From contig NZ_JADX01000004.1 of assembly GCF_000518605.1 (NCBI RefSeq), positions 346,885 to 410,884 of the forward strand: a DNA stretch of 64,000 nt, given 5' to 3'. The stretch comes from Shewanella fidelis ATCC BAA-318 (GTDB lineage: Bacteria; Pseudomonadota; Gammaproteobacteria; Enterobacterales; Shewanellaceae). The notes beneath the pieces are model-generated. The model was not told the DNA's origin. It was given only the letters and a program-made list of their open reading frames with translations, and made no database searches. The position numbers and the translations under genes are program-made. Below are positions 1 through 64,000 of the stretch, in pieces (within the stretch, counting starts at the first letter, position 1; each line of letters opens with the position of its first letter).

Positions 1-124
1 AAGTGTCGCTGAGGTATGCGATTATCACACTGAAGATCGTCACTTAGTTAACCCTAGCTTTGAGCGTGATAGCCAAAGTAGCGATCACGCTCCGGTTATT
101 TGTACTTTGCGTATAAGAACCTAG
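1..124 (+). CDS. C-terminal end of an endonuclease/exonuclease/phosphatase family protein (partial)
   Basis: An open frame runs in from the left edge (first whole codon at base 2) and stops at TAG 122-124, giving the last 40 residues of a protein. It ends SDHAPVICTLRIRT. The S-D-H-x-P-V signature near the C-terminus is the catalytic Asp-His end of the endonuclease/exonuclease/phosphatase fold, which also occurs in the large secreted nucleases (ExeM/NucH type) of Shewanella and Vibrio. Family is inferred from this short motif only. Substrate and length cannot be judged because the start lies outside the window. It converges on the ankyrin lipoprotein, 14 bases away. Confidence 0.55.
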   Translation, partial: SVAEVCDYHTEDRHLVNPSFERDSQSSDHAPVICTLRIRT

Positions 125-138
125 TCGCTAACGAGCGC

Positions 139-1698
139 TTAAAATTGCTGTAAAAACTTTAATAGCTCGGGTTTTGAGTCGGCGTAGTCTAATGCGCTGG
201 AGCCTGAGTGATTAATAGCTTGCAGATCGGCACCATAATCAATTAGTGCTGAGATCACCTGTTTGGCATTATCGTCTAGTTGATCAATATTAAGCACTGC
301 AATATGCAGCGCATTGTTACCATTTAAATTTGTGCCTTTAATGTCGGCGCCGCTGTCCATCAGTAACGACAGCATGGGCAAGTCTAGCTTACTGCTAGCG
401 AGTACTATCGGCGGCCAGTCGCCATAGCTATCGCTAATATTGATATCGGCTCCTTTGGCGAGCAAGAGTCTGGCGATTTCAAGGTTGTTGATATCAATCG
501 CAGTGGCAAGTGGCGTCCAGTGTTGCTTAGTAAGCTCATTCACATCAGCACCAGCATCTATCAGTAATTTAACCGCGGTTTGGTTTTGTAGTCCTATAGC
601 GTACCTAAGTGGAGAAGCGCCTTGGACATCCCGCTGATTTGGTTCTGCACCAAGCTGCAAAAGTCGCTCAATCATAGGGTTACTTTGAATATAAATTGCT
701 GACATTAATGGGGTGGTATATCCCTCTAGAGTCGCTAATGAAGGATCGGCTCCCGCTGCAACTAATTGGTTAACTTGAGCGATATTGTTGCTCTCTACTG
801 CGATAACTAACGGCGTCGCTTCAGCGCCATGACTATTAACATTCGCTCCAGCGGCAATCAATTTATCAATTATCGTTTGGCGGGGTTCTCTTCTGAGTAA
901 GGCATCCATTAACGGTGTTGTGTCATGCGCTGTTTTGGCATCGACATCTGCACCTAACCTAAGTAACGCGGCTACGATTTCAGGTTCATTAAAATCGATT
1001 GCTTGGATCAGCGCAGAAAAGCCGCCTTTTGTGAGTAGATCTAAATTAGCACCTTGAGCTGCAAGTGCGCTAAGCATGGGAATATTATTGTATTTTGCGG
1101 CAACAAAGGCAGGGCTTTCACCTTCATTGTCTTGTTGATTGATGTTGGCACCATGCTCCATAAGTAAAGCCAATGCTTGGTGATTAAATTCATCCCTTGG
1201 TAAACAGCTACCACAGCGACTTTGGGCTAAATAATGCAGCGGGGAAAGTCCTTTGTAATCGACGGTATTAGGCGTCGCATCATAGGCTAAAAGTTGTTTG
1301 AAGCTGTTAATGTCAACGTTGAAAATGGCAAACATTAGCGGTGTTTGATAACCGGAATATTGATTGCCTAAGTTGGGATCTGCTCCGGCATCAAGTAATG
1401 GCTTCACCAGCTCGGGATGGCGCATGGTAATTGCTAGGTATAAGGGGCTATAACCATCTTTAGGGTTAAGGCTTTGTCGAGGAGAACTTGCTAACAGAGC
1501 TGTAAATGCGGTTATGTCGTTTTGCTCTAAAGCGGTAATCATTGCTTCTGTAGCGGCATTAATTTCACTTTCACTCAAATCACTGCTTGAGGGTGGATTA
1601 GTGGCTTGGTTTGTTGGTTGTGGTTTAGGTGCATTGGCTGGTTGTGCGCAGCCGCCAAGCGCTAGGCCTAGCATGATTACTGTGGTTAGGCGTCTCAC
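139..1698 (-). CDS. ankyrin-repeat lipoprotein
   Basis: A 519-residue exported protein. It starts with a lipoprotein signal peptide (MRRLTTVIMLGLALGGC, lipobox LGGC with Cys17), followed by a Pro/Asn/Gln-rich linker of about 25 residues. From about residue 80 to the end there are roughly twelve ankyrin repeats, with recurrent G-x-TPL-x-x-A and LL-x-x-GAD-x-N motifs, plus a truncated final repeat. Ankyrin arrays are protein-binding scaffolds, so it probably binds a partner from the periplasmic face of a membrane; the partner is unknown. It lies 66 bases downstream of a YwqK-like lipoprotein in the same direction, and the two may form a small operon. No enzymatic domain is visible. Confidence 0.85.
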   Translation of the reverse strand: MRRLTTVIMLGLALGGCAQPANAPKPQPTNQATNPPSSSDLSESEINAATEAMITALEQNDITAFTALLASSPRQSLNPKDGYSPLYLAITMRHPELVKPLLDAGADPNLGNQYSGYQTPLMFAIFNVDINSFKQLLAYDATPNTVDYKGLSPLHYLAQSRCGSCLPRDEFNHQALALLMEHGANINQQDNEGESPAFVAAKYNNIPMLSALAAQGANLDLLTKGGFSALIQAIDFNEPEIVAALLRLGADVDAKTAHDTTPLMDALLRREPRQTIIDKLIAAGANVNSHGAEATPLVIAVESNNIAQVNQLVAAGADPSLATLEGYTTPLMSAIYIQSNPMIERLLQLGAEPNQRDVQGASPLRYAIGLQNQTAVKLLIDAGADVNELTKQHWTPLATAIDINNLEIARLLLAKGADINISDSYGDWPPIVLASSKLDLPMLSLLMDSGADIKGTNLNGNNALHIAVLNIDQLDDNAKQVISALIDYGADLQAINHSGSSALDYADSKPELLKFLQQF

Positions 1699-1764
1699 GT
1701 TTTCCCCTAGAATATCCGTATGTTGCAGCTACAACTCAATGGTGCTTGCTTGGCGGCAGCATGT

Positions 1765-2262
1765 TTAAATCCGCTGTCCATTTTTGTAAGTTCTTATCTG
1801 TTTGATAGTTCCATCTTCATTAAAATATGTCCACTGTCCATCAGGGCGGTCATTTTTGTGAAAGGACTCACGTGCTAAGGCGCCATTGTTATAATAAAGC
1901 AGCCATTTACCAACTGCTTCGCCTTGGCGAAATTGGCCTTGCTCTTCTATTGTGCCATCTGCATAAAACTTGGTTATGGGGCCATGGGGCTTGCCATCTT
2001 TAAAGTGTTCGCTTCTAGTGACTCTGCCATGACCGTCAAAGCTAACAACTTCTCCTTGGAGTAGACCGTCTTTCAGGTAGCCTTTAGCTCTAACTCTTTG
2101 CTGCTTGTCAGTATCTATAAATACCCCGGTATAGAGAGCGTCTTGATAGTAGATTGCCCCATTTCTTTGTTGTAAATCATCAAACAGAACTGTTTGATCT
2201 GTGCTACTGCAACCGCTAACTAGCGTCATTAATATCGCCAATACAGAAATGGTTCTGCACAT
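1765..2262 (-). CDS. YwqK/MORN-type repeat lipoprotein
   Basis: 165 residues with a lipoprotein signal (MCRTISVLAILMTLVSGC, lipobox VSGC). The mature part is a series of MORN-like YwqK repeats of the form x-DG-x-x-x-G-x-x-x-x-Y-x-x-G-x-x-x, for example KDGKPHGPITKFYADGTIEE and RPDGQWTYFNEDGT. Such repeats form an antiparallel beta sheet. Family members are often labelled 'YwqK family antitoxin', but nothing here looks like a toxin partner and the name should not be taken literally. It sits upstream of the ankyrin lipoprotein on the same strand, and the two are probably co-transcribed, pairing two exported repeat proteins. Function is unknown. Confidence 0.75.
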   Translation of the reverse strand: MCRTISVLAILMTLVSGCSSTDQTVLFDDLQQRNGAIYYQDALYTGVFIDTDKQQRVRAKGYLKDGLLQGEVVSFDGHGRVTRSEHFKDGKPHGPITKFYADGTIEEQGQFRQGEAVGKWLLYYNNGALARESFHKNDRPDGQWTYFNEDGTIKQIRTYKNGQRI

Positions 2263-2464
2263 TATCCTTTGTTCCTATTAGATGAAATACCAGCCAATGC
2301 TTTACTGATAAAAAACGACTGCTCAAACCTATGGCGTTTAACAAGTGGTTTACAACTTTGTCTTCTTCGTGTCATGGTGGTGCTTTAGTATCTGATCTGA
2401 TTAGACCTCGTACCACATGTCGGGTCAATAAAACTAGAACGCTAATATTAAAGGAATAATAACA

Positions 2465-4231
2465 ATGAAACGACCTGTAACTCGTAGAGACTTTTTAGCT
2501 ATGTCGGCTAAAGGCGTGGGGGCTGCCGTTGTATCTTATGGCTTAATGGGCTGTAGCAGTGACGATGATGACAAGGGGATTTACGCCGAGTTTTTACATG
2601 GACTCGCCAGTGGTGATCCTAGCCATGATGCTGTGATTATTTGGACTCGAGTCACTCCTGAAGTTGATGGCGATATTAAAGTCGCTTGGGAAGTGGCTAC
2701 TGATGCTAACTTTGCCCAGCTGGTGGTCAGTGGTGACACTATTACCAATAGCGACCGTGACTATACCGTTAAAGTTGATGCCATGGGACTAGAGTCAGGA
2801 ACTCAATATTTTTATCGTTTTAAAACCGGTAATAAGACCTCGCCTGTTGCGATGACCAAGACTTTGCCTCAAGGCGCACTGGATAAAGTGAAATTTGCGG
2901 TGATGTCCTGTGCAAATTTCCCCGCCGGCTATTTTAATGTGTATGAGATGGCGTCCAGAATGGATGACTTAGATGCAGTGATCCATCTGGGGGACTACAT
3001 ATATGAATATGCCCGTGGTGAATATGCAAGCGAGCGTGCTGCTGAGTTACAGCGTGAAGTGTTACCTGTTGGAGAGCTATTTAGCCTAAGCGATTATCGT
3101 ACCCGTTATGCGCAGTATCGCAGTGATTTAAGCTTGCAAAAGCTTCATGGTAAAGCGGCGTTTATTACCGTATGGGATGACCACGAAGTGGCTAACGATA
3201 GCTGGCGTGAAGGGGCTGAAAATCATAACGACGCTGAAGGGGACTTTGACGCCCGTAAAGAGGCAGCATTACAAGCGTACTTTGAGTGGTTGCCGATTAG
3301 GCCGTGGCGAGAGGGGAACCATGAAGAGATTTATCGCTCATTTGCTTTTGGCGATCTTGTTGATTTACATATGTTAGATACGCGCTTAATTGGTCGTGAT
3401 AAGCCGCTTGATTACGCTGAATATATGGATGCAGCTACGGGTGGCCTGGATAGTGACCGCTTTATGGCAGATGTAACGGATACCAATCGCACCATGCTTG
3501 GACAAGCGCAGCAAGCATGGGTACAAACAGCATTGCTGACATCTACAGCAACATGGCAAGTTTTAGGGCAGCAAGTGTTGATGGGGCAAATGATGCTACC
3601 GGCAGCGATTGCAACCCAGCAGTTATCTATCCCTGAGTTTGGTCAGCTTGCTGCATTGGCGCAAATCGCTGCAAGACAAGCGGCTGGCGATCCGAGTTTG
3701 ACTGAAGATGAGCTTAAGTATTTGGCATTTTTCGGTGACAAACTTACGCCTGAGGCTATGGCGCTGCTGCAGTTACCTGCCATTCCATATAATCTTGATG
3801 CTTGGGATGGTTATGCCTACGAGCGTGAAGTGTTACTCGCTACGGCTAAGTCTCAAGCCAAAAATTTGGTGGTGATTGCTGGTGATACACATAATGCTTG
3901 GGCCAATGAGCTGAAAGATGCTGCTGGCGACGCTGTTGGGGTTGAGTTTGCAACCAGTTCGGTGTCATCACCTGGGCTTGAGTACTATTTAGGAATTGAA
4001 GAAAAAGATATTCCGGCAACAGAAGCCGCTATCGTCGATTTGGTAGAAAACCTTGCTTATGCCAATTTAATGAACCGAGGTTTGATGACGCTGACTTTTA
4101 GTCATCAAGAGGTACGCAGCGACTGGCGTTATGTTGACACCATTTATACTCGCGGCTTTACAGAGGCGGTTGAGCGTAATTTCTCGATGGTGACCAAAGC
4201 CGCTAGCCATAAGCTTGAGGTAGCTAGCTAG
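2465..4231 (+). CDS. phoD: PhoD-like alkaline phosphatase/phosphodiesterase, Tat-exported
   Basis: 588 residues. The N-terminus carries a twin-arginine signal (TRRDFLAM, Arg7-Arg8) followed by a hydrophobic stretch ending YGLMGC (Cys30), which resembles a lipobox, so the protein may be a Tat-exported lipoprotein. An N-terminal beta-rich PhoD domain (about 40-135) precedes a metallophosphatase domain with MSCANF (147-152), HLGD (174-177), DDH (238-240) and a C-terminal GDTHNAW. These are the metal-ligand motifs of the Fe/Ca-dependent PhoD family. It should release phosphate from phosphomono- or diesters in the periplasm or at the cell surface. It is a single gene followed by a terminator, and I see no clear Pho box. 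Start ATG 2465 follows AAGGA. Confidence 0.9.
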   Translation: MKRPVTRRDFLAMSAKGVGAAVVSYGLMGCSSDDDDKGIYAEFLHGLASGDPSHDAVIIWTRVTPEVDGDIKVAWEVATDANFAQLVVSGDTITNSDRDYTVKVDAMGLESGTQYFYRFKTGNKTSPVAMTKTLPQGALDKVKFAVMSCANFPAGYFNVYEMASRMDDLDAVIHLGDYIYEYARGEYASERAAELQREVLPVGELFSLSDYRTRYAQYRSDLSLQKLHGKAAFITVWDDHEVANDSWREGAENHNDAEGDFDARKEAALQAYFEWLPIRPWREGNHEEIYRSFAFGDLVDLHMLDTRLIGRDKPLDYAEYMDAATGGLDSDRFMADVTDTNRTMLGQAQQAWVQTALLTSTATWQVLGQQVLMGQMMLPAAIATQQLSIPEFGQLAALAQIAARQAAGDPSLTEDELKYLAFFGDKLTPEAMALLQLPAIPYNLDAWDGYAYEREVLLATAKSQAKNLVVIAGDTHNAWANELKDAAGDAVGVEFATSSVSSPGLEYYLGIEEKDIPATEAAIVDLVENLAYANLMNRGLMTLTFSHQEVRSDWRYVDTIYTRGFTEAVERNFSMVTKAASHKLEVAS

Positions 4232-4598
4232 TATTTGCTAACTAATATTAATAACAAAATGAAGTCAGCCCCTTGGGTTGCCTTCATTTTTTTGTTGTTG
4301 CTGCCGCAATTTTTTGGCTTTTTTGCAGCAATAGCTGTCAATCTAGTATAAAATTTGCCTCCAAAATTTGCCGGGTGTTTAGATGTTAAGCAGTTAAGCA
4401 AAATTAGCCGCTAACATATGCCTATTGCCAATCTTGGAATAGCCTGCTCACTCGTCTTTTTATGCTCATCAGCGCCGTTTATTTTGATCTATTCTTAGTG
4501 AATATATGCCGATTGGTATTTGTCGCAAGTTTAGTCAATTTAGCTGCTGAAAGTGTAAAACCTAATTTAGAAATTAATAACAAGATGGGGACGGTCAA
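4232..4598. other. intergenic region, phoD to phosphoribosyltransferase
   Basis: 367 bases with no credible gene. It contains the phoD terminator and, on the + strand, a plausible sigma-70 promoter: TTGCAG at 4323-4328, an 18-base spacer, and TATAAA at 4347-4352. This would leave a leader of about 240 bases before the phosphoribosyltransferase, in which I found no clear riboswitch-like fold by eye. The promoter is a weak call. Confidence 0.3.
4257..4294 (+). terminator. intrinsic terminator after phoD
   Basis: The inverted repeat AAATGAAG...CTTCATTT, with the inner pairing GCCC/GGGT, is followed by a run of T. It lies 26 bases past the phoD stop. Confidence 0.75.
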
Positions 4599-5159
4599 AT
4601 GTCAGAGAAACGCTTTATTACCGCACAAGAGTTGCTAGAAGATTCATTTCGTTTAGCTGCGCAAGTTTATGAAAGTGGCTTCCGTCCGCAGTTTATCGTG
4701 GGTATTTGGCGTGGTGGTGCTCCAATTGGTATCGCTGTACAAGAATTTTTTGACTTTAAAAAAGTTGAAACAGACCACATTGCGGTACGTACTTCATCTT
4801 ATTACGGTATCAACAAGCAAAGTAAGCAGATTAAAGTTCATGGTCTACATTACATCGTAGAAAATGCCAATGCAGATGATGGTTTACTGATTGTTGATGA
4901 CGTTTTTGATTCTGGCCGTAGTGTTCAGGCGTTAATGGAAAACTTAAGCGACTTAATGCGTTTAAATATGCCAAAAGATGTGCGTATTGCTTGTCCATAC
5001 TATAAGCCACAAAACACCGCAGTGCCTTTAAAGCCTGATTACTTTATCCATGAGTCTGACGAGTGGTTAGTATTCCCCCATGAAGTATCAGGTTTGTCGC
5101 CAGAAGAGCTTGCTGAAGGCAAGGGCGATCTGAAAAACATCAAAGACTTATTCGTTTAA
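4599..5159 (+). CDS. purine phosphoribosyltransferase (hypoxanthine/xanthine-guanine type)
   Basis: 186 residues, a type I phosphoribosyltransferase. The PRPP-binding loop is LLIVDDVFDSGRSV (96-109), with the acidic pair Asp100-Asp101 that contacts the ribose. An upstream WRGGAPIG segment (37-44) fits the PPi loop. It should salvage a free purine base to its nucleotide using PRPP in the cytoplasm. The family fits Gpt/HPT-like enzymes of marine gammaproteobacteria. Which base is preferred cannot be read from sequence. Start ATG 4599 has a GATGGGG ribosome-binding site. It is monocistronic with its own terminator. Confidence 0.8.
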   Translation: MSEKRFITAQELLEDSFRLAAQVYESGFRPQFIVGIWRGGAPIGIAVQEFFDFKKVETDHIAVRTSSYYGINKQSKQIKVHGLHYIVENANADDGLLIVDDVFDSGRSVQALMENLSDLMRLNMPKDVRIACPYYKPQNTAVPLKPDYFIHESDEWLVFPHEVSGLSPEELAEGKGDLKNIKDLFV

Positions 5160-5177
5160 GTTGCCGCTGTTTTAGCT

Positions 5178-5206
5178 AAAAGCCACCATTTTGGTGGCTT
5201 TTTTGT
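5178..5206 (+). terminator. intrinsic terminator after phosphoribosyltransferase
   Basis: The stem AAAAGCCACC/GGTGGCTTTT with a short ATTTT loop is followed by T-rich sequence. The convergent small membrane-protein gene ends at 5215, so the hairpin may also act in the opposite direction. Confidence 0.85.
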
Positions 5207-5214
5207 TTTTGCTA

Positions 5215-5430
5215 CTAGAGTTTGTTGATTTCGTCATGTAGCTGATAAGACTTATCTGTGACGATTTTTTCTAGTGTCATCACACGTTCTTTTAACGCGG
5301 TAATTTCTTCATTTACTTGCAGTAATTCCTTGGCATCTACTCGGTTTTTTTGCTTATTGTATTCTTTGTATGCTGTGAGTAAAAATGCGCCGATTATTGC
5401 GATCGCCGCAATGGTAAAAGGTCCCATCAA
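5215..5430 (-). CDS. small PspB-like membrane protein
   Basis: 71 residues. One N-terminal transmembrane helix (about residues 4-20, GPFTIAAIAIIGAFLLTAY) is followed by a charged, coiled-coil tail (ALKERVMTLEKIVTDKSYQL). This layout is that of PspB/PspC-operon proteins, which sit in the inner membrane and regulate the phage-shock response, but no pspA or pspC is adjacent. It is best described as PspB-like of unknown role. Translation could begin at Met1 or Met2. It lies downstream of the aminopeptidase gene's direction but is transcribed away from it, so it is likely monocistronic. Confidence 0.55.
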   Translation of the reverse strand: MMGPFTIAAIAIIGAFLLTAYKEYNKQKNRVDAKELLQVNEEITALKERVMTLEKIVTDKSYQLHDEINKL

Positions 5431-5487
5431 ATTGCTTCCTTGTTAACTAGTTGTTCTTTCAGAATGGTACTGTTTTGCGCTAATAGC

Positions 5488-5518
5488 AAATAGGCCGCGC
5501 TATGTCTGCGGCCTATTT
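5488..5518 (-). terminator. hairpin terminator after the M1 aminopeptidase
   Basis: A perfect 11-bp stem AAATAGGCCGC/GCGGCCTATTT with a 9-base loop, 17 bases downstream of the aminopeptidase stop on the minus strand. The T tract is modest. Confidence 0.7.
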
Positions 5519-5534
5519 TCGTTTTGACGAGCCG

Positions 5535-8174
5535 TTAATGTTTCATGTTGGTTTTAATACGCAAGCAAGTACGTTCTTGGTGAATAGCCTGTTGTAAACC
5601 ACGTTTTGTTAATGGTGATAAATTGGGCTCAGTGTCTAATACTTGCTGCAATGCGCTGATATTGGCGTAAGTACAGTCCGTTGGGAGCAGGGTTTTGTTG
5701 TAACTGCGCATAAAGACCGAGTCTTTACTGGCATCAAGCGCAGCGAGTGTTGTTAAACGTTGCTCTGAGGTTGCCGCGCTCAAACGCTTTTGCTCACTGG
5801 GATAGAGGTTCTCCATTACGGTGCGAAGCTTGGCAAATGGCAAATTAGTTGGTTGTTGAATGCGGCTTAACCATTGACGCTTTTTGGCTGCAGCAGGTCG
5901 CGCAGCTTCGGCTCCTAGAGCATAGTTCTTAGCGCTATCTGACTTATCGCGTCTTTGCTCTTGCTCCAACCAATAGCGGGCGTTGCGGTGATCATGTTGA
6001 TTGAGGTGGACTATTATTTGCCAACGTAAAGACTGATCTAAAGTTAACCCTTTGATGGTTGCGGTTTTATTTAACAGTGAATCGAGATGATCTAAAGCAA
6101 ATTTACTGCGCGCAAACTCGATATAGGTGCTAAACCAGCGACGTTGAAAATCGCGATTGCCACTATTGAACATCACTTTTCTTAAGCTCATTTGCTCAAT
6201 GGCGCGAATTGATATCTTAGCGTAACGTTGATTGCTTGGGTGCATCTTATCGAGGTGCAGCCGTGCTTTGGAGAGCGAGTTTAACACTTGATCTAAGATG
6301 ATAGCATCGCGCTCTTTAGGTAAGTTGATAAGCACTGTACTTATATAATCATTTAGCGGGAGTTTGCCGCTCTCAACACTATCCCAAAGGCTTTGCCAAA
6401 GCATAGCGCGTAGAAAAGGGTCTTGTACTTTAGCCAGTTCAGTTTGTGCTGTGTTAAATGACACAGGATCTAAGTTGACCTTAACAAAACCCCAATCTTG
6501 GTAATTTGGATAGACAAGATCAGGACAGTGTAGACCCACAAGCTTATTAACGTCAGTGCTTTGACCTCGATAATTTACAGCCATGCTGATATTACGATGC
6601 AATTGACGGCGACCTTTAGTAAACAGGCCAACAAGCACTTTTTGCTCACGTAAGGTGTTGTGTTCGGCAATTGCGGCTGTTTGCTTTAACCTGAAGTGAC
6701 TAATGCGGCCATTAGCACAACTAAACTCAGCTTCAATGGTGTTGACCCCAGCTTGACGTAACCAGTCTTGACTCCATTGGCTTAAATCACGCTTAGCTGC
6801 TTGTTCAAGGCTATGAATAAAGTCGTTTAACTCAGCATTTTGGTAGCTGTATTGGCTTAGATAGTTTTGTACGCCTTGTTGAAATACCTTTTCGCTGACT
6901 AGGTGGTTAAGCTGTTTTAAGCTTGCAGCACCTTTGGCGTAGGTAATGGCATCGATGTTATCAAATGCATTTTTGCTCGATGCAACGCTGGCCTCGATTG
7001 GGTGGCTATTGGCAGAGCTATCTAGACTGTAGGCGCGTTGCTTTTCTTCTGTGTAAAAGCTGCGCCAAACTTGGTTAAATTCAGTTACTTTGCTGGTGGC
7101 TTGAATCGCCATAAATGCGGCAAAACTTTCATTTAGCCATAAACCGTTCCACCATTTCATGGTGACAAGATTGCCGAACCATTGGTGTGCCATTTCATGC
7201 ATGATCACCATGGCAAGTCGCTGTTTTTGTTCGCTGGTCATAGCACTGTCAGTGAGGTATTGCTTCTCGCTAACAGTAATTGCCGCAGGATTTTCCATTG
7301 CACCGTAAAGAAAGTCAGGTACTAATAGTTGATCATATTTTTTAAATGGGTAGTCGATGCCAAAGTAGTCTTCGAAGTAGCCTAGCCCTTGTTGAGTGTA
7401 GTTAAACCAGTCTTGCGGATTAACTTTTTCTGCGACAGATTGCCGGGAAAATAATCGCAGTGGATACTTACCTGAGTTGTCTTGCCACATATGATATGGC
7501 CCAGCGTGCATGGAAAAGTTATAAGGACTTAGCTTAGGTGACTGTGGAAACTGCCAGCGTCGCTGGTTACCAAGATCTATGATTTGGCTTTCTTTGGTGG
7601 CGCTGATCACTGTCCATGATTTTGGCGCAGTAACCGTTAACTGGAAAGTGGCTTTAACATCTGGTTGAGCAAATACAGCAAACATTTTTTGCGCAGTGGC
7701 GGGTTCAAAGTGAGAGTATAAATAAACCTGCTCATCGACGGGATCGACAAATTTATGTAGGCCTTCGCCTGTATTACTGTATGGACGATGATATTCAACT
7801 TCTATGGTATTGCTGCCACGATTAAGCAAGCGAGGGTTGAGCAGAATATAGCTGTTGTTATAGTTGGGATAGACTTTTTTGCCGTTAATGATAAAGCGTT
7901 TAATTTGGGCTTGATTTAGATCTAAGCTTAGCGGTTGATCTGTATCGCTGAGCTCAAAGCTTACTTTAGTTATGCCGCTAAAGCTGTCTTGCGCTGTTAG
8001 GGTAAAATCGAGTTGGTAGTGCACATCAGATAGTCGGTCTGAGCGCTGGCCTGCTTGTTCTTGGGTTATATAGGCTGAACTATCTCGTTGTTGCTGTTGC
8101 GCTTCGCTAGCAATAGATGAGGTGATTAATAAACTTAAAATGGCGGCGACAGCGCGGTAAAACGACAACTTCAA
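5535..8174 (-). CDS. M1 family zinc aminopeptidase, exported
   Basis: A gluzincin aminopeptidase of the PepN/LTA4H superfamily, which removes N-terminal residues from peptides. The chosen start is TTG at 8174, preceded by AAGGAT six bases upstream; it yields a clean signal peptide MKLSFYRAVAAILSLLITSS. From that start the protein is 879 residues. It has the exopeptidase motif GAMEN (291-295) and the zinc site HEMAHQWFGN (His326, Glu327, His330), with the third ligand in NESF (Glu349). An upstream in-frame start at 8243 would add 23 residues and spoil the signal peptide. The export signal suggests a periplasmic enzyme, unlike cytoplasmic PepN. It is monocistronic, between two terminators. Confidence 0.9.
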   Translation of the reverse strand: MKLSFYRAVAAILSLLITSSIASEAQQQQRDSSAYITQEQAGQRSDRLSDVHYQLDFTLTAQDSFSGITKVSFELSDTDQPLSLDLNQAQIKRFIINGKKVYPNYNNSYILLNPRLLNRGSNTIEVEYHRPYSNTGEGLHKFVDPVDEQVYLYSHFEPATAQKMFAVFAQPDVKATFQLTVTAPKSWTVISATKESQIIDLGNQRRWQFPQSPKLSPYNFSMHAGPYHMWQDNSGKYPLRLFSRQSVAEKVNPQDWFNYTQQGLGYFEDYFGIDYPFKKYDQLLVPDFLYGAMENPAAITVSEKQYLTDSAMTSEQKQRLAMVIMHEMAHQWFGNLVTMKWWNGLWLNESFAAFMAIQATSKVTEFNQVWRSFYTEEKQRAYSLDSSANSHPIEASVASSKNAFDNIDAITYAKGAASLKQLNHLVSEKVFQQGVQNYLSQYSYQNAELNDFIHSLEQAAKRDLSQWSQDWLRQAGVNTIEAEFSCANGRISHFRLKQTAAIAEHNTLREQKVLVGLFTKGRRQLHRNISMAVNYRGQSTDVNKLVGLHCPDLVYPNYQDWGFVKVNLDPVSFNTAQTELAKVQDPFLRAMLWQSLWDSVESGKLPLNDYISTVLINLPKERDAIILDQVLNSLSKARLHLDKMHPSNQRYAKISIRAIEQMSLRKVMFNSGNRDFQRRWFSTYIEFARSKFALDHLDSLLNKTATIKGLTLDQSLRWQIIVHLNQHDHRNARYWLEQEQRRDKSDSAKNYALGAEAARPAAAKKRQWLSRIQQPTNLPFAKLRTVMENLYPSEQKRLSAATSEQRLTTLAALDASKDSVFMRSYNKTLLPTDCTYANISALQQVLDTEPNLSPLTKRGLQQAIHQERTCLRIKTNMKH

Positions 8175-8276
8175 AATCACATCCTTTATTGTTTTATAGT
8201 CTACTGATGTGGCGCCTATAGCGATACAGCGCTGTGAGCGCATAAGGTACCGTATTTCTGCAAAGGGCTAAAGCAT

Positions 8277-8303
8277 AAAAAAGCCAGCTTAACGCTGGCT
8301 TAA
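8277..8303 (-). terminator. intrinsic terminator after lpoB
   Basis: On the minus strand the stem AAGCCAGC/GCTGGCTT with a 5-base loop is followed by six T. It lies 28 bases beyond the lpoB stop. Confidence 0.85.
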
Positions 8304-8330
8304 CTGATATAAGGATTTACCTGAGTAAAA

Positions 8331-8924
8331 TTATAGTCCTAAGAAAGATTTAGACTTAACTTTACGGATCTCTTTTTCATCAGACCATTCAATAAGACCA
8401 GTTTCTAAGTCCATTAAACGCATCGTCATTTTGTAGTAAACATCTTTAGTGCTGCCATCTTGCTTAACGATGCTAGATAGGTTGCCGTAAAGCATGTATT
8501 GCGCACCAATTTGACGACCAAAGTTAATCGCAGTTGATGGGTCAACCATACCTGAATTGTTTTGGTAATCTAACTGCTTACGTACCGAATCGACTTTCGT
8601 CATGTCGATAAAGCGGAACTTGCCTGAGCGCAGTAGTTTGTTGCTAATAGAGTCGGTGACTGATTCAGTATCGATATGTTCAGACGTTTTGTTTTTAATC
8701 TTATCAACAAAGATGATTGGACGATCGTTGGCAGTCATCGCTACAACTGGTGGGAACGTCAGCATGCTGTCTACCATCTTAGCCGCGATAGCTTGTAAAT
8801 CGGTAGAGCCGAAGTTTTCGTTTACGGTTTCCACTTCTGTGGCATCACCGTATTCAACTTTTGATTGGCAGGCAGATAAACCGATAACTGCTGCAAGAAT
8901 AAAAACGACTTTTAAATGTTTCAT
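8331..8924 (-). CDS. lpoB: penicillin-binding protein activator LpoB
   Basis: About 197 residues from ATG 8924, the Met preceded by GGAATTAACT, giving the lipoprotein signal MKHLKVVFILAAVIGLSAC (lipobox LSAC). The rest matches the LpoB fold: ALIAAKMVDSML-like helix, then RPIIFVDKIKNKTSEHID and GAQYMLYGNLSSI, ending in EIRKVKSKSFLGL. LpoB is an outer-membrane lipoprotein that reaches through the peptidoglycan to activate the synthase PBP1b. It follows the COG3014 lipoprotein gene by 23 bases and is probably translated from the same mRNA. An extra in-frame ATG at 8936 is less likely to be used. Confidence 0.85.
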   Translation of the reverse strand: MKHLKVVFILAAVIGLSACQSKVEYGDATEVETVNENFGSTDLQAIAAKMVDSMLTFPPVVAMTANDRPIIFVDKIKNKTSEHIDTESVTDSISNKLLRSGKFRFIDMTKVDSVRKQLDYQNNSGMVDPSTAINFGRQIGAQYMLYGNLSSIVKQDGSTKDVYYKMTMRLMDLETGLIEWSDEKEIRKVKSKSFLGL

Positions 8925-8947
8925 AGTTAATTCCATACAAGTGATTG

Positions 8948-10315
8948 CTAAATGATTATTGAATAAAAACGGGTGTAATTGCCAGTATCAATTATCCACA
9001 CTAATGTAGTGCGGCCACTTTTAACTTCAATTGGGTCGGCTGGGTTGTTGTCGAGCATAAGCGAGTAGCTGCCCGGTTTGACATAGGAGCGAGCGATTTG
9101 TGCTTGCTCAGGTAAGGTTAACCAACTGCGTCTATCCGCTTGTTCGGTAACCACATTAAAGATCTGCATAGCAATAGAGGCATAATCTGTTTGGTTGCGG
9201 CGCTTTTTGGTTTGACTTTCAACGCTTTGAGCCATTTCAGCCTTGGCGTAAATACGTGCAGCTTGCCTAACTAGTGCTGCGGGCAGTTCTTCTTTTAATG
9301 CGGTTATTGCGAGTGCATCGATATTGGCAATTGGCGCAGTTTTTAATACTGTGCCTAGACCTTGGATCTGTCCTTGAGGCACGCTTTGTCTATTTGGATA
9401 ATAAGTCGCTAATGACGCTGTTTGCCAGTTGCCTTCGATGGTGAAGGGGACGGTAAAACTTTGCTTTTCAGGCACAAAGCCGCGCTCAAGCATGATAATG
9501 ACTTGGCCATCATCTTTTTTAGGTAACACGGCATCGCCCCAGCGACGTTTGAAGTCATCGTATTGCGGCATAGATAATTGTTTCGCCAGCCTGACAAGAT
9601 CTTTTTGTAGGTAAGGGTTGTTTGGGGTTATTTGCGCCGCTTTACGGTAATCAATAAAGGCATCGTTTGCTTCGCCTAAAATTTCATGCAGCATACCTGT
9701 GGTGTAATAGCTGTAGGCATTTAAGAAAGAGCTTGTGGTAGTGCCTGCGGCTTTTCCTAGTTTGTTCATCTCAGCATCAATAGTGCCATTTGCCATGGCC
9801 TGTACCGACTTATTGGATTTTTGATACCTTGCTTGCTCTTGGCTTTGTAATTCATTACTACGGCGAACCTCAACTAATGCGCCTTGCGGATCACCCGCAA
9901 ACAGATAATTAAGGGCTTGATACTGATGCAGCATAATGCGCTCATAACCGGGGCCGCGATAAGGTATGACATTGTCGTTTAATAATAGGCTGCTGGCTGT
10001 GGCGCCGGCGTCGCTGAGGCTAATTTTAGCTTTGTCGTCAAAGGCATTATAGGCTGCTACTGCCTGCTGGTAATACTGTTTACTGGCATCGAAGTTTCCG
10101 GCTATCTGTGCGCTGCGCCCCGCTTCTTGGGCATAGAGTAAGCCATCGGCTCCGCTGATTTCAGGAGCAACTATTTGGGCAGCGTTTTGCGGAGTAGGAG
10201 AGTTAAGTTGCGCTTTCACTGGCGCGATCTGCGATGGATAATTGATGAAAATGCTATTAAATGCGCAGCCGTTTAGGCTAAGCACCATGGTTGCTAGCAG
10301 TAAAAAACGTCTCAT
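8948..10315 (-). CDS. COG3014 family lipoprotein, lpoB-linked
   Basis: About 455 residues from ATG 10315, which has an AAAGAGAC ribosome-binding site; an upstream TTG at 10321 is too close to that site. Lipoprotein signal MRRFLLLATMVLSLNGC. The central part has TPR-like helices (FDASKQYYQQAVAAYNAF; GEANDAFIDYRKAAQITPNNPYLQKD). The C-terminus is beta-rich and ends in a membrane-proximal pattern (SYSLMLDNNPADPIEVKSG). COG3014 proteins occur next to lpoB in many marine gammaproteobacteria, which suggests a shared role in envelope or peptidoglycan synthesis. That role is inferred from linkage, not established. It is the first gene of a two-gene operon with lpoB. Confidence 0.75.
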   Translation of the reverse strand: MRRFLLLATMVLSLNGCAFNSIFINYPSQIAPVKAQLNSPTPQNAAQIVAPEISGADGLLYAQEAGRSAQIAGNFDASKQYYQQAVAAYNAFDDKAKISLSDAGATASSLLLNDNVIPYRGPGYERIMLHQYQALNYLFAGDPQGALVEVRRSNELQSQEQARYQKSNKSVQAMANGTIDAEMNKLGKAAGTTTSSFLNAYSYYTTGMLHEILGEANDAFIDYRKAAQITPNNPYLQKDLVRLAKQLSMPQYDDFKRRWGDAVLPKKDDGQVIIMLERGFVPEKQSFTVPFTIEGNWQTASLATYYPNRQSVPQGQIQGLGTVLKTAPIANIDALAITALKEELPAALVRQAARIYAKAEMAQSVESQTKKRRNQTDYASIAMQIFNVVTEQADRRSWLTLPEQAQIARSYVKPGSYSLMLDNNPADPIEVKSGRTTLVWIIDTGNYTRFYSIII

Positions 10316-10575
10316 TAGCAAGTCTCTTTAATTCGCATTTATCACACCAGCTTATTATTTTTAGCTAAATCTTAACTATGGCATATTAACTATGCAGGCG
10401 GCGTTTAGCTGATTTATAAAACATATAATATTTGAGCGTTATATCAAGGCTTTTTATAGCGTTATGCAGCTGAACATAAGATGAATACCCTTAAGTGTTG
10501 CATAAATACTGGGCATTTAAAGGCAGTTTTTATCAATTCTAGCTATTCACCTTAATGAGATGTTGACCTGTACTG

Positions 10576-10788
10576 TTAATAATGTGGCGGTGGTGTCTCT
10601 TCAGCTTGGCTTGCCATGTTACTTGGCTCTACGGCCTGTAATTTATTTATTAGTAAACGCAACTGTTCTTGCTGCGCTGCAAGTGCTTTGTTTAATTTGA
10701 TCACTTGCTGATCAAGCTCTTCAATAGTGCCATCTTGAAAAGCAACTTTCATTTCTAACTCTTCGACACGATTTTCTAAATTATCCAA
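10576..10788 (-). CDS. slyX: SlyX family protein
   Basis: 70 residues, almost entirely a coiled coil (heptad pattern in [20 protein letters not shown] and [15 protein letters not shown]) with the conserved C-terminal end PPPHY. This length and ending are diagnostic of SlyX, a small cytoplasmic protein of unknown function. It lies divergent from the FKBP gene fkpA across a 478-base gap; slyX is commonly found close to FKBP genes (slyD, fkpA) in enteric bacteria and Shewanella. Confidence 0.9.
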
Positions 10789-11266
10789 GTTAACCTCGAA
10801 ATGGATGGGGTCTCAACGGCTACTTGCCGACATTGGCGTAGGCGGGGAGACTGGCATATGAGAGGGCTGCTCTCTCTATACCGTTACGGATGCTGCAGAG
10901 TATACAACATCAACCGATGTTTATAGAAACTTACTCGAATGTTCTATTTGAACGTTTATTGAACAAAAAGCTGTATCTATGCTGACTAATAGCAAACTGA
11001 GACCGTTAATCTCTGAACTCGGCTGAATTTCTGCTGTCTGTTAGATGACGAATAAGATAATCATTGCTAAGTTAGTGGTACAACCGTTATCTACTGAGTT
11101 ATAGCTGCACATAATTGATTAATATATCTTGAAAAGTACAGTTCAGCTCAGTCAGCAAGCTTTTCGCTGTTCAGATTGGAATAACCTATTTAACTAGTAT
11201 AAAGTGGTTCGCCTAAATAAAAATATTAGGTTAGTGTAACCACGTGTAAATGCTGAGGAAGCTTTA
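10789..11266. other. intergenic region, slyX to fkpA
   Basis: 478 bases with no credible gene on either strand. It must hold the divergent promoters. On the + strand TTGGAA (11176-11181), a 16-base spacer and TATAAA (11198-11203) form a reasonable sigma-70 promoter for fkpA, 63 bases ahead of its start. I see no sigma-E-type motif pair, although fkpA is sigma-E dependent in E. coli. The rest shows no repeat or stable fold that I could recognise. Confidence 0.4.
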
Positions 11267-12031
11267 ATGAAATCGATTTATAAATATTCACTAGTGGCTT
11301 TGGCCGTAGTTGGTTTAACAGCGTGTAATCAAGAGAAAGAGGCTGTTGCGGCTACTGCGCCAGTTGAATTGAAAACTGAAGCTCAAAAAGAAGCATACAG
11401 CGTTGGTGCATCAATTGGTACATACATGGCTGGCCACATTAAAGAGCAAGAAGAGCTAGGCCTAAGTGTTGATAGAGCATTGATTGTGACTGGTTTTAGT
11501 GAAGGTCTAAACAGTGAACTGAAGCTATCTCAAGAAGAGATGCAAACCATTTTGCAAAGCTTAGATGAAAAGCTAAATGAAAAACGCCAAGCTCAAGCGG
11601 CTGTGTTGGCTGAAAAAGCTGCAGCAGAAAGCAAAGCTTTCTTAGAAGCTAACAAAGCAAAAGAAGGTGTTATCACTACTGACTCTGGTCTGCAGTATGA
11701 AGTGATTACTGAAGGTACAGGTGAAAAGCCTGTAGCTGAAGATACTGTTAAAGTTCACTACGTGGGAACATTAACAGATGGTACTGAGTTTGATAGCTCT
11801 GTTGCTCGTGGTGAACCAGCAACCTTCCCACTAAACCGTGTTATTCCTGGTTGGACTGAAGGCGTGCAGCTAATGTCTGTAGGCTCTAAGTACAAGTTCG
11901 TTATCCCTGCAGAACTTGCATATGGCGATCGCGATACAGGTACTATTCCAGCAAACTCAACGCTAGTATTTGAAGTTGAACTGCTAGATATTGAAAAAGC
12001 AGGTGCTGCTGACGCGGCTCACGCACATTAA
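11267..12031 (+). CDS. fkpA: FKBP-type peptidyl-prolyl cis-trans isomerase FkpA, lipoprotein form
   Basis: 254 residues. The signal peptide [20 protein letters not shown] ends in a lipobox (LTAC, Cys20), so it is probably an outer- or inner-membrane lipoprotein rather than a soluble periplasmic FkpA. The N-terminal domain (35-135) is the helical FKBP_N dimerisation/chaperone domain, beginning [16 protein letters not shown]. The C-terminal FKBP domain (about 145-245) has [32 protein letters not shown] and ELAYGDR. It should catalyse prolyl isomerisation and help envelope protein folding. The AGGAAG ribosome-binding site precedes ATG 11267. It is monocistronic with a strong terminator. Confidence 0.9.
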
Positions 12032-12080
12032 TCATTTGGTTTGGCATTTGTACTAGTGCTAAGCTAAAATACCAATTGAG

Positions 12081-12107
12081 AAAGGACGCTTTAAGCGTCC
12101 TTTTTTA
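12081..12107 (+). terminator. intrinsic terminator after fkpA
   Basis: The stem AAAGGACGCTT/AAGCGTCCTTT with a single-base loop core is followed by six T. It lies 49 bases past the fkpA stop. Confidence 0.9.
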
Positions 12108-12129
12108 TTTTATCTGCGTTAGTTGCAGT

Positions 12130-12461
12130 TATACCAATTAAGATAAGAAGTTGATCTACTCAGAGCGGTTTTGGCAAACTAATTCAAGGCGAATAATTGA
12201 AAGAATGGTTGCTCCCTTGTGAAGTTATTCAACGCAGAAGTAGGCAGCCAAAAACGCTCCAGAATGGCGAGTTTTAGCGGCTCTGATTACTGCGACTCTT
12301 GATAATAAAAAGGAAGCTTGAACCTAGTTCAACTATGCTCTGCACTTGTTGCGAGCTGCATGGATGCAGCGAATGTCATTAAAGCAGGAGCACTTAATGA
12401 CCTTGCCTCAGTGCCGCTAAATTCTCGCTGAGCGACCAAATCTTTATACTAATTGGTATTA
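12130..12461. repeat. MITE-like structured repeat, long copy (A)
   Basis: A non-coding element of about 332 bases with the same layout as the copy at 12949-13217. The ends are inverted (ATACCAATTA... and ...TAATTGGTAT), though the left end is partly decayed. Inside are two foldable arms. Arm 1 runs from 12163 to 12259: the outer stem GAGCGGTTTTGGC/GCCAAAAACGCTC encloses the inner stem GAATAATT (12191) / AGTTATTC (12223). Arm 2 is GGCGAGTTTTAGCGG (12266-12280) with CCGCTAAATTCTCGC (12414-12428). Arm 2 carries extra sequence absent from the other copy, itself two hairpins: GCTGCAT/ATGCAGC (12355-12370) and GTCATTAA/TTAATGAC (12375-12401). No transposase is present. It occupies nearly all of the gap between fkpA and yacL. 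Confidence 0.85.
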
Positions 12462-12507
12462 GTTAATTAAAATGATCTCGATAGAGACGCTTATTTTTGA
12501 GCTTGGT

Positions 12508-12879
12508 ATGGAATACGAATTTTTACGTAACACTATTACAGATACCGTTTTTGCACGTTTTAGTATGGATCATGAAGCATTAGGCTTGTGGTTGTCAGAG
12601 GAACTCGCTGATAACTTGGAGCTTTATAATCAAATCTGTGATCAAATAGCGCGTTTACAAAGCGGCCAAGGTAATGATTGGCGCTTAGTGGGGAAAGCGA
12701 TTTCATTGGAGCTAGATACTGAGCAGGCTCGCGTGTTTGCTAATGATATTGAAGACAATGAAGATCAAGAGCTTGATGAGTCTATGTCTTTTTATGATGG
12801 CGAGTCTGAAGCATTTTGCGGCTTAGAAGATTTCTATGAAGTGATTTTAAGTTGGCGACGTTTTATCGACGAAAAATGA
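12508..12879 (+). CDS. yacL: UPF0231 family protein YacL
   Basis: 123 residues from ATG 12508. This start (MEYEFLRN...) matches the family N-terminus (MDYEFLRD in E. coli YacL), with a weak GAG ribosome-binding site in front. An in-frame ATG at 12472 would add 12 residues but lacks a ribosome-binding site and sits at the edge of the repeat. The protein is acidic, with conserved stretches MSFYDGES and CGLEDFYEV. Function is unknown; the family is cytoplasmic. It is flanked on both sides by copies of the same structured repeat and is followed by its own terminator, so it is an isolated transcription unit. Confidence 0.85.
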   Translation: MEYEFLRNTITDTVFARFSMDHEALGLWLSEELADNLELYNQICDQIARLQSGQGNDWRLVGKAISLELDTEQARVFANDIEDNEDQELDESMSFYDGESEAFCGLEDFYEVILSWRRFIDEK

Positions 12880-12917
12880 TTGCCGATCCTCAGATTTATT
12901 ATTGAGCATAAATAGAC

Positions 12918-12948
12918 AAAAAAGGCAGCGATTCGCTGCCTTTAATTT
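12918..12948 (+). terminator. intrinsic terminator after yacL
   Basis: The stem AAAGGCAGCG/CGCTGCCTTT with a tiny loop is followed by AATTTTA. The downstream repeat begins immediately after it. Confidence 0.85.
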
Positions 12949-13217
12949 TATACCAATCAGTATAAGAATTTGATCTACTCAGAGCGGTTTTTGGCAAACT
13001 AATTCAAGGCGAATAGCTGCAATAATGGTTATTCCCTTATCAAGCTATTCAACGCAGAAGTAGGCAGCCAAAAACGCTCCAGAATGGCGAGTTTTAGCGA
13101 TTCTGATGCAGTGTTAACGAGCTTAAACGTAGAACAACTATGCCCTTCACTCGTTGCCTTGCCTCAAAACCGCTAAACTCTCGCTGAGTGACTAAATGTT
13201 TATACTGATTGGTATTA
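12949..13217. repeat. MITE-like structured repeat, short copy (B)
   Basis: About 269 bases bounded by a perfect 16-bp terminal inverted repeat, ATACCAATCAGTATAA (12950-12965) and TTATACTGATTGGTAT (13200-13215). The inverted similarity continues inward, with a gap, to about 45 bases. Arm 1 (12982-13079): GAGCGGTTTTTGGC/GCCAAAAACGCTC encloses GAATAGCT (13011-13018) / AGCTATTC (13043-13050). Arm 2: GGCGAGTTTTAGCG with CCGCTAAACTCTCGC. It lies in direct orientation to copy A. The right end touches the narP stop codon, so it forms the 3' trailer of narP-side transcripts. No coding capacity. Confidence 0.9.
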
Positions 13218-13847
13218 TTACTGGTTCAAGTAACGAACAGCCATTTCGGTACGTGATTTGGCATTAGCTTTACGTAGTAGGTTTTTCACGTGTACTTTAA
13301 CGGTGCCTTCACTGATATGTAGCTGTTCAGCGACCACGCGATTACTTTGACCTTCCGCAAGGTGTTGCAAGATCTCAAGTTCACGTGGCGTAAGGTTCTC
13401 AATCCACTCTTGCTCGTTAACCGTGCTGTTTAGCTCAGATAAATACTCTTGTACTGTTTCACTGATAACGCGGTGACCAAGCATGGTCTTTTTCAGCATA
13501 TCAAGCAATAGATCAGGTTCAGTATCTTTAAGTAGGTAACCGTCAGCGCCTGCACGAACAATACGAATAACATCTTGCTTTGCATCAGATACGGTTAAAA
13601 TGACGATGCGAGAAGTAACCCCTTCCTGTCTTAGCGCATTAAGCGTATCTAAGCCAGTCATCCCCTTCATATTTAGGTCTAGCAATATAATATCGGGTTC
13701 GTTTTCACTTACTGCTGCTAGGGCATCTAATCCTGATCCTGCTTCACCAAATAAGCTAAAGTCTGAATCCGAGGTTACTAGCTGACAGATCCCACGACGT
13801 AGTAGTGGATGATCATCGATCACTAATACTGAGTAGGGTTTTCCCAT
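13218..13847 (-). CDS. narP: nitrate/nitrite response regulator NarP
   Basis: 209 residues. An N-terminal receiver domain has the acidic pocket Asp11-Asp12 and phospho-acceptor Asp57 (IILLDLNMKG). A C-terminal LuxR/NarL-type helix-turn-helix follows (about 148-209; LTPRELEILQHLAEGQSNRVVAEQLHISEG... segment). It is encoded 89 bases after the sensor narQ on the same strand and lies near nrfA. It should bind heptamer sites of the TACYYMT type; a 7-2-7 site is present upstream of nrfA. Start ATG 13847 has GGAGGCGG in front, a strong ribosome-binding site. Assigned as NarP rather than NarL because of the nrfA context and pairing with NarQ. Confidence 0.9.
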   Translation of the reverse strand: MGKPYSVLVIDDHPLLRRGICQLVTSDSDFSLFGEAGSGLDALAAVSENEPDIILLDLNMKGMTGLDTLNALRQEGVTSRIVILTVSDAKQDVIRIVRAGADGYLLKDTEPDLLLDMLKKTMLGHRVISETVQEYLSELNSTVNEQEWIENLTPRELEILQHLAEGQSNRVVAEQLHISEGTVKVHVKNLLRKANAKSRTEMAVRYLNQ

Positions 13848-13936
13848 TTTACCGCCTCCTGCTGAGGAATATGAGTCTAGTTATTAGACTTAAAAACAAT
13901 ATTGTTTGTGCTTCATGCTAAATAAGGTTCCGCAAA

Positions 13937-15661
13937 TTAGCCATTTGGGGGCTGTACGGGATCTTGCTCTGGTGGGAAAGTCAGCGTTACTGTAGCCCCA
14001 CCTTTACTATTTGATCCAAAGTCTACCACACCAGATAGGCGACTGGCGCGTTCATGCATAATTCCAAGACCAAAATGTTGGTCTCTTTCCTGTAATGCAT
14101 CGATGCCGATCCCGTCATCACTGATACTGATAACGGCTTTTTCATTAGATACTTTTTGACAGCTTATATGAATATGTTTGGCATTGGCGTGTTTAATGGC
14201 ATTTAATGTTGCTTCACGAGTGAGCTGCAAAATATGAATATGTTGATGTGCGCCAAGTAACTGCGGTGGCAGTTTATAATCTAAGGTTATGCTGGCATCA
14301 GATTGACCACGTAATTGTTCGATCATGCCTTCTATGGCATGACCAAGATTGGGATCTTTAATGGTTAAACGGAAAGTGGATAGTAGCTCTCGAAGCTGCA
14401 CGTAAGCCGTTGTGACTCCCTCATTGATCTCTTGCAGTTGTTCGGCGGCTCGTGGACTTTTACAGGTTTTATCTAACTCTTTAGACAGTAAATTAACCTG
14501 AATTTTTAAAAACGATAGTAGCTGTCCAAGCGAGTCATGTAACTCCCTTGCAATAACACCACGCTCTTCCATAACGGCGAGTTGTTGTCGTTGTTCGCCG
14601 GCACTGTATATCACCATAGAGCGAGCTAGCATGATGGCGAAGTTATTAATTAATTGGTTTGAAAATGGTGCGTTATTACTGACTTCAATGTAGCCGAGAT
14701 TATTTTCTTCGAACTTTAAAGGAAACTGCACGCTTGCATCGTTGCTATGGTGCCACTCATCTTGGTTATCAGCGGTAATAATATCAACGACTTCATTATC
14801 TTCGACTATGACTAGACGAAGTTGAACGCCATTTTCATGTCGTTGCAGTGCATCAAGTGCTTCAGATAAGGTTTTTTTGTTTAGCTTGCTCGAATGCAGC
14901 ATTACCAAACTATCGTACAATAAGGTTAATTCGTCGTTAGCGCGGGTTAACGCTACCGTTTTTTCTTGAACTTGCTCCTCTAAGCCTTGATAGACGCTGG
15001 CGAGCTTTTTGACCGTTGAATCTAACGCGCTGCTAAGCGCACTCAATTCGAGATACTCTGTTTTAGGCATTTCTACATTAAAATTGCCCTGCGAAATTGT
15101 ATCAGCAGCCTGCATCAATTGTTGCAATGGTTTAACAACTTTGCGTTTGGCTATTCGTACTGTAAAAAATGCAATAAGTAGCATAATACCTAAGCCAACT
15201 ATTTGACTTAACGCTAAGATTTTTAGTTTGAGGGCTGCATATTGCTCGGTTTCTAAAACAAACAGATCTATGGTGTCGACAAAGTCCTTTAGCGCGGCAG
15301 CATACAGTCTCGACTCCTCATGCTCAATGTAGTAACGCATGACCTGCCATTTGTCGATAACAGAGAGATACTTGTCTTTTAATTCTTGTGGGGTATACCA
15401 GACTAATGAACGCTCAAGTGCTTGAGAATGTAGAGTATTTTCAAACTCTGCAATTTTTGATATCGCTTCCTCACTCCCTGAATTTGCATAAAACATTAGG
15501 CGGTAACTTTGCATTCTAAGCGAGCCAGAAGCGTTGATCGCACGGGCGTCTCCCAAGCTGTAAGACAGGTTAACAATTGCAAAAATTGCCAGGCCACTAG
15601 AAAGTAAAATAAGCGTTAACATGAAGCCCCAAATAGCTGAGGTGAGCCTACCTTTTTTCAT
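13937..15661 (-). CDS. narQ: nitrate/nitrite sensor histidine kinase NarQ
   Basis: 574 residues, an inner-membrane kinase. The transmembrane segments are about 11-32 and 149-170. The periplasmic part begins with the nitrate-binding P-box (INASGSLRMQSYRL, 42-55). A HAMP linker (about 170-222), a coiled coil and a degenerate GAF-like region follow. The HisKA_3 dimerisation domain has phospho-accepting His375 in ARELHDSLGQ, and the HATPase has DDGIGI and GLGIMHERA. It phosphorylates NarP in response to nitrate or nitrite. narQ is divergent from nrfA across 244 bases and precedes narP, forming a two-gene operon. Confidence 0.9.
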   Translation of the reverse strand: MKKGRLTSAIWGFMLTLILLSSGLAIFAIVNLSYSLGDARAINASGSLRMQSYRLMFYANSGSEEAISKIAEFENTLHSQALERSLVWYTPQELKDKYLSVIDKWQVMRYYIEHEESRLYAAALKDFVDTIDLFVLETEQYAALKLKILALSQIVGLGIMLLIAFFTVRIAKRKVVKPLQQLMQAADTISQGNFNVEMPKTEYLELSALSSALDSTVKKLASVYQGLEEQVQEKTVALTRANDELTLLYDSLVMLHSSKLNKKTLSEALDALQRHENGVQLRLVIVEDNEVVDIITADNQDEWHHSNDASVQFPLKFEENNLGYIEVSNNAPFSNQLINNFAIMLARSMVIYSAGEQRQQLAVMEERGVIARELHDSLGQLLSFLKIQVNLLSKELDKTCKSPRAAEQLQEINEGVTTAYVQLRELLSTFRLTIKDPNLGHAIEGMIEQLRGQSDASITLDYKLPPQLLGAHQHIHILQLTREATLNAIKHANAKHIHISCQKVSNEKAVISISDDGIGIDALQERDQHFGLGIMHERASRLSGVVDFGSNSKGGATVTLTFPPEQDPVQPPNG

Positions 15662-15754
15662 CTAAATAAATCTCATAATGGCGTTGTATGTATTACTAAT
15701 TTAGTTGTTTTCTATATTAGTGCTTGCTTGATTGCGTTAACAAATAGGCAAAAG

Positions 15755-15770
15755 TGTGAGCAACAACACG
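15755..15770. promoter_or_regulatory. candidate CRP site upstream of nrfA
   Basis: TGTGA-GCAACA-ACACG: a perfect left half and a right half keeping only the CAC core. CRP governs anaerobic respiration genes in S. oneidensis, which makes a site here reasonable, but the match is weak. It could equally serve narQ, which starts 94 bases away on the other strand. Confidence 0.3.
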
Positions 15771-15805
15771 TTCACAATTTGATCTAACGCAAACTTCACT
15801 CCGGA

Positions 15806-15821
15806 TACCCCCTTAGGGGTA
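15806..15821. promoter_or_regulatory. NarP (NarL/NarP 7-2-7) binding site for nrfA
   Basis: TACCCCC-TT-AGGGGTA: two heptamers facing each other across 2 bases. The right heptamer reads TACCCCT on the reverse strand, a perfect consensus; the left matches 6 of 7. The 7-2-7 arrangement is the one preferred by NarP. It lies 85 bases before the nrfA start. If the TATACA at 15872-15877 is the -10 box, the site is centred near -70, close to its place in the E. coli nrfA promoter. Confidence 0.8.
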
Positions 15822-15905
15822 TGTTTTTATCAATAGGAAGTGAATAACTTCGACCTTGGAATAGGTGGGACTATACAAAGATTATAAAAGTAACATGGAG
15901 ATGAG

Positions 15906-17309
15906 ATGGTGAAAACATTAACTAAAAAGACTTTTGCACTGAGTGCGATCGTTGCTGCAAGCTTAATGGCTGGTAGCGCATTTGCAAGTGATAAAACTGA
16001 ACCTCGTAGTGAAGTTTATAAAGATAAATTCTCTAAGCAATATAACAGCTGGCACGATACCTCTGAAAGCGTTGAAATTATTGATGCGCTTGAACAAGAT
16101 CCTAACCTAGTGATTTTGTGGGCTGGTTACGGTTTCGCTAAAGATTACAACAAGGCTCGTGGTCATATGTACGCAGTGACCGATTTACGTAATACATTAC
16201 GTACTGGTGCACCAAAGAGCGCTGAAGATGGTCCAATGCCAATGGCATGTTGGTCTTGTAAGAGCCCTGATGTACCTCGCTTAATTGAAGAGCAAGGCGA
16301 AGATGGTTACTTCTCTGGTAAGTGGGCTAAAGGCGGCGCTGAAGTTGTTAATACTATCGGTTGTTCAGACTGTCACGAAAAAGGCAAAGCCAAACTACGT
16401 ATTTCTCGTCCATTTGCTGAGCGTGGCTTAGAAGCGATTGGTATGCCATTTGATGAAGCTTCTCGTAAAGATAAGCAGTCAATGGTTTGTGCACAATGTC
16501 ACGTAGAATACTACTTCGAGAAGACTGCTGATAAGAAAGGTTATGTTAAGTTCCCATGGGACAAGGGCACAACTGTTGAAGATATGGAAGCATACTATGA
16601 TGCTATCGAGTTCGCAGATTGGACTCATGCTGTATCTAAAACGCCAATGCTAAAAGCACAACACCCTGGCTATGAAACTTGGCAGCTAGGTATGCACGGT
16701 AAGAACAACGTAAGTTGTACTGACTGTCACATGCCTAAAGTTAAGAGCCCTGAAGGTCGTAAGTTCACTGACCACAAAGTGGGTAACCCATTTGATCGTT
16801 TCGAAGAAACTTGTGGTACTTGTCACGACCAAAGCAAAGAGTTCATGGTTAACCTAGACAAAGAGCGTAAAGCTAAGGTTAAGCAAATTCAGTTACAAGC
16901 TGAAGATCAACTTGTTAAGGCTCACTTTGAAGCTGGTGCGGCATGGAAAGCGGGTGCAACTGAAGCTGAAATGAAGCCGATTCTAACTGATATCCGTCAT
17001 GCTCAATGGCGTTGGGACTATGCAATCGCTTCTCACGGTGTTGCATCTCACGCTCCAGATGAAGCATTACGTGTACTAGGTACTGCAGTAAACAAAGCAG
17101 CAGACGCTCGCGTTAAGCTAGCTCAACTACTTGCTAAGAAAGGCGTTAAGCAACCAATTGCTATTCCAGATATCTCTACTAAGGCTAAAGCACAAGCTGC
17201 TCTTGGTATGGACATGAAGAAGATGAACGCTGACAAAGCTGAATTCAAGAAGACTGTGCTACCTAAGTGGGATGCTGAAGCTGAAAAGCGCGAAGCAACT
17301 TACAAGTAA
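15906..17309 (+). CDS. nrfA: cytochrome c552 nitrite reductase NrfA (ammonia-forming)
   Basis: 467 residues, a periplasmic pentaheme enzyme reducing nitrite to ammonium with six electrons. The signal peptide is [20 protein letters not shown]...SAFA. The catalytic heme is bound by the unusual CWSCK motif (115-119, Lys ligand). Four CxxCH motifs follow at 153-157, 195-199, 271-275 and 303-307. The active-site EYYF tyrosine region (201-204) and GMHG (262-265) are intact. The CxxCK motif normally needs a dedicated NrfEFG-type lyase, not seen here. It is monocistronic with a terminator and no nrfB/C/D beside it; in Shewanella, electrons come from CymA rather than NrfBCD. Confidence 0.97.
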
Positions 17310-17345
17310 GTCTCGCTAAGTTTAGTTAACTTAGATGTTTAAAGT

Positions 17346-17373
17346 AAAAGCCCTCATATTGAGGGCTTTTTGC
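17346..17373 (+). terminator. intrinsic terminator after nrfA
   Basis: The stem AAAAGCCCTC/GAGGGCTTTT with a 4-5 base loop, followed by T. It is located about 37 bases after the nrfA stop. Confidence 0.85.
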
Positions 17374-17426
17374 TTCCGCGATAAATGACTTCACTAAAAT
17401 AATGCTGAGTAACTGAGTGAGATAAG

Positions 17427-17966
17427 TTACTTAATCAGCGTTAACAGTGCTTTAAAACGATCGCCTTGCGCATCTTGCTGTAATTCAAATAGCAGCGTTT
17501 CAACGTTGGTTTGGATTGCACCGAAATACAGCATCATTTCAATGCCGCTTAATTTATTGGCAAGCTCTCTGGATGACACGGCATCGGTCACTAGATGAGG
17601 TTGAAAACCATTGTCGAGTAACTGACGACAAGTTTGGTATACACATACATGGGTTTCTATGCCTGCCAGTATAATATGCTTACGCCCTAAATCAGAGAGT
17701 TGTTGCTGTAACGCTTCAGCTTGCCAGCCACTAAAGTGATGCTTATTAATAGGATTAAACTGTTCAATACTTTGAGCAACCTCAACGCTGGTCGCACCAA
17801 GTTTATCGGGTAGTTGCTCTAGGCAAATAACTGGTATATCAAATAGTTGCACACCTTTAATAAGCGTTATTAGCTTTTTATGTAACTGCTGGCTTTGCTG
17901 TACAACCTGAGCGAGTTGTCCTTGCACATCAACCACCAGTAGCACGCATTGTTCAGGTTTAAGCAT
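17427..17966 (-). CDS. isochorismatase-like cysteine hydrolase (YcaC-type)
   Basis: 179 residues with the fold and catalytic triad of the isochorismatase superfamily: Asp13 (VVDVQG), Lys75 (NPINKHHFS) and Cys108 (GIETHVCVYQT). A cis-peptide before the Cys is typical. It resembles the YcaC subgroup, whose natural substrates are unknown; a role in hydrolysing amides or vinyl ethers is family knowledge only. Cytoplasmic, no signal. It is monocistronic, convergent with nrfA and divergent from glnK; ATG 17966 is preceded by AAGGAG-like sequence. Confidence 0.8.
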   Translation of the reverse strand: MLKPEQCVLLVVDVQGQLAQVVQQSQQLHKKLITLIKGVQLFDIPVICLEQLPDKLGATSVEVAQSIEQFNPINKHHFSGWQAEALQQQLSDLGRKHIILAGIETHVCVYQTCRQLLDNGFQPHLVTDAVSSRELANKLSGIEMMLYFGAIQTNVETLLFELQQDAQGDRFKALLTLIK

Positions 17967-18182
17967 GTTGCAACTCCTTTTTGGAACCTTGATGGTTTCA
18001 ATAACAGATCTCAGTACAACTTATCTTTGTTATCTCTCCTATTAGCGATAAGTCTAATGCTTATCTTGTTGATGCTTTACAACAGTGCATTTTATTAATC
18101 TACGCACATCATTGGTGCATAAATAGTCACACGGTGAAGTTTGTTTTTACCTATGCTTTTGAATTATATGTGTTTTGTGTTT

Positions 18183-18577
<395 letters not shown>

Positions 18578-18589
18578 GGGGATAAGCAA

Positions 18590-19840
18590 ATGGATGATTT
18601 AACCAAGTTGGGATTAACAGTAACTGAGTTACGCTTCGCCCTAGATACATTTTACTTTTTGATTTCGGGTGCTTTAGTGATGTGGATGGCAGCGGGGTTT
18701 GCCATGTTAGAAGCCGGTTTAGTTCGTTCAAAGAACACCACTGAAATCTTGACTAAAAACGTGTGTTTATACTCGATTGCATGTGTGATGTATCTCATTG
18801 TTGGCTACAACATAATGTATGTTGATAGTGCTGAAGGTGGTTGGTTACCATCATTTGGTAGTTTAATAGGCTCGCAGGCAGCAGATGCAGATCATGCACT
18901 AGAGTCAGACTTCTTCTTTCAAGTTGTATTTGTGGCCACTGCAATGTCGATCGTGTCAGGTGCCGTTGCAGAACGCATGAAGTTATGGGCATTTTTAACT
19001 TTCTCTGTGTTTATGACGGCGATTATATATCCGGTTGAGGGGTACTGGACTTGGGGCGGTGGATTTTTAGCTGAAGCTGGTTTTGTTGATTTTGCTGGAA
19101 GTGGCATTGTTCATATGGCGGGGGCTGCTGCTGCGATTTCTGGGGTGCTATTGTTAGGTGCTCGTAAGGGAAAATATGGTGCAAATGGCCAAGTTAACCC
19201 GATCCCTGGTTCAAATCTGCCTATGGCGACCTTAGGTATGTTCATTTTATGGATGGGCTGGTTTGGATTTAATGGTGGTTCACAATTACTGGTTTCTGAT
19301 GCTGAAAACGCTAGTGCCGTGGCTAAAATCTTCGTAAATACCAACTCTGCTGCGGCCTTTGGTGCGATATCTGCGTTAATTGTGTGTCGCTTGATTTGGG
19401 GCAAAGCGGATCTAACCATGATACTCAATGGTGCATTGGCTGGCTTAGTTGCAATTACCGCTGATCCGTTATCGCCAACACTAGCTATGGCGGGAGTGAT
19501 AGGTGTTGTTGCGGGTGGCTTAGTGGTATTTTCGATTGTGGCGTTTGATCGAGTTAAAATTGATGATCCTGTGGGCGCAATTTCGGTGCACGGTGTTGCT
19601 GGTTTACTTGGCTTAGTGTTAGTGCCTTTATCAAATTCAGATGCCAGCCTGATCACTCAGCTGTTTGGTGCCGCAGTTATTTTTGCTTGGGTGTTTGCTG
19701 CGTCAACTCTTGTTTGGTTGGCATTGAAGTTAACCATGGGGATCCGTGTAAGCGAGGAAGAAGAGTATAACGGTATGGATGCTTCAGACTGTGGTATTGA
19801 TGCCTACCCAGAGTTTGTGTCAATTAAAAGTGCCAATTAA
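18590..19840 (+). CDS. amtB: ammonium transporter AmtB
   Basis: 416 residues, with about eleven transmembrane helices and the twin-histidine pore: His175 (GSGIVHMAGAAAA) and His334 (ISVHGVAG). It conducts ammonium/ammonia across the inner membrane and is closed by unmodified GlnK from the gene just upstream. Unlike E. coli AmtB there is no obvious cleavable signal peptide: the protein starts directly with a short amphipathic stretch and helix 1 (FALDTFYFLISGALVMWMAA). A strong terminator follows. AAGGGG precedes the ATG. Confidence 0.95.
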   Translation: MDDLTKLGLTVTELRFALDTFYFLISGALVMWMAAGFAMLEAGLVRSKNTTEILTKNVCLYSIACVMYLIVGYNIMYVDSAEGGWLPSFGSLIGSQAADADHALESDFFFQVVFVATAMSIVSGAVAERMKLWAFLTFSVFMTAIIYPVEGYWTWGGGFLAEAGFVDFAGSGIVHMAGAAAAISGVLLLGARKGKYGANGQVNPIPGSNLPMATLGMFILWMGWFGFNGGSQLLVSDAENASAVAKIFVNTNSAAAFGAISALIVCRLIWGKADLTMILNGALAGLVAITADPLSPTLAMAGVIGVVAGGLVVFSIVAFDRVKIDDPVGAISVHGVAGLLGLVLVPLSNSDASLITQLFGAAVIFAWVFAASTLVWLALKLTMGIRVSEEEEYNGMDASDCGIDAYPEFVSIKSAN

Positions 19841-19857
19841 GGTTGGCTTTTCGGAAA

Positions 19858-19887
19858 CAAAAAAACAGAGCTGCGGCTCTGTTTTTT
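19858..19887 (+). terminator. intrinsic terminator after amtB
   Basis: The stem AAAAACAGAGC/GGCTCTGTTTTT with a short loop, followed by T-rich sequence. It starts 18 bases after the amtB stop. Confidence 0.9.
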
Positions 19888-20009
19888 ATTGGTCGTTAGC
19901 GGCCGTTTTGTCGCTATTGTTCTGTATTTATTTGGGGTAGAGTAGTTTAAAGTCGCTTGGAGAGCTTGCCGATATGCAAATAGTTAGATTGCTTAATCGT
20001 GGAATAAAA

Positions 20010-20318
20010 ATGGCTAAACTGTTGAGTCTTGTTTCGCTATTTTGTTTATTATCTACAACTGCGCTTGCTGGTCAGGTTGTCGTGCGCAAATCTAGCGAGC
20101 CTTTTGATGCGTTTGCGGTTCGCGACGAAGTACAACGAAAGTACCAATGGCGTGAAGCGCTACGTTATCAGCAACAAATTCAAATACTGCAGTCTCTACC
20201 TATTGGTTGTTTAGTCGTTACAACACCATACCGTCACTTTGCCTGCCAAGGCTTATATTACCGGCCTTACGATTACCATGAGCAGCAAGTGTATATTCAA
20301 ATTGACCCACCTAATTGA
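20010..20318 (+). CDS. small exported protein of unknown function
   Basis: 102 residues if started at ATG 20010, which gives a proper signal peptide MAKLLSLVSLFCLLSTTALA. An in-frame ATG at 19974 would put 12 extra residues before it. The mature part is about 82 residues, rich in Tyr, Gln and Arg, with two cysteines (LPIGCLVV and HFACQGLYY) that could form a disulfide in the periplasm. The layout LPxGC...CQGxYYRPY resembles small exported DUF6515-like proteins, but I cannot assign it firmly. It lies after the amtB terminator and in front of a lipoprotein gene. Confidence 0.55.
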   Translation: MAKLLSLVSLFCLLSTTALAGQVVVRKSSEPFDAFAVRDEVQRKYQWREALRYQQQIQILQSLPIGCLVVTTPYRHFACQGLYYRPYDYHEQQVYIQIDPPN

Positions 20319-20473
20319 GCTATCACTATCGTCACATTAAGTGTGGTTATGGATTAACGTTGGGGCTTTAGCTTCGGTTGTTAACTATGTAAGCCCATAT
20401 TTTGCGATTTTTTCATCCAGATCCATCTTAATGACATATGCTTAATGTATGGAGCCCTTACGTTGAGTATGTG

Positions 20474-21637
20474 ATGAATCGAACCATTTTGCTTCTAGTG
20501 GCGCTAGCTAGTTTATTGCTTGTTGGTTGTGCTAATCAACCAGCTAAAGTCTCGACAGACTTAACGCCTTATTTCCATGATCGCCACTTTTCTGTCATTA
20601 CGTCATTACCCAGCCCTGAACAGCTATTTGAATTACCAGCAGACGCTATTGCGGAATTAAAGCGTGCGCAGCAACGCGCTAATAACCAAATGCAATCGCC
20701 ACCAATGGTGCATGAATGGCTTGCGGATTATATTAATGCTGACGATGGCGGTTTTTATTACGCAGACAACGTGACTCGTACCGCCAGTGAGACTTTCAAT
20801 GATCGTGAAGGTAACTGTTTGTCATTGGTAGTATTAACGGCTGCTTTAGCTGAGGCTGTTGATGTTAAAGTAGAATTTCAAGATATTGGCATACCTCCGA
20901 TATGGGATCGTCAAGGAGGCTTTTATCTGGTAAATGGCCATATAAATTTAAAATTGTTACCTCAGCAGAAAGGTAATGTGTTTAACCTTTCTACCCGCTC
21001 AATTCAAATCGACTTCTTACCTGAACGTGCTATGCAGGGATACAGCATACAAAGAGTGAATAAGTCGACTGTTATCTCTATGTTTTATAATAATCTAGCT
21101 GCAGAGGCTCTGGTTGCTGAAGATTATGACCGCGCTTATCACTTACTCAAGTTAGCACTTAACGAGCAGAGCCATTTCCTCCCAGCACTTAACACATTGG
21201 CTGTACTTTATCGCTATAAGGGGATGAATAGTGAAGCAGAGGCTCTTTATCGTTATGCGCTAAGCGTTAGCCCTGAAGATATGAATGCGCTTAATAACTA
21301 TGCGATTATGCTGGCCGCACAAGATAGGTTGGAAGAGTGGGCGGATGTACATAAGGTTATGGAGCTGGCACGTATTCGTAACCCTTATTACTATTATGGT
21401 AGGGCCCAGCAAGCTTATATAGATAGAGAATACCAAGACGCCTTAGCTTGGTATAAAAGAGCAATAGAAAAGGCTGACTACCGCCATGAGTTTTATTTTG
21501 GCTTATCTAGGACATACTGGATGACTGGAGATGAAAAGCGCGCCCAACAAAATCTGCAAAAAGCATTATCACTCACTAAAGATGAGCATAATAAGCAACG
21601 CTATCAGTCTAAGTTACAAGCGATGCGTAGTCATTAA
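20474..21637 (+). CDS. TPR lipoprotein with a transglutaminase-like N-terminal domain
   Basis: 387 residues from ATG 20474, giving the lipoprotein signal MNRTILLLVALASLLLVGC. An upstream in-frame start at 20438 would mask it. Residues about 100-210 look like a transglutaminase/cysteine-protease-like fold: DREGNCLSLVVLTAALAEA (Cys115) and VNGHINLKL (His156). The C-terminal half (about 205-385) contains four or five TPR units, for example LAAEALVAEDYDRAYHLLKL, ALNTLAVLYRYKGMNSEAEA and YYYYGRAQQAYIDREYQDAL. Likely periplasmic, anchored in a membrane. Whether the Cys/His pair is catalytic is an inference. Function unknown. Confidence 0.7.
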   Translation: MNRTILLLVALASLLLVGCANQPAKVSTDLTPYFHDRHFSVITSLPSPEQLFELPADAIAELKRAQQRANNQMQSPPMVHEWLADYINADDGGFYYADNVTRTASETFNDREGNCLSLVVLTAALAEAVDVKVEFQDIGIPPIWDRQGGFYLVNGHINLKLLPQQKGNVFNLSTRSIQIDFLPERAMQGYSIQRVNKSTVISMFYNNLAAEALVAEDYDRAYHLLKLALNEQSHFLPALNTLAVLYRYKGMNSEAEALYRYALSVSPEDMNALNNYAIMLAAQDRLEEWADVHKVMELARIRNPYYYYGRAQQAYIDREYQDALAWYKRAIEKADYRHEFYFGLSRTYWMTGDEKRAQQNLQKALSLTKDEHNKQRYQSKLQAMRSH

Positions 21638-22055
21638 CTGCAGCATCTATCCCCCCCTCTACTCATTATCTATTTCGATAGTTTTAGTCGCGCGCATTGG
21701 TTCAAGCCTGACAGATACCAATTAGTCAGGCTTAATGTATATTGCGCTGATCGTTTACAAGGCTTTTTATTGACCATTATCGCGGCTAATAAAGTAAGTT
21801 TGCTCTACATGAGCTTAAGTGTTGCTGACTGGACTTTTATGTACTAATAAGATGTTTTATTTGGTTTTTATGTTTGTAAGTTAATAGTTTGCTTCTGTTT
21901 TTGTTGGGTTTATTTTTATTTGAAACAATACTTTAAAATTATTTAAGTTAAATAATAATAACTTGATTGCAATCTTTGCTTATACTGGCTAAATTGACTG
22001 CAGTATCGCAATTGAGAGATCTGTATTCATAGGCTAGACGGAGTAAAGAAATACC
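21638..22055. other. AT-rich intergenic region before aroG
   Basis: 418 bases without a credible gene. A 9-bp inverted repeat (listed separately) may end the lipoprotein transcript. The rest is very AT-rich, notably 21840-21970, as expected for a promoter region of aroG. I found no clear TyrR box (TGTAAA-N6-TTTACA) and no attenuator-like leader peptide. Confidence 0.4.
21704..21733 (+). terminator. possible terminator after the TPR lipoprotein gene
   Basis: AAGCCTGAC/GTCAGGCTT, a perfect 9-bp stem with a 12-base loop. The T tract is poor, so it may be another kind of hairpin. The loop contains the fragment ATACCAATTA also found at the ends of the repeats near yacL. Confidence 0.4.
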
Positions 22056-23111
22056 ATGTATTACCAAAATGATGATGTTCGAATTAATAAGATAAAAGAG
22101 TTGTTACCTCCTATTGCGATTTTGGAGCGATTTCCGGCAACAGAGAACGCATCAGCTACCGTATTTAATGCCCGTGAAAATATCCATAATATTTTAGCGA
22201 AAAAAGATGATCGCTTATTAGTAGTCATCGGTCCTTGCTCTATTCATGATCCTGTTGCGGCTCTTGAGTATGGTAAGCGTTTAGTTGAATTAAGAGAACG
22301 CTATAAAGATCAGTTAGAGATTGTGATGCGAGTTTATTTCGAGAAACCGCGTACAACAGTTGGCTGGAAAGGTTTGATAAATGATCCCTACATGGACAAC
22401 AGCTTTAAGTTAAATGATGGACTGCGAACTGCGCGTAAGTTGTTGTTAGATCTTAACGATATGGGGCTGCCGACTGCGGGTGAGTTTTTAGATATGATTA
22501 CCCCACAGTATGTGGCTGACTTAATGTGCTGGGGAGCGATTGGTGCTCGCACCACCGAATCTCAAGTTCACCGTGAATTAGCTTCAGGCTTATCAAGCCC
22601 AGTTGGTTTTAAAAATGGTACCGATGGCACGATTAAAGTGGCCATTGACGCAATTGGTGCGGCTAGTGCTCCACATCATTTTCTATCGGTCACTAAATAT
22701 GGTCATTCGGCGATTGTTGAAACCAAAGGTAATCTAGATTGCCATATTATTTTGCGCGGCGGCAAAGAACCGAATTACAGTGCAGCGCATGTTAGTGATA
22801 TCAAGCAGCAGCTAGAAAAAGCAAAGCTGGCTAGCAATATTATGATTGATTTTAGCCATGCCAATAGCAGCAAGCAATTTGAAAGACAGATGCTTGTTTG
22901 TGATGATGTCGCTCAGCAAATCTCTGCGGGTGAAGATGCGATTTTTGGTGTAATGGTGGAGAGTAACTTAATAGAAGGTCGTCAAGACCACATTCAGGGA
23001 CAATCACTATGCTACGGCCAGTCAGTAACCGATGCCTGTATTGGTTGGAGCGATACTGAAAAGTTGCTTGCAACCTTAAATGACAGTATTACTCAGCGTC
23101 GAGTTGGATAA
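22056..23111 (+). CDS. aroG: 3-deoxy-7-phosphoheptulonate synthase (DAHP synthase, AroG type)
   Basis: 351 residues, the size of the E. coli AroF/G/H family. It condenses phosphoenolpyruvate and erythrose 4-phosphate in the first step of the shikimate pathway. Seen in the sequence: GPCSIHDP (PEP/metal region), RVYFEKPRTTVGWKGLINDP, GAIGARTTESQ, and the metal-binding Cys/His/Glu residues. The N-terminal MYYQNDDVRINKIKELLPP is closest to the Phe-sensitive AroG subgroup, but allosteric specificity cannot be proved by eye. Single gene ended by a strong terminator. Confidence 0.92.
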   Translation: MYYQNDDVRINKIKELLPPIAILERFPATENASATVFNARENIHNILAKKDDRLLVVIGPCSIHDPVAALEYGKRLVELRERYKDQLEIVMRVYFEKPRTTVGWKGLINDPYMDNSFKLNDGLRTARKLLLDLNDMGLPTAGEFLDMITPQYVADLMCWGAIGARTTESQVHRELASGLSSPVGFKNGTDGTIKVAIDAIGAASAPHHFLSVTKYGHSAIVETKGNLDCHIILRGGKEPNYSAAHVSDIKQQLEKAKLASNIMIDFSHANSSKQFERQMLVCDDVAQQISAGEDAIFGVMVESNLIEGRQDHIQGQSLCYGQSVTDACIGWSDTEKLLATLNDSITQRRVG

Positions 23112-23120
23112 TAGATAAAT

Positions 23121-23147
23121 AAAAGGAGGCTAATGCCTCCTTTTTTG
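23121..23147 (+). terminator. intrinsic terminator after aroG
   Basis: The stem AAAAGGAGGC/GCCTCCTTTT with a TAAT loop, then T. Starts 10 bases past the stop. The convergent small gene ends at 23173, so it may act both ways. Confidence 0.9.
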
Positions 23148-23172
23148 ATTTCGATAATTCAATTAGTGTGAA

Positions 23173-23349
23173 CTATTTTCCTTCTTGCTCAAGCAAGTAT
23201 TGGTTTGCTTTAGCTAAGCTACCAAAAGAGGCAATAAGATTGTTTTGTCCCTTTTCCTGAATTTCAGGATTTCCAGATTGGGTCATCATCCATATCCATG
23301 TTTGGATGAGTGGTAAGGGGGGGTATTGTGGCTTGGATGAGTCAAGCAT
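23173..23349 (-). CDS. hypothetical 58-residue protein
   Basis: 58 residues when started at ATG 23349, which is preceded at the right distance by AAAGGAT. A longer frame from 23406 adds 19 residues without a ribosome-binding site and is less likely. The sequence (MLDSSKPQYPPLPLIQTWIWMM..., ending NQYLLEQEGK) has a Pro-rich segment, a Trp-containing helix and no membrane segment or signal peptide. Codon use looks native. I do not recognise the family. It is convergent with aroG. Confidence 0.5.
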   Translation of the reverse strand: MLDSSKPQYPPLPLIQTWIWMMTQSGNPEIQEKGQNNLIASFGSLAKANQYLLEQEGK

Positions 23350-23686
23350 ATTTGCATCCTTTATGTAGTTAACTTGCCAAGAGTGATACTCACTCTTTTT
23401 GTTCACTTTTGATTTTGTAGCGCAGAGAGTATCAAATTCTTTTCTTTGGGTTAACAGTATTTACGCGACTAAATACAAATTAGTCAAAAAGTGTGTAAAC
23501 CGACCCAGTTTATGAGTTCGTCTGCCGCTATATTGAGCTTAAAATAGTACGATAGCACAGTATTGAGCAAGTCTTTGTTAACTTTTTTATTACAGTTGTA
23601 AGGCTGGTTTTTTCGCTTAATTAGCTAACTATCTGTCGCACAATAGAAATAATATTCTTGATACTCAAATTAATTTGGAAGTAGCA
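23350..23686. other. intergenic region before the ABC exporter gene
   Basis: 337 bases between divergent genes. It is AT-rich with no gene that I can support. It must hold promoters for the 58-residue protein and for the ABC exporter. No obvious operator was recognised. Confidence 0.3.
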
Positions 23687-25465
23687 ATGCGCCCTTCATT
23701 ATATTTCGATGGTCCTATAGGCAAGTTAAATTGGCATGTATTGCGAATGCTGTGGCCTTACTTGATTGAATTTAAGCAAAGGGTCGCTTTAGCGCTGCTG
23801 TGTCTGGTGATCGCTAAAATTGCCAGCGTGGGTTTACCGTTTATCTTAAAAGCATTGGTGGATGGGCTAGATAGCTCTTCTACGGCGGAATTAGTGTCTG
23901 TTCCGATTTCTCTGGTCATCGCGTATGGCTGCATTCGCTTACTCAATACTTTGATTTCAGAAGTGAGAGATACCTTATTTGGGCGCGTTACCGAGCGGGC
24001 AATTCGTCGTTTAGGTATGGCTGTCTTTGAACATTTACATCGTTTAGATATGGCATTTCACTTAGAGCGCCGTACGGGTGGTTTGTCTCGGGATATTGAA
24101 CGTGGCACCAGTGGCATGAGTTTTTTAATGCGCTTCATGGTGTTCAATATTGTGCCAACGATTCTAGAGATCGCGCTGGTGGTTGGTATTTTGTTTTACA
24201 ACTACGGCTATAAATTTGCTGGGGTCACTTTATTATCAGTGATTGCCTATGGGGCTTTTTCGATCGTAGCGACTGAATGGCGAACAGGCTATGTGCGTGA
24301 CGCAGCAAAGGCTGATTCAGTATCAAATACGCGCGCTATTGATAGTTTACTTAACTATGAAACGGTTAAGTATTTTAATAATGAGGCCTTTGAGGCCCAG
24401 CAATACGATGTAGCCTTAGCCGAGTGGGAAAATGCTAAGCGCAAAAATCGCCTGTCGTTGTTTGCTTTAAATGCTGGGCAAGCTTGTATTATCTCGGTGG
24501 CGATGACCTTGATGTTGGGGATGGCTGCGTATGATGTAACTAAAGGTGTCATGACCATCGGTGATTTTGTATTGATCAATGCCTTTATGATGCAGCTGTT
24601 TATACCGCTTAATTTTTTAGGATTTGTTTACCGCGAAATCCGCGGTGCATTTGCCAATATTGAGCGTATGTTTGATTTATTGGATAAGACTCCTCAGATA
24701 AACGATCAGCAAGACGCCTACGATATGGCATTAACTAAGGGAAAGATTTCCTTTGAACATGTAGGGTTTCGTTATGATTCTCGAACGATCCTAGACGATG
24801 TTAGTTTCAGCATTCAGCCCGGTGAAAAAGTGGCTATTGTTGGCGATAGCGGGGCAGGTAAATCAACTTTAGTTAAGTTGCTGTTTCGGTTTTACGATGT
24901 CGTAGAAGGAAAAATCGTAATTGATGGTCATGACATTCGCCATGTCACTCAAGACACCTTAAGGCAAGCTATTGCGATAGTGCCTCAAGATACTGTGTTA
25001 TTTAACGATACCTTAATCGAAAATATTCGTTATGGTCGTCCTGAGGCTAGCCTAGATGATATTAATGCAGCGATAAAAATGGCTCATTTACATGAATTTA
25101 TCGCCACTTTACCAGAGGGCGCCGAGACAAAAGTTGGTGAGCGAGGTTTAAAATTATCCGGTGGTGAGAAGCAACGGGTTGCCATTGCGCGAGCTATTTT
25201 GAAAAAAGCGCCAATTTTAGTATTTGATGAGGCCACATCTTCATTAGATAGTCACTCTGAACAAGCGATTTTATCAGCGCTAAAAGAGGTTGCTAAGGGG
25301 CATACTAGTCTAGTTATTGCCCACAGGCTATCGACTGTAGTCGATGCGGATCGAATTATTGTATTAAGCCAAGGTAAAGTTGTAGAGGCGGGGAGTCATA
25401 TTGATTTACTCGCGAAAAATGGTTTTTACACTAAGTTATGGCGAGTGCAGCAAGAGTCGAATTAA
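23687..25465 (+). CDS. ABC exporter, fused permease-ATPase, ATM1/heavy-metal family
   Basis: 592 residues from ATG 23687 (GGAAG ribosome-binding site); a TTG at 23675 also lies in frame. The N-terminal half is a six-helix type-1 exporter domain (about 25-325). The C-terminal half is an ATPase with Walker A GDSGAGKST (386-394), signature LSGGEKQR and Walker B ILVFDEATSS. The motifs NYETVKYFNNEAFE and TGGLSRDIERGTSGMSFLMRF are typical of the ATM1/HMT1 subfamily, whose members export glutathione-linked sulfur or metal compounds. That substrate is family knowledge, not shown here. Works as a homodimer in the inner membrane. No terminator is visible before the next gene. Confidence 0.9.
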   Translation: MRPSLYFDGPIGKLNWHVLRMLWPYLIEFKQRVALALLCLVIAKIASVGLPFILKALVDGLDSSSTAELVSVPISLVIAYGCIRLLNTLISEVRDTLFGRVTERAIRRLGMAVFEHLHRLDMAFHLERRTGGLSRDIERGTSGMSFLMRFMVFNIVPTILEIALVVGILFYNYGYKFAGVTLLSVIAYGAFSIVATEWRTGYVRDAAKADSVSNTRAIDSLLNYETVKYFNNEAFEAQQYDVALAEWENAKRKNRLSLFALNAGQACIISVAMTLMLGMAAYDVTKGVMTIGDFVLINAFMMQLFIPLNFLGFVYREIRGAFANIERMFDLLDKTPQINDQQDAYDMALTKGKISFEHVGFRYDSRTILDDVSFSIQPGEKVAIVGDSGAGKSTLVKLLFRFYDVVEGKIVIDGHDIRHVTQDTLRQAIAIVPQDTVLFNDTLIENIRYGRPEASLDDINAAIKMAHLHEFIATLPEGAETKVGERGLKLSGGEKQRVAIARAILKKAPILVFDEATSSLDSHSEQAILSALKEVAKGHTSLVIAHRLSTVVDADRIIVLSQGKVVEAGSHIDLLAKNGFYTKLWRVQQESN

Positions 25466-25572
25466 CCCTTTGTTGTGGTTTGATTACTCATTAAGGGTTC
25501 AGCAAAGGTTCAGTTTCATATTGTTATCATTGCACCTAATTTAACAATAAGCAGATACTGAGGCTGATCACA

Positions 25573-25836
25573 ATGAAAAACATACCGATACTCGCTCAGA
25601 TTGAAGGGCAAGACAGTAAAGTTAATACTGATTGGTTAGCTATTATGGCAACGCTAAAAAAACGTGGCCTTGAAACTGATGAGCTAGAAGTTGTGTATTT
25701 TGAATTGTGTGCAGGAATGCGAGTTACGACCCGAGGATTAAGTATTGCTAAAGCAACGCCTGAGTCTCCACTGCAAGGCCTTTTGCATGAACCTAAGTTC
25801 TCTGCAAGAGATTACGCCGGTATGCTTAATGCTTAA
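25573..25836 (+). CDS. hypothetical 87-residue protein
   Basis: 87 residues; ATG 25573 follows CTGAGGCTGAT. Soluble, mixed charge, no signal or membrane helix. Sequence highlights: LKKRGLETDELEVVYFELCAGMRVTTRGLSIAKATPESPL in part, one cysteine. I do not recognise a domain. It lies 107 bases after the ABC exporter and ends 4 bases inside the convergent zinc-ribbon-like gene, so their stop codons overlap tail to tail. Confidence 0.6.
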   Translation: MKNIPILAQIEGQDSKVNTDWLAIMATLKKRGLETDELEVVYFELCAGMRVTTRGLSIAKATPESPLQGLLHEPKFSARDYAGMLNA

Positions 25837-26030
25837 AAGTTGAGTTTGCCTAATTTCCAGCCGTCACAAACGAGTTTTGTTTTTGTTGAGGAGGGCTTCA
25901 TTGGCGTTAAGCCTATGATTGCTCCTTCTCTATAGCAGACTCGCTCACCTTCAATAACAGACATACGCTCGCAACTATTACAGCTATCTGATAATGCTTT
26001 CGGTTCTGAAGGCAATTTTGATTGACTCAT
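25833..26030 (-). CDS. small four-cysteine protein of unknown function
   Basis: 65 residues from ATG 26030, preceded by AAGGAGAACCT, an ideal ribosome-binding site; the in-frame ATG at 26054 lies inside the upstream gene. Four cysteines in the order C-N-S-C ... C-Y-R-E-G ... C-D-G-W could bind zinc or an iron-sulfur cluster. It follows the histidine phosphatase gene on the same strand, with the start 14 bases from that gene's end, so translational coupling is likely. No homologue recognised. Confidence 0.6.
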   Translation of the reverse strand: MSQSKLPSEPKALSDSCNSCERMSVIEGERVCYREGAIIGLTPMKPSSTKTKLVCDGWKLGKLNF

Positions 26031-26043
26031 AGGTTCTCCTTCG

Positions 26044-26634
26044 TTATTGAACAAAATGGCTTTGGGTTAATATGACCTTACCGTTTTGTGTTAGCTGTAA
26101 TTGGTATATCCCACCATAGCTAGACTCACTAATTGTTCCGATATTTGGTCCGCCAAGGGCTGATATTATTAACGGAAGGGTATTAGAGTGTCCAGCGATT
26201 AAACTATTGCCTTGTTCCTGTTTAACTAAAGCGACAATATGCTTGATATGCTCTGATATTCCAGATTTTGTTGAAGCTATGGTTAGTGTCAGTGCTTTTT
26301 CTTTGGCTAAAGGTGCTAGGGTTAATTGAGTTCTTTGGTAGTCCGAGGCTATTAATTGCGATAGCGCGACGGGAGCCAATTGTTGTGCTAGTGCCTGTGC
26401 TCTTTGCATTCCTACCGCACTAAGCTGAGGATCTTGGCTATTACTCTGGCTTTTCTCTGCATGCCTGACTAGCAGTACTTGCTTGACGATAACATTTGTT
26501 GTCGCAGGAGTCTGAGTGTTTGTCTGCTGCTTGATGTTTCCCTCTTGGACCGCAAAAACAACGCTGCAATTCATAAAGCTACTAATAATAAATAGCGTAA
26601 TGAACTTTAGGGGATTACGGCTTATTAATCTCAT
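26044..26634 (-). CDS. exported histidine phosphatase family protein (SixA-like)
   Basis: 196 residues. An N-terminal hydrophobic segment (LKFITLFIISSFMNCSVVFA) looks like a signal peptide. The phosphatase core has VRHAEKSQ (the RH motif with the nucleophilic histidine), then LSAVGMQRAQALAQQL, SDYQRTQLT and LIAGHSNTLP (second catalytic histidine). This is the short branch of the histidine phosphatase superfamily (SixA/phosphoglycerate-mutase-like). Substrate unknown; the signal suggests periplasmic action. Start ATG 26634 is preceded by AGGAGAAAAG. It probably forms an operon with the downstream four-cysteine gene. Confidence 0.8.
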   Translation of the reverse strand: MRLISRNPLKFITLFIISSFMNCSVVFAVQEGNIKQQTNTQTPATTNVIVKQVLLVRHAEKSQSNSQDPQLSAVGMQRAQALAQQLAPVALSQLIASDYQRTQLTLAPLAKEKALTLTIASTKSGISEHIKHIVALVKQEQGNSLIAGHSNTLPLIISALGGPNIGTISESSYGGIYQLQLTQNGKVILTQSHFVQ

Positions 26635-26905
26635 CTTTTCTCCTAAACATTGGCGACGCTAAATTGCGTACTTAGCTATGCAAGTTATTAAGACGCTGAG
26701 TATGCTTAAATAAATTGAATATTAGATTAATGTTTCTGTTATTAAAATAAAAGCATATGCTTATTTATAGTTTTACCCTTAGCTAACGGTGTGTTACGGC
26801 TATTGGTTTGTGATTTTTAACGCTGAAGCCGATATGTTGTAACTTAACTAAAAGCGCTTGGAGTGCGAAAGGTCCAAGTTTTTTAATAAACTTAGGGAGT
26901 GTGCT

Positions 26906-27655
26906 ATGTGGATAGAAGGTAAGGTTTTATCTCGGCAGGATTGGAGTGACAAGCTGTTTTCACTCAGAATACAGGCAGATATCGGCGACTTTACAGCAGG
27001 TCAGTTTATTAAACTTAGCCAAGTGATTGATGATAAAAGAGTCGGTCGTGCTTATTCTTTGGTTAACCCCCCTGGTACCGATTACATTGAGGTTTTGGCG
27101 GTAGCAGTCAATGACGGCCAATTGTCTCCTAATCTTCAGGCATTAGAAGTCGGCGATAGTATTGATGTTGCAACAAAGGCGACGGGCTTTATGACTCTCG
27201 ATGAGTTACCTACCGGGGAGCATCAAGGTAAACACCTTTGGTTTATTGCTACGGGTACCGCTGTGGGGCCATTTATTTCTATGATGGCAACAGCTGAGCC
27301 TTGGCAAACCTACGAAAAAGTCGTGTTGGTATATGGTGTTCGTCAAGTCGAAGATCTGGCTTACCTTGAGCTACTTAAGCAGTTTGAATCCAATTATCCA
27401 CAGCAGTTTAAATTGGTACTTTCAGTCACCAGAGAACCCTTGGCAGAGGCATTCAAATTAAGGATCCCCCAATTAGTCTTAAATGGTGAATTAGAATCTT
27501 TTGTTGGTTTTAATATCAATCCTAAAGACTCTCAAGTGATGCTTTGTGGTAATCCAGAGATGATTACAGATATGCAAAAGATTTTAACTGACAAAGGATT
27601 AGTGAAGAACTTGCGCCGAGCACCTGGTCAAGTCACTGTTGAAAAGTATTGGTAA
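26906..27655 (+). CDS. fpr: ferredoxin/flavodoxin-NADP+ reductase
   Basis: 249 residues from ATG 26906 (AGGGAG ribosome-binding site); an in-frame start at 26858 would add 16 non-family residues. FAD domain: GQFIKLSQ, then RAYSLVNPPG (FAD-binding RxYS). NADPH domain: IATGTAVGPFISMM, VYGVRQVEDLAYL and the C-terminal VEKYW expected of the subclass of bacterial Fpr. It moves electrons between NADPH and ferredoxin or flavodoxin, feeding oxidative-stress and Fe-S repair routes. 18 bases separate it from the downstream GST-like gene, so the two are probably co-transcribed. Confidence 0.88.
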   Translation: MWIEGKVLSRQDWSDKLFSLRIQADIGDFTAGQFIKLSQVIDDKRVGRAYSLVNPPGTDYIEVLAVAVNDGQLSPNLQALEVGDSIDVATKATGFMTLDELPTGEHQGKHLWFIATGTAVGPFISMMATAEPWQTYEKVVLVYGVRQVEDLAYLELLKQFESNYPQQFKLVLSVTREPLAEAFKLRIPQLVLNGELESFVGFNINPKDSQVMLCGNPEMITDMQKILTDKGLVKNLRRAPGQVTVEKYW

Positions 27656-27673
27656 ATAACGGAATACATAGCC

Positions 27674-28270
27674 ATGAAACTATTTTACTCAGATGCATCC
27701 CCCTATGCCCGCTGTGTGCGTGTTTTACTTCACTATTATAGTGTTTCAGACGTAACTGAAGTGATTATTGATCCCTTTGCGAATAATGCAGAGTTTCTAC
27801 GTTGTAATCCGCTAGCAAAAGTACCTTGCTTAAGTTTAAACGATGGCTCGTCCCTGTATGACAGTGAAGTTATCATGAGGTTTATTGACGCTAAGTACGG
27901 CGACAGTCAATTATTCGGTGGCCAATATAACGACTGGGCTAATCAATGCCACTTCTCGTTATTAAAAGGCATGCTTGATAGTGCGGTAGCGCTAAGGCAA
28001 GAACAGTTGCGCGAGCAAGAAGGTTTGCGTTCCGACTTTTGGGCGGCAAGGTTTGAGCAGGCATTGCTGCGAGGCTTACAGCAAGTAGAGCAGCTGGGTC
28101 TTGTGCATTATCAAGAGTTAACAGCGCAAAAAGTGATGTTAGTTTGCTTACTTGATTACCTTGATTTTCGCCATCCACAATTACTATGGCGTAAGGTCGT
28201 CCCAAGCTTATCTGTATGGCATGCCGACGCTGCAAAATCGACTATATTCAAAACGACACAACCACAATAA
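27674..28270 (+). CDS. glutathione S-transferase family protein
   Basis: 198 residues. The thioredoxin-like N-terminal domain (1-80) has the YARCVRVLLHYY segment in place of the usual Ser/Cys active-site motif, then KVPCLSL with the cis-Pro, and DSEVIMRFID for glutathione binding. The C-terminal domain is helical. The sequence fits a small GST; the reaction is unknown. It is directly downstream of fpr, which suggests a redox or detoxification role for the pair. Start ATG 27674. Confidence 0.8.
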   Translation: MKLFYSDASPYARCVRVLLHYYSVSDVTEVIIDPFANNAEFLRCNPLAKVPCLSLNDGSSLYDSEVIMRFIDAKYGDSQLFGGQYNDWANQCHFSLLKGMLDSAVALRQEQLREQEGLRSDFWAARFEQALLRGLQQVEQLGLVHYQELTAQKVMLVCLLDYLDFRHPQLLWRKVVPSLSVWHADAAKSTIFKTTQPQ

Positions 28271-28405
28271 CGTGATTTAGGTGAGTTACAGTTAAAATTG
28301 ATATAAGTTAAGCATTTGCTGATGTATTTGTGGTGTTTATATAAGTGTTAAAAATGTGATAAATACTTGCTGTTAGCTTAGCTTTTGATTACCATTTCTG
28401 CGATT

Positions 28406-28424
28406 GAGAATTATTATCAGTATC
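28406..28424. promoter_or_regulatory. Fur box upstream of fbpA
   Basis: GAGAATTATTATCAGTATC matches the 19-base Fur consensus GATAATGATAATCATTATC at 15 of 19 positions. It lies 39 bases ahead of the fbpA start. Iron-replete Fur would repress the importer here. A match by eye, not scored against a matrix. Confidence 0.75.
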
Positions 28425-28462
28425 CACTGTGATGCAGCGAACGATTTTTGAGGGAGAAACGT

Positions 28463-29470
28463 ATGAAAATGGTAAAAAGTTTGGCAGTTATCGGGCTTGC
28501 ATGCTTTGCGTCGATGGCCAATGCGGCTGAAAACTTAACTGTATACTCTTATCGACAAGCTTTTCTGATCGATCCTATCTTAGCTGATTTCACAAAAGAA
28601 ACCGGCATCAAAGTCGATGTTGTATTTTCTAAAAAAGGCATTGCTGAACGTATGATGCGTGAAGGCAGACTGTCAAAGGCCGACGTTGTACTCACTTCTG
28701 ATTTTTACCGTTTAATGGAACTTGCTGAAAAAGATCTTGTGACCCCAGTTAAGAGTGAAACGTTACAGCAAAATATTCCTGCTAAATACCGTTCGCCTGA
28801 CGATGAATGGTATGCGCTGACAATGCGTGTTCGTAATATTTACTCATCTAAAGAGCGTTTAGGTAAGCTTGATATTAATTATGAAGACTTAGCCGACCCT
28901 AAATACAAAGGCAAAATCTGTACTCGCAGTGGTAAGCATCCTTACAATGTTTCACTTGTTGCTTCTATGATTGCGCATCACGGTGAACAAGAAACTAAAA
29001 CTTGGTTACAAGGGTGGAAAGCTAATTTAGCCAGAAAACCACAGGGTAATGATAGAGCTCAAGTAAAAGCGGTAAGCGAAGGTCTTTGTGATTTAGCCAT
29101 TGGTAACAGTTACTACCTTGGGAAAATGCTACAAGATCCTAAGCAGCAAGCGTGGGCAGATGCGATAGAAATCAACTTCCCAAATCAAGATAACCGTGGC
29201 TCGCATATCAATGTGTCTGGCATGGCAATGGCAAAATATTCTAAAAACCAAGACGCTGCGTTGCAGTTGATGGAGTATTTATCGGGAGATAAGGCGCAGC
29301 AAACTTATGCCGAAGTGAACTTTGAATATCCGGTTAAGGCAGATGTTGCACCTTCTAAGCTAGTTGCTTCTTGGGGCGAGTTTAAAGCTGATGATCTACC
29401 GATATACAAGCTTGCTGAATATCACAACGCAGCGATTAAATTACTCGATGAAGTTAAATTTGATCTGTAA
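28463..29470 (+). CDS. fbpA: ferric iron ABC transporter, periplasmic binding protein
   Basis: 335 residues from ATG 28463 (AGGGAG ribosome-binding site). The signal peptide is MKMVKSLAVIGLACFASMANA. It is a class 1 periplasmic binding protein of the FbpA/FutA type: NLTVYSYRQ at the N-terminus, and GNSYYLGKML carrying the tandem tyrosines that coordinate Fe(III), plus INVSGMAMAKYSKN. It binds Fe3+ and delivers it to FbpBC. It is the first gene of fbpABC; a strong hairpin and 180 bases separate it from fbpB, which fits the excess of binding protein over permease. Confidence 0.93.
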   Translation: MKMVKSLAVIGLACFASMANAAENLTVYSYRQAFLIDPILADFTKETGIKVDVVFSKKGIAERMMREGRLSKADVVLTSDFYRLMELAEKDLVTPVKSETLQQNIPAKYRSPDDEWYALTMRVRNIYSSKERLGKLDINYEDLADPKYKGKICTRSGKHPYNVSLVASMIAHHGEQETKTWLQGWKANLARKPQGNDRAQVKAVSEGLCDLAIGNSYYLGKMLQDPKQQAWADAIEINFPNQDNRGSHINVSGMAMAKYSKNQDAALQLMEYLSGDKAQQTYAEVNFEYPVKADVAPSKLVASWGEFKADDLPIYKLAEYHNAAIKLLDEVKFDL

Positions 29471-29567
29471 CTTAGTGATAAAGATGTTTAAGGTTGGGCT
29501 AACGTATCCAACGTAAACTAAGGCAAACAGGCTTAGAGTTAGTGATTATAGCCAGTGAATAACATTG

Positions 29568-29608
29568 AACCTATCTTATGCTTATTGCAATAAGATAGGT
29601 TTTCTTGT
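29568..29608 (+). terminator. intercistronic hairpin between fbpA and fbpB
   Basis: AACCTATCTTAT/ATAAGATAGGTT, a perfect 12-bp stem with a 10-base loop, followed by TTTCTTGTTT. It probably ends most fbpA transcripts or protects their 3' ends, leaving only some readthrough into fbpBC. Confidence 0.8.
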
Positions 29609-29650
29609 TTCTAACAATGGTTCTTTTTTATCAAATAGGTAGTCAAGATT

Positions 29651-31282
29651 ATGGTTCTAGGCTTAGCCAAAGGCTGGTCTGTTACGAGTTATGCGTTAGC
29701 ATTGCTAATTTTTATGCCAATAATTGCACTTATTGGTCAGTCATTTCTGCCTGATGAAGACGTGTTTCTACACCTTGCTAATACCGTTTTATCGACCTAT
29801 ATAAGCAATAGTTTATGGTTAATGTTTTGGGTGGTGTTAGGCTCGTTAGTTATTGCTATTCCAGCAGCTTGGTTAGTGGCCAAGTGTCATTTCCCTGGGC
29901 GACGTATATTCCAATGGGCATTGCTGTTGCCGCTCGCCATGCCCGCATATGTTGTGGCCTATGTGTATACCGATCTGCTTGATTATGCTGGGCCTATTCA
30001 AGGCAGTTTGCGTAGCTTTTTTGGTTGGCAGTCGCCGCAGGATTATTTTTTTCCAGAGGTACGTTCGTTAGGTGGTGCAGCTATTATGCTGGCGCTAGTG
30101 TTGTTTCCTTATATTTATTTGCTAGCAAGAACCGCCTTTATGGAGCAGTCAGCGAGCTTAAGCCAAGCGAGCCGGGTTATGGGCTGTGGTCCTTGGAAGA
30201 GCTTTTGGAGATTAAGTTTACCCATGGCAAGGCCTGCATTTGCCGTGGGGGCTGCATTAGTTGCAATGGAAACCGCTGCTGATTTTGCCACGGTTAGCTA
30301 TTTTGCTGTGCCAACCTTAACGACTGCGGTTTACGATACTTGGTTTGAATATGGCAGTCTTGCTACGGCTGCAAAGCTATCTACCATTATGCTGCTCGTG
30401 ATTTTTGCCATGGTTGGTTTTGAGCGTTTTGCCCGCCGTAAACAAAAATTATTTCAGAAACAATCAAGTCCAGGTGAGCTAGATATTTATCATTTAAGTG
30501 GTATTAAGGCTGGGCTGGCATTTAGTTATTGCAGTACTTTGCTGTTCCTAGCGTTTTTATTACCTTTTATGATTTTAATGCAATATGCCTACTATTACTT
30601 TGCCCAGAGCTGGAATGCAGAGTTTTTTGAGTACAGCTTTAATAGCTTATGGATAGCTATGTTAGCGAGTGTTATCTGTGTAGCTATTGGTGTTTTGCTC
30701 ATGTTCATTCGTCGTATTAGTCCACGCCGTGCAGATATGTTGCCGTCTCGATTGGCATCGACTGGTTATGCATTACCAGGCACAGTGCTAGCGATAGGCA
30801 TTTTAGTACCATTTACGCAGTTTGATTTCGCGATTAATGATATGGCTCAGTTTTTTGGGTTTGAAGAGCCGGGGTTAATATTTACAGGTAGCACTTTTAT
30901 CATAGTGTGTGCTTTTTGCATTCGCTTTGCAGCTATTGCTATAGGCAGTATAGAAAATAGTTATAAACGTATTTCTCCTTCGCTTGATATGGCGGGCATA
31001 ACCATGGGGTTGAAGCCGTCAGGTTTGCTGCGTTTAGTGCATATACCTTTACTCAGAAAAGGGATATTTGCAGGTTTGTTGTTGGTTTTTATCGAGTGCA
31101 TGAAAGAGCTACCGGCAGCCTTATTACTTAGACCAATTGGATTTGAAAACTTAGCGACATATGTATTTCAATTCGTGTCAGATGAGCAATTGGAGCAAGG
31201 TGCTTTAGCTGCAATTGTGATTGTATTAGTGGGCTTAATACCACTCATTTACCTAAACCGTTCCTTGGAGCAAGATAATTAA
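29651..31282 (+). CDS. fbpB: ferric iron ABC transporter, permease
   Basis: 543 residues, with two tandem permease units each carrying the EAA-like loop: about 170-195 (SASLSQASRVMGCGPWKSFWRL) and the C-terminal copy (SPSLDMAGITMGLKPSGLLRL). About twelve transmembrane helices. It forms the whole channel of the Fe3+ importer as a fused dimer, typical of FbpB. It is 1 base before fbpC (stop 31282, start 31284), so translation is tightly coupled. Confidence 0.92.
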   Translation: MVLGLAKGWSVTSYALALLIFMPIIALIGQSFLPDEDVFLHLANTVLSTYISNSLWLMFWVVLGSLVIAIPAAWLVAKCHFPGRRIFQWALLLPLAMPAYVVAYVYTDLLDYAGPIQGSLRSFFGWQSPQDYFFPEVRSLGGAAIMLALVLFPYIYLLARTAFMEQSASLSQASRVMGCGPWKSFWRLSLPMARPAFAVGAALVAMETAADFATVSYFAVPTLTTAVYDTWFEYGSLATAAKLSTIMLLVIFAMVGFERFARRKQKLFQKQSSPGELDIYHLSGIKAGLAFSYCSTLLFLAFLLPFMILMQYAYYYFAQSWNAEFFEYSFNSLWIAMLASVICVAIGVLLMFIRRISPRRADMLPSRLASTGYALPGTVLAIGILVPFTQFDFAINDMAQFFGFEEPGLIFTGSTFIIVCAFCIRFAAIAIGSIENSYKRISPSLDMAGITMGLKPSGLLRLVHIPLLRKGIFAGLLLVFIECMKELPAALLLRPIGFENLATYVFQFVSDEQLEQGALAAIVIVLVGLIPLIYLNRSLEQDN

Positions 31283-31283
31283 T

Positions 31284-32315
31284 ATGGCGACGTTAGCAAT
31301 ACAACAAGTAGTGAGTGACTACCAAGGGCAGGTGATTTTAAAAGGCTTAGATCTGACAGTTGAAAAAGGCGAGATAGTCGCGTTATTAGGTCCAAGCGGT
31401 TGTGGTAAAACAACCCTATTGCGGGCAATTGCTGGCTTACAGGCTATCAGTCAGGGCTCTATTACTATCAATGGCAGAGTGGTTGCTGATCAGCAGCATT
31501 TTATTGCCAGTGAGCAGCGTGGCGTAGGAATGATTTTTCAAGATTATGCGCTATTTCCTCATCTTACCGTTGCCGATAATATTTTGTTTGGTGTCCAAAC
31601 TCGCAACAAAAAACTACGCAAAGCTCGATTAGAAGAGATGTTGGCATTAGTTAAGCTGGAGGGGTTGGCTAAGCGCTACCCTCATGAACTATCGGGCGGT
31701 CAACAGCAAAGAGTTTCAATAGCCAGAGCATTAGCTTACGAGCCTGAAGTATTGCTACTGGATGAGCCATTTTCTAATATCGATGCAAAAGTGCGTAAAG
31801 AGATGATGTTGGAGATCCGCGACATTCTCAAAAAGCATAATGTTAGCGCAGTATTTGTTACTCATAGTAAGGACGAAGCGTTTGTCTTTGCAGATAAACT
31901 TGCTCTATTTAACGAAGGTCGCATCGTGCAGTGTGGAGATGCTGAAAACCTCTATTCAATGCCATCAGATAGGTATGTTGCAGAGTTTTTAGGTACGGCT
32001 AATTATCTTAGTGCAGAGTTGATAGACAGTTACCACGTAAATACCTTAATCGGCACCATTAGAAGTAATGAGCCGTTGGAGCTGGCTGTCGATGGTAAGG
32101 CTGAGTTAATGTTGAGGCCGCAACATATTCACTTAACAAGCGACACTGCAGGCGTTGGAGAAGTCTTAGAGCGTCGATTTTTAGGAAATATTTGTCAATA
32201 TTTGGTTAAGGTGGAACAAACTCAATTGGAAGTGCATAGCACTAATCTAGAGTTGGCTGTCGGACAGAAAGTTGACATTAGTTATCAGAATCACAATTTA
32301 GTCTTACTAAGTTAA
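31284..32315 (+). CDS. fbpC: ferric iron ABC transporter, ATPase
   Basis: 343 residues. An ATPase domain with Walker A GPSGCGKTT, Q-loop MIFQDYALFPHLT, signature LSGGQQQR and Walker B VLLLDEPFSNIDAKVR. The C-terminal region (about 240-343) is a TOBE-like regulatory domain. It energises the FbpB channel. The start ATG directly follows the fbpB stop. No terminator was found between it and the DyP peroxidase 295 bases on. Confidence 0.93.
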   Translation: MATLAIQQVVSDYQGQVILKGLDLTVEKGEIVALLGPSGCGKTTLLRAIAGLQAISQGSITINGRVVADQQHFIASEQRGVGMIFQDYALFPHLTVADNILFGVQTRNKKLRKARLEEMLALVKLEGLAKRYPHELSGGQQQRVSIARALAYEPEVLLLDEPFSNIDAKVRKEMMLEIRDILKKHNVSAVFVTHSKDEAFVFADKLALFNEGRIVQCGDAENLYSMPSDRYVAEFLGTANYLSAELIDSYHVNTLIGTIRSNEPLELAVDGKAELMLRPQHIHLTSDTAGVGEVLERRFLGNICQYLVKVEQTQLEVHSTNLELAVGQKVDISYQNHNLVLLS

Positions 32316-32536
32316 GATATAGCAAGCTAGTTAAGCTTAGGTTTAGCTTGGCTATATTAAGCTATTAGTGTTGTCATAAGCGGGGGGATTTTCTACTGTC
32401 TATAAGCATACGGATAGTGTCTTTGAAGATTTTATGATGCACAATGCATTTTTTCTGAGATACAGATCGATTTTTGCTTGGGGCAAATCTGCGTGACAAC
32501 CAACATTTTTGTTTTAATTCTAGTTATTGTGCGTCA

Positions 32537-32555
32537 GTTAATGATATTAATGACT
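32537..32555. promoter_or_regulatory. weak Fur-like site upstream of the DyP peroxidase
   Basis: GTTAATGATATTAATGACT matches the 19-base Fur consensus at about 13 of 19 positions, with the left ten bases nearly perfect. It lies 56 bases ahead of the peroxidase start. Suggestive only, but the iron importer is next door. Confidence 0.3.
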
Positions 32556-32610
32556 AAAGTTGTACATAATGTTGCCGAAATTAAATTCAGCAAAAGGGTT
32601 ACTTAAAATA

Positions 32611-33543
32611 ATGGATAGTCAGGTTATGCCGCGTGAACAACTTGGAGTATGTGCTGAAGGGAACTTGCACAGTGTCTATTTAATGTTTAATGCTAATGAA
32701 GCTGTTGAGTCTGAGATGCGTCCTTGTGTGGCGAATGTTGCTCAATACATCTATGAATTGGCAGATCAATATTCTGATAGTGCATTTAATGGTTTTGTAG
32801 CTATTGGTGCCAATTATTGGGACACACTATATCCAAATGCTCGACCTGAGCAGCTGAAACCTTTCCCTGCTATGAATAAGGGAACTCGTGAGGCTCCGGC
32901 AATCGAATACGATTTATTCGTACATATCCGTTGTGACCGATTTGATATTCTGCATCTGGTGGCGAATGAAGTTAATCAGATGTTTGAAGGCTTAGTTGAA
33001 TTAATTGATGAAGAGCGCGGCTTTAGATTTATGGATGCTCGTGATCTAACTGGCTTTGTTGATGGTACAGAAAACCCTAAAGGTCGTAGCCGTCAAGAGG
33101 TGGCACTGGTTGGTGAAGAAGATGGCACCTTTAAAGGTGGCAGCTATATTCATGTGCAAAAATTTGCTCATAACCTAAGTAAGTGGAATCGTCTTCCTGT
33201 GAAAAAACAAGAAGATGTGATTGGTCGAACTAAGGTTGACAATATTGAATATGCTTCTGCAGATAAACCGTTAACAAGTCACATTAAACGTGTGAACCTT
33301 AAAGATAGTGAAGGTAAGTCGATGGAGATCTTGAGACAGAGCATGCCTTACGGTTCGGTTAAAGAGCAGGGCTTAATGTTTATCTCTACTTGTCGTAACT
33401 CTGTCAACTTTGAAAAGATGCTAGAAAGCATGGTCTATGGCGATGCAGAAGGTAACCACGATCATTTAATGCATTTCACACAAGCATTAACAGGTTCTTC
33501 TTTCTTTGCGCCATCACTAGATTTTATGATCGCTGCTGAATAA
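32611..33543 (+). CDS. DyP-type heme peroxidase (TyrA-like)
   Basis: 310 residues from ATG 32611 (MDSQVMPREQLG...). This start matches the N-terminus I recall for the S. oneidensis TyrA/DyP protein; in-frame starts at 32560 and 32569 add unrelated residues. The diagnostic GFVDGTENP motif (GXXDG, catalytic Asp) is present, with the downstream heme-ligand His region (GSYIHVQKFAHNLS) and the distal Arg (HIKRVNL). It oxidises substrates with H2O2. No signal peptide, so cytoplasmic or encapsulated. It sits 295 bases after fbpC and ends at a bidirectional terminator. Confidence 0.9.
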   Translation: MDSQVMPREQLGVCAEGNLHSVYLMFNANEAVESEMRPCVANVAQYIYELADQYSDSAFNGFVAIGANYWDTLYPNARPEQLKPFPAMNKGTREAPAIEYDLFVHIRCDRFDILHLVANEVNQMFEGLVELIDEERGFRFMDARDLTGFVDGTENPKGRSRQEVALVGEEDGTFKGGSYIHVQKFAHNLSKWNRLPVKKQEDVIGRTKVDNIEYASADKPLTSHIKRVNLKDSEGKSMEILRQSMPYGSVKEQGLMFISTCRNSVNFEKMLESMVYGDAEGNHDHLMHFTQALTGSSFFAPSLDFMIAAE

Positions 33544-33566
33544 TATTTAACAGTTAATCACTCAAA

Positions 33567-33597
33567 TAAAAAAACGCACTTAGGTGCGTTTTTTATT
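33567..33597. terminator. bidirectional terminator between DyP peroxidase and cupin genes
   Basis: The stem AAAAAACGCAC/GTGCGTTTTTT with a TTAG loop. A/T tracts on both sides suit termination in either direction; the convergent cupin gene ends at 33601. Confidence 0.9.
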
Positions 33598-33600
33598 AAG

Positions 33601-34068
33601 TTAGTTCGAGGTCTCGTCTTTATCCCAATAATTAGTCGGCCTACGGGCGTAGATCTCATTAACTGATTTGACTAGCACTTTATTATTTTCGGGATAAACA
33701 ACGACGTCGTGAATATCTCTATTACCAACGACAATAAAGATGAAGTCGCTATCGCTATGGTTAAATAGCTTATGGGCGATACCGGTATCAGCGTTAAAAC
33801 AGACATATTGACCTTGACTAAATGGGTGGGGTTCACCGTCAATATACAAAGTCGCTTCGCCTTGCATTGCGTAAATATGTTCTTCTTCTTTGGTATGGTA
33901 GTGTGCAACAGCAGAGGCTTTTCCGGGCGGTAAGCGCTCCATAGTTACCCCAATCTTTTCGCCGCCAGCCATGTCCCCAAGGTGCTTTTGATCGCTAGCG
34001 TACTCATCTTCATGCTGCCATGACTCCCAGCATAGATCATTGATATTTATTATTTTACTCTTATGCAT
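33601..34068 (-). CDS. cupin domain protein
   Basis: 155 residues with one cupin beta barrel. Motif 1 is H56-Y-H58...E62 (AHYHTKEEEHIY), and motif 2 ends at His99 (TGIAHKLFNHS), so a divalent metal site of the His-His-Glu-His kind is complete. Such proteins may bind sugars or small acids or act as isomerases or dioxygenases; the sequence does not decide. Cytoplasmic. Convergent with the DyP peroxidase gene. The upstream region contains an inverted-repeat pair (see 34086-34164). Confidence 0.75.
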   Translation of the reverse strand: MHKSKIININDLCWESWQHEDEYASDQKHLGDMAGGEKIGVTMERLPPGKASAVAHYHTKEEEHIYAMQGEATLYIDGEPHPFSQGQYVCFNADTGIAHKLFNHSDSDFIFIVVGNRDIHDVVVYPENNKVLVKSVNEIYARRPTNYWDKDETSN

Positions 34069-34085
34069 TAGTTACCCTCAGCCTA

Positions 34086-34164
34086 CAAAACTGTCATAAA
34101 TGATTATAACGACAATTGTTCAATTGAGAATACATGATTCAATATATTGTATAAAACAGTTTTG
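34086..34164. promoter_or_regulatory. widely spaced inverted repeat upstream of the cupin gene
   Basis: CAAAACTGT (34086-34094) and its exact reverse complement ACAGTTTTG (34156-34164) flank 61 AT-rich bases just upstream of the cupin start. Could be paired operators or a chance palindrome. Confidence 0.3.
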
Positions 34165-34302
34165 ACGTGGACTCGAATAAGTGGGGAAGAGTTGAGTTTA
34201 GTGCTATACAGTCGGGTTAGTGCTTATTGAAAATGATATAGCTGGTTTTCGTGAGCTAAGGCGAGGGCTATGTGCGTTAATGTGTTCGATTAAGGCCTTA
34301 GA

Positions 34303-34343
34303 ATAAAACTTAATGCCATACACATTTGTATGGCATTAAGTTT
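34303..34343 (-). terminator. terminator after argR
   Basis: A perfect 16-bp stem, AAACTTAATGCCATAC (34306-34321) and its complement (34328-34343), with a 6-base loop. On the minus strand TTTTATT follows. It lies 58 bases beyond the argR stop. Confidence 0.85.
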
Positions 34344-34400
34344 ATCGAATTTTAGCTTTTAAGCGTCAATGCTGTCAGCAAATTTTGACAGTCTGTGGTA

Positions 34401-34871
34401 TTAATCTGCGTAATTAAACAGAGACTTGACGGTTTCTAGTGTATCTTCAACATTGTGAATACTAGATGGACAGATAAAGATAGTATCGTCACCAGCAATA
34501 GTGCCTAAGATCCCTTCAGGTTTACCTATTGAATCTAAAAGTCGCGCAATTAGCTGTGCAGCACCTGGACTAGTTCTAACTACGATCATAGCTTGGTTAT
34601 GGTCAACGTCTAAAACTAGATTTTTTAATGGACTTCCTGCCGTCGGTACGCCGAGCTCTGCAGGTAAACAGTACACCATCTCTTGCTTAGCATTACGGGT
34701 TCTTACCGCACCAAACTTGCTTAGCATACGCGAGACTTTAGACTGGTTAATATTGCTAAAGCCTTCAGCTTGTAAGGCTGTAACAATTTCACTCTGAGAG
34801 CCAAATCGCTCCTCTTTTAAAATTGATTTAAAGGTTTTGACTAAATCATCTTGGCTTTTACTTGCTTGCAT
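34401..34871 (-). CDS. argR: arginine repressor ArgR
   Basis: 156 residues, the length of E. coli ArgR. An N-terminal winged helix ([20 protein letters not shown] with the recognition helix [20 protein letters not shown]) and a C-terminal arginine-binding hexamerisation domain ([24 protein letters not shown]). With L-arginine it represses arginine biosynthesis by binding ARG boxes. It is divergent from mdh, a conserved linkage. ARG-box-like sequences lie in the shared intergenic region, so autoregulation is likely. Confidence 0.95.
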
Positions 34872-34950
34872 ATTTTTTTATTCTTTATTCAATAAGATCT
34901 GCCTCATGATGATTATTTTGGCAATTTTTGTCAAATAATATTCGTTTTGA

Positions 34951-34964
34951 TGAATAAAAATTCA
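34951..34964. promoter_or_regulatory. ARG box in the argR-mdh intergenic region
   Basis: TGAATAAAAATTCA fits the ArgR half-site consensus (WNTGAATWWWWATTCANW) perfectly in its 14-base core. A degenerate partner, TCAAATAATATTCG, lies just upstream at 34931-34944. It is 80 bases upstream of the argR start and also within the mdh promoter region. Confidence 0.75.
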
Positions 34965-35000
34965 CTGATAGCAGTCATGGACGTTAAGGATATATTTCAG

Positions 35001-35018
35001 TTAGAATGATTATTCTAA
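35001..35018. promoter_or_regulatory. ARG-box-like palindrome
   Basis: TTAGAATGATTATTCTAA is a perfect 7-4-7 palindrome sharing the GAAT-N4-ATTC core of ARG boxes, 37 bases from the exact box at 34951. Probably a second ArgR site, although TGAAT has become AGAAT. Confidence 0.5.
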
Positions 35019-35222
35019 TTTTTAATTTGCTAATCCATCTTACTAACCCGCTTCAAAGCCCGATTCCCACAAGCTTTTTGAGTAACCCCTTTTATATTAG
35101 CGTTCTAGATTATGCAGAACACGACTAAGGGATAATTGAAATTTAATTGTGAATCCAGTACTGTTGCCGCATCAAGAAAATGGATCTAAATCACAAAAAT
35201 CCGAGAATTAACGGAGATAACT

Positions 35223-36158
35223 ATGAAAGTTGCTGTACTTGGAGCTGCTGGCGGCATTGGCCAGGCACTTGCCCTACTGTTAAAAACACAATTACCTGCG
35301 GGTTCAACTTTGTCATTGTATGATATCGCTCCAGTGACTCCTGGTGTTGCGGTTGACTTGAGCCATATCCCAACCGCAGTGGATGTGAAAGGTTTTGCTG
35401 GTGAAGATCCAACGCCTGCACTAGAAGGTGCTGACGTTGTACTTATCTCTGCTGGTGTTGCGCGTAAGCCGGGAATGGATCGCTCAGATCTATTTAACAT
35501 TAATGCGGGTATCGTACGTAATCTTGTTGAAAAGTGCGCGGCTGCATGCCCGAAAGCGCTGATTGGTATTATTACTAACCCAGTTAATACTACAGTTGCT
35601 ATTGCTGCTGAAGTATTGAAAAAGGCTGGTGTGTACGACAAAAATCGTTTATTCGGTGTTACCACTCTTGATGTGATCCGTTCAGAAACTTTTGTTGCTG
35701 AAGCTAAAGGTTTGAATGTTGCTGACGTTAAAGTTCCTGTAATTGGCGGTCACAGTGGGGTAACGATTTTACCGCTTCTTTCTCAAGTGGAAGGCGTAAG
35801 CTTTACTGATGAAGAAATTGCAGCACTAACGACTCGTATTCAAAACGCGGGTACTGAAGTGGTTGAAGCTAAAGCTGGCGGCGGCAGTGCGACCTTATCT
35901 ATGGGTCAAGCAGCATGTCGTTTTGGTCTATCTTTAGTTCGTGGTCTACAAGGTGAAGCAAATGTTGTTGAATGTGCTTACGTAGACGGCGGCAGTGAAC
36001 ATGCTGAGTTCTTCGCACAACCAGTTGTACTAGGTAAAAATGGTGTCGAAGAGGTATTGGCTTACGGTGAGGTTAGCGCATTTGAAGCTAATGCTCGTGA
36101 TGCTATGCTTGATACGTTGCAAGCTGATATCCAGCTAGGTATCGATTTCGTTAAGTAA
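35223..36158 (+). CDS. mdh: malate dehydrogenase
   Basis: 311 residues, the size of enterobacterial NAD-dependent Mdh. Rossmann motif [11 protein letters not shown] (7-17), substrate arginines in [13 protein letters not shown], and the catalytic His177 in GGHSGVTI. It interconverts malate and oxaloacetate in the TCA cycle. Start ATG 35223 follows AACGGAGATAACT. Divergent from argR; a bidirectional terminator separates it from ispB. Confidence 0.97.
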
Positions 36159-36175
36159 TCGTCAATACGGTTATT

Positions 36176-36206
36176 AAAAAGGGAGCCGACTAGGCTCCCT
36201 TTTTGT
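36176..36206. terminator. bidirectional terminator between mdh and ispB
   Basis: The stem AAAAAGGGAGCC/GGCTCCCTTTTT with a GACTA loop. It serves mdh on the + strand, and possibly ispB (ends 36228) on the other. Confidence 0.9.
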
Positions 36207-36227
36207 TTTCATCTCAGTGAAGCGCAA

Positions 36228-37199
36228 TTAATTGCTACGTTGAGTTGCAATCATTGCCAGTGAGATTAACGCAGTTTTGTAGTCTGAGTCTGGAATAATA
36301 GAAAGTGCTGCAATGGCTTTTTCTGACTCTTCGATAGCACGTTGCTCGGTATATTCTAATGCGCCACAGTTTTTAAGGGCTGCGAGGATCACGTCTATAT
36401 GCTCGGTACCATCGCCTTTTTCAATGGCTTCGCGGATAAGTGCTTTTTCAGTATCACTGCCGTTAGCCATTGCAAAAATAAGTGGCAAAGTCGGTTTACC
36501 TTCAGCCAAATCGTCGCCGATATTCTTACCTAACTCTTCTGTATCAGCTGTGTAATCCAGTAAGTCGTCAGTTAATTGGAATGCTGTTCCTAAATATTTA
36601 CCGTAATCAGCAAGTGCCTGTTGTACTTCTATTGGGCTGTCAGCAAGAAGTCCTGCAAGACGAGTTGCGGCTTCGAATAGTTTTGCTGTTTTACAATAGA
36701 TGACACGCATGTAACTTTCTTCAGTGGTGTCAGGATCGTTACAATTCATTAATTGTAAGACCTCACCTTCTGCAAGTACGTTGGTTGCGTCGGCTAAAAT
36801 CTCAAGCACTTGCATCGATTTTAGTTCGGTCATCATTTGGAATGAGCGGGTATAAAGGAAGTCGCCTACCAATACACTGGCGCTATTGCCAAAGAGGGCG
36901 TTAGCCGTTTCTCTACCACGTCGCAGCATAGATTCATCCACTACATCATCATGCAATAACGAAGCAGTATGAATAAACTCAATGATCGCCGCTAATTTAA
37001 GGTGAGAATCACCTTTATAGTCGATAGCTCTTGCTGCTAATATAGAGAGCAGAGGTCGTAAGCGTTTACCGCCACCGTTGATAATGTAGAACCCAAGTTG
37101 ATTAATTAGGGCAACATCTGACTCTAGTTGTTTATAGATCAGTTGATTGACAGCTTGCATATCGCTATCAGTCAATTGACGAATGGCGTTTAAATCCAT
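36228..37199 (-). CDS. ispB: octaprenyl diphosphate synthase
   Basis: 323 residues, a trans-isoprenyl diphosphate synthase. First Asp-rich motif LLHDDVVDES (DDxxD), second LTDDLLDYTAD, plus the GGKRLRPLL motif that binds IPP. It makes the C40 side chain of ubiquinone and menaquinone, which Shewanella uses for both aerobic and anaerobic respiration. Divergent from rplU across 282 bases, the same arrangement as in E. coli. Confidence 0.95.
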   Translation of the reverse strand: MDLNAIRQLTDSDMQAVNQLIYKQLESDVALINQLGFYIINGGGKRLRPLLSILAARAIDYKGDSHLKLAAIIEFIHTASLLHDDVVDESMLRRGRETANALFGNSASVLVGDFLYTRSFQMMTELKSMQVLEILADATNVLAEGEVLQLMNCNDPDTTEESYMRVIYCKTAKLFEAATRLAGLLADSPIEVQQALADYGKYLGTAFQLTDDLLDYTADTEELGKNIGDDLAEGKPTLPLIFAMANGSDTEKALIREAIEKGDGTEHIDVILAALKNCGALEYTEQRAIEESEKAIAALSIIPDSDYKTALISLAMIATQRSN

Positions 37200-37481
37200 A
37201 AGTAGGCTCTAGTTCTTGTTGGCTGTTGGTTAACATACAGCTCAATTAAGGCTTAAATGTTATAATAGATGGATTCTACCTAAATTTGCGGTACAAGACA
37301 GTAGTTGTAGGTAATTGTGAGAGTTATTTGGGTCTTTTTTTATTCTAAGTTAATTAAGACTTGTCAGCAGCCTGTTCTTAGCGTAAACTCCGCGACCATT
37401 GTCATTAAAGCTTTTATAGCACCCCTGCATCAAACAAAGATGTTTTGAGCGGCGTGTTAGAAATATCGGAGTAAAATAGCT

Positions 37482-37793
37482 ATGTACGCTGTTTTTCAAA
37501 GTGGCGGCAAGCAACATCGCGTTGAAGCCGGCCATACAGTTCGTTTAGAGAAATTAGAAGTTGCTACAGGCGAAACTATCGAATTTGACCAAGTTCTTTT
37601 GGTTGCTGATGGTGAAACTGTACACGTTGGTGCACCTTTAGTTGAAGGTGGTAAGGTTGTTGCTGAAGTTATCAGCCACGGCCGTGCGGAGAAGGTAACT
37701 ATTGTTAAGTTCCGTCGTCGTAAGCACCACGATAAGAAAATGGGCCACCGTCAGTGGTTTACTGAAGTTAAAATTACAGCTATCAACGCTTAA
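37482..37793 (+). CDS. rplU: 50S ribosomal protein L21
   Basis: 103 residues with the L21 start [17 protein letters not shown] and the C-terminal RNA-binding stretch [20 protein letters not shown]. Part of the 50S subunit. First gene of rplU-rpmA, the next gene following after 15 bases; the operon may extend into obgE by readthrough of the terminator at 38091. Confidence 0.98.
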
Positions 37794-37805
37794 TTAGGAG
37801 AATAA

Positions 37806-38063
<258 letters not shown>

Positions 38064-38090
38064 TCTGTAGCTTAAGCTAAGATTGTTTTT

Positions 38091-38121
38091 AAGCCCCGCC
38101 ATTGGTGGGGCTTTGTTTTTT
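38091..38121 (+). terminator. terminator after rpmA
   Basis: AAGCCCCgCC/GGtGGGGCTT hairpin followed by TGTTTTTTG. It separates rpmA from obgE. Confidence 0.8.
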
Positions 38122-38171
38122 GTAAATTAAATTAAATTGTTTTTTGGCGACTAGAATCGTTAAGAGTATAA

Positions 38172-39365
<1,194 letters not shown>

Positions 39366-39392
39366 CAATACATAAGAGGAAGTTGAGATAAG

Positions 39393-40154
39393 GTGTACGC
39401 TACAACGCAAAATGACATCACTCGTCAGGTCGTTAGGGTTGCTCAACTTCTGCTTGCTTATGGCGCTGAATCTGAACTCGTTGAAGAGATCACTCAGCGT
39501 CTAGGCCACGCCTTAGGCTTAGAAAGTGTCGAAATATCAATTTCTTCCAACTCACTCGTATTAACTAGCCTTTCTGCAGGTCGCTGCATAACGACCACTC
39601 GCCGCATTCGTGAACATGGTATTAATATGACTGTGGTGTGCGAACTACAACGTATTTGCTTGCTCACAGAAAAGGGGATCTACGGCCTAAACGAAGTACG
39701 CAAAAGAGTGGGGCGTATTCAAGCTAAAACTTATCCTGCAAAATATGTTGTGCCGATGATCGGCCTATCTTGTGCCAGTTTTTGCCATTTATTTGGCGGC
39801 GATCTTAACGCCTGTGCTATCACATTTTTAGCGTCAGCGACTGGTATGTTTGTGAGATTGGCAATCGCAAAACGCCACTATAATTTATTGCTTAACTTTA
39901 GTGTTACCGCGTTTGTAACCACCTTGATTGCGCAGACTGGTTATCAGTTTGATTGGACTGATACGCCTAAATTACCGATGGCTGCGAGTGTGTTAATGCT
40001 GGTGCCTGGTTTTCCAATGATCAATTCGATATCCGATATGGTTAAAGGCCACTTAAATGTGGGGATCTCTCGCTGGGGTCATGCAACGTTATTAACCGTA
40101 GCATCGGTAATCGGGATTACTATCGCAATGCAGATAGGTGGCTTATTTCTATGA
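39393..40154 (+). CDS. threonine/serine exporter ThrE family, N-terminal subunit
   Basis: 253 residues from a GTG start at 39393. It matches the DUF1212 part of ThrE: a conserved cytosolic region (VAQLLLAYGAESELVEEITQ) then about five transmembrane helices, with the LVPGFPMINSISD motif. In Corynebacterium ThrE both halves are fused; here the second half is a separate gene. It should export small amino acids such as threonine or serine. The stop overlaps the start of the next gene by 4 bases (ATGA). Confidence 0.8.
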   Translation: MYATTQNDITRQVVRVAQLLLAYGAESELVEEITQRLGHALGLESVEISISSNSLVLTSLSAGRCITTTRRIREHGINMTVVCELQRICLLTEKGIYGLNEVRKRVGRIQAKTYPAKYVVPMIGLSCASFCHLFGGDLNACAITFLASATGMFVRLAIAKRHYNLLLNFSVTAFVTTLIAQTGYQFDWTDTPKLPMAASVLMLVPGFPMINSISDMVKGHLNVGISRWGHATLLTVASVIGITIAMQIGGLFL

Positions 40155-40624
40155 TGTCACTTGTTTTAACCATGTTGAATGACGCCGTATTCTCCGCTAT
40201 CCCTGCGGTTGGTTTCGCTATGGTGTTTAATGTTCCAAGACGCTATCTACCTTATTGCGCACTAGCAGCTGCTTTAGGGCATGGTAGTCGTACTATGTGG
40301 TTGAGCTTATGTTTACCAATCGAATGGGCAACATTTTTAGCCGCCGCCTTGGTTGGCGTAGTGACTATCGCTTTTGCAAAAAAACATTTGGCGCCACCAT
40401 TAATGTATGCGGTAGCGGCCATTATTCCTATGATCCCAGGTACTTACGCCTTTAATACCGTTATTGGTCTTGTACAATTAACCGCACAAGCTGAGATGAG
40501 TCCTGAACTTATTTATGAAGTGGTTAGCAATGGCTTAAAAACGGTGTTTATCTTGGGGGCGCTTTCGGTTGGTTTAGCCATGCCGAGTTTGTTGTATTTC
40601 CGTTCGCGCCCAGTCATTAAGTAG
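40151..40624 (+). CDS. threonine/serine exporter ThrE family, C-terminal subunit
   Basis: 157 residues, the DUF3815 part of ThrE, with four or five transmembrane helices and the conserved AIIPMIPGTYAFNT segment. It overlaps the preceding gene by 4 bases, so the two are translationally coupled and very probably form one heteromeric transporter. Confidence 0.8.
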   Translation: MMSLVLTMLNDAVFSAIPAVGFAMVFNVPRRYLPYCALAAALGHGSRTMWLSLCLPIEWATFLAAALVGVVTIAFAKKHLAPPLMYAVAAIIPMIPGTYAFNTVIGLVQLTAQAEMSPELIYEVVSNGLKTVFILGALSVGLAMPSLLYFRSRPVIK

Positions 40625-40728
40625 CGATGTCGCTGCCTTAGTTGCATACTGAGCTGTTTCATATTTAGTTTTTTTGGCGCTAACATCAGCCCTATTTTAA
40701 GTTAAACATAATCAATAACGAGAACCCT

Positions 40729-41211
40729 ATGAAAATCGCGATGATTGCCGCAATGGCAAATAACCGAGTGATCGGTAAAGACAATCAAATGCCTTGGCAT
40801 TTACCTGAAGATTTACGACACTTTAAAGCCATGACTTTAGGTAAGCCAGTTGTGATGGGCCGAAAAACCTATGAGTCTATTGGTCGACCGTTACCTGGTC
40901 GCCACAATATCGTCATTAGCCGTCAAGCAGACCTTATTATTGATGGTGTTACCACAGTAACCAGTTTTGATGATGCTAAATTGGCAGCAGGTGACTGTGA
41001 AGAGTTGGTGATTATGGGCGGTGGACAATTATATGAGATGTTACTACCACAAGCTGACATTTTATATCTGACTGAAATTGCGTTAGATGTTGACGGTGAT
41101 ACCTATTTTCCAGAGTGGAATGACGGTAGTTGGCAAGAAGTGTCTAGAGATGTAGCTAAAAATGATAATGATCTTGAATATAGCTTTATCAAGTTGGTAA
41201 AAAAATGTTAA
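40729..41211 (+). CDS. folA: dihydrofolate reductase
   Basis: 160 residues. It begins MKIAMIAAMANNRVIGKDNQ, with the folate-binding region MPWHLPEDLRHFK (Asp/Glu active site) and the NADPH site VVMGRKTYESIGRPLPGR, plus IMGGGQLYE. It reduces dihydrofolate to tetrahydrofolate. Length and motifs are those of chromosomal FolA of the trimethoprim-sensitive type. Start ATG 40729, preceded by AACGAGAACC. Confidence 0.96.
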   Translation: MKIAMIAAMANNRVIGKDNQMPWHLPEDLRHFKAMTLGKPVVMGRKTYESIGRPLPGRHNIVISRQADLIIDGVTTVTSFDDAKLAAGDCEELVIMGGGQLYEMLLPQADILYLTEIALDVDGDTYFPEWNDGSWQEVSRDVAKNDNDLEYSFIKLVKKC

Positions 41212-41308
41212 ATTTAACGGGTTGTTTAGTACCCTGTATCTAGACAAAGCCAGCCTACTCGATAGCGCTACTTTGCTAATAAATAAAACTAAAAATAAGG
41301 AGTATCAG

Positions 41309-41704
41309 ATGCGCTTGTTGTCTGTAAGCCTCGCTACATTGATGGTGGCATCTTCAATTTCTCTATCTTCACCTGTTGCAGCTAATCAAGATCAATTGGC
41401 AGCGAATATTTGCAACTATGTGCAAGCCGACGATAAAAACCGTTTACGCAAAAAGCTAAAGGAAAGCCGAGTTAAACTACGTAATATTTATAGTGGTGTT
41501 TCTTGTAACGGCGATAGCTTATTAAGAACAGCCCTAAAAAGTGGTTCTAACAAAGTGGGGACGTTTGTTGCTAAGCGTCTACCAGCATCTGCATTAGGTG
41601 CTGTCGAGGCTGATGGTCAAACAATTGTTGCTTGGGCTGAAAGCAACGGCCATAGTGGTAGTGAGATCACTAACGCGATTAAGTCACGTATCGCTGGCGG
41701 TTAA
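41309..41704 (+). CDS. exported DUF3718 domain protein
   Basis: 131 residues from ATG 41309, preceded by AAGGAGTATCAG, which gives the signal peptide MRLLSVSLATLMVASSISLSSPVAA. Upstream in-frame starts (41222) precede the ribosome-binding site. The mature part has two cysteines (NICNYVQADD and GVSCNGDSLLRTA) and fits DUF3718, a small periplasmic family widespread in Shewanella and Vibrio. Function unknown. Follows folA and ends in a strong terminator. Confidence 0.8.
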   Translation: MRLLSVSLATLMVASSISLSSPVAANQDQLAANICNYVQADDKNRLRKKLKESRVKLRNIYSGVSCNGDSLLRTALKSGSNKVGTFVAKRLPASALGAVEADGQTIVAWAESNGHSGSEITNAIKSRIAGG

Positions 41705-41723
41705 ATCGAGCACGTAAAGATGA

Positions 41724-41753
41724 AAAAATACCGGGTTTATCCCGGTATTTTTG
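41724..41753. terminator. terminator after the DUF3718 gene
   Basis: The stem AAAATACCGGG/CCCGGTATTTT with a TTTAT loop, A-rich before and T-rich after, so it can work for both this gene and the convergent chemoreceptor gene. Confidence 0.9.
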
Positions 41754-41796
41754 TATCTATCGTTTGAGGTGGTAATTCCTGTCGCTATCGCAGAGC

Positions 41797-41816
41797 TTAT
41801 ACCAATTAGTATTATA
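41797..41816. repeat. solitary end fragment of the yacL-region repeat family
   Basis: TATACCAATTAGTATTATAC matches the terminal inverted repeat of the elements at 12130 and 12949. No second end is found nearby. It overlaps the stop codon of the chemoreceptor gene. Confidence 0.5.
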
Positions 41817-43833
41817 CTTTAAATTCCTTTACCGACGCTTGTAGCTCTTCAGCTAGCAGGGCCACTTGGTGACTTGACTGTGCTGTTTGGCTCGCTCCAG
41901 TAGAGGTTTCCTCTGAGATAGCTGCAATGTGCTCTAATTTTTCAGAGACTTGTTGGCTAACGAGATTTTGCTCTTGGGCTGCATGGGCAATATGTGTTCC
42001 TGAGTCATGAGCGCGATGTACTGCGTCGCTAATGCTTTCTAATGCATTATTAGCTTGTTCTGTTTTATCTACGCAAGAATTGGCCTGAGTGCGCCCTAGG
42101 TCCATTACAGCGACGGCTTCTTGAGTACCTTGCTGTAAAACCTCAATCATCTGTTGAATTTCTTGAGTTGAATCTTGAGTACGTGATGCTAGGCTGCGAA
42201 CTTCATCTGCGACAACGGCAAAGCCTCGCCCTTGCTCACCTGCGCGAGCTGCTTCAATAGCGGCGTTTAAGGCCAATAGGTTGGTTTGCTCCGCAATACC
42301 ACGGATCACATCAAGAATAGAACCGATAGAGGCACTGTCAGCGTGCACCTTATTGATCACGACACTTGCTTTAGACACTTCATCGGCAAGAGCTAGAATA
42401 GTGCGTTTATTTTCATCGGCAATGAGGCGCATATGCTGACTTTCGTCATCAGCAGCTTTGATTTGACTTAGGGCGTCGTCGGCGCTTGCTGTCACTTGTT
42501 GCGCGCTCGAACTTAACTGGGTTGTCGCTGTAGCGACTTGATCAACCTGACTTTTTTGTTCTTGAATGCCAGTAGTTGTTTGCGCAGTAATTGTGGATGT
42601 TTGTTCAGCTGCCGCTGCAAGTTGATCTGAACGCTCTAAAATGCCTTGGATTAAGCCCCGTAGACTATCAACAAGCTTATTGCAGTTTTTTGATAGCGTA
42701 GCAAACTCATCATGGCCTGAATCGTCAAGCTTATGAGTGAGATCACCTGAAGCTAGCACATTAAGTGCATGGTTTACTTTATCTAGTGAGCGCGTTAGCG
42801 GTCGTACAACTGCAATACTTACTACTACTGCTACAATAACGGCAACGAGCATTAACAAAACGGTACGCATACTGGCACTATCAATGTTAGCGATAGCGTC
42901 AGAGCTAATGGTATTGGATATGGCCTCAATGTTATTGGTTAATGCTACCATCTGTTGATTAACATTGCCTGCAGTCTGCTCAACCTCAGTCAATAATGCC
43001 GATGCGCTATCGTTGTAAGCAATTTCGTTGCGCTTATACTCAATCAAAGAATTTCGGCCATTGATCATACTAAATACTTTATTGGCTTCACTGTTAATCT
43101 CATTGATTAACTCTGCATCAACAACGCCTTCCCAATGACTGGTGATGTAAGTCACTTTGCTTTTTGAGTCACTAACTATGTAATCTAGCTCTTTGGAAAT
43201 GGTATTAAACTTGGCTTTATCAGTGCTGCCCATGAGATCGAAGCTAGTACTTACTATGCTACTAAAACTAAGATCCAGATTACTTGCAGTTGCGGCGATC
43301 TCTTGCTCAATAGGGTCGTCACTCATTTCAAGATCAATCAAATCTAGCAGTAAAGACGCAGTATCATCTGCAGCAATCTCAATTTCATCATATTGGTTGA
43401 CAACTTTTTGTGCTGTGACTAATGCGCTTTCATGGGCCTGCATCATCTCTTGGCTGGTATTGTTGAACCTAGCGTAGTGACTTTTTAGTTTATTGATCAC
43501 TGATGTAAAGTCATCATTGTTGCTGACTAGAGTACTTAATTTGTTGAGCTCATTATTGAAGACTTTGCTTGCTGAGGAGAACTGAGCGTTAACTTGAGGC
43601 ATTTCAGTAATGTCGGGGCTATGGTATGCCACTAAGACGAGCTTTTCTTGCTGAGAAATAGTTTGAGTCAGTTGGCTGCTTGACTCCAATGCTGGAAGGC
43701 TTAATTGTTGCAAAACCTGAGTGCTCGCCTTTAATTGGTTATTGGTAAACCAAGATGCGGCGCCGAGAACGAGTAATAGCAAGGTGACAACGGTAAACCC
43801 ACCAATTACTCTTGTGGCTACATTTAACTTCAT
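41812..43833 (-). CDS. methyl-accepting chemotaxis protein
   Basis: 673 residues. Transmembrane segments at about 9-29 and 322-345 bracket a long, mostly helical periplasmic sensor domain (about 295 residues) of the bimodular helical kind. A HAMP domain (about 346-400, [21 protein letters not shown]) and a cytoplasmic signalling region follow, with the invariant hairpin tip [19 protein letters not shown]. It reports to CheA/CheW. Ligand unknown. The C-terminus has no NWETF-like CheR tether. The stop codon lies inside a fragment of the dispersed repeat. Confidence 0.92.
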
Positions 43834-43930
43834 AAGCGCTCCATCGTTATTATTTTTTTAAAGTCACTGTTGTTGGCGACACCCAGTAATATTTTATATC
43901 GACCAGATGTCGCAATAGTTTAACTGTTTT

Positions 43931-44761
43931 TTAACTTAATTTAACGCCTTTTAGTTTGTTCTGAGTAATTTTCTGATCAGACTCTAGATGCCATAAGGTC
44001 ATGAATTCTCCCCAACAGCAACCAGTATCAAGACCTAAACGGTTTGTAACCTTGGTTTTCCCCATGATTGCTGCCCAATGACCAAATACAACACGGTAAT
44101 CAGTTGGTAGATTGTGCGGTAGGTTGAACCAAGGCGTTAACTCGGCATTGCAATGCTCTATTGGCGCTTTACAGCTAAAATCCAACTTGCCTGAGTCGGT
44201 GATATAGCGCATTCGTGTTAATGCATTTATGCAGTAAATCTGCTGTTCAAGATCGGACAGTTGCGGCAGGTCTTGATCTATGTCGTTGGTATACATGTGT
44301 TCAATCAGATCGGTTAAATAGCTAGGTGATTGCAAAACATGGCTAACCGCATTGGCTCTGCTGCGTAATGTCTCAAGGTTCCAATTGGGTGGCACTCCTG
44401 CGTGAGTCATTATTAAGTGCTGTGTAGGAAGTTCTTGATATAGCGGTTGTGATCTCAACCAATCGATAATCGAGGAAATATCGTTAGCGGCCAATAGCTC
44501 ATCTAGATGATCTTTTGGATTGGGGCGTTTCAACTTACCATGAATCGCTAGAAGGTGCAGATCGTGATTGCCAAGGACTACTTTTGCCGATCCTTGGAGT
44601 GATTTAAAAAAACGTAAAGTTGCTAGAGAGCCTGGGCCTCTTGCAACTAGATCGCCCACAGCCCAAAGGTTGTCGCGTGAAGGATTAAAAGCTACCTTTT
44701 CAAGAAGTAAGCTGAGTTCTTGAAAACAGCCCTGAATATCGCCTACAAAATAGTTTGCCAT
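43931..44761 (-). CDS. apaH: bis(5'-nucleosyl)-tetraphosphatase, symmetrical
   Basis: 276 residues, with metallophosphatase motifs VGDIQGCF (7-14), GDLVARGP and GNHDLHLLA. It splits Ap4A into two ADP. Last gene of the leftward lptD-surA-pdxA-rsmA-apaG-apaH order; the apaG stop is 24 bases upstream. Confidence 0.95.
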   Translation of the reverse strand: MANYFVGDIQGCFQELSLLLEKVAFNPSRDNLWAVGDLVARGPGSLATLRFFKSLQGSAKVVLGNHDLHLLAIHGKLKRPNPKDHLDELLAANDISSIIDWLRSQPLYQELPTQHLIMTHAGVPPNWNLETLRSRANAVSHVLQSPSYLTDLIEHMYTNDIDQDLPQLSDLEQQIYCINALTRMRYITDSGKLDFSCKAPIEHCNAELTPWFNLPHNLPTDYRVVFGHWAAIMGKTKVTNRLGLDTGCCWGEFMTLWHLESDQKITQNKLKGVKLS

Positions 44762-44785
44762 TTTTACCTGTTTATTATGTTTTTG

Positions 44786-45166
44786 TTAGTGTAGTAAGCC
44801 GGGGATGGATAAACGAAATGCCGCAATTCTTGCTTTGAACTCTTGTCCCTGTTCGTCCGTCATGGTGTAACTTCCTTCCATGACACCTAATGGCGTTTCT
44901 AAAACAGTACCACTGGTATACTCATATGAGGTTTTAGGTTGGATTGTTGGTGTTTCTCCGACAACACCTGAGCCGTGAACTTCGCTTTTACGACCGTCTG
45001 CATCGGTGATACACCAATGACGACTTTTTAAGGTAACGGCTTTATTTCCAAGATTATGGATAGTAATGGTGTAACTAAATAGATACTTATCTTCATCGGG
45101 CGAGGATTGGGTTTCAATATACGCTGTTTTTACGTCAACTCTAACTGATGATGTTAATTGATCCAT
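44786..45166 (-). CDS. apaG: ApaG/CorD family protein
   Basis: 126 residues from ATG 45166 (MDQLTSSVRVDVKTAYIETQ), the family's normal start. An in-frame start at 45238 adds 24 unrelated residues. One ApaG (FN3-like) domain, with VHGSGVVGETPTIQP and GSYTMTD. Cytoplasmic, linked to apaH in most gammaproteobacteria; a role in Mg/Co homeostasis is reported for CorD but the mechanism is unclear. Confidence 0.93.
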   Translation of the reverse strand: MDQLTSSVRVDVKTAYIETQSSPDEDKYLFSYTITIHNLGNKAVTLKSRHWCITDADGRKSEVHGSGVVGETPTIQPKTSYEYTSGTVLETPLGVMEGSYTMTDEQGQEFKARIAAFRLSIPGLLH

Positions 45167-45303
45167 ACAAGCCCCTAAAAGATACGTTAAGCGAAATCTG
45201 TGTAACTGAGAATGCCAGTTGTCGCTAGTGTTCAGCAAACACGGCTAGATTGATAGTAAATGGACACTATAAAAATTAACACTAATAATCCAAATAATAG
45301 GTA

Positions 45304-45332
45304 CAAAAAAAGGGCAGTTAGTGCCCTTTTTT
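45304..45332 (-). terminator. terminator between rsmA and apaG
   Basis: The stem AAAAAGGGCA/TGCCCTTTTT with a GTTAG loop. It lies 20 bases past the rsmA stop, so apaG-apaH may also have their own promoter. Confidence 0.85.
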
Positions 45333-45351
45333 AATCATTGGTACGCCAAGA

Positions 45352-46155
45352 TTACTTTTTATCAAATACATGGTTTGCCATAGCAACGTATTGATCTACG
45401 CGGATTTGCTCTGGCCTTAAAGCTGCGTCAATTCCAAGCTGCTCAAAATCTTCATCTGTCAGCATCTGCTTAAGGTTATTTCTTAAGGTTTTGCGGCGCA
45501 TGTTGAATGCAGTAGTCGTTAAGTTTCTTAACAGCTCTACATCCTTACAAGGCCACGGCTTATCTTTATATGGAACAAGGCGAACTACGGCTGAGTCTAC
45601 CTTTGGTGGCGGAGTAAAGCATCCTGGTGGAACTTCAAGTACAGGCATTACCTGGCAATGGTACTGCGCCATGACGGTTAGACGGCCATACGCTTTGGTG
45701 CCAGGAGCTGCAGATAGCCTTAAAACTACCTCTTTTTGCAGCATAAAGTGCATGTTCTTAATATGTTCAGCAAACTCAAATAAGTGGAACATAAGCGGTG
45801 TTGAGATGTTGTACGGTAAGTTACCAAATACTTTCATCTGCTTGTCTTGCTGCACTAATTGGTTGAAATCAAACTTCAGTGCATCACCTTGGTGGATCTC
45901 GAGTTTATCTTTTAGCACTGGGTGCTCTTGTAAACGTTCAACCAAGTCTTTATCTAGCTCAACTACAATTAGTTTGTCGATGCTAGTTGCCACCGGCTCT
46001 GTTAGCGCTGCTAGGCCTGGACCAATTTCTACCATTACGTGGTCGTTATCCGGTGAGATAGCGCCAACAATGCGATTAATCACATTTTCGTCTGTTAAGA
46101 AGTTTTGTCCGAAACGTTTTCTGGCTGTGTGGCCTAAATGTACTTTATTGCTCAT
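45352..46155 (-). CDS. rsmA: 16S rRNA (adenine(1518/1519)-N6)-dimethyltransferase
   Basis: 267 residues from ATG 46155 ([20 protein letters not shown]); an in-frame ATG at 46194 lies within the pdxA end. SAM-binding motif [14 protein letters not shown] and catalytic NLPYN. It dimethylates A1518 and A1519 of 16S rRNA late in 30S assembly; its loss gives kasugamycin resistance. It follows pdxA by 16 bases. Confidence 0.96.
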
Positions 46156-46171
46156 GAGATAATTTTTATCA

Positions 46172-47155
46172 CTAATTCTTTGCAGCCAAATCAATGGCCT
46201 TATTTAATGCGCAGACGAAACTGCCGATATCTGCAGTGCCTGTGCCTGCAAGCTCTAAGGCCGTACCATGGTCGACCGATGTTCTTATATAGGGTAATCC
46301 TAGAGTGATATTGACCGAACTGCCAAATCCTCTAGATTTTAGTACTGGAAGCCCCTGATCGTGGTACATTGCAAGTACAACGTCGGCATCTTCTAGGTAT
46401 TTAGGTTGGAATAGGGTATCTGCAGGTAAAGGCCCCACAATATCCATATTGAGTTCACGCAGCTCATCTAGTGCTGGGATAATAACATCAATCTCTTCTC
46501 TGCCTAAATGGCCATCTTCACCAGCGTGTGGATTCAAACCACAAACATAGATCCGCGGTGTTGCAATAGCGAACTTCTCTACTAAATCATTGTGTAATAT
46601 TTTGATGATTTGATGTAGTCGATCCCGAGTAATGGCTTTAGATACATACGCTAGTGGAATGTGAGTGGTAACTAAGGCGACTTGTAGGCCGGGAGCTGCC
46701 AACATCATAACCACATCTTGGCAATTTGCTTGGTGGGCAAAAAACTCAGTATGGCCGCTAAATGGAATACCCGCTTCGTTGATGATGCCTTTGTGCACAG
46801 GTCCAGTCACCACAGCATCAAATTCGCCGACCATGTTTTTTTCGCCGGCAAATTTTAATGTTTCAACAACATATGCGCTGTTTTGCTCATCGAGCTTTCC
46901 GCAAACCGCTTCGGTTTCAAGTGAAAAGGGCACAATGGTTAAGGTGCCGGCTTCTTGAGCTTTTGCTGGCTGATTTGGCTGGTAAGGACGCAGTTGAATA
47001 GGCAAGCCGAGTTTCTTTGCTCGAGATTGTAGCAATTGTGGATCGGCACAAACGACTAGCTCAGCAGGCCATGCCTGCTGAGCTAGTTGGATCACTAAAT
47101 CTGGGCCTACACCCGCCGGTTCACCCGGCGTGATGGCGATTCGTTTAGTCGACAA
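46172..47155 (-). CDS. pdxA: 4-hydroxythreonine-4-phosphate dehydrogenase
   Basis: 327 residues, matching E. coli PdxA. The N-terminus [13 protein letters not shown], metal-binding His in HTEFFA, and the C-terminal [12 protein letters not shown] and [12 protein letters not shown] motifs are all present. A NAD-dependent step of pyridoxal 5'-phosphate synthesis. 5 bases after surA and 16 before rsmA, so firmly within the operon. Confidence 0.96.
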
Positions 47156-47160
47156 TAGTA

Positions 47161-48465
47161 TTAACCTCGGTTTGATACTGGCTCAAAGATATCGATAAAC
47201 GCTTCCGAGCGCATTTCGTCTAACCAGTTTTGTAACTCTTCATTAAACTTACGACGGAAGATTAATTGATGCGCGCGATTGGTATTGAATTTGTCAGTTG
47301 CATCTGTTGTACGTTTATCTTCTAGCTGAACAATATGCCAGCCGTGTGTCGAGCGGAATGGCTCGCTGTATTCACCAATCTGTAAGCTATTAAGTTCCTT
47401 AGCAAAAGCTGGTACATAAATATTCGGGTCAGCCCAGCCTAGTTCACCACCTTTGACCGCGCTACCTGGATCTTCAGAGTACTGGCGGGCTAGGTCTTCA
47501 AATTTTGCTTCACCAGATTTAACTTGAGCTAGGAATCTGTCCATCATGCTTTTAGCACGCTCTTCTGACAGAATTGGTGATGGCTTAAGTAGAATATGAC
47601 GAGATTTTACTTCTTCAATTTCTTGGGTTTGTAAACCGCGTGCGTCCATTATCTTAATAATGTGCAAGCCAGAACCACTTTTAATTGGGCCGATTATATC
47701 ACCAGTTTTGGCATCACCCACAACTTCGGCAAATAAAGTCGGCATTTCGTTGATATTCATGTAGTCCCAAATACCACCTTCAAGTGCTTTTGGACCAGAT
47801 GAAGCGGCAATCGCGATACTTCTAAAGTCATCACCGTCATTCAATCTTTTAAGCACAGCAGCAGCGCGCTTATTCGCTGATTCTAATTGTTGGCTGTTAG
47901 CATCTGCTGGTACATCAATAAGGATATGGCCAATTTGGAACTCAACATCTTTTAGGCCTTGTTCATTGATGATTTTGACAAGGTTATTGATTTCCTGTGG
48001 TGAAACTTGAATGCGGCGCTGCACTTGAATACGTTGAATTTCACCAAGGGTGATCTCTTCGCGTAATTGTTCACGGTATTGAGCAAAAGTTGTGCCTTCG
48101 CTTTCAATTTGCGCCTTCATATTTGCGACAGTAATATTCTGTTCCTTGGCGATATTTTCAATGGTTTGGTCTAGTTGTAAGTCACCAATGTGTAAACCAA
48201 TTCTGTCTGCCATTTGCAGTTGTAAGCGGGTTAGAATCAAACGTTCAATAACCTGAGTACGCAACGCTGCATCTGACGGTAGTTTTTGCCCAGCATTTGC
48301 TGCATTAGCTTTAATGGTTTTCACCATGCCGCTCACTTCACTTTCAAGAATGATCCCTTCATTGACTTGTACTGTGACGCGGTCAAGTGGCGTCGGAGCA
48401 GCCTGAATAGTTTGGCTCATCGCCAACGTTAACAGGGCAAAAATTAGTTGGTTACAGCGTTTCAT
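47161..48465 (-). CDS. surA: periplasmic chaperone/peptidyl-prolyl isomerase SurA
   Basis: 434 residues from ATG 48465, giving the signal peptide [22 protein letters not shown]. The in-frame ATG at 48498 adds 11 residues and hides the signal. An N-terminal chaperone domain, then two parvulin domains (about 170-275 and 285-385, each with a GG-x-LG-like motif), and a C-terminal helix. It escorts outer-membrane proteins, including LptD, to the Bam machine. Directly downstream of lptD. Confidence 0.96.
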
Positions 48466-48591
48466 CCACAAAAATCCTTGGCATTTATTAAGTGTCATTT
48501 ACGGTATTTTTATACCGCTCGAATGATTCTATAGTCCTGCTTTGACTCTAGGTCGTCAGCTAGGTTCAGCATTTTTTAAGTTATTTATTTG

Positions 48592-50916
48592 CTAATTTTT
48601 CAAATAGAGCGGTTTACGGTAGTTAAATAAACCGTCGTCCAGCATATCTGATACGCCTAATGGACCCGACCCACCTAGTCCTTTAATAACAAAGTTAAGA
48701 TAGAAGCCACTTTCAAATAGCTCTCGAGTATCCTGTACTGGATTATCTTCGTCAATATAATTGGTCTTAATGCGGTAATGATAACTCAAACGCACTGCCC
48801 AACAACATGATTCATATTGAAAGCCTGTGTAGGTTTCTACCGCACGGCTTTCATTTAGATCGTAGTACCAGTTACCAACAAGATATAAGCTGTCATTGAT
48901 AGGCCAAGCGCCTCGGAAGCCTACCTGTTTAATATCGACGGATTCATTGGTGTTAGTGTTTAATAAGTCAGGTACATAGCGGTAACTCGCCTGTAGGAGC
49001 TTATTTTCACCTGGGCGGTAATCAACTGTGAGTTCGCTTTTCTTATTTTCACTTTCTTTAGCGTCATATTGAATAGAGCCACTGAAAAACCAGTCAGAAT
49101 AAAGCTGAGTTGTTAGCTCCGCTGCAACGGCTGAGTTTGAAGTGTTTTCCTGTACAAACACATCGTTAGTGCCATTTACATCGTTAATACCAACCCGACT
49201 GTCTTGCAAATAGATGATTTGGCCAAGACTAAACTTAAACACTTCACGGTTTTGTTCGTTGAACATTCTGGTTGTTAAACCAAGCGTGAACTGGTTGGCA
49301 TCAGCAATACGATCTAAGCCAGAAAAGCGGCGCTCTCTGAAGAGGCCATTATAGTCCTCTTGTAATAGGGCAGTATCGTAAATACCTATGCCTGATTGAT
49401 CTTCGTAACCCACATAAAGGTATTGGAACTGTGGCTCTAACGTTTGGCGATAGTTGCTGTCAAAATAGTCGGTAAAGCGTTCGAAATTAATTTGGCCATG
49501 AACTCGAACTTGCGGCAAGGTTCGATTCACTGTGTCATCTAGTTGCGTGGTAGATAAATTCGATCTGTCATCTTGCCAGTAATTGGTTTGTAGCAGCTTG
49601 ACCTCACTAGTAAGTGAGCCGGCTGGTCCATGTATTGGATAAGAAATGCTTGGCTCTAAATGCAAACGGGTTGCAGTCGAGTACTCGCTATCTTGGTGCT
49701 CAAAATTAGTTAATTCACTATTGAAATTAAAGTCTATGCCGTGCCAATAGTTAGGTGCGCGATAATTAAAGGTCAGCTGCGGCATCACTTGATAAGGCTT
49801 TTCATCTTCACCCAGTACTTTGATGTCTTGTACGCGGGCGCTGACATCCCAGTTCTGCTCGAAATAGGCAACTTCACCGATACGGGTTAATTGGTTATCG
49901 GTCGCACGCTGCACATCTGAACTTAAGTCATTGAAATAGTTATTATCAGATACATCAGTATAGTTGGCTAATACTCGCCAATTTTTATTGATGGCGCCAC
50001 TATGTTCCCAGTGGTAAAGATAGCGGTCAGGGCTGCCAACTAACTTATCGTCATTAGCGAGGTATTCTAAGTTTAATTGGCCTTGCTGCTTTTCACCGGC
50101 TAAATATCTGAACTCTGTTTTGGTAAATAAGCCACGGGCAGACATATAGTTTGGCGTAAAGGTTAGGTCGTATTCCGGAGCGATATTCCAATAGTAAGGT
50201 GTCGCAACCTCAACACCATTAGTTGTGCTGGTGCTAAAGCTTGGAAATAAAAAGCCTGACTTGCGTTTATCAGATACCGGAATGGTCATGTAAGGCACAT
50301 ACATGACAGGAACGCCACCAATTTTAATTTTGGCGTCCCAAATTTCGCCCCATTCGTCAGAGCTATCGATTTTGATGCGATCGGCTTCTAAAAGCCATGC
50401 AGGGTCTTCCCCCGGACAAGTGGTGAAATTGGTACCGGCAAGTAGCAGATTATTCTCTTGAGTGATCTCTAAAGTCTCTGCATCACCATGGATCTGTTGA
50501 CCATGAAGCCAATATTTCGCGCCACTTAGTACCGCGCTGTTACTGCGCATTTTAGCCACTAACGATTCAGCGGTAACGGTAAATAATTCATCCTGAAAAA
50601 CTAAATTACCATTGGCCTCTAACTCTTCAGCTTCTTGATTTAAAATGGCTTCATCTGCAGCGACATTTCGACCACCTTGGCTGAAGTTTACATTACCTGA
50701 AAACGTGGCTTGTTTGCCCATCTGAGCTTCAGAACGATCAGAGCTAATATAGATACGTGCTAAGTCCTCGGCAGTGTTGAGCTCATAGAGAGGTACATAG
50801 GGTTTTACCGGAGGTACAACAACACACTGTGCACTATAGTTGCTCACAGTTTCGGTTTCGTCTGCTAAGACTAATTGGGGAAGCAGGCTCAAGGCCAGAA
50901 AATAACGGATCTGCAT
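48592..50916 (-). CDS. lptD: LPS assembly outer-membrane protein LptD
   Basis: 774 residues. The signal peptide is MQIRYFLALSLLPQLVLA. The N-terminal LptA-like jellyroll domain (about 45-190) and the large C-terminal barrel are complete. The four cysteines needed for the two interdomain disulfides are present: Cys31, Cys167, Cys704 and Cys705. With LptE it inserts lipopolysaccharide into the outer leaflet. First gene of the leftward cluster, divergent from amgK. Confidence 0.95.
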   Translation of the reverse strand: MQIRYFLALSLLPQLVLADETETVSNYSAQCVVVPPVKPYVPLYELNTAEDLARIYISSDRSEAQMGKQATFSGNVNFSQGGRNVAADEAILNQEAEELEANGNLVFQDELFTVTAESLVAKMRSNSAVLSGAKYWLHGQQIHGDAETLEITQENNLLLAGTNFTTCPGEDPAWLLEADRIKIDSSDEWGEIWDAKIKIGGVPVMYVPYMTIPVSDKRKSGFLFPSFSTSTTNGVEVATPYYWNIAPEYDLTFTPNYMSARGLFTKTEFRYLAGEKQQGQLNLEYLANDDKLVGSPDRYLYHWEHSGAINKNWRVLANYTDVSDNNYFNDLSSDVQRATDNQLTRIGEVAYFEQNWDVSARVQDIKVLGEDEKPYQVMPQLTFNYRAPNYWHGIDFNFNSELTNFEHQDSEYSTATRLHLEPSISYPIHGPAGSLTSEVKLLQTNYWQDDRSNLSTTQLDDTVNRTLPQVRVHGQINFERFTDYFDSNYRQTLEPQFQYLYVGYEDQSGIGIYDTALLQEDYNGLFRERRFSGLDRIADANQFTLGLTTRMFNEQNREVFKFSLGQIIYLQDSRVGINDVNGTNDVFVQENTSNSAVAAELTTQLYSDWFFSGSIQYDAKESENKKSELTVDYRPGENKLLQASYRYVPDLLNTNTNESVDIKQVGFRGAWPINDSLYLVGNWYYDLNESRAVETYTGFQYESCCWAVRLSYHYRIKTNYIDEDNPVQDTRELFESGFYLNFVIKGLGGSGPLGVSDMLDDGLFNYRKPLYLKN

Positions 50917-51077
50917 CTTAGGTCAATTAATAATGATTTCTTAGTCTGGACAGTGAAAGAGGAGAAAAGTTGTCCCTTTCCTGGGCAACTCAGCCAAATA
51001 ATTTTTTTCAATCGCTTAGCTGTTTCCATTTTGTCGTTATAATAAAGCAATTTCTTCTTAAGAGCCATGAGGTGCCC

Positions 51078-52082
51078 TTGTCAGATCCTAGATTTCTTCA
51101 GTTAAATGCATGGCTAAACCAGTATTTTAATGTAAAAGTATCGCCACAGTTGATATCTGGCGATGCGAGTTTTCGACGCTACTTTAGAGTTTTTGTTAAT
51201 AATGACTCTTATATTGTAGTCGACTCGCCGCCTAACCTTATCGATATTGTGCCTTTTATTCAATTGGCGGATAGCTATTCACGTCAAGGCATTGCTGTGC
51301 CAAAGGTTATTGCAAGTGACCGTGATTTAGGTGTCATGTTGCTAAGCGACTTAGGGGATACACAGCTGCTTTCTGTATTAAATAAAGAGACCTTACAGCA
51401 ATACTACTCTGAGGCTTTAGGGTTACTGACAGATATTGCTAAAGTGACACAGACTCAAACAGGCCCGCTTCCTAAATACGATGCAGCATTCGTAGCCCGT
51501 GAATTGGATATTTTTTGTGAGTGGCTAGCATTACATCATTTAGGCTTAGCCGTTGATGAAGTTAACATTCGCACGGCGGGTGCTTTTAAAGTATTGACCG
51601 AAAATGCGATGTCACAACCTCAGGCTGGCATGCATAGAGATTATCATAGTCGCAATTTAATGCTGCAAGATGGTCAATTGAAGGTGATCGACTTTCAAGA
51701 TGCTGTTATCGGTCCTGTGACTTACGATGCAGTGTCTTTATTGCGTGACTGTTATATTCGTTGGCCCGATTCAGATGTTGAACTACTTATGCAGCAGCAT
51801 TATCAGCAATGTCTTAACGATAAGCTTATTGGCGCGGATGTGAGTTTTGCCCAGTATCGAAGATGGTTTGATTTAATGGGGATCCAACGTCATGTAAAAG
51901 CGGCAGGTATTTTTGCAAGGCTGAATTATCGTGACAATAAACCTGCCTATATGGCTGATATCCCACTTACATTAGAATACATTCGCGATATAGCTGCGAG
52001 GTATCAAGAGTTACATGGGTTTTCCAAGTGGATAGCTGAAGTGATCATTCCAGCGGTTACAGCTAAAAGCCAATTGCATTAA
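51078..52082 (+). CDS. amgK: N-acetylmuramate/N-acetylglucosamine kinase AmgK
   Basis: 334 residues from a TTG start at 51078, set 7 bases after GAGG. The family N-terminus follows (SDPRFLQLNAWLNQ). An in-frame ATG at 50970 would add 36 residues from the lptD promoter region. Aminoglycoside-phosphotransferase fold with the catalytic HRDYHSRNLML and metal-binding VIDFQDAVIGP. It phosphorylates MurNAc/GlcNAc at C1 in peptidoglycan recycling. murU begins 15 bases later, completing the substrate chain. Confidence 0.88.
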   Translation: MSDPRFLQLNAWLNQYFNVKVSPQLISGDASFRRYFRVFVNNDSYIVVDSPPNLIDIVPFIQLADSYSRQGIAVPKVIASDRDLGVMLLSDLGDTQLLSVLNKETLQQYYSEALGLLTDIAKVTQTQTGPLPKYDAAFVARELDIFCEWLALHHLGLAVDEVNIRTAGAFKVLTENAMSQPQAGMHRDYHSRNLMLQDGQLKVIDFQDAVIGPVTYDAVSLLRDCYIRWPDSDVELLMQQHYQQCLNDKLIGADVSFAQYRRWFDLMGIQRHVKAAGIFARLNYRDNKPAYMADIPLTLEYIRDIAARYQELHGFSKWIAEVIIPAVTAKSQLH

Positions 52083-52096
52083 TAACAAGGTATCTA

Positions 52097-52765
52097 ATGA
52101 AAGCGATGATTTTAGCTGCAGGGCGTGGCGAGCGTTTGCGGCCTTTGACAGATTCAATCCCTAAACCTTTGGTAACTGTTGCGGGTAAGCCATTAATTGT
52201 TTATCACATTGAAAAGCTAGCTGCTGCAGGGTTCCGTGAGATTGTCATTAACCATGCTTGGCTTGGGCATAAATTAGTCGAAGCACTTGGTGACGGCAGT
52301 CAATGGCAAGTTAATATCCAATACAGTGCTGAGACATCTGCATTAGAGACTGGAGGTGGTATTAAGCAAGCGCTTAACCTATTAGGCGACGAGCCTTTTT
52401 TGGTGATTAATGGTGACATATTTATTGATAGATTACCTGAAATCGCACCGCTAGACTCAGGCATGCTCGCTCAGCTTTGGTTAGTTGATAACCCTAGTCA
52501 GCATCCTGATGGTGATTTTGCGTTAGCCGAAGGTAAGGTGTTTGAGCATGGAGAGGAAAAGCTGACGTTTTCAGGCATGGGAATTTATCACCCAAAACTA
52601 TTTGATAATACGCCAGAAGGCGCATTTGCGTTGGCACCGTTATTGCGATCAGCAATGAAGCAGCAACGAGTTAGTGGTTGTCATTTTAATCATTTTTGGT
52701 GTGATGTAGGCACAATTGAGCGACATACACAAATTGAAGTTCGTGAAAGTAATAAGGTTAAGTAA
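52097..52765 (+). CDS. murU: N-acetylmuramate alpha-1-phosphate uridylyltransferase MurU
   Basis: 222 residues. It begins with the nucleotidyltransferase signature LAAGRGERLRPLTDSIPKPL and has the metal-binding LVINGDIFID. MurU turns MurNAc-1-phosphate, the product of AmgK, into UDP-MurNAc, bypassing de novo synthesis and fosfomycin's target. Its stop overlaps the djlA start by one base. Confidence 0.9.
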   Translation: MKAMILAAGRGERLRPLTDSIPKPLVTVAGKPLIVYHIEKLAAAGFREIVINHAWLGHKLVEALGDGSQWQVNIQYSAETSALETGGGIKQALNLLGDEPFLVINGDIFIDRLPEIAPLDSGMLAQLWLVDNPSQHPDGDFALAEGKVFEHGEEKLTFSGMGIYHPKLFDNTPEGAFALAPLLRSAMKQQRVSGCHFNHFWCDVGTIERHTQIEVRESNKVK

Positions 52766-53541
52766 TGCGTATTTGGGGTAAGTTTTTCGGTTTCGTTATT
52801 GGCTTTATGTTTGGCCGGCTTGCGGGGGCGATTCTCGGTTTGTGGCTTGGACATATGTATGATCGCAAGTTAGCAAGAGATGCAGGCATTAGCAGTGGTG
52901 CTAAACGTCAGGCGTTATTCTTTAATACCACATTTGCTGTTATGGGGCACGTAGCGAAAGCGTCGGGACGAGTCACAGAAAATGACATTCGCATGGCAAC
53001 CTCTTTGATGGATCAGCTTAACTTAAGCGGTCAAGCCCGTGCCGATGCGCAAGCAGCCTTCCGTGAGGGCAAAGACTCAGACTTTGATCTTAATGCTTGT
53101 TTAAAGACCTTTAGGTTGATTTCTATGGGTCGTAAAGAAGTGTTGCAGATGTTTTTGGAGATCCAAATTCAAACCGCATTATCAGATGCGCAATTGGATC
53201 AACAAGAGCGCGCTATTTTGTCTACAGTGGCTAAAGAGTTAGGTTTTAGTCAACAGCAGCTCGATGATTTACTAGCGCGATGGCAAGCGGAGTTTAATTT
53301 TCATCGCAGCGGCGCAGGCAACCAAACCTCGATTAAAGATGCCTATGATTTGCTTGGTATGAGCGAGGCTAATTCAGATCAAGAGATAAAACGTGCCTAC
53401 AGAAAACTGATGAATGAACATCACCCAGATAAATTAGTGGCTAAGGGCTTGCCAGCTGAAATGATGGAGTTAGCAAAGACAAAAGCACAAGACATTCAAG
53501 CCGCTTATGATAGAGTCAAAGGTGAAAGAGGAATGCGCTAA
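52765..53541 (+). CDS. djlA: membrane-anchored co-chaperone DjlA
   Basis: 258 residues. An N-terminal transmembrane segment with a Gly-rich face (about 5-27, GKFFGFVIGFMFGRLAGAIL), a TerB-like central domain, and a C-terminal J domain (about 191-258) with the essential HPD in NEHHPDKL. It recruits DnaK to the inner membrane and affects the Rcs system in enterics. Starts one base inside murU. Confidence 0.93.
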   Translation: MRIWGKFFGFVIGFMFGRLAGAILGLWLGHMYDRKLARDAGISSGAKRQALFFNTTFAVMGHVAKASGRVTENDIRMATSLMDQLNLSGQARADAQAAFREGKDSDFDLNACLKTFRLISMGRKEVLQMFLEIQIQTALSDAQLDQQERAILSTVAKELGFSQQQLDDLLARWQAEFNFHRSGAGNQTSIKDAYDLLGMSEANSDQEIKRAYRKLMNEHHPDKLVAKGLPAEMMELAKTKAQDIQAAYDRVKGERGMR

Positions 53542-53569
53542 TTTTAGTCATAACAGATAGGGACATAAA

Positions 53570-54181
53570 ATGAGATTAAGTATTGGGGTATTAATGGCTT
53601 CATTGTGTGCTCTTCCCGCAACGGCTGAAGTGTATGTGGCGCCATTTGCTGGTTATAGCTTTGCTGGCAGTGAATTTGATATTTCAAGTACAGCCAGTAC
53701 TGATAATGGCCAAGGTAAGATTGCTGAATCTGAAAACTATGGTCTGATGCTTGGGATCACCACTAAGGATCCGGGTAATGTCTATTTGCTATATAGCCAC
53801 CAAGCAACAGATCTAAAAGGTGCGGGTAATTTTAGCCCTGAGATTATCACTTCAATGGATGTTGACTATTTTCATGTGGGTGGTTCGCTCTATTTTCCTA
53901 ATGGTGCATTGCAACCTTATGTGACCACAAGTTTAGGTTTGACTCACATGCGTCCTGGGGATGGTTATTCAAACGAGACTCGTTTTTCGATGGCGATTGG
54001 CGGTGGTTTTGAGTATCAGGTTAGTCAGTCGATATCCCTGTTTGCAGAAGTGAAAGGCTACGCCACCTTTGTCGATGCAGACAATGCGCTATTTTGTGAT
54101 CATGCAGGCTGTATCTGGAAAATTCAGTCAGACATCATGTGGCAAGGGCAGGCTAATATAGGTGCTAGCTTTAAATTTTAG
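53570..54181 (+). CDS. outer-membrane beta-barrel protein of unknown function
   Basis: 203 residues. The signal peptide is MRLSIGVLMASLCALPATA. The mature part alternates hydrophobic and polar residues and ends in ANIGASFKF, a C-terminal aromatic typical of Bam-inserted barrels; it fits an eight-stranded OmpA/OmpW-like barrel. Two cysteines near the end (LFCDHAGCIW) may bridge an outer loop. It lies 28 bases after djlA and 10 before the dehydrogenase gene, so likely co-transcribed. Confidence 0.75.
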   Translation: MRLSIGVLMASLCALPATAEVYVAPFAGYSFAGSEFDISSTASTDNGQGKIAESENYGLMLGITTKDPGNVYLLYSHQATDLKGAGNFSPEIITSMDVDYFHVGGSLYFPNGALQPYVTTSLGLTHMRPGDGYSNETRFSMAIGGGFEYQVSQSISLFAEVKGYATFVDADNALFCDHAGCIWKIQSDIMWQGQANIGASFKF

Positions 54182-54191
54182 GTTAGTTTTT

Positions 54192-55145
54192 ATGAAGTTA
54201 GTGGTACTCGACGGTTTTACCCTTAACCCTGGTGATCTTGATTGGCAACCGCTTGCCGAATTGGCTGAGCTCACTGTGTATGAGCGCAGTTCCTGTGCTG
54301 ATATTTTACCCCGTAGCCAAGATGCCGAGGTTATTTTTACCAATAAAACGCCCCTAGATGAAGCGACGTTACAGCAGCTACCTAAGCTTAAATATATCGG
54401 TATTTTAGCTACTGGTACTAATGTTGTAGATCTTATTGCGGCGAAAAATCTTGGCATAGTCGTCACCAATGTGCCTGCTTACGGTCCTGATGCGGTGGCA
54501 CAAATGGCATTTGCCCACATCCTCAATGCGACTCAACAAGTGGCATTGCATTCTGAAGCGGTAAAGCGTGGTCAATGGACGCAAGCCAATGACTTTTGCT
54601 TTACATTGACACCATTGCAATCTCTTAAAGGTAAAACACTAGGCTTGATTGGCTTTGGTGATATCGCTCAAGCCGTGTCTAAAATTGCCTTGGCGTTTGG
54701 TATGCAAGTGCTGGTTAATACTCGCAATGCAGATCTACTTTTGCCAGAAGGTTGTCGCTGGGTTGAGCGAGATACTGTGTTTGCTCAGTCTGATATTATT
54801 TCGCTGCATTGTCCTTTAACGCCTGAGACTCAGAACATGATCGATGCTTGTTCGCTGAAAAAAATGAAAGCAACTGCGATGCTAATTAATACCGCACGCG
54901 GTGGGTTAGTTGAAGAGCAAGCATTAGCGGATGCGCTCAATCAAGGTGAACTTGCCTTTGCCGGTGTTGATGTATTATCGACTGAACCACCTAAACCTGA
55001 TAATCCATTGCTGAGCGCGAATAATATTAGTATATCGCCTCATAATGCATGGGCGACAGTTGAAGCGAGAGCTAACTTGCTCAACATTGCCATCGACAAC
55101 TTAGGTTGTTTTTTAGCCGGTAAACCTAAAAATTGTGTTAGCTAA
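54192..55145 (+). CDS. D-2-hydroxyacid dehydrogenase (hydroxypyruvate/glycerate type)
   Basis: 317 residues from ATG 54192 (MKLVVLDGFTLNPGD); the longer in-frame start at 54162 overlaps the preceding gene. NAD-binding GLIGFGDIAQAV, substrate Arg in NTARGGLVEE, Glu in DVLSTEPP and catalytic His in SPHNAWAT are all present. Closest in layout to HprA-type glycerate dehydrogenases; substrate not certain. Ends at a bidirectional terminator. Confidence 0.85.
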   Translation: MKLVVLDGFTLNPGDLDWQPLAELAELTVYERSSCADILPRSQDAEVIFTNKTPLDEATLQQLPKLKYIGILATGTNVVDLIAAKNLGIVVTNVPAYGPDAVAQMAFAHILNATQQVALHSEAVKRGQWTQANDFCFTLTPLQSLKGKTLGLIGFGDIAQAVSKIALAFGMQVLVNTRNADLLLPEGCRWVERDTVFAQSDIISLHCPLTPETQNMIDACSLKKMKATAMLINTARGGLVEEQALADALNQGELAFAGVDVLSTEPPKPDNPLLSANNISISPHNAWATVEARANLLNIAIDNLGCFLAGKPKNCVS

Positions 55146-55163
55146 ATATCACTGTTTTGAACA

Positions 55164-55193
55164 AAAATAACCCAGCTAACTCGCTGGGTTATT
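55164..55193. terminator. bidirectional terminator between dehydrogenase and purT
   Basis: AATAACCCAGC/GCTGGGTTATT, a perfect 11-bp stem with a 5-base loop. T tracts are short. TGATTGGTATTATA, a fragment resembling the dispersed repeat end, follows at once. Confidence 0.75.
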
Positions 55194-55201
55194 GATTGGT
55201 A

Positions 55202-56377
55202 TTATATGATGACCTTGATTTTATCTGCGGCGTTGAGCGCCTTAGTAACGGCATTATCAATATCAATGCCTCGAGCTAGAGCAACGCCTAAACGTCGTTG
55301 ACCATCGATTTCAGGTTTAGCAAACAAGCGTACTTGCGTATCAGCTTCAACTAATGCTTCTGCTACACCGGTAAACTGAATATCTGTCGAGGTTCCTTTA
55401 GCCAGAATTACCGCTGATGCGCTTGGGCCATGTTGAGCGATATTACTGATAGGTAAACCGAGAATAGCCCGAACATGTAAAGCAAATTCCGATAGATCTT
55501 GGCTAATGAGCGTTACCATACCTGTGTCGTGTGGTCGCGGTGATACTTCAGAAAAGTAGACTTCATCGCCTTTTATGAACAGCTCTACTCCAAACAGCCC
55601 ATAACCGCCTAAAGCTTCGACGACTTTTTTACCAATGGCTTGAGACTTTTGCAAAACCGTTGCTGACATTGCTTGTGGCTGCCATGATTCACGGTAATCA
55701 CCCTCCTCTTGACGATGACCGATAGGATCGCAAAAGTGAATACCATTAACGGCACTAATTGTTAGCAAGGTGATCTCATAGTCGAAGGCGATAAAGCCCT
55801 CTACAATTACTCGGCCTTTACCGGCGCGGCCGCCCTCTTGGGCATACTCCCAAGCGGACAAAATTTGTTCTTGGTTACGAATAACACTTTGGCCTTTTCC
55901 CGATGAACTCATAACAGGCTTGACGACACAAGGCAGGCCGATCGTCGCGACAGCATGGTTAAATTCAGCTTCGTTATCACAGAAGAAATAAGGAGATGTT
56001 GCAATGCCTAAGGTCTCTGCGGCTAAACGGCGAATACCTTCACGATCCATTGTTAGTTGGGTAGCTTTTGCTGTAGGGACGACATTAACGCCTTCAGCTT
56101 CTACTTCGAGTAAAGTCTGGGTAGCAATGGCTTCTAACTCAGGAATAACCAGATCGGGTTTTTCTAATGCAATTACAGCTTTTAATGCATCGGCGTCAAG
56201 CATGTTGATGACATGTGAGCGATGAGCTATTTGCATTGCCGGGGCATTGGGATAACGGTCTACGCCAATAATCTCAATACCGAAACGTTGCAGCTCTATA
56301 GCAACTTCTTTACCTAGCTCGCCACAGCCAAGCAGCATAGCGCGTTTAGCACTGGTTGATAATGCAGTACCTATCAT
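55202..56377 (-). CDS. purT: formate-dependent phosphoribosylglycinamide formyltransferase
   Basis: 391 residues, an ATP-grasp enzyme. N-terminal [17 protein letters not shown]-binding [15 protein letters not shown], and [26 protein letters not shown]. It uses formate and ATP to formylate GAR in purine synthesis, an alternative to PurN. Single gene, divergent from the DUF3302 gene. Confidence 0.96.
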
Positions 56378-56520
56378 TTGTGTACCTTTATTTTGTAGGG
56401 AGTGTCTTGATTGCAGGGCAAGCTTGTTGCCGCACAGTCTATTTAAGCATCTATGGCTTTTTATTATTTGTGCCTAGTGTAACGCGCAGCTACTAGTTGT
56501 TACGGAGAATTGCTAGCAAG

Positions 56521-56536
56521 TGTGCGTTAGATCACA
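56521..56536. promoter_or_regulatory. candidate CRP site between purT and the DUF3302 gene
   Basis: TGTGC-GTTAGA-TCACA: the right half is perfect and the left differs in one base, with the required 6-base spacer. It is near-equidistant (about 137-160 bases) from both divergent starts, so either gene could be the target. Confidence 0.5.
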
Positions 56537-56672
56537 CGCTTTACTCTATTGTCAATGAATTTAATGTTTGTTTTTTAATCATAAAAATGGATTTTAAGTG
56601 TAAATGTTGCCAAAATGATAATGGTGTGTTTTAGGGGCTATCGCCAAGATCTGATTAAAAAGGGAGAGCGCA

Positions 56673-57083
56673 GTGTTTCTAGATTATTTTGCATTAGGCA
56701 TCATTTTTTTCGTGGCTATTTTTATTTTTTATGGCGTGATAGCGATCCATGATATCCCCTATGAAATAGCCAAAAAACGTAATCATCCACAGCAAGATGC
56801 TTTACATATTGCCGGGTGGGTTAGTTTATTTACTCTTCATGCTATTTGGCCATTTTTATGGATTTGGGCAACGCTTTATCGTGAAGATAGGGGCTGGGGT
56901 TTTCAGGAGGTTGTTGAAAAAGAGCAACTACTTGAAAGTGAGGTAAAAGGTTTAACTGAGTCAGTGAGAAATCTAGAAAAGAAATTGGCAGCAATGGAAG
57001 CGGCTAACTCTGTCGAAAATGTTGCGGCTGACATAGTTGGTAAGCCGTCCACAGGTAATCAAGCTGATAAGGTAGAGGTGTAA
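56673..57083 (+). CDS. DUF3302 inner-membrane protein (YiaW-like)
   Basis: 136 residues from a GTG start at 56673, with GGGAGAG in front. Two transmembrane helices (about 8-27 and 46-67) and a C-terminal coiled coil (EVKGLTESVRNLEKKLAAME). It matches DUF3302 and is paired with an HlyD protein exactly as yiaW-yiaV are in E. coli. Probably an accessory membrane subunit of an efflux or envelope-transport unit; the actual substrate is unknown. Confidence 0.8.
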   Translation: MFLDYFALGIIFFVAIFIFYGVIAIHDIPYEIAKKRNHPQQDALHIAGWVSLFTLHAIWPFLWIWATLYREDRGWGFQEVVEKEQLLESEVKGLTESVRNLEKKLAAMEAANSVENVAADIVGKPSTGNQADKVEV

Positions 57084-57084
57084 T

Positions 57085-58221
57085 ATGGATTTATTGTTAG
57101 TACTTACCTATACCGCAGTATGTATTGCTATCTTTAAGATATTTAAAATCCCACTGACAAAATGGACGGTACCAACGGCGATTTTAGGTGGCGTTTTTAT
57201 TGTAGGTGCGTTGATTTTATTGATGAACTACAACCATCCTTACACACCATTTGCCAAAGAGTATTTTGTCACCACACCTATTAACCCAGCAGTGAGAGGG
57301 GTGGTGACAACAGTAGAAGTCGAACCAAACACACCGATAAAAAAGGGTGATGTTTTATTTAGAATCGACCCAACACCATTTCAAGCTATTGTTAAACAAA
57401 AGCGTGCAGCGTTAGTGGCGGCAGAGCTAGAAGTGCCGCAACTAGAAGCTGCGTGGGAAACCGCCAAAGCGGCTGTAACTCGAGCCCAAGCAGATAGAGA
57501 TAGAACTAAGTCAGCATTTGACCGTTATGAAAAGGGACGTAAACGTGGTGGCGCGAACTCACCGTTTACTGAGCTGGAACTCGATAATAAACGTCAGCTT
57601 TATTTAGCTTCAGAAGCACAATTAACAGCGGCAAGTGCGGAAGAGTTAAGGGTGCGCTTGGCTTATCAATCTAATGTTGATGGCGTTAATACCAAAGTGG
57701 CGGGGATCCAAGGTGAACTTGAAAAAGCCGAGTTCGACCTTGAACAAACTGTGGTTAGAGCACCAGCCGACGGGATGGTGACACAGATGGCTTTACGACC
57801 GGGTATCGTTGCCGTGCCTATGCCACTTAGACCGTTACTTAGCTTTATTCCTGACGAAGAGCGGGCATTTGTTGGTGCATTTTGGCAAAACTCACTCTTA
57901 CGTTTAAAAGAAGGGGATGAAGCTGAGGTTATTTTAGACGGCGCGCCAGGACAAGTGTTTAAAGGTAAGGTAGCTAAAGTGTTACCTGCTATGGCTGAAG
58001 GTGAGATCCAATCTTCAGGAGCGTTGATTTCTGGTAATCGGTTAATGACTCGCGGCCGCGCTTTGGTGCTTATTAAACTTGAAGATCATGAAGTGCGCAC
58101 CCGCTTTCCTGCCGGTGTTTCTGGTCATGCAGCTATCTATACCGAGCATTTTGCTCATGTATCAATAATGCGTAAAGTGTTATTGAGAATGCAGGGCTGG
58201 CTCAACTACTTATTCCACTAA
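57085..58221 (+). CDS. HlyD family membrane fusion protein (YiaV/EmrA-like)
   Basis: 378 residues. Two N-terminal membrane segments, then a lipoyl half-motif, an alpha-helical hairpin with a coiled coil (about 105-215), the second lipoyl half (TVVRAPADGMVTQM) and a beta barrel. This is the periplasmic adaptor architecture. The start is one base after the DUF3302 stop. No inner-membrane pump or outer-membrane channel gene lies nearby, so the partner must be elsewhere or not needed. Confidence 0.85.
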   Translation: MDLLLVLTYTAVCIAIFKIFKIPLTKWTVPTAILGGVFIVGALILLMNYNHPYTPFAKEYFVTTPINPAVRGVVTTVEVEPNTPIKKGDVLFRIDPTPFQAIVKQKRAALVAAELEVPQLEAAWETAKAAVTRAQADRDRTKSAFDRYEKGRKRGGANSPFTELELDNKRQLYLASEAQLTAASAEELRVRLAYQSNVDGVNTKVAGIQGELEKAEFDLEQTVVRAPADGMVTQMALRPGIVAVPMPLRPLLSFIPDEERAFVGAFWQNSLLRLKEGDEAEVILDGAPGQVFKGKVAKVLPAMAEGEIQSSGALISGNRLMTRGRALVLIKLEDHEVRTRFPAGVSGHAAIYTEHFAHVSIMRKVLLRMQGWLNYLFH

Positions 58222-58282
58222 GGTATTTTGGTGAATAAGGAGTTATAAGCTAAATAAGGCATGAGCTTATGACTCTTGATAT

Positions 58283-58304
58283 AAAGGGGGCGCAAGCCCC
58301 CTTT
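58283..58304 (+). terminator. intrinsic terminator after the HlyD gene
   Basis: AAAGGGGGC/GCCCCCTTT with a GCAA tetraloop-like centre, followed by TTG. About 60 bases past the stop. Confidence 0.8.
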
Positions 58305-58344
58305 TGCCTCATTAGTAACTTGTTCAGCTGTTTAAGGACGAAAC

Positions 58345-59811
58345 ATGCAAGATATTCAAGATCTCACCGCGGTATTGCGCTCAAATACCCCAATTGTGGT
58401 TATCGAAACTTACGAAGAGTACCGAGTCATAGAGTTACTTAAAAAAGTATCTAATATTTTGTTTCAGCCGTTATTTAGCTGGAGCGTGACAGAAGGCTTA
58501 ATGCGAGTAGATAGCGGTCTTGGACGGCAAAAGTTTAATGCAGAACCGAGTGACATTCTTAGGCAAATAAAATCCACGCAAGAGCAGGGGATCTATGTGC
58601 TTTGCGATTTTCACCCTTTTGTGGAAGGTGCACCGAAGAATGTCCGTTTGCTAAAAGAGATCGCTCTTGAGTATGAGTCAATAAAACACACAATAGTATT
58701 AGTGAGTCATGAGTTTACTATTCCCGCTGAAATTAAACATTATTGCGCTCACTTCAGGTTATCTTTACCTAGTCGTACTCAGCTATTAAACCTGATTTAT
58801 GAACAAGTCGATAAGGTCCGTAGTGAGGGCATAATGCTCAACGTGGATGACACTGCGGTGGCCAAGCTTGCTGATAACCTGCGTGGGGTTACATTTGATG
58901 ATGCCCGCCGATTAGCTCACAAAGCAATTGTGGACGATGGTGCAATCACTCATTCAGACATTGATACCATCAATCGAGCAAAGTTTGAGTTACTGGATCT
59001 AAAAGGTGTATTGCAGTTTGAGTATGACACCAGTGATTTCTCGCAAGTCGCAGGATTGCAAAATCTTAAGCGTTGGTTAAGTCATAGAGCCCCAACTTCG
59101 GCTGCGAAAGTTGAATTAGATAGACCGAAAGGGGCACTTTTACTTGGTGTTCAAGGAAGCGGAAAAAGTCTAGCGGCCAAAGCGGTAGCGGGGATGTGGC
59201 AGCGCCCGCTGCTTAAACTGGATATGGCGGCGTTATATAATAAATATATTGGTGAAACGGAGAAAAATTTAGCTAAAGCATTAGAGCTGGCGGACTTAAT
59301 GGCGCCTTGCGTGTTGTGGGTTGATGAAATAGAAAAAGGCTTGAGTAGTGGTAGTAGTGACGATGGCACATCCAAGCGTATTCTTGGCACGCTGTTAACT
59401 TGGATGGCTGAGCGAACTTCAGATGTTTTTTTGGTCGCGACAGCTAATGACATCAGTGCACTACCGCCAGAGTTAATGCGTAAAGGGCGAATGGATGAAA
59501 TTTTCTTTGTTGATTTACCTGACGCAAAGATCCGTCAAATCATTTTTAAGATCCACATTACTAAGCGTCAGCTTGAGTTAAGCAAGTTTGATCTTCCCCA
59601 GCTTGCTAACGTGACTCAAGGCTTTTCGGGAGCTGAAATCGAGCAAGCGGTGATTTCCGCTGTATATACCGCTAGAGCGTCACAGCTTGAAGTGAACCAA
59701 GCTGTGTTACATCAAGAGATTTTGAAAACTCAGCCACTGTCTGTGGTGATGCGTGAACAATTGCACTCATTAAGACTCTGGGCTAAAGAGCGTACAGTTA
59801 GTGCTCATTAA
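58345..59811 (+). CDS. Ycf46-like AAA+ ATPase
   Basis: 488 residues. The N-terminal half (1-220) is a degenerate ATPase-like domain without a Walker A loop (begins IQDLTAVLRSNTPIVVIETYEE). The C-terminal half is a complete AAA domain: Walker A GVQGSGKS (268-275), pore-loop-like YNKYIGETEKN, Walker B VLWVDEIEKG and sensor/arginine-finger region ELMRKGRMDEIFFVDLP. It matches the Ycf46 family of cyanobacteria and plastids, whose role (linked to CO2/photosynthesis there) cannot be assumed in a heterotroph. Monocistronic. Client unknown. Confidence 0.85.
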   Translation: MQDIQDLTAVLRSNTPIVVIETYEEYRVIELLKKVSNILFQPLFSWSVTEGLMRVDSGLGRQKFNAEPSDILRQIKSTQEQGIYVLCDFHPFVEGAPKNVRLLKEIALEYESIKHTIVLVSHEFTIPAEIKHYCAHFRLSLPSRTQLLNLIYEQVDKVRSEGIMLNVDDTAVAKLADNLRGVTFDDARRLAHKAIVDDGAITHSDIDTINRAKFELLDLKGVLQFEYDTSDFSQVAGLQNLKRWLSHRAPTSAAKVELDRPKGALLLGVQGSGKSLAAKAVAGMWQRPLLKLDMAALYNKYIGETEKNLAKALELADLMAPCVLWVDEIEKGLSSGSSDDGTSKRILGTLLTWMAERTSDVFLVATANDISALPPELMRKGRMDEIFFVDLPDAKIRQIIFKIHITKRQLELSKFDLPQLANVTQGFSGAEIEQAVISAVYTARASQLEVNQAVLHQEILKTQPLSVVMREQLHSLRLWAKERTVSAH

Positions 59812-59915
59812 TAACGAGATAAATAAAACTGATAATTAGCTACGTCGAATAAACGCGATTCTCCGTTATTACCTCTGTGAGTTACTAAAACACAATAAGC
59901 GTATTTATTATGCGC

Positions 59916-60470
59916 TTAATCAGGCTTTTGCGGCGGAAATTGAGCTAATATCTTAGCGACGGTCTCATTGGTTTCTTCGGCTTTGGCATTTCCGCCTTCA
60001 TCAAATGTAAACTTGTCTGAACCCCGCCAAATAAGCTTGTTAGTTTTTGGGTCAATAATATCAATTTGAATGGTTTGAATTTTAGCCGTGTCACTTCCAA
60101 CAGGCACATCGACGCTGGTACCTATACTTGCGCCACCTGAACTGCCCCAAGAGCCAGTACCTAGACCAATTGAAAAGCCGGAGTCTTTAGGCTTATCTTC
60201 CACCTTAAAACCATAAGTCACATGAAAATCTGGATTAGTTTCTTGTTTAATAAAACCTTGTTTGCTTAGTGCTGTTTCAATCGCAAGCTGAATTCTATTC
60301 GCGCTTAGAGGATCGTTATTTGCAGGCGGTACTATCTGAGAGAAGCTGGTTAACTTGCTGAAATCATAATTGAGATCGTAGTCATGTTTAGGTGTTGAGC
60401 TACAGGCGCTTAACAAGATTAATGTTAGCGAGATTAGGGTAATCAATAAGTTATGCTGGCATTTTTTCAT
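59916..60470 (-). CDS. DUF4136 lipoprotein
   Basis: 184 residues. The lipoprotein signal MKKCQHNLLITLISLTLILLSAC has lipobox LSAC. The mature part starts with the DUF4136 segment DYDLNYDFSKLTSF and has the family's LIWRGS motif near the C-terminus; a glycine/serine-rich patch (GLGTGSWGSSGGAS) lies in the middle. A common envelope lipoprotein family of unknown role. Start ATG 60470. Its 3' end overlaps an inverted repeat (TAAGCG/CGCTTA) that may help termination. Confidence 0.8.
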   Translation of the reverse strand: MKKCQHNLLITLISLTLILLSACSSTPKHDYDLNYDFSKLTSFSQIVPPANNDPLSANRIQLAIETALSKQGFIKQETNPDFHVTYGFKVEDKPKDSGFSIGLGTGSWGSSGGASIGTSVDVPVGSDTAKIQTIQIDIIDPKTNKLIWRGSDKFTFDEGGNAKAEETNETVAKILAQFPPQKPD

Positions 60471-60511
60471 AGCGAGTTCTCAGTTGTGGGAGGCATGGCT
60501 AGTAAAGCAAG

Positions 60512-60530
60512 TAATACCAATTAGTATAAA
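60512..60530. repeat. solitary end fragment of the yacL-region repeat family
   Basis: TAATACCAATTAGTATAAA matches the terminal repeat of the 12130/12949 elements. No matching second end nearby. It lies between divergent genes and may overlap their promoters. Confidence 0.5.
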
Positions 60531-60580
60531 GACTGTATTTATTTTAGCCTTTTATGGCCAAGATGGTATATGTTTAACTC

Positions 60581-60856
60581 ATGGAGCAGTTAGAGTTTTT
60601 TGAGATCCCCAGTCCCTGCATTGGAGTGTGTCAAAGCGATGCAAGAGGTTATTGTAAGGGATGTTTGCGTAATCGCGACGAACGTTTTAATTGGCTTGAG
60701 TTTAGCGATGCGCAAAAAAATAATGTGATTCGTTTATGTAAACAGCGTAAGCGAAGGCGTCAGCTTGCCTATCTTAAAGCCAAAAAGGCGCAGATCCTTG
60801 ATGAAAGAGCCAAGGTTAATGCTAATCTTGATTTTGATAGCGAAACCACTGACTGA
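60581..60856 (+). CDS. DUF1289 domain protein
   Basis: 91 residues. DUF1289 signature SPCIGVCQSDARGYCKGCLR with four cysteines (C-x3-C-x6-C-x2-C), probably binding zinc or an Fe-S cluster, then WLEFSDAQKNNVIRLC and a strongly basic segment (KQRKRRRQLAYLKAKKA) that could bind nucleic acid. Family function unknown. The ATG is at 60581 with no strong ribosome-binding site seen. Confidence 0.85.
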   Translation: MEQLEFFEIPSPCIGVCQSDARGYCKGCLRNRDERFNWLEFSDAQKNNVIRLCKQRKRRRQLAYLKAKKAQILDERAKVNANLDFDSETTD

Positions 60857-60897
60857 TTGGTCGTTGAAGCCGGTAAACTTGTTTGGATTATTGACGA

Positions 60898-62169
60898 TTA
60901 ATCTTTTTGCTGGCGAATTGGCCAAACTAGGGTAAAGCAGGTAAATCCAGGGCGGCTTTCTAAGGTGACCTCCCCGTGATGTCTTTCCATAATGCGTTTT
61001 ATAATGGCTAGCCCTAATCCGTGGCCCTTATTGCCATTTTTGCTGCTAGCACTGCGGTAAAAGGGTTCAAATATCTTAGTTTGATCTTCAGCCAAAATAC
61101 CTTCGCCATGATCAGTAACCGATACGGTTATTGCTTGGTTAGACTGGGCAATTTTTACTTGAATATCATCCGTTGAAAAACGCTGCGCATTTGTGATCAA
61201 GTTTTGCAATGCTCGCTCTACCAATGAGGGTTCGGCAGACACAAATATCGCCTCATCAGGCGCGTTTAGTATTATTGGTGTGGGATTGTAGGTCTGCAGC
61301 CGTCTAATTGTCTGTGATACCAAACTGGTTAAATCGCAGCGCTCAAAAGTGAGTGATTCGCGCTGGGTTTCTAAACTTGCGTAGGTGAGTAGTTCTTGCA
61401 GCAGGTTTTCCATCTCTTTGATATCGAGTTGCATATCGTCTAAGAAACGTTGGCGGCTAGTTAAGTCTGAGTCAGGTTGGCAATACTGCGGTAGTAATGC
61501 TAAGGCAAATTTTAGTCGAGCCAGTGGTGTTCTGATCTCATGTGATACCGCATTAGAGAGGTGTTTTTGATTCTCTATTAGGGCGCTAATATGCGCGGCC
61601 ATATCATTGAATGTGTCAGCTAAAGGTAATACTTGCGAGCTCTTTGCCAGCTTAATACGCGTATTCCATTTGGCTTGACCAAACTCTTTAGTTGCTCGTC
61701 CAAGAATCTTAAGATCTTTAGACAGTGGCCACACCCAAATTAATACGATAAACCCAAGTAACAGGTAGAAGAAGATATTGTAAAGGTTTCTCAGGCTAGC
61801 ACGAGGATCAAGCTCAATAGGCCCTGCCATTAGTACCTGTTCACCGACTGCGACAAAGTGCAGTTCATGGTTGAGATCATAAGGGGTAGCAATGATCTTA
61901 TCTGCTTGGATAAGCTGCTCACTAGAAAAGGCAACTTGTTCGGCATCGAGCAAGGTTAACGGAAATTTTGGGTTTGACTCAATACTATCAAGCATAGCTT
62001 GACGCTGCGCGACTGGGACGGCTGATAGTACCTGCGCTAAAGCAATTAAAGGTGCATCATGTGCACCTTTATCATCGACATTGCTTTGCCATAAATTATC
62101 AAGTGCCCAGCCAATGCCTAAAACTCCTAGGCTAAGCAAAAAATATAGGCTAATAAAAAGACGTTTCAT
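60898..62169 (-). CDS. sensor histidine kinase, CarS/RstB-like
   Basis: 423 residues. Transmembrane helices at about 5-22 and 130-148 enclose a short periplasmic sensor (about 107 residues). A HAMP domain (about 149-202) and HisKA follow, with phospho-accepting His210 in SHEIRTPLARLKFAL, then HATPase motifs DHGEGI and GHGLGLAI. Encoded 18 bases after the regulator. The MipA-DUF3019-RR-HK gene order resembles the V. cholerae carRS/vprAB neighbourhood, which responds to calcium or antimicrobial peptides; that function is an inference here. Confidence 0.85.
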   Translation of the reverse strand: MKRLFISLYFLLSLGVLGIGWALDNLWQSNVDDKGAHDAPLIALAQVLSAVPVAQRQAMLDSIESNPKFPLTLLDAEQVAFSSEQLIQADKIIATPYDLNHELHFVAVGEQVLMAGPIELDPRASLRNLYNIFFYLLLGFIVLIWVWPLSKDLKILGRATKEFGQAKWNTRIKLAKSSQVLPLADTFNDMAAHISALIENQKHLSNAVSHEIRTPLARLKFALALLPQYCQPDSDLTSRQRFLDDMQLDIKEMENLLQELLTYASLETQRESLTFERCDLTSLVSQTIRRLQTYNPTPIILNAPDEAIFVSAEPSLVERALQNLITNAQRFSTDDIQVKIAQSNQAITVSVTDHGEGILAEDQTKIFEPFYRSASSKNGNKGHGLGLAIIKRIMERHHGEVTLESRPGFTCFTLVWPIRQQKD

Positions 62170-62187
62170 CTTAGTATTGTTGTGGCG

Positions 62188-62901
62188 TTAGTTGTTCCAT
62201 GCTTCTGGTGCAAATAAGTAACCTTGGCCCCATACGGTTTTAATTCTAAATGGTGTTTCAATGTTATCGCCGAGTTTCTTTCTCAGGCGTGAAATACGCA
62301 CATCAATTTTTCGGTCTTTGCCATCAAAATCAATATTAAGTAGATATTGATAGATATATTGACGGCTCATGACTTGCCCTGCTTGTGAGGCAAGTAACCA
62401 TAATAATTCAAATTCGTGACTGGTTAAGTCTACCTCGGTGTCACCAAGCCGAATCGCTTGTGTGTGAGGATCGATACTTAGCTTACCAAAACTTAAGCAG
62501 TGTGACTCGACTTGATCTGGTTTAGCTTGTCGACGCAATAGGTTGTTGATCCGCGCCACTAACAGAGCTGGATCAACAGGCTTAACAACATAATCATCGG
62601 CGCCTAGTTCAAGCCCTTTGATTTGATCTTCATTTGAGCCTAGTGCGCTCATAAGTAAAATTGGGCCGGCAAAATAGTCAGGCAATTTCTCACATAGCGT
62701 TAAACCATCCATGCCTGGCAGCATAATATCGAGTAAAATAATATCTGGCTTGTAATTGATAAGACGGGTTAGCACTGTGTCGCCTCGGCGTTCGACTTCG
62801 ACATGCATGCCATGGGATTTTAAGAAATCGACGATCAAATTGGCCAAACGAATATCATCTTCGACTAAAAGTACTCTGTGCGTAGATTGCGAGTTGGTCA
62901 T
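62188..62901 (-). CDS. OmpR-family response regulator, CarR/RstA-like
   Basis: 237 residues from ATG 62901 (MTNSQSTHRVLLVEDD), whose A base is shared with the upstream stop (TAATG), so translation is coupled. An in-frame ATG at 62916 would start inside DUF3019. Receiver domain with Asp58 (IILLDIMLPGMDG) and a C-terminal winged helix (LTSHEFELLWLLA, KIDVRISRLRKKLG, IKTVWGQGYLF). Expected to bind direct repeats upstream of the operon's target genes, beyond the window edge. Confidence 0.9.
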   Translation of the reverse strand: MTNSQSTHRVLLVEDDIRLANLIVDFLKSHGMHVEVERRGDTVLTRLINYKPDIILLDIMLPGMDGLTLCEKLPDYFAGPILLMSALGSNEDQIKGLELGADDYVVKPVDPALLVARINNLLRRQAKPDQVESHCLSFGKLSIDPHTQAIRLGDTEVDLTSHEFELLWLLASQAGQVMSRQYIYQYLLNIDFDGKDRKIDVRISRLRKKLGDNIETPFRIKTVWGQGYLFAPEAWNN

Positions 62902-63317
62902 TAGAATAAACTCCATGGATTTCGGTATCGACGCCTAACCTGAGGCGGAGAAGCTGGTGTTACTTTTAATTTTACACCTGCAATGGTCTCGTGGGTATCT
63001 TTGTCTATCATCACAAACTGAATATCACGTTCTGCACTAATATTGACGGTTAAATCGTGAATATCTGGTGAAGTACTGCACCATTGTTTTAAGTCTTTGT
63101 AGTCGGATATTATGCAAATTGTTCTATTTGTTAATGTTTGCCACTCGAGAGTGACTTCAATATCACAGGACCTCTCGTCTGCAGAAGTGATGCAGATCTC
63201 CGGTGAAAGTTTAAGTAAAGGGGTTAATTCCTCATCGCTGGTTTTTGCTAATACGCTTTGACTCAATAATGAGCCAGCAAAAAAACACAGTAAGAGTTTT
63301 TTAGTCGTTGAAAGCAC
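62901..63317 (-). CDS. DUF3019 family exported protein
   Basis: 138 residues. The signal peptide is MLSTTKKLLLCFFAGSLLSQSVLA. The mature part contains four cysteines in two pairs (ICITSADERSCDIEVTLEW and RTICIISDYKDLKQWC), likely two disulfides, and an Ig-like beta pattern, matching DUF3019. The C-terminus RRRYRNPWSLF is basic and aromatic. It sits 5 bases after MipA and overlaps the response regulator by one base. Function unknown; a periplasmic accessory or sensor-modulating role is a guess from operon position. Confidence 0.8.
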   Translation of the reverse strand: MLSTTKKLLLCFFAGSLLSQSVLAKTSDEELTPLLKLSPEICITSADERSCDIEVTLEWQTLTNRTICIISDYKDLKQWCSTSPDIHDLTVNISAERDIQFVMIDKDTHETIAGVKLKVTPASPPQVRRRYRNPWSLF

Positions 63318-63322
63318 GCTGA

Positions 63323-64000
63323 CTAGAACCTATAAGCAGCACTAACAAAATAGGTACTGGTATAATCTTTATCTAACAGAGGGCTGTCAGCTATTTCATT
63401 AGCGATATCGGTATAGCGGGCAACGAAGAGTAAATTCCAGTGCTCAGTTAATACATACTGTCCTGTAAACTCGATGCTTTTATTCACCGCTGACTCCGCC
63501 TGATATGCTTGGTTCCAGTAGAGGCTTTCATTAGCTCTAACGCCATAATAGTAATCAACGACCTCTTCACTTTTCCAGTCTAAAACTGCTGCGATTTCAA
63601 AATTCCATTTGTTTAGCGGAAGATTGTAAAACCACTTTAGCTTAGATTCCGTGCCACCATGGACATCTAAAATATCATGTGCAACGGTTGCATGCACTAT
63701 ACCAAACCGTGTGTAAATAAAAGCCTCTACTCCGCCAAGATATGTAAAGTTTCGATTTTCTAACTCACCAATAGCTTTAGGATCTTTAGCGGTCCTACCT
63801 GTCATAGTGCTAGCTAACGGCGTAACTGCATTATGGTTAGTGTCGCCGCTCAGTAAGAATATATTTGAAGGGTCCCAGCGGTGGAAAAAAGCGCTGTCAT
63901 TGCTAAAAGTGGTAATTAGGTTAACGGTGTAGTTTTCACCTTCTGTGATAGTGTAGCCAATATTGCCATTGTCAAAAAACCAGTTATCGCCGTAATAGGC
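63323..64000 (-). CDS. MipA/OmpV family outer-membrane protein (partial, 5' end outside)
   Basis: At least 225 residues. The frame stays open to the right edge, beyond the internal ATG at 63805. The visible part is a beta-barrel: residues encoded near the edge read AYYGDNWFFDNGNIGYTI, and the chain ends YTSTYFVSAAYRF with the terminal Phe typical of outer-membrane barrels. NLLFVARYTDIANEI and YYYGVRANE fit MipA/OmpV. MipA is tied to murein hydrolase scaffolding in E. coli and OmpV to envelope stress in Vibrio. It is the first visible gene of the four-gene operon. Confidence 0.85.
   Translation of the reverse strand, partial: AYYGDNWFFDNGNIGYTITEGENYTVNLITTFSNDSAFFHRWDPSNIFLLSGDTNHNAVTPLASTMTGRTAKDPKAIGELENRNFTYLGGVEAFIYTRFGIVHATVAHDILDVHGGTESKLKWFYNLPLNKWNFEIAAVLDWKSEEVVDYYYGVRANESLYWNQAYQAESAVNKSIEFTGQYVLTEHWNLLFVARYTDIANEIADSPLLDKDYTSTYFVSAAYRF

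Follow-up and report, generated by a model that had tools for sequence, protein, structure and literature searches.

Two copies of a MITE-type mobile element with a conserved two-arm fold flank yacL in Shewanella

Bacterial MITEs are usually viewed as decaying transposon stubs, and a 3-bp TWA target duplication is characteristic of PIF/Harbinger (Tourist MITEs) and IS5-type elements. Among the other small repeats, REP/BIME sequences are extragenic palindromes often located at gene 3' ends, and ERIC carries one central hairpin. The element described here shares with MITEs a length below 450 bp, the lack of genes, inverted ends, a target duplication and many dispersed copies, and differs in that its core structure has been kept by compensatory change across many genera. 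Like ERIC (IRU, RU-1), it is intergenic, structured and non-autonomous; ERIC, however, is given as 127 bp with TA duplications in the relevant section of PMC2759123, whereas the present element has two inverted arms within about 264 bp and, in Shewanella, the 3-bp TWA duplication. It also resembles REP/BIME as an extragenic palindrome often found at gene 3' ends, but REP elements are 20-40 bp (PMC3733652) and are associated with tyrosine transposases (PMC2817692), and membership was rejected on length and duplication, the present element being long-armed with a 3-bp target duplication. Finally, an intergenic repeat in Vibrio, around VC2263, was classed by Delihas (2007) as an RU-1f variant with 28 copies and treated as a small reading frame, with no two-arm anatomy in the part of that paper devoted to it (PMC2759123); the printed peptide of this repeat could encode a TATACCCAAAC-type end.

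The window, that is, the whole 64-kb stretch of DNA that was analysed, belongs to a 4.80-Mb draft genome and contains the gene order fkpA, copy A, yacL, copy B, narP-narQ. A previous sequence-only reading had described two directly oriented copies flanking yacL, with shared ends, outer stem, inner stem and second arm and without coding capacity. Both copies were found at those sites with all of these parts, and no ORF of at least 80 aa lies inside either of them (264-327 bp). The features are as follows.

12077..12107, plus strand: terminator-like hairpin 3' of fkpA, just 5' of copy A
12129..12131, no strand: TTA, left target duplication of copy A (sequence and family rule)
12132..12458, plus strand: copy A, full element TACC...GGTA, 327 bp, carrying an extra insert (sequence, end pairing)
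12157..12261, plus strand: arm 1 hairpin of copy A (model R1, 124.4 bits, E 4.3e-31)
12266..12435, plus strand: arm 2 of copy A, split by the insert, bounds approximate, no R1 match (sequence, folding, arm-2 stem)
12351..12400, plus strand: optional insert of copy A, about 49 nt, with two covarying stems (helices 11 and 12), bounds approximate
12459..12461, no strand: TTA, right target duplication of copy A (sequence)
12472..12879, plus strand: yacL (UPF0231), between copies A and B (family match)
12921..12943, no strand: two-way terminator-like hairpin in the yacL/narP interval, just ahead of copy B
12948..12950, no strand: TTA, left target duplication of copy B (sequence)
12951..13214, plus strand: copy B, full element, 264 bp (sequence, end pairing)
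12976..13081, plus strand: arm 1 hairpin of copy B (model R1, 129.2 bits, E 2.1e-32)
13085..13190, minus strand: arm 2 of copy B, inverted relative of arm 1 (R1, 51.6 bits, E 2.4e-11, minus strand)
13215..13217, no strand: TTA, right target duplication of copy B, abutting the narP stop codon

Copy A exceeds copy B in length by the hairpin insert (about 49 nt) plus about 15 nt at other positions. In the inner stem of arm 1, copy A pairs GAATAATT with AGTTATTC and copy B pairs GAATAGCT with AGCTATTC, which amounts to one A-U/G-C swap and one U.G/C-G change, so that the compensatory change proposed previously can be read directly from both sequences. Most members of the subfamily of copy B in this genome read AGCTAATC and therefore have one A.A mismatch in the inner stem; copy B is atypical for its own subfamily. 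Elsewhere in the window, lone end-like sequences occur at 60515 and 41800 (TACCAATTAGTATAA and a one-mismatch form), with no partner end nearby.

Further copies, on whose existence the sequence-only reading had staked its proposal, are abundant: with up to 3 mismatches allowed, the genome contains the arm-1 motif 66 times (0 with a reversed-pattern control), and matches are also present in relatives. Out of 69 places fetched from the own genome, four lacked the motif and 65 were kept; after setting aside 16 without a clear second end and one (L071) at the same place as another (L033), 48 distinct two-ended copies remained, to which 36 copies from relatives were added (four of 40 loci gave no end pair). 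Identical triplets flank 34 of the 48 own-genome copies and 35 of the 36 copies from relatives, the latter having been selected with a pattern that demands TWA at one end. TAA or TTA stands on both flanks in 72 copies, 69 of them identical on left and right. By hand count among the matches listed, exact-end pairs carry the same letter in 30/32 cases in G014, 35/36 in G022 and 27/27 in five further genomes. The left and right flanks thus agree, both being TAA or both TTA, and the triplet is therefore a duplication and not part of the inverted repeat, which itself (helix 1) is paired in 98.7% of its cells.

An insertion event can be followed in the nested copy L042 (G000 C12:29221-29617), which lies at TTA in the arm-1 apical loop of another copy: removal of L042 together with one TTA rebuilds the loop of the host copy, one base off the usual form, and so provides a paralogous empty site. 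The element is short and gene-less, with inverted ends, a target duplication and many dispersed copies, as in MITEs, and copies A and B almost certainly belong to a mobile, non-autonomous element of this type. In the sequence-only reading the repeat might have been a mobile element, an mRNA 3'-end structure or both, and the mobile part is borne out by the many copies, the inverted ends, the 3-bp duplication and the nested empty site. At the yacL locus of S. pneumatophori neither copy is present, although this is not an exact empty site because the intergenic sequence has diverged, and the corresponding locus of S. marinintestina is occupied by a 93-bp element that has ends of this kind and contains part of arm 2. 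The yacL gene itself, whose start is probably at 12508 since the UPF0231 family match begins at residue 13, has its nearest relatives in Shewanella sp. 1CM18E and S. pneumatophori (87-88% identical).

Several forms of the element were recognized, namely two-armed (with or without an insert of 49 nt or more), single-arm and near ends-only. Mini-elements of about 43-64 bp, barely more than two inverted ends with matching TWA, were seen in L079 (about 2979-3043), L092 (about 3025-3068) and L156 (64 bp), and L147 and L174 show internal deletions of arm 1 or part of arm 2 with both ends and matching TTA flanks retained. Another copy, L033 (about C8:81860-82270), also lies inside arm 1 of a further copy at a similar but less clear place. 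Back-to-back copies in which one TWA is common to two ends (L049; G022 C10:50658-50690; C27:56108-56140) look as though the element preferentially targeted its own edge.

The sequence-only reading had also suggested looking for a full-length transposase copy with the same ends, and no such copy was found in a search that took in two Pfam families, the exact ends among the matches listed, and some of the genomes. The exact-end pattern, run on 40 genomes of the genus (13 with a match) and inspected in nine genomes plus G022 (about 100 places each in G014 and G022), gave no gene-bearing end pair 1-3 kb apart among the matches listed. The TWA duplication of the Shewanella copies is shared with PIF/Harbinger and IS5-type elements; in contrast to these, PF13359 (DDE_Tnp_4) was found in none of the 12 copy-bearing genomes, and PF01609, present in 11 of the 12 with 94 matches, showed none flanked by element ends as an autonomous element at the 30 loci scanned. 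Derivation from Tourist/PIF-Harbinger or IS5 through a related DDE transposase with the same ends was set aside on these results. The single PF01609 locus of the own genome has internal stops and is without element ends.

Other candidates were rejected individually. L198, the only scanned locus with an end at up to 2 mismatches, is an IS4-type insertion into a copy; this IS4-family element (1227-1678, in G014) sits about 35 nt inside a repeat copy at a contig end, and we take its tip to be IS10-like. L184 and L200 show nothing beyond the 10-base tip, on one side. In G014, a lone end and the left end of a complete copy, 2.4 kb apart, are separated by ORFs that by eye are metallo-hydrolase-like and LysR-like, with no transposase, and the 2.1-kb end pair at C4:123187-125336 proved to enclose host genes, with a truncated copy on one side and a mini-element on the other. 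When plasmids and phages were searched with a Shewanella copy as query, no or weak matches were returned, and in viral contigs, scanned for the ends and the core, 13, 8 and 1 single matches turned up, close to chance by estimate.

The element body consists of two hairpin arms of about 106 nt each, and the copies fold better than dinucleotide shuffles (copy B, z=-8.4, 0/200 as good; copy A, z=-4.0, 0/100). A covariance model of arm 1 (R1), built from 48 of 65 arm-1 segments (alignment A3), matches arm 2 of copy B on the opposite strand, and arm 2 is therefore a diverged, inverted relative of arm 1; such pairs of arms, inverted and a few bases apart, recur in distant loci. R1 also matches some arms weakly on the opposite strand, as the arms are near-palindromic. 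In an alignment (A2) of 68 of 72 copies from eight Shewanella genomes, with L073, L157, L173 and L174 omitted, 98.6% of structure cells are paired, and 150 two-sided cells were counted against 40.5 (sd 9.1) after shuffling and at most 27 when slid. The outer stem occurs as GAGCG/CGCTC, GAACG/CGTTC, GAGTG/CACTC and GCGTG/CACGC, and the insert stems (helices 11 and 12) covary as well. A wider alignment (A5) took in 150 of 159 matches. Among 53 two-arm matches at 29 loci (13 of the same genus), two-sided changes affect 29/29 model pairs, with 530 two-sided cells against 158.2 (sd 12.6) shuffled and a covariation score of 0.809 against 0.216 shuffled and at most 0.131 in slides, these values coming from an alignment fitted to the structure. 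Conservation of the two-arm fold by compensatory change is thereby established, and the pairing conservation proposed for copies A and B extends far beyond them; the lack of covariation among many copies, which had been named as the outcome that would speak against it, was not what the alignments showed.

The same matched changes could in principle arise by quasi-palindrome correction through template switching, with a few master copies being multiplied and no structural selection. The arms are near-palindromes, some copies are young (98% identity to copy A), and the mean conservation of unpaired columns (0.69) hardly differs from that of paired ones (0.65), all of which would suit this explanation. 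We nonetheless consider it very improbable: raised conservation is confined to certain internal loops, and these (CAAGGC, AATGGT, TCCCTT and AAC reach 80% identity over the 29 loci) persist while the stems are rewritten, the rewriting across the loci compared extends to all 29 of the 29 pairs, and a correction acting on the duplex predicts no excess of G.U over A.C, contrary to the arm-1 counts given below.

RNA tolerates G.U but not A.C, and both arise by mirror-image mutations, so a constraint at the level of the duplex should yield them equally. A first strand test (200 G.U against 14 A.C cells) was discarded as biased, since folding one strand as RNA selects G.U and folding of the minus strand mirrors the result. 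Alifold structures derived for each strand likewise favour their own strand, their union giving 48 G.U against 44 A.C events and their shared pairs 6 against 7. With a strand-neutral structure, from which G.U was excluded and which was found on both strands, arm 1 shows 24 G.U against 5 A.C events (p=0.00055), whereas arm 2 (24 against 31) and the ends (12 against 13) show no bias. Admitting more pairs reduces the bias of arm 1, which falls to 29 against 14 (p=0.03) with the union of both strands' pairs; a separate test gave 24 against 3. Unpaired positions of arm 1 stand at 28 against 35, and the mutation spectrum is therefore not the cause of the bias. Outside Shewanella, arm 1 has 23 G.U and 0 A.C (463 cells, 16 sequences) in matches that were found with a G.U-tolerant RNA model. 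Arm 2 on its own strand gives 60:35 and 6:6 (G.U:A.C), so that a symmetry of the two arms is unsupported, and given the own-strand bias of the Alifold structures the strand signal is carried by arm 1 alone, which was singled out after the data had been seen.

Because G.U exceeds A.C in arm 1 and not in arm 2 or the ends, arm 1 appears to be under selection as a single strand in folded form, for which RNA is the simplest reading. Selection of arm 1 as a single-stranded structure appears highly probable, and that the strand is RNA rather than DNA is favoured with less assurance; single-stranded DNA of one polarity gives the same sign, and RNA is therefore likelier, not proven. Alternatively, the arms may act as DNA, namely as subterminal hairpins extruded as cruciforms or single strands and read by the mobilising transposase, with stems kept for transposition and RNA irrelevant. 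The two arms lie symmetrically within both ends as inverted copies of each other, the terminal inverted repeats and arm 2 lack a strand bias, and five single-arm copies of about 164 bp have similar junctions at different sites, as a role in transposition would lead one to expect; the one-strand G.U bias of arm 1 runs against it, as do the ends-only elements with matching TWA (such as L156, 64 bp), which suggest that the arms are dispensable, although deletion after insertion would leave a similar picture. We regard this DNA-based reading as a rather doubtful though serious alternative to an RNA hairpin in arm 1.

Simple ORF calls on both sides were available for 72 copies, distributed as 30 convergent, 25 codirectional, 12 antisense tandem and 5 divergent. 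The left gene runs in sense in 62 cases against 17 and the right gene faces the element in 44 against 33 (Fisher p=0.006), the copies thus being concentrated at the 3' ends of genes. Of 84 copies, 40 have within 100 nt a terminator-like hairpin that faces the element, both window copies being preceded by one; at control sites 150-450 nt off, which were taken as mostly coding, such hairpins were found in 1 to 3 of 57 to 84. This placement beyond terminators is compatible with a safe landing zone and speaks against read-through being abundant, since with 40 of 84 copies behind such a hairpin read-through into the element should be limited. The 3'-end role considered in the sequence-only reading thus has a positional bias on its side, but can be put forward only tentatively, both window copies and the 40/84 lying beyond a terminator-like hairpin. 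By eye, terminator-like hairpins facing the element were also seen in V. campbellii (L243) and Pseudoalteromonas (L245).

The preference for the 3' ends of genes and for gaps between convergent ones would suit an ordinary MITE whose hairpins serve as terminators, RNase III sites or mRNA 3'-end stabilisers in the manner of ERIC or Correia elements, both of which are reported to affect host transcripts in the passage dealing with them (PMC10969869). No T-run follows the arms of copy A or copy B, however, and many copies lie beyond terminator-like hairpins, so that we hold this account to be improbable.

On balance, we lean slightly towards a MITE-type element in which arm 1 is kept as an RNA hairpin produced by read-through from the left gene. 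A transposase supplied in trans would cut at the TACC...GGTA tips, whose anatomy is directly visible, and insert the element at TWA with a 3-bp duplication. The body would be an ancient module, spread across the order and made up of two inverted hairpin arms, of which arm 1 is selected as a folded strand of one polarity, presumably an RNA hairpin made when transcription continues from the left gene, and the conserved loops CAAGGC, AATGGT..TCCCTT and AAC might be the site where a protein binds or cuts. Arm 1 likely works as RNA; its effect is a guess, our own being that the hairpin influences what becomes of the 3' end of the host transcript, or of the RNA of the element itself, and thereby makes insertions at the ends of genes tolerable.

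R1 matches occur in 79/394 genomes and 25/114 genera sampled from the order, with named records in Vibrio tritonius, V. campbellii, Photobacterium sp. DA100 and Pseudoalteromonas shioyasakiensis. Within the genus the distribution is patchy, exact ends being present in 13/40 genomes, and R1 matched nothing at the 20 loci surrounding yacL relatives. A P. damselae plasmid shows blastn similarity over part of the element, yet no R1 match. By eye, many tips outside Shewanella read TATACCC...GGGTATA with TA on each side, which is presumably ERIC-like. Membership of ERIC was nevertheless rejected, since one E. coli copy scores 1.4 bits with R1 over the unit and 6.4 bits at best in 284 nt, and length and anatomy differ. 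Rfam at gathering score returned no match in window positions 11900-13400 nor in 11 distant loci, and no description of the element was apparent among the papers listed by literature searches on short sequence strings and topic, which does not establish its absence from print; these results agree with the earlier impression that no named family was recognizable.

A gene-less element thus keeps a defined fold across many genera, and the strand bias of arm 1 points to RNA. The broader proposition, an order-wide mobile element with structured-RNA cargo (a 106-nt hairpin with conserved loops, in 25/114 genera) that acts in its own mobilisation or on the transcripts behind which it inserts, is advanced tentatively and is the less probable outcome. 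If true, it would constitute an unlisted structured RNA family that moves and is present in well-studied genera such as Vibrio, and the purpose of a MITE interior would become directly testable; by extrapolation, the arm model could help to annotate many unlabelled intergenic stretches.

At the yacL locus itself, promoter predictions show no excess (2 found against 3.0 expected). A TTAAAAT stretch 5 bp past the right duplication of copy A (12459-12508) is conserved upstream of yacL in relatives and resembles a -10 box, and because the duplication ends 5 bp before it, copy A may now stand where yacL had its native -35 region.
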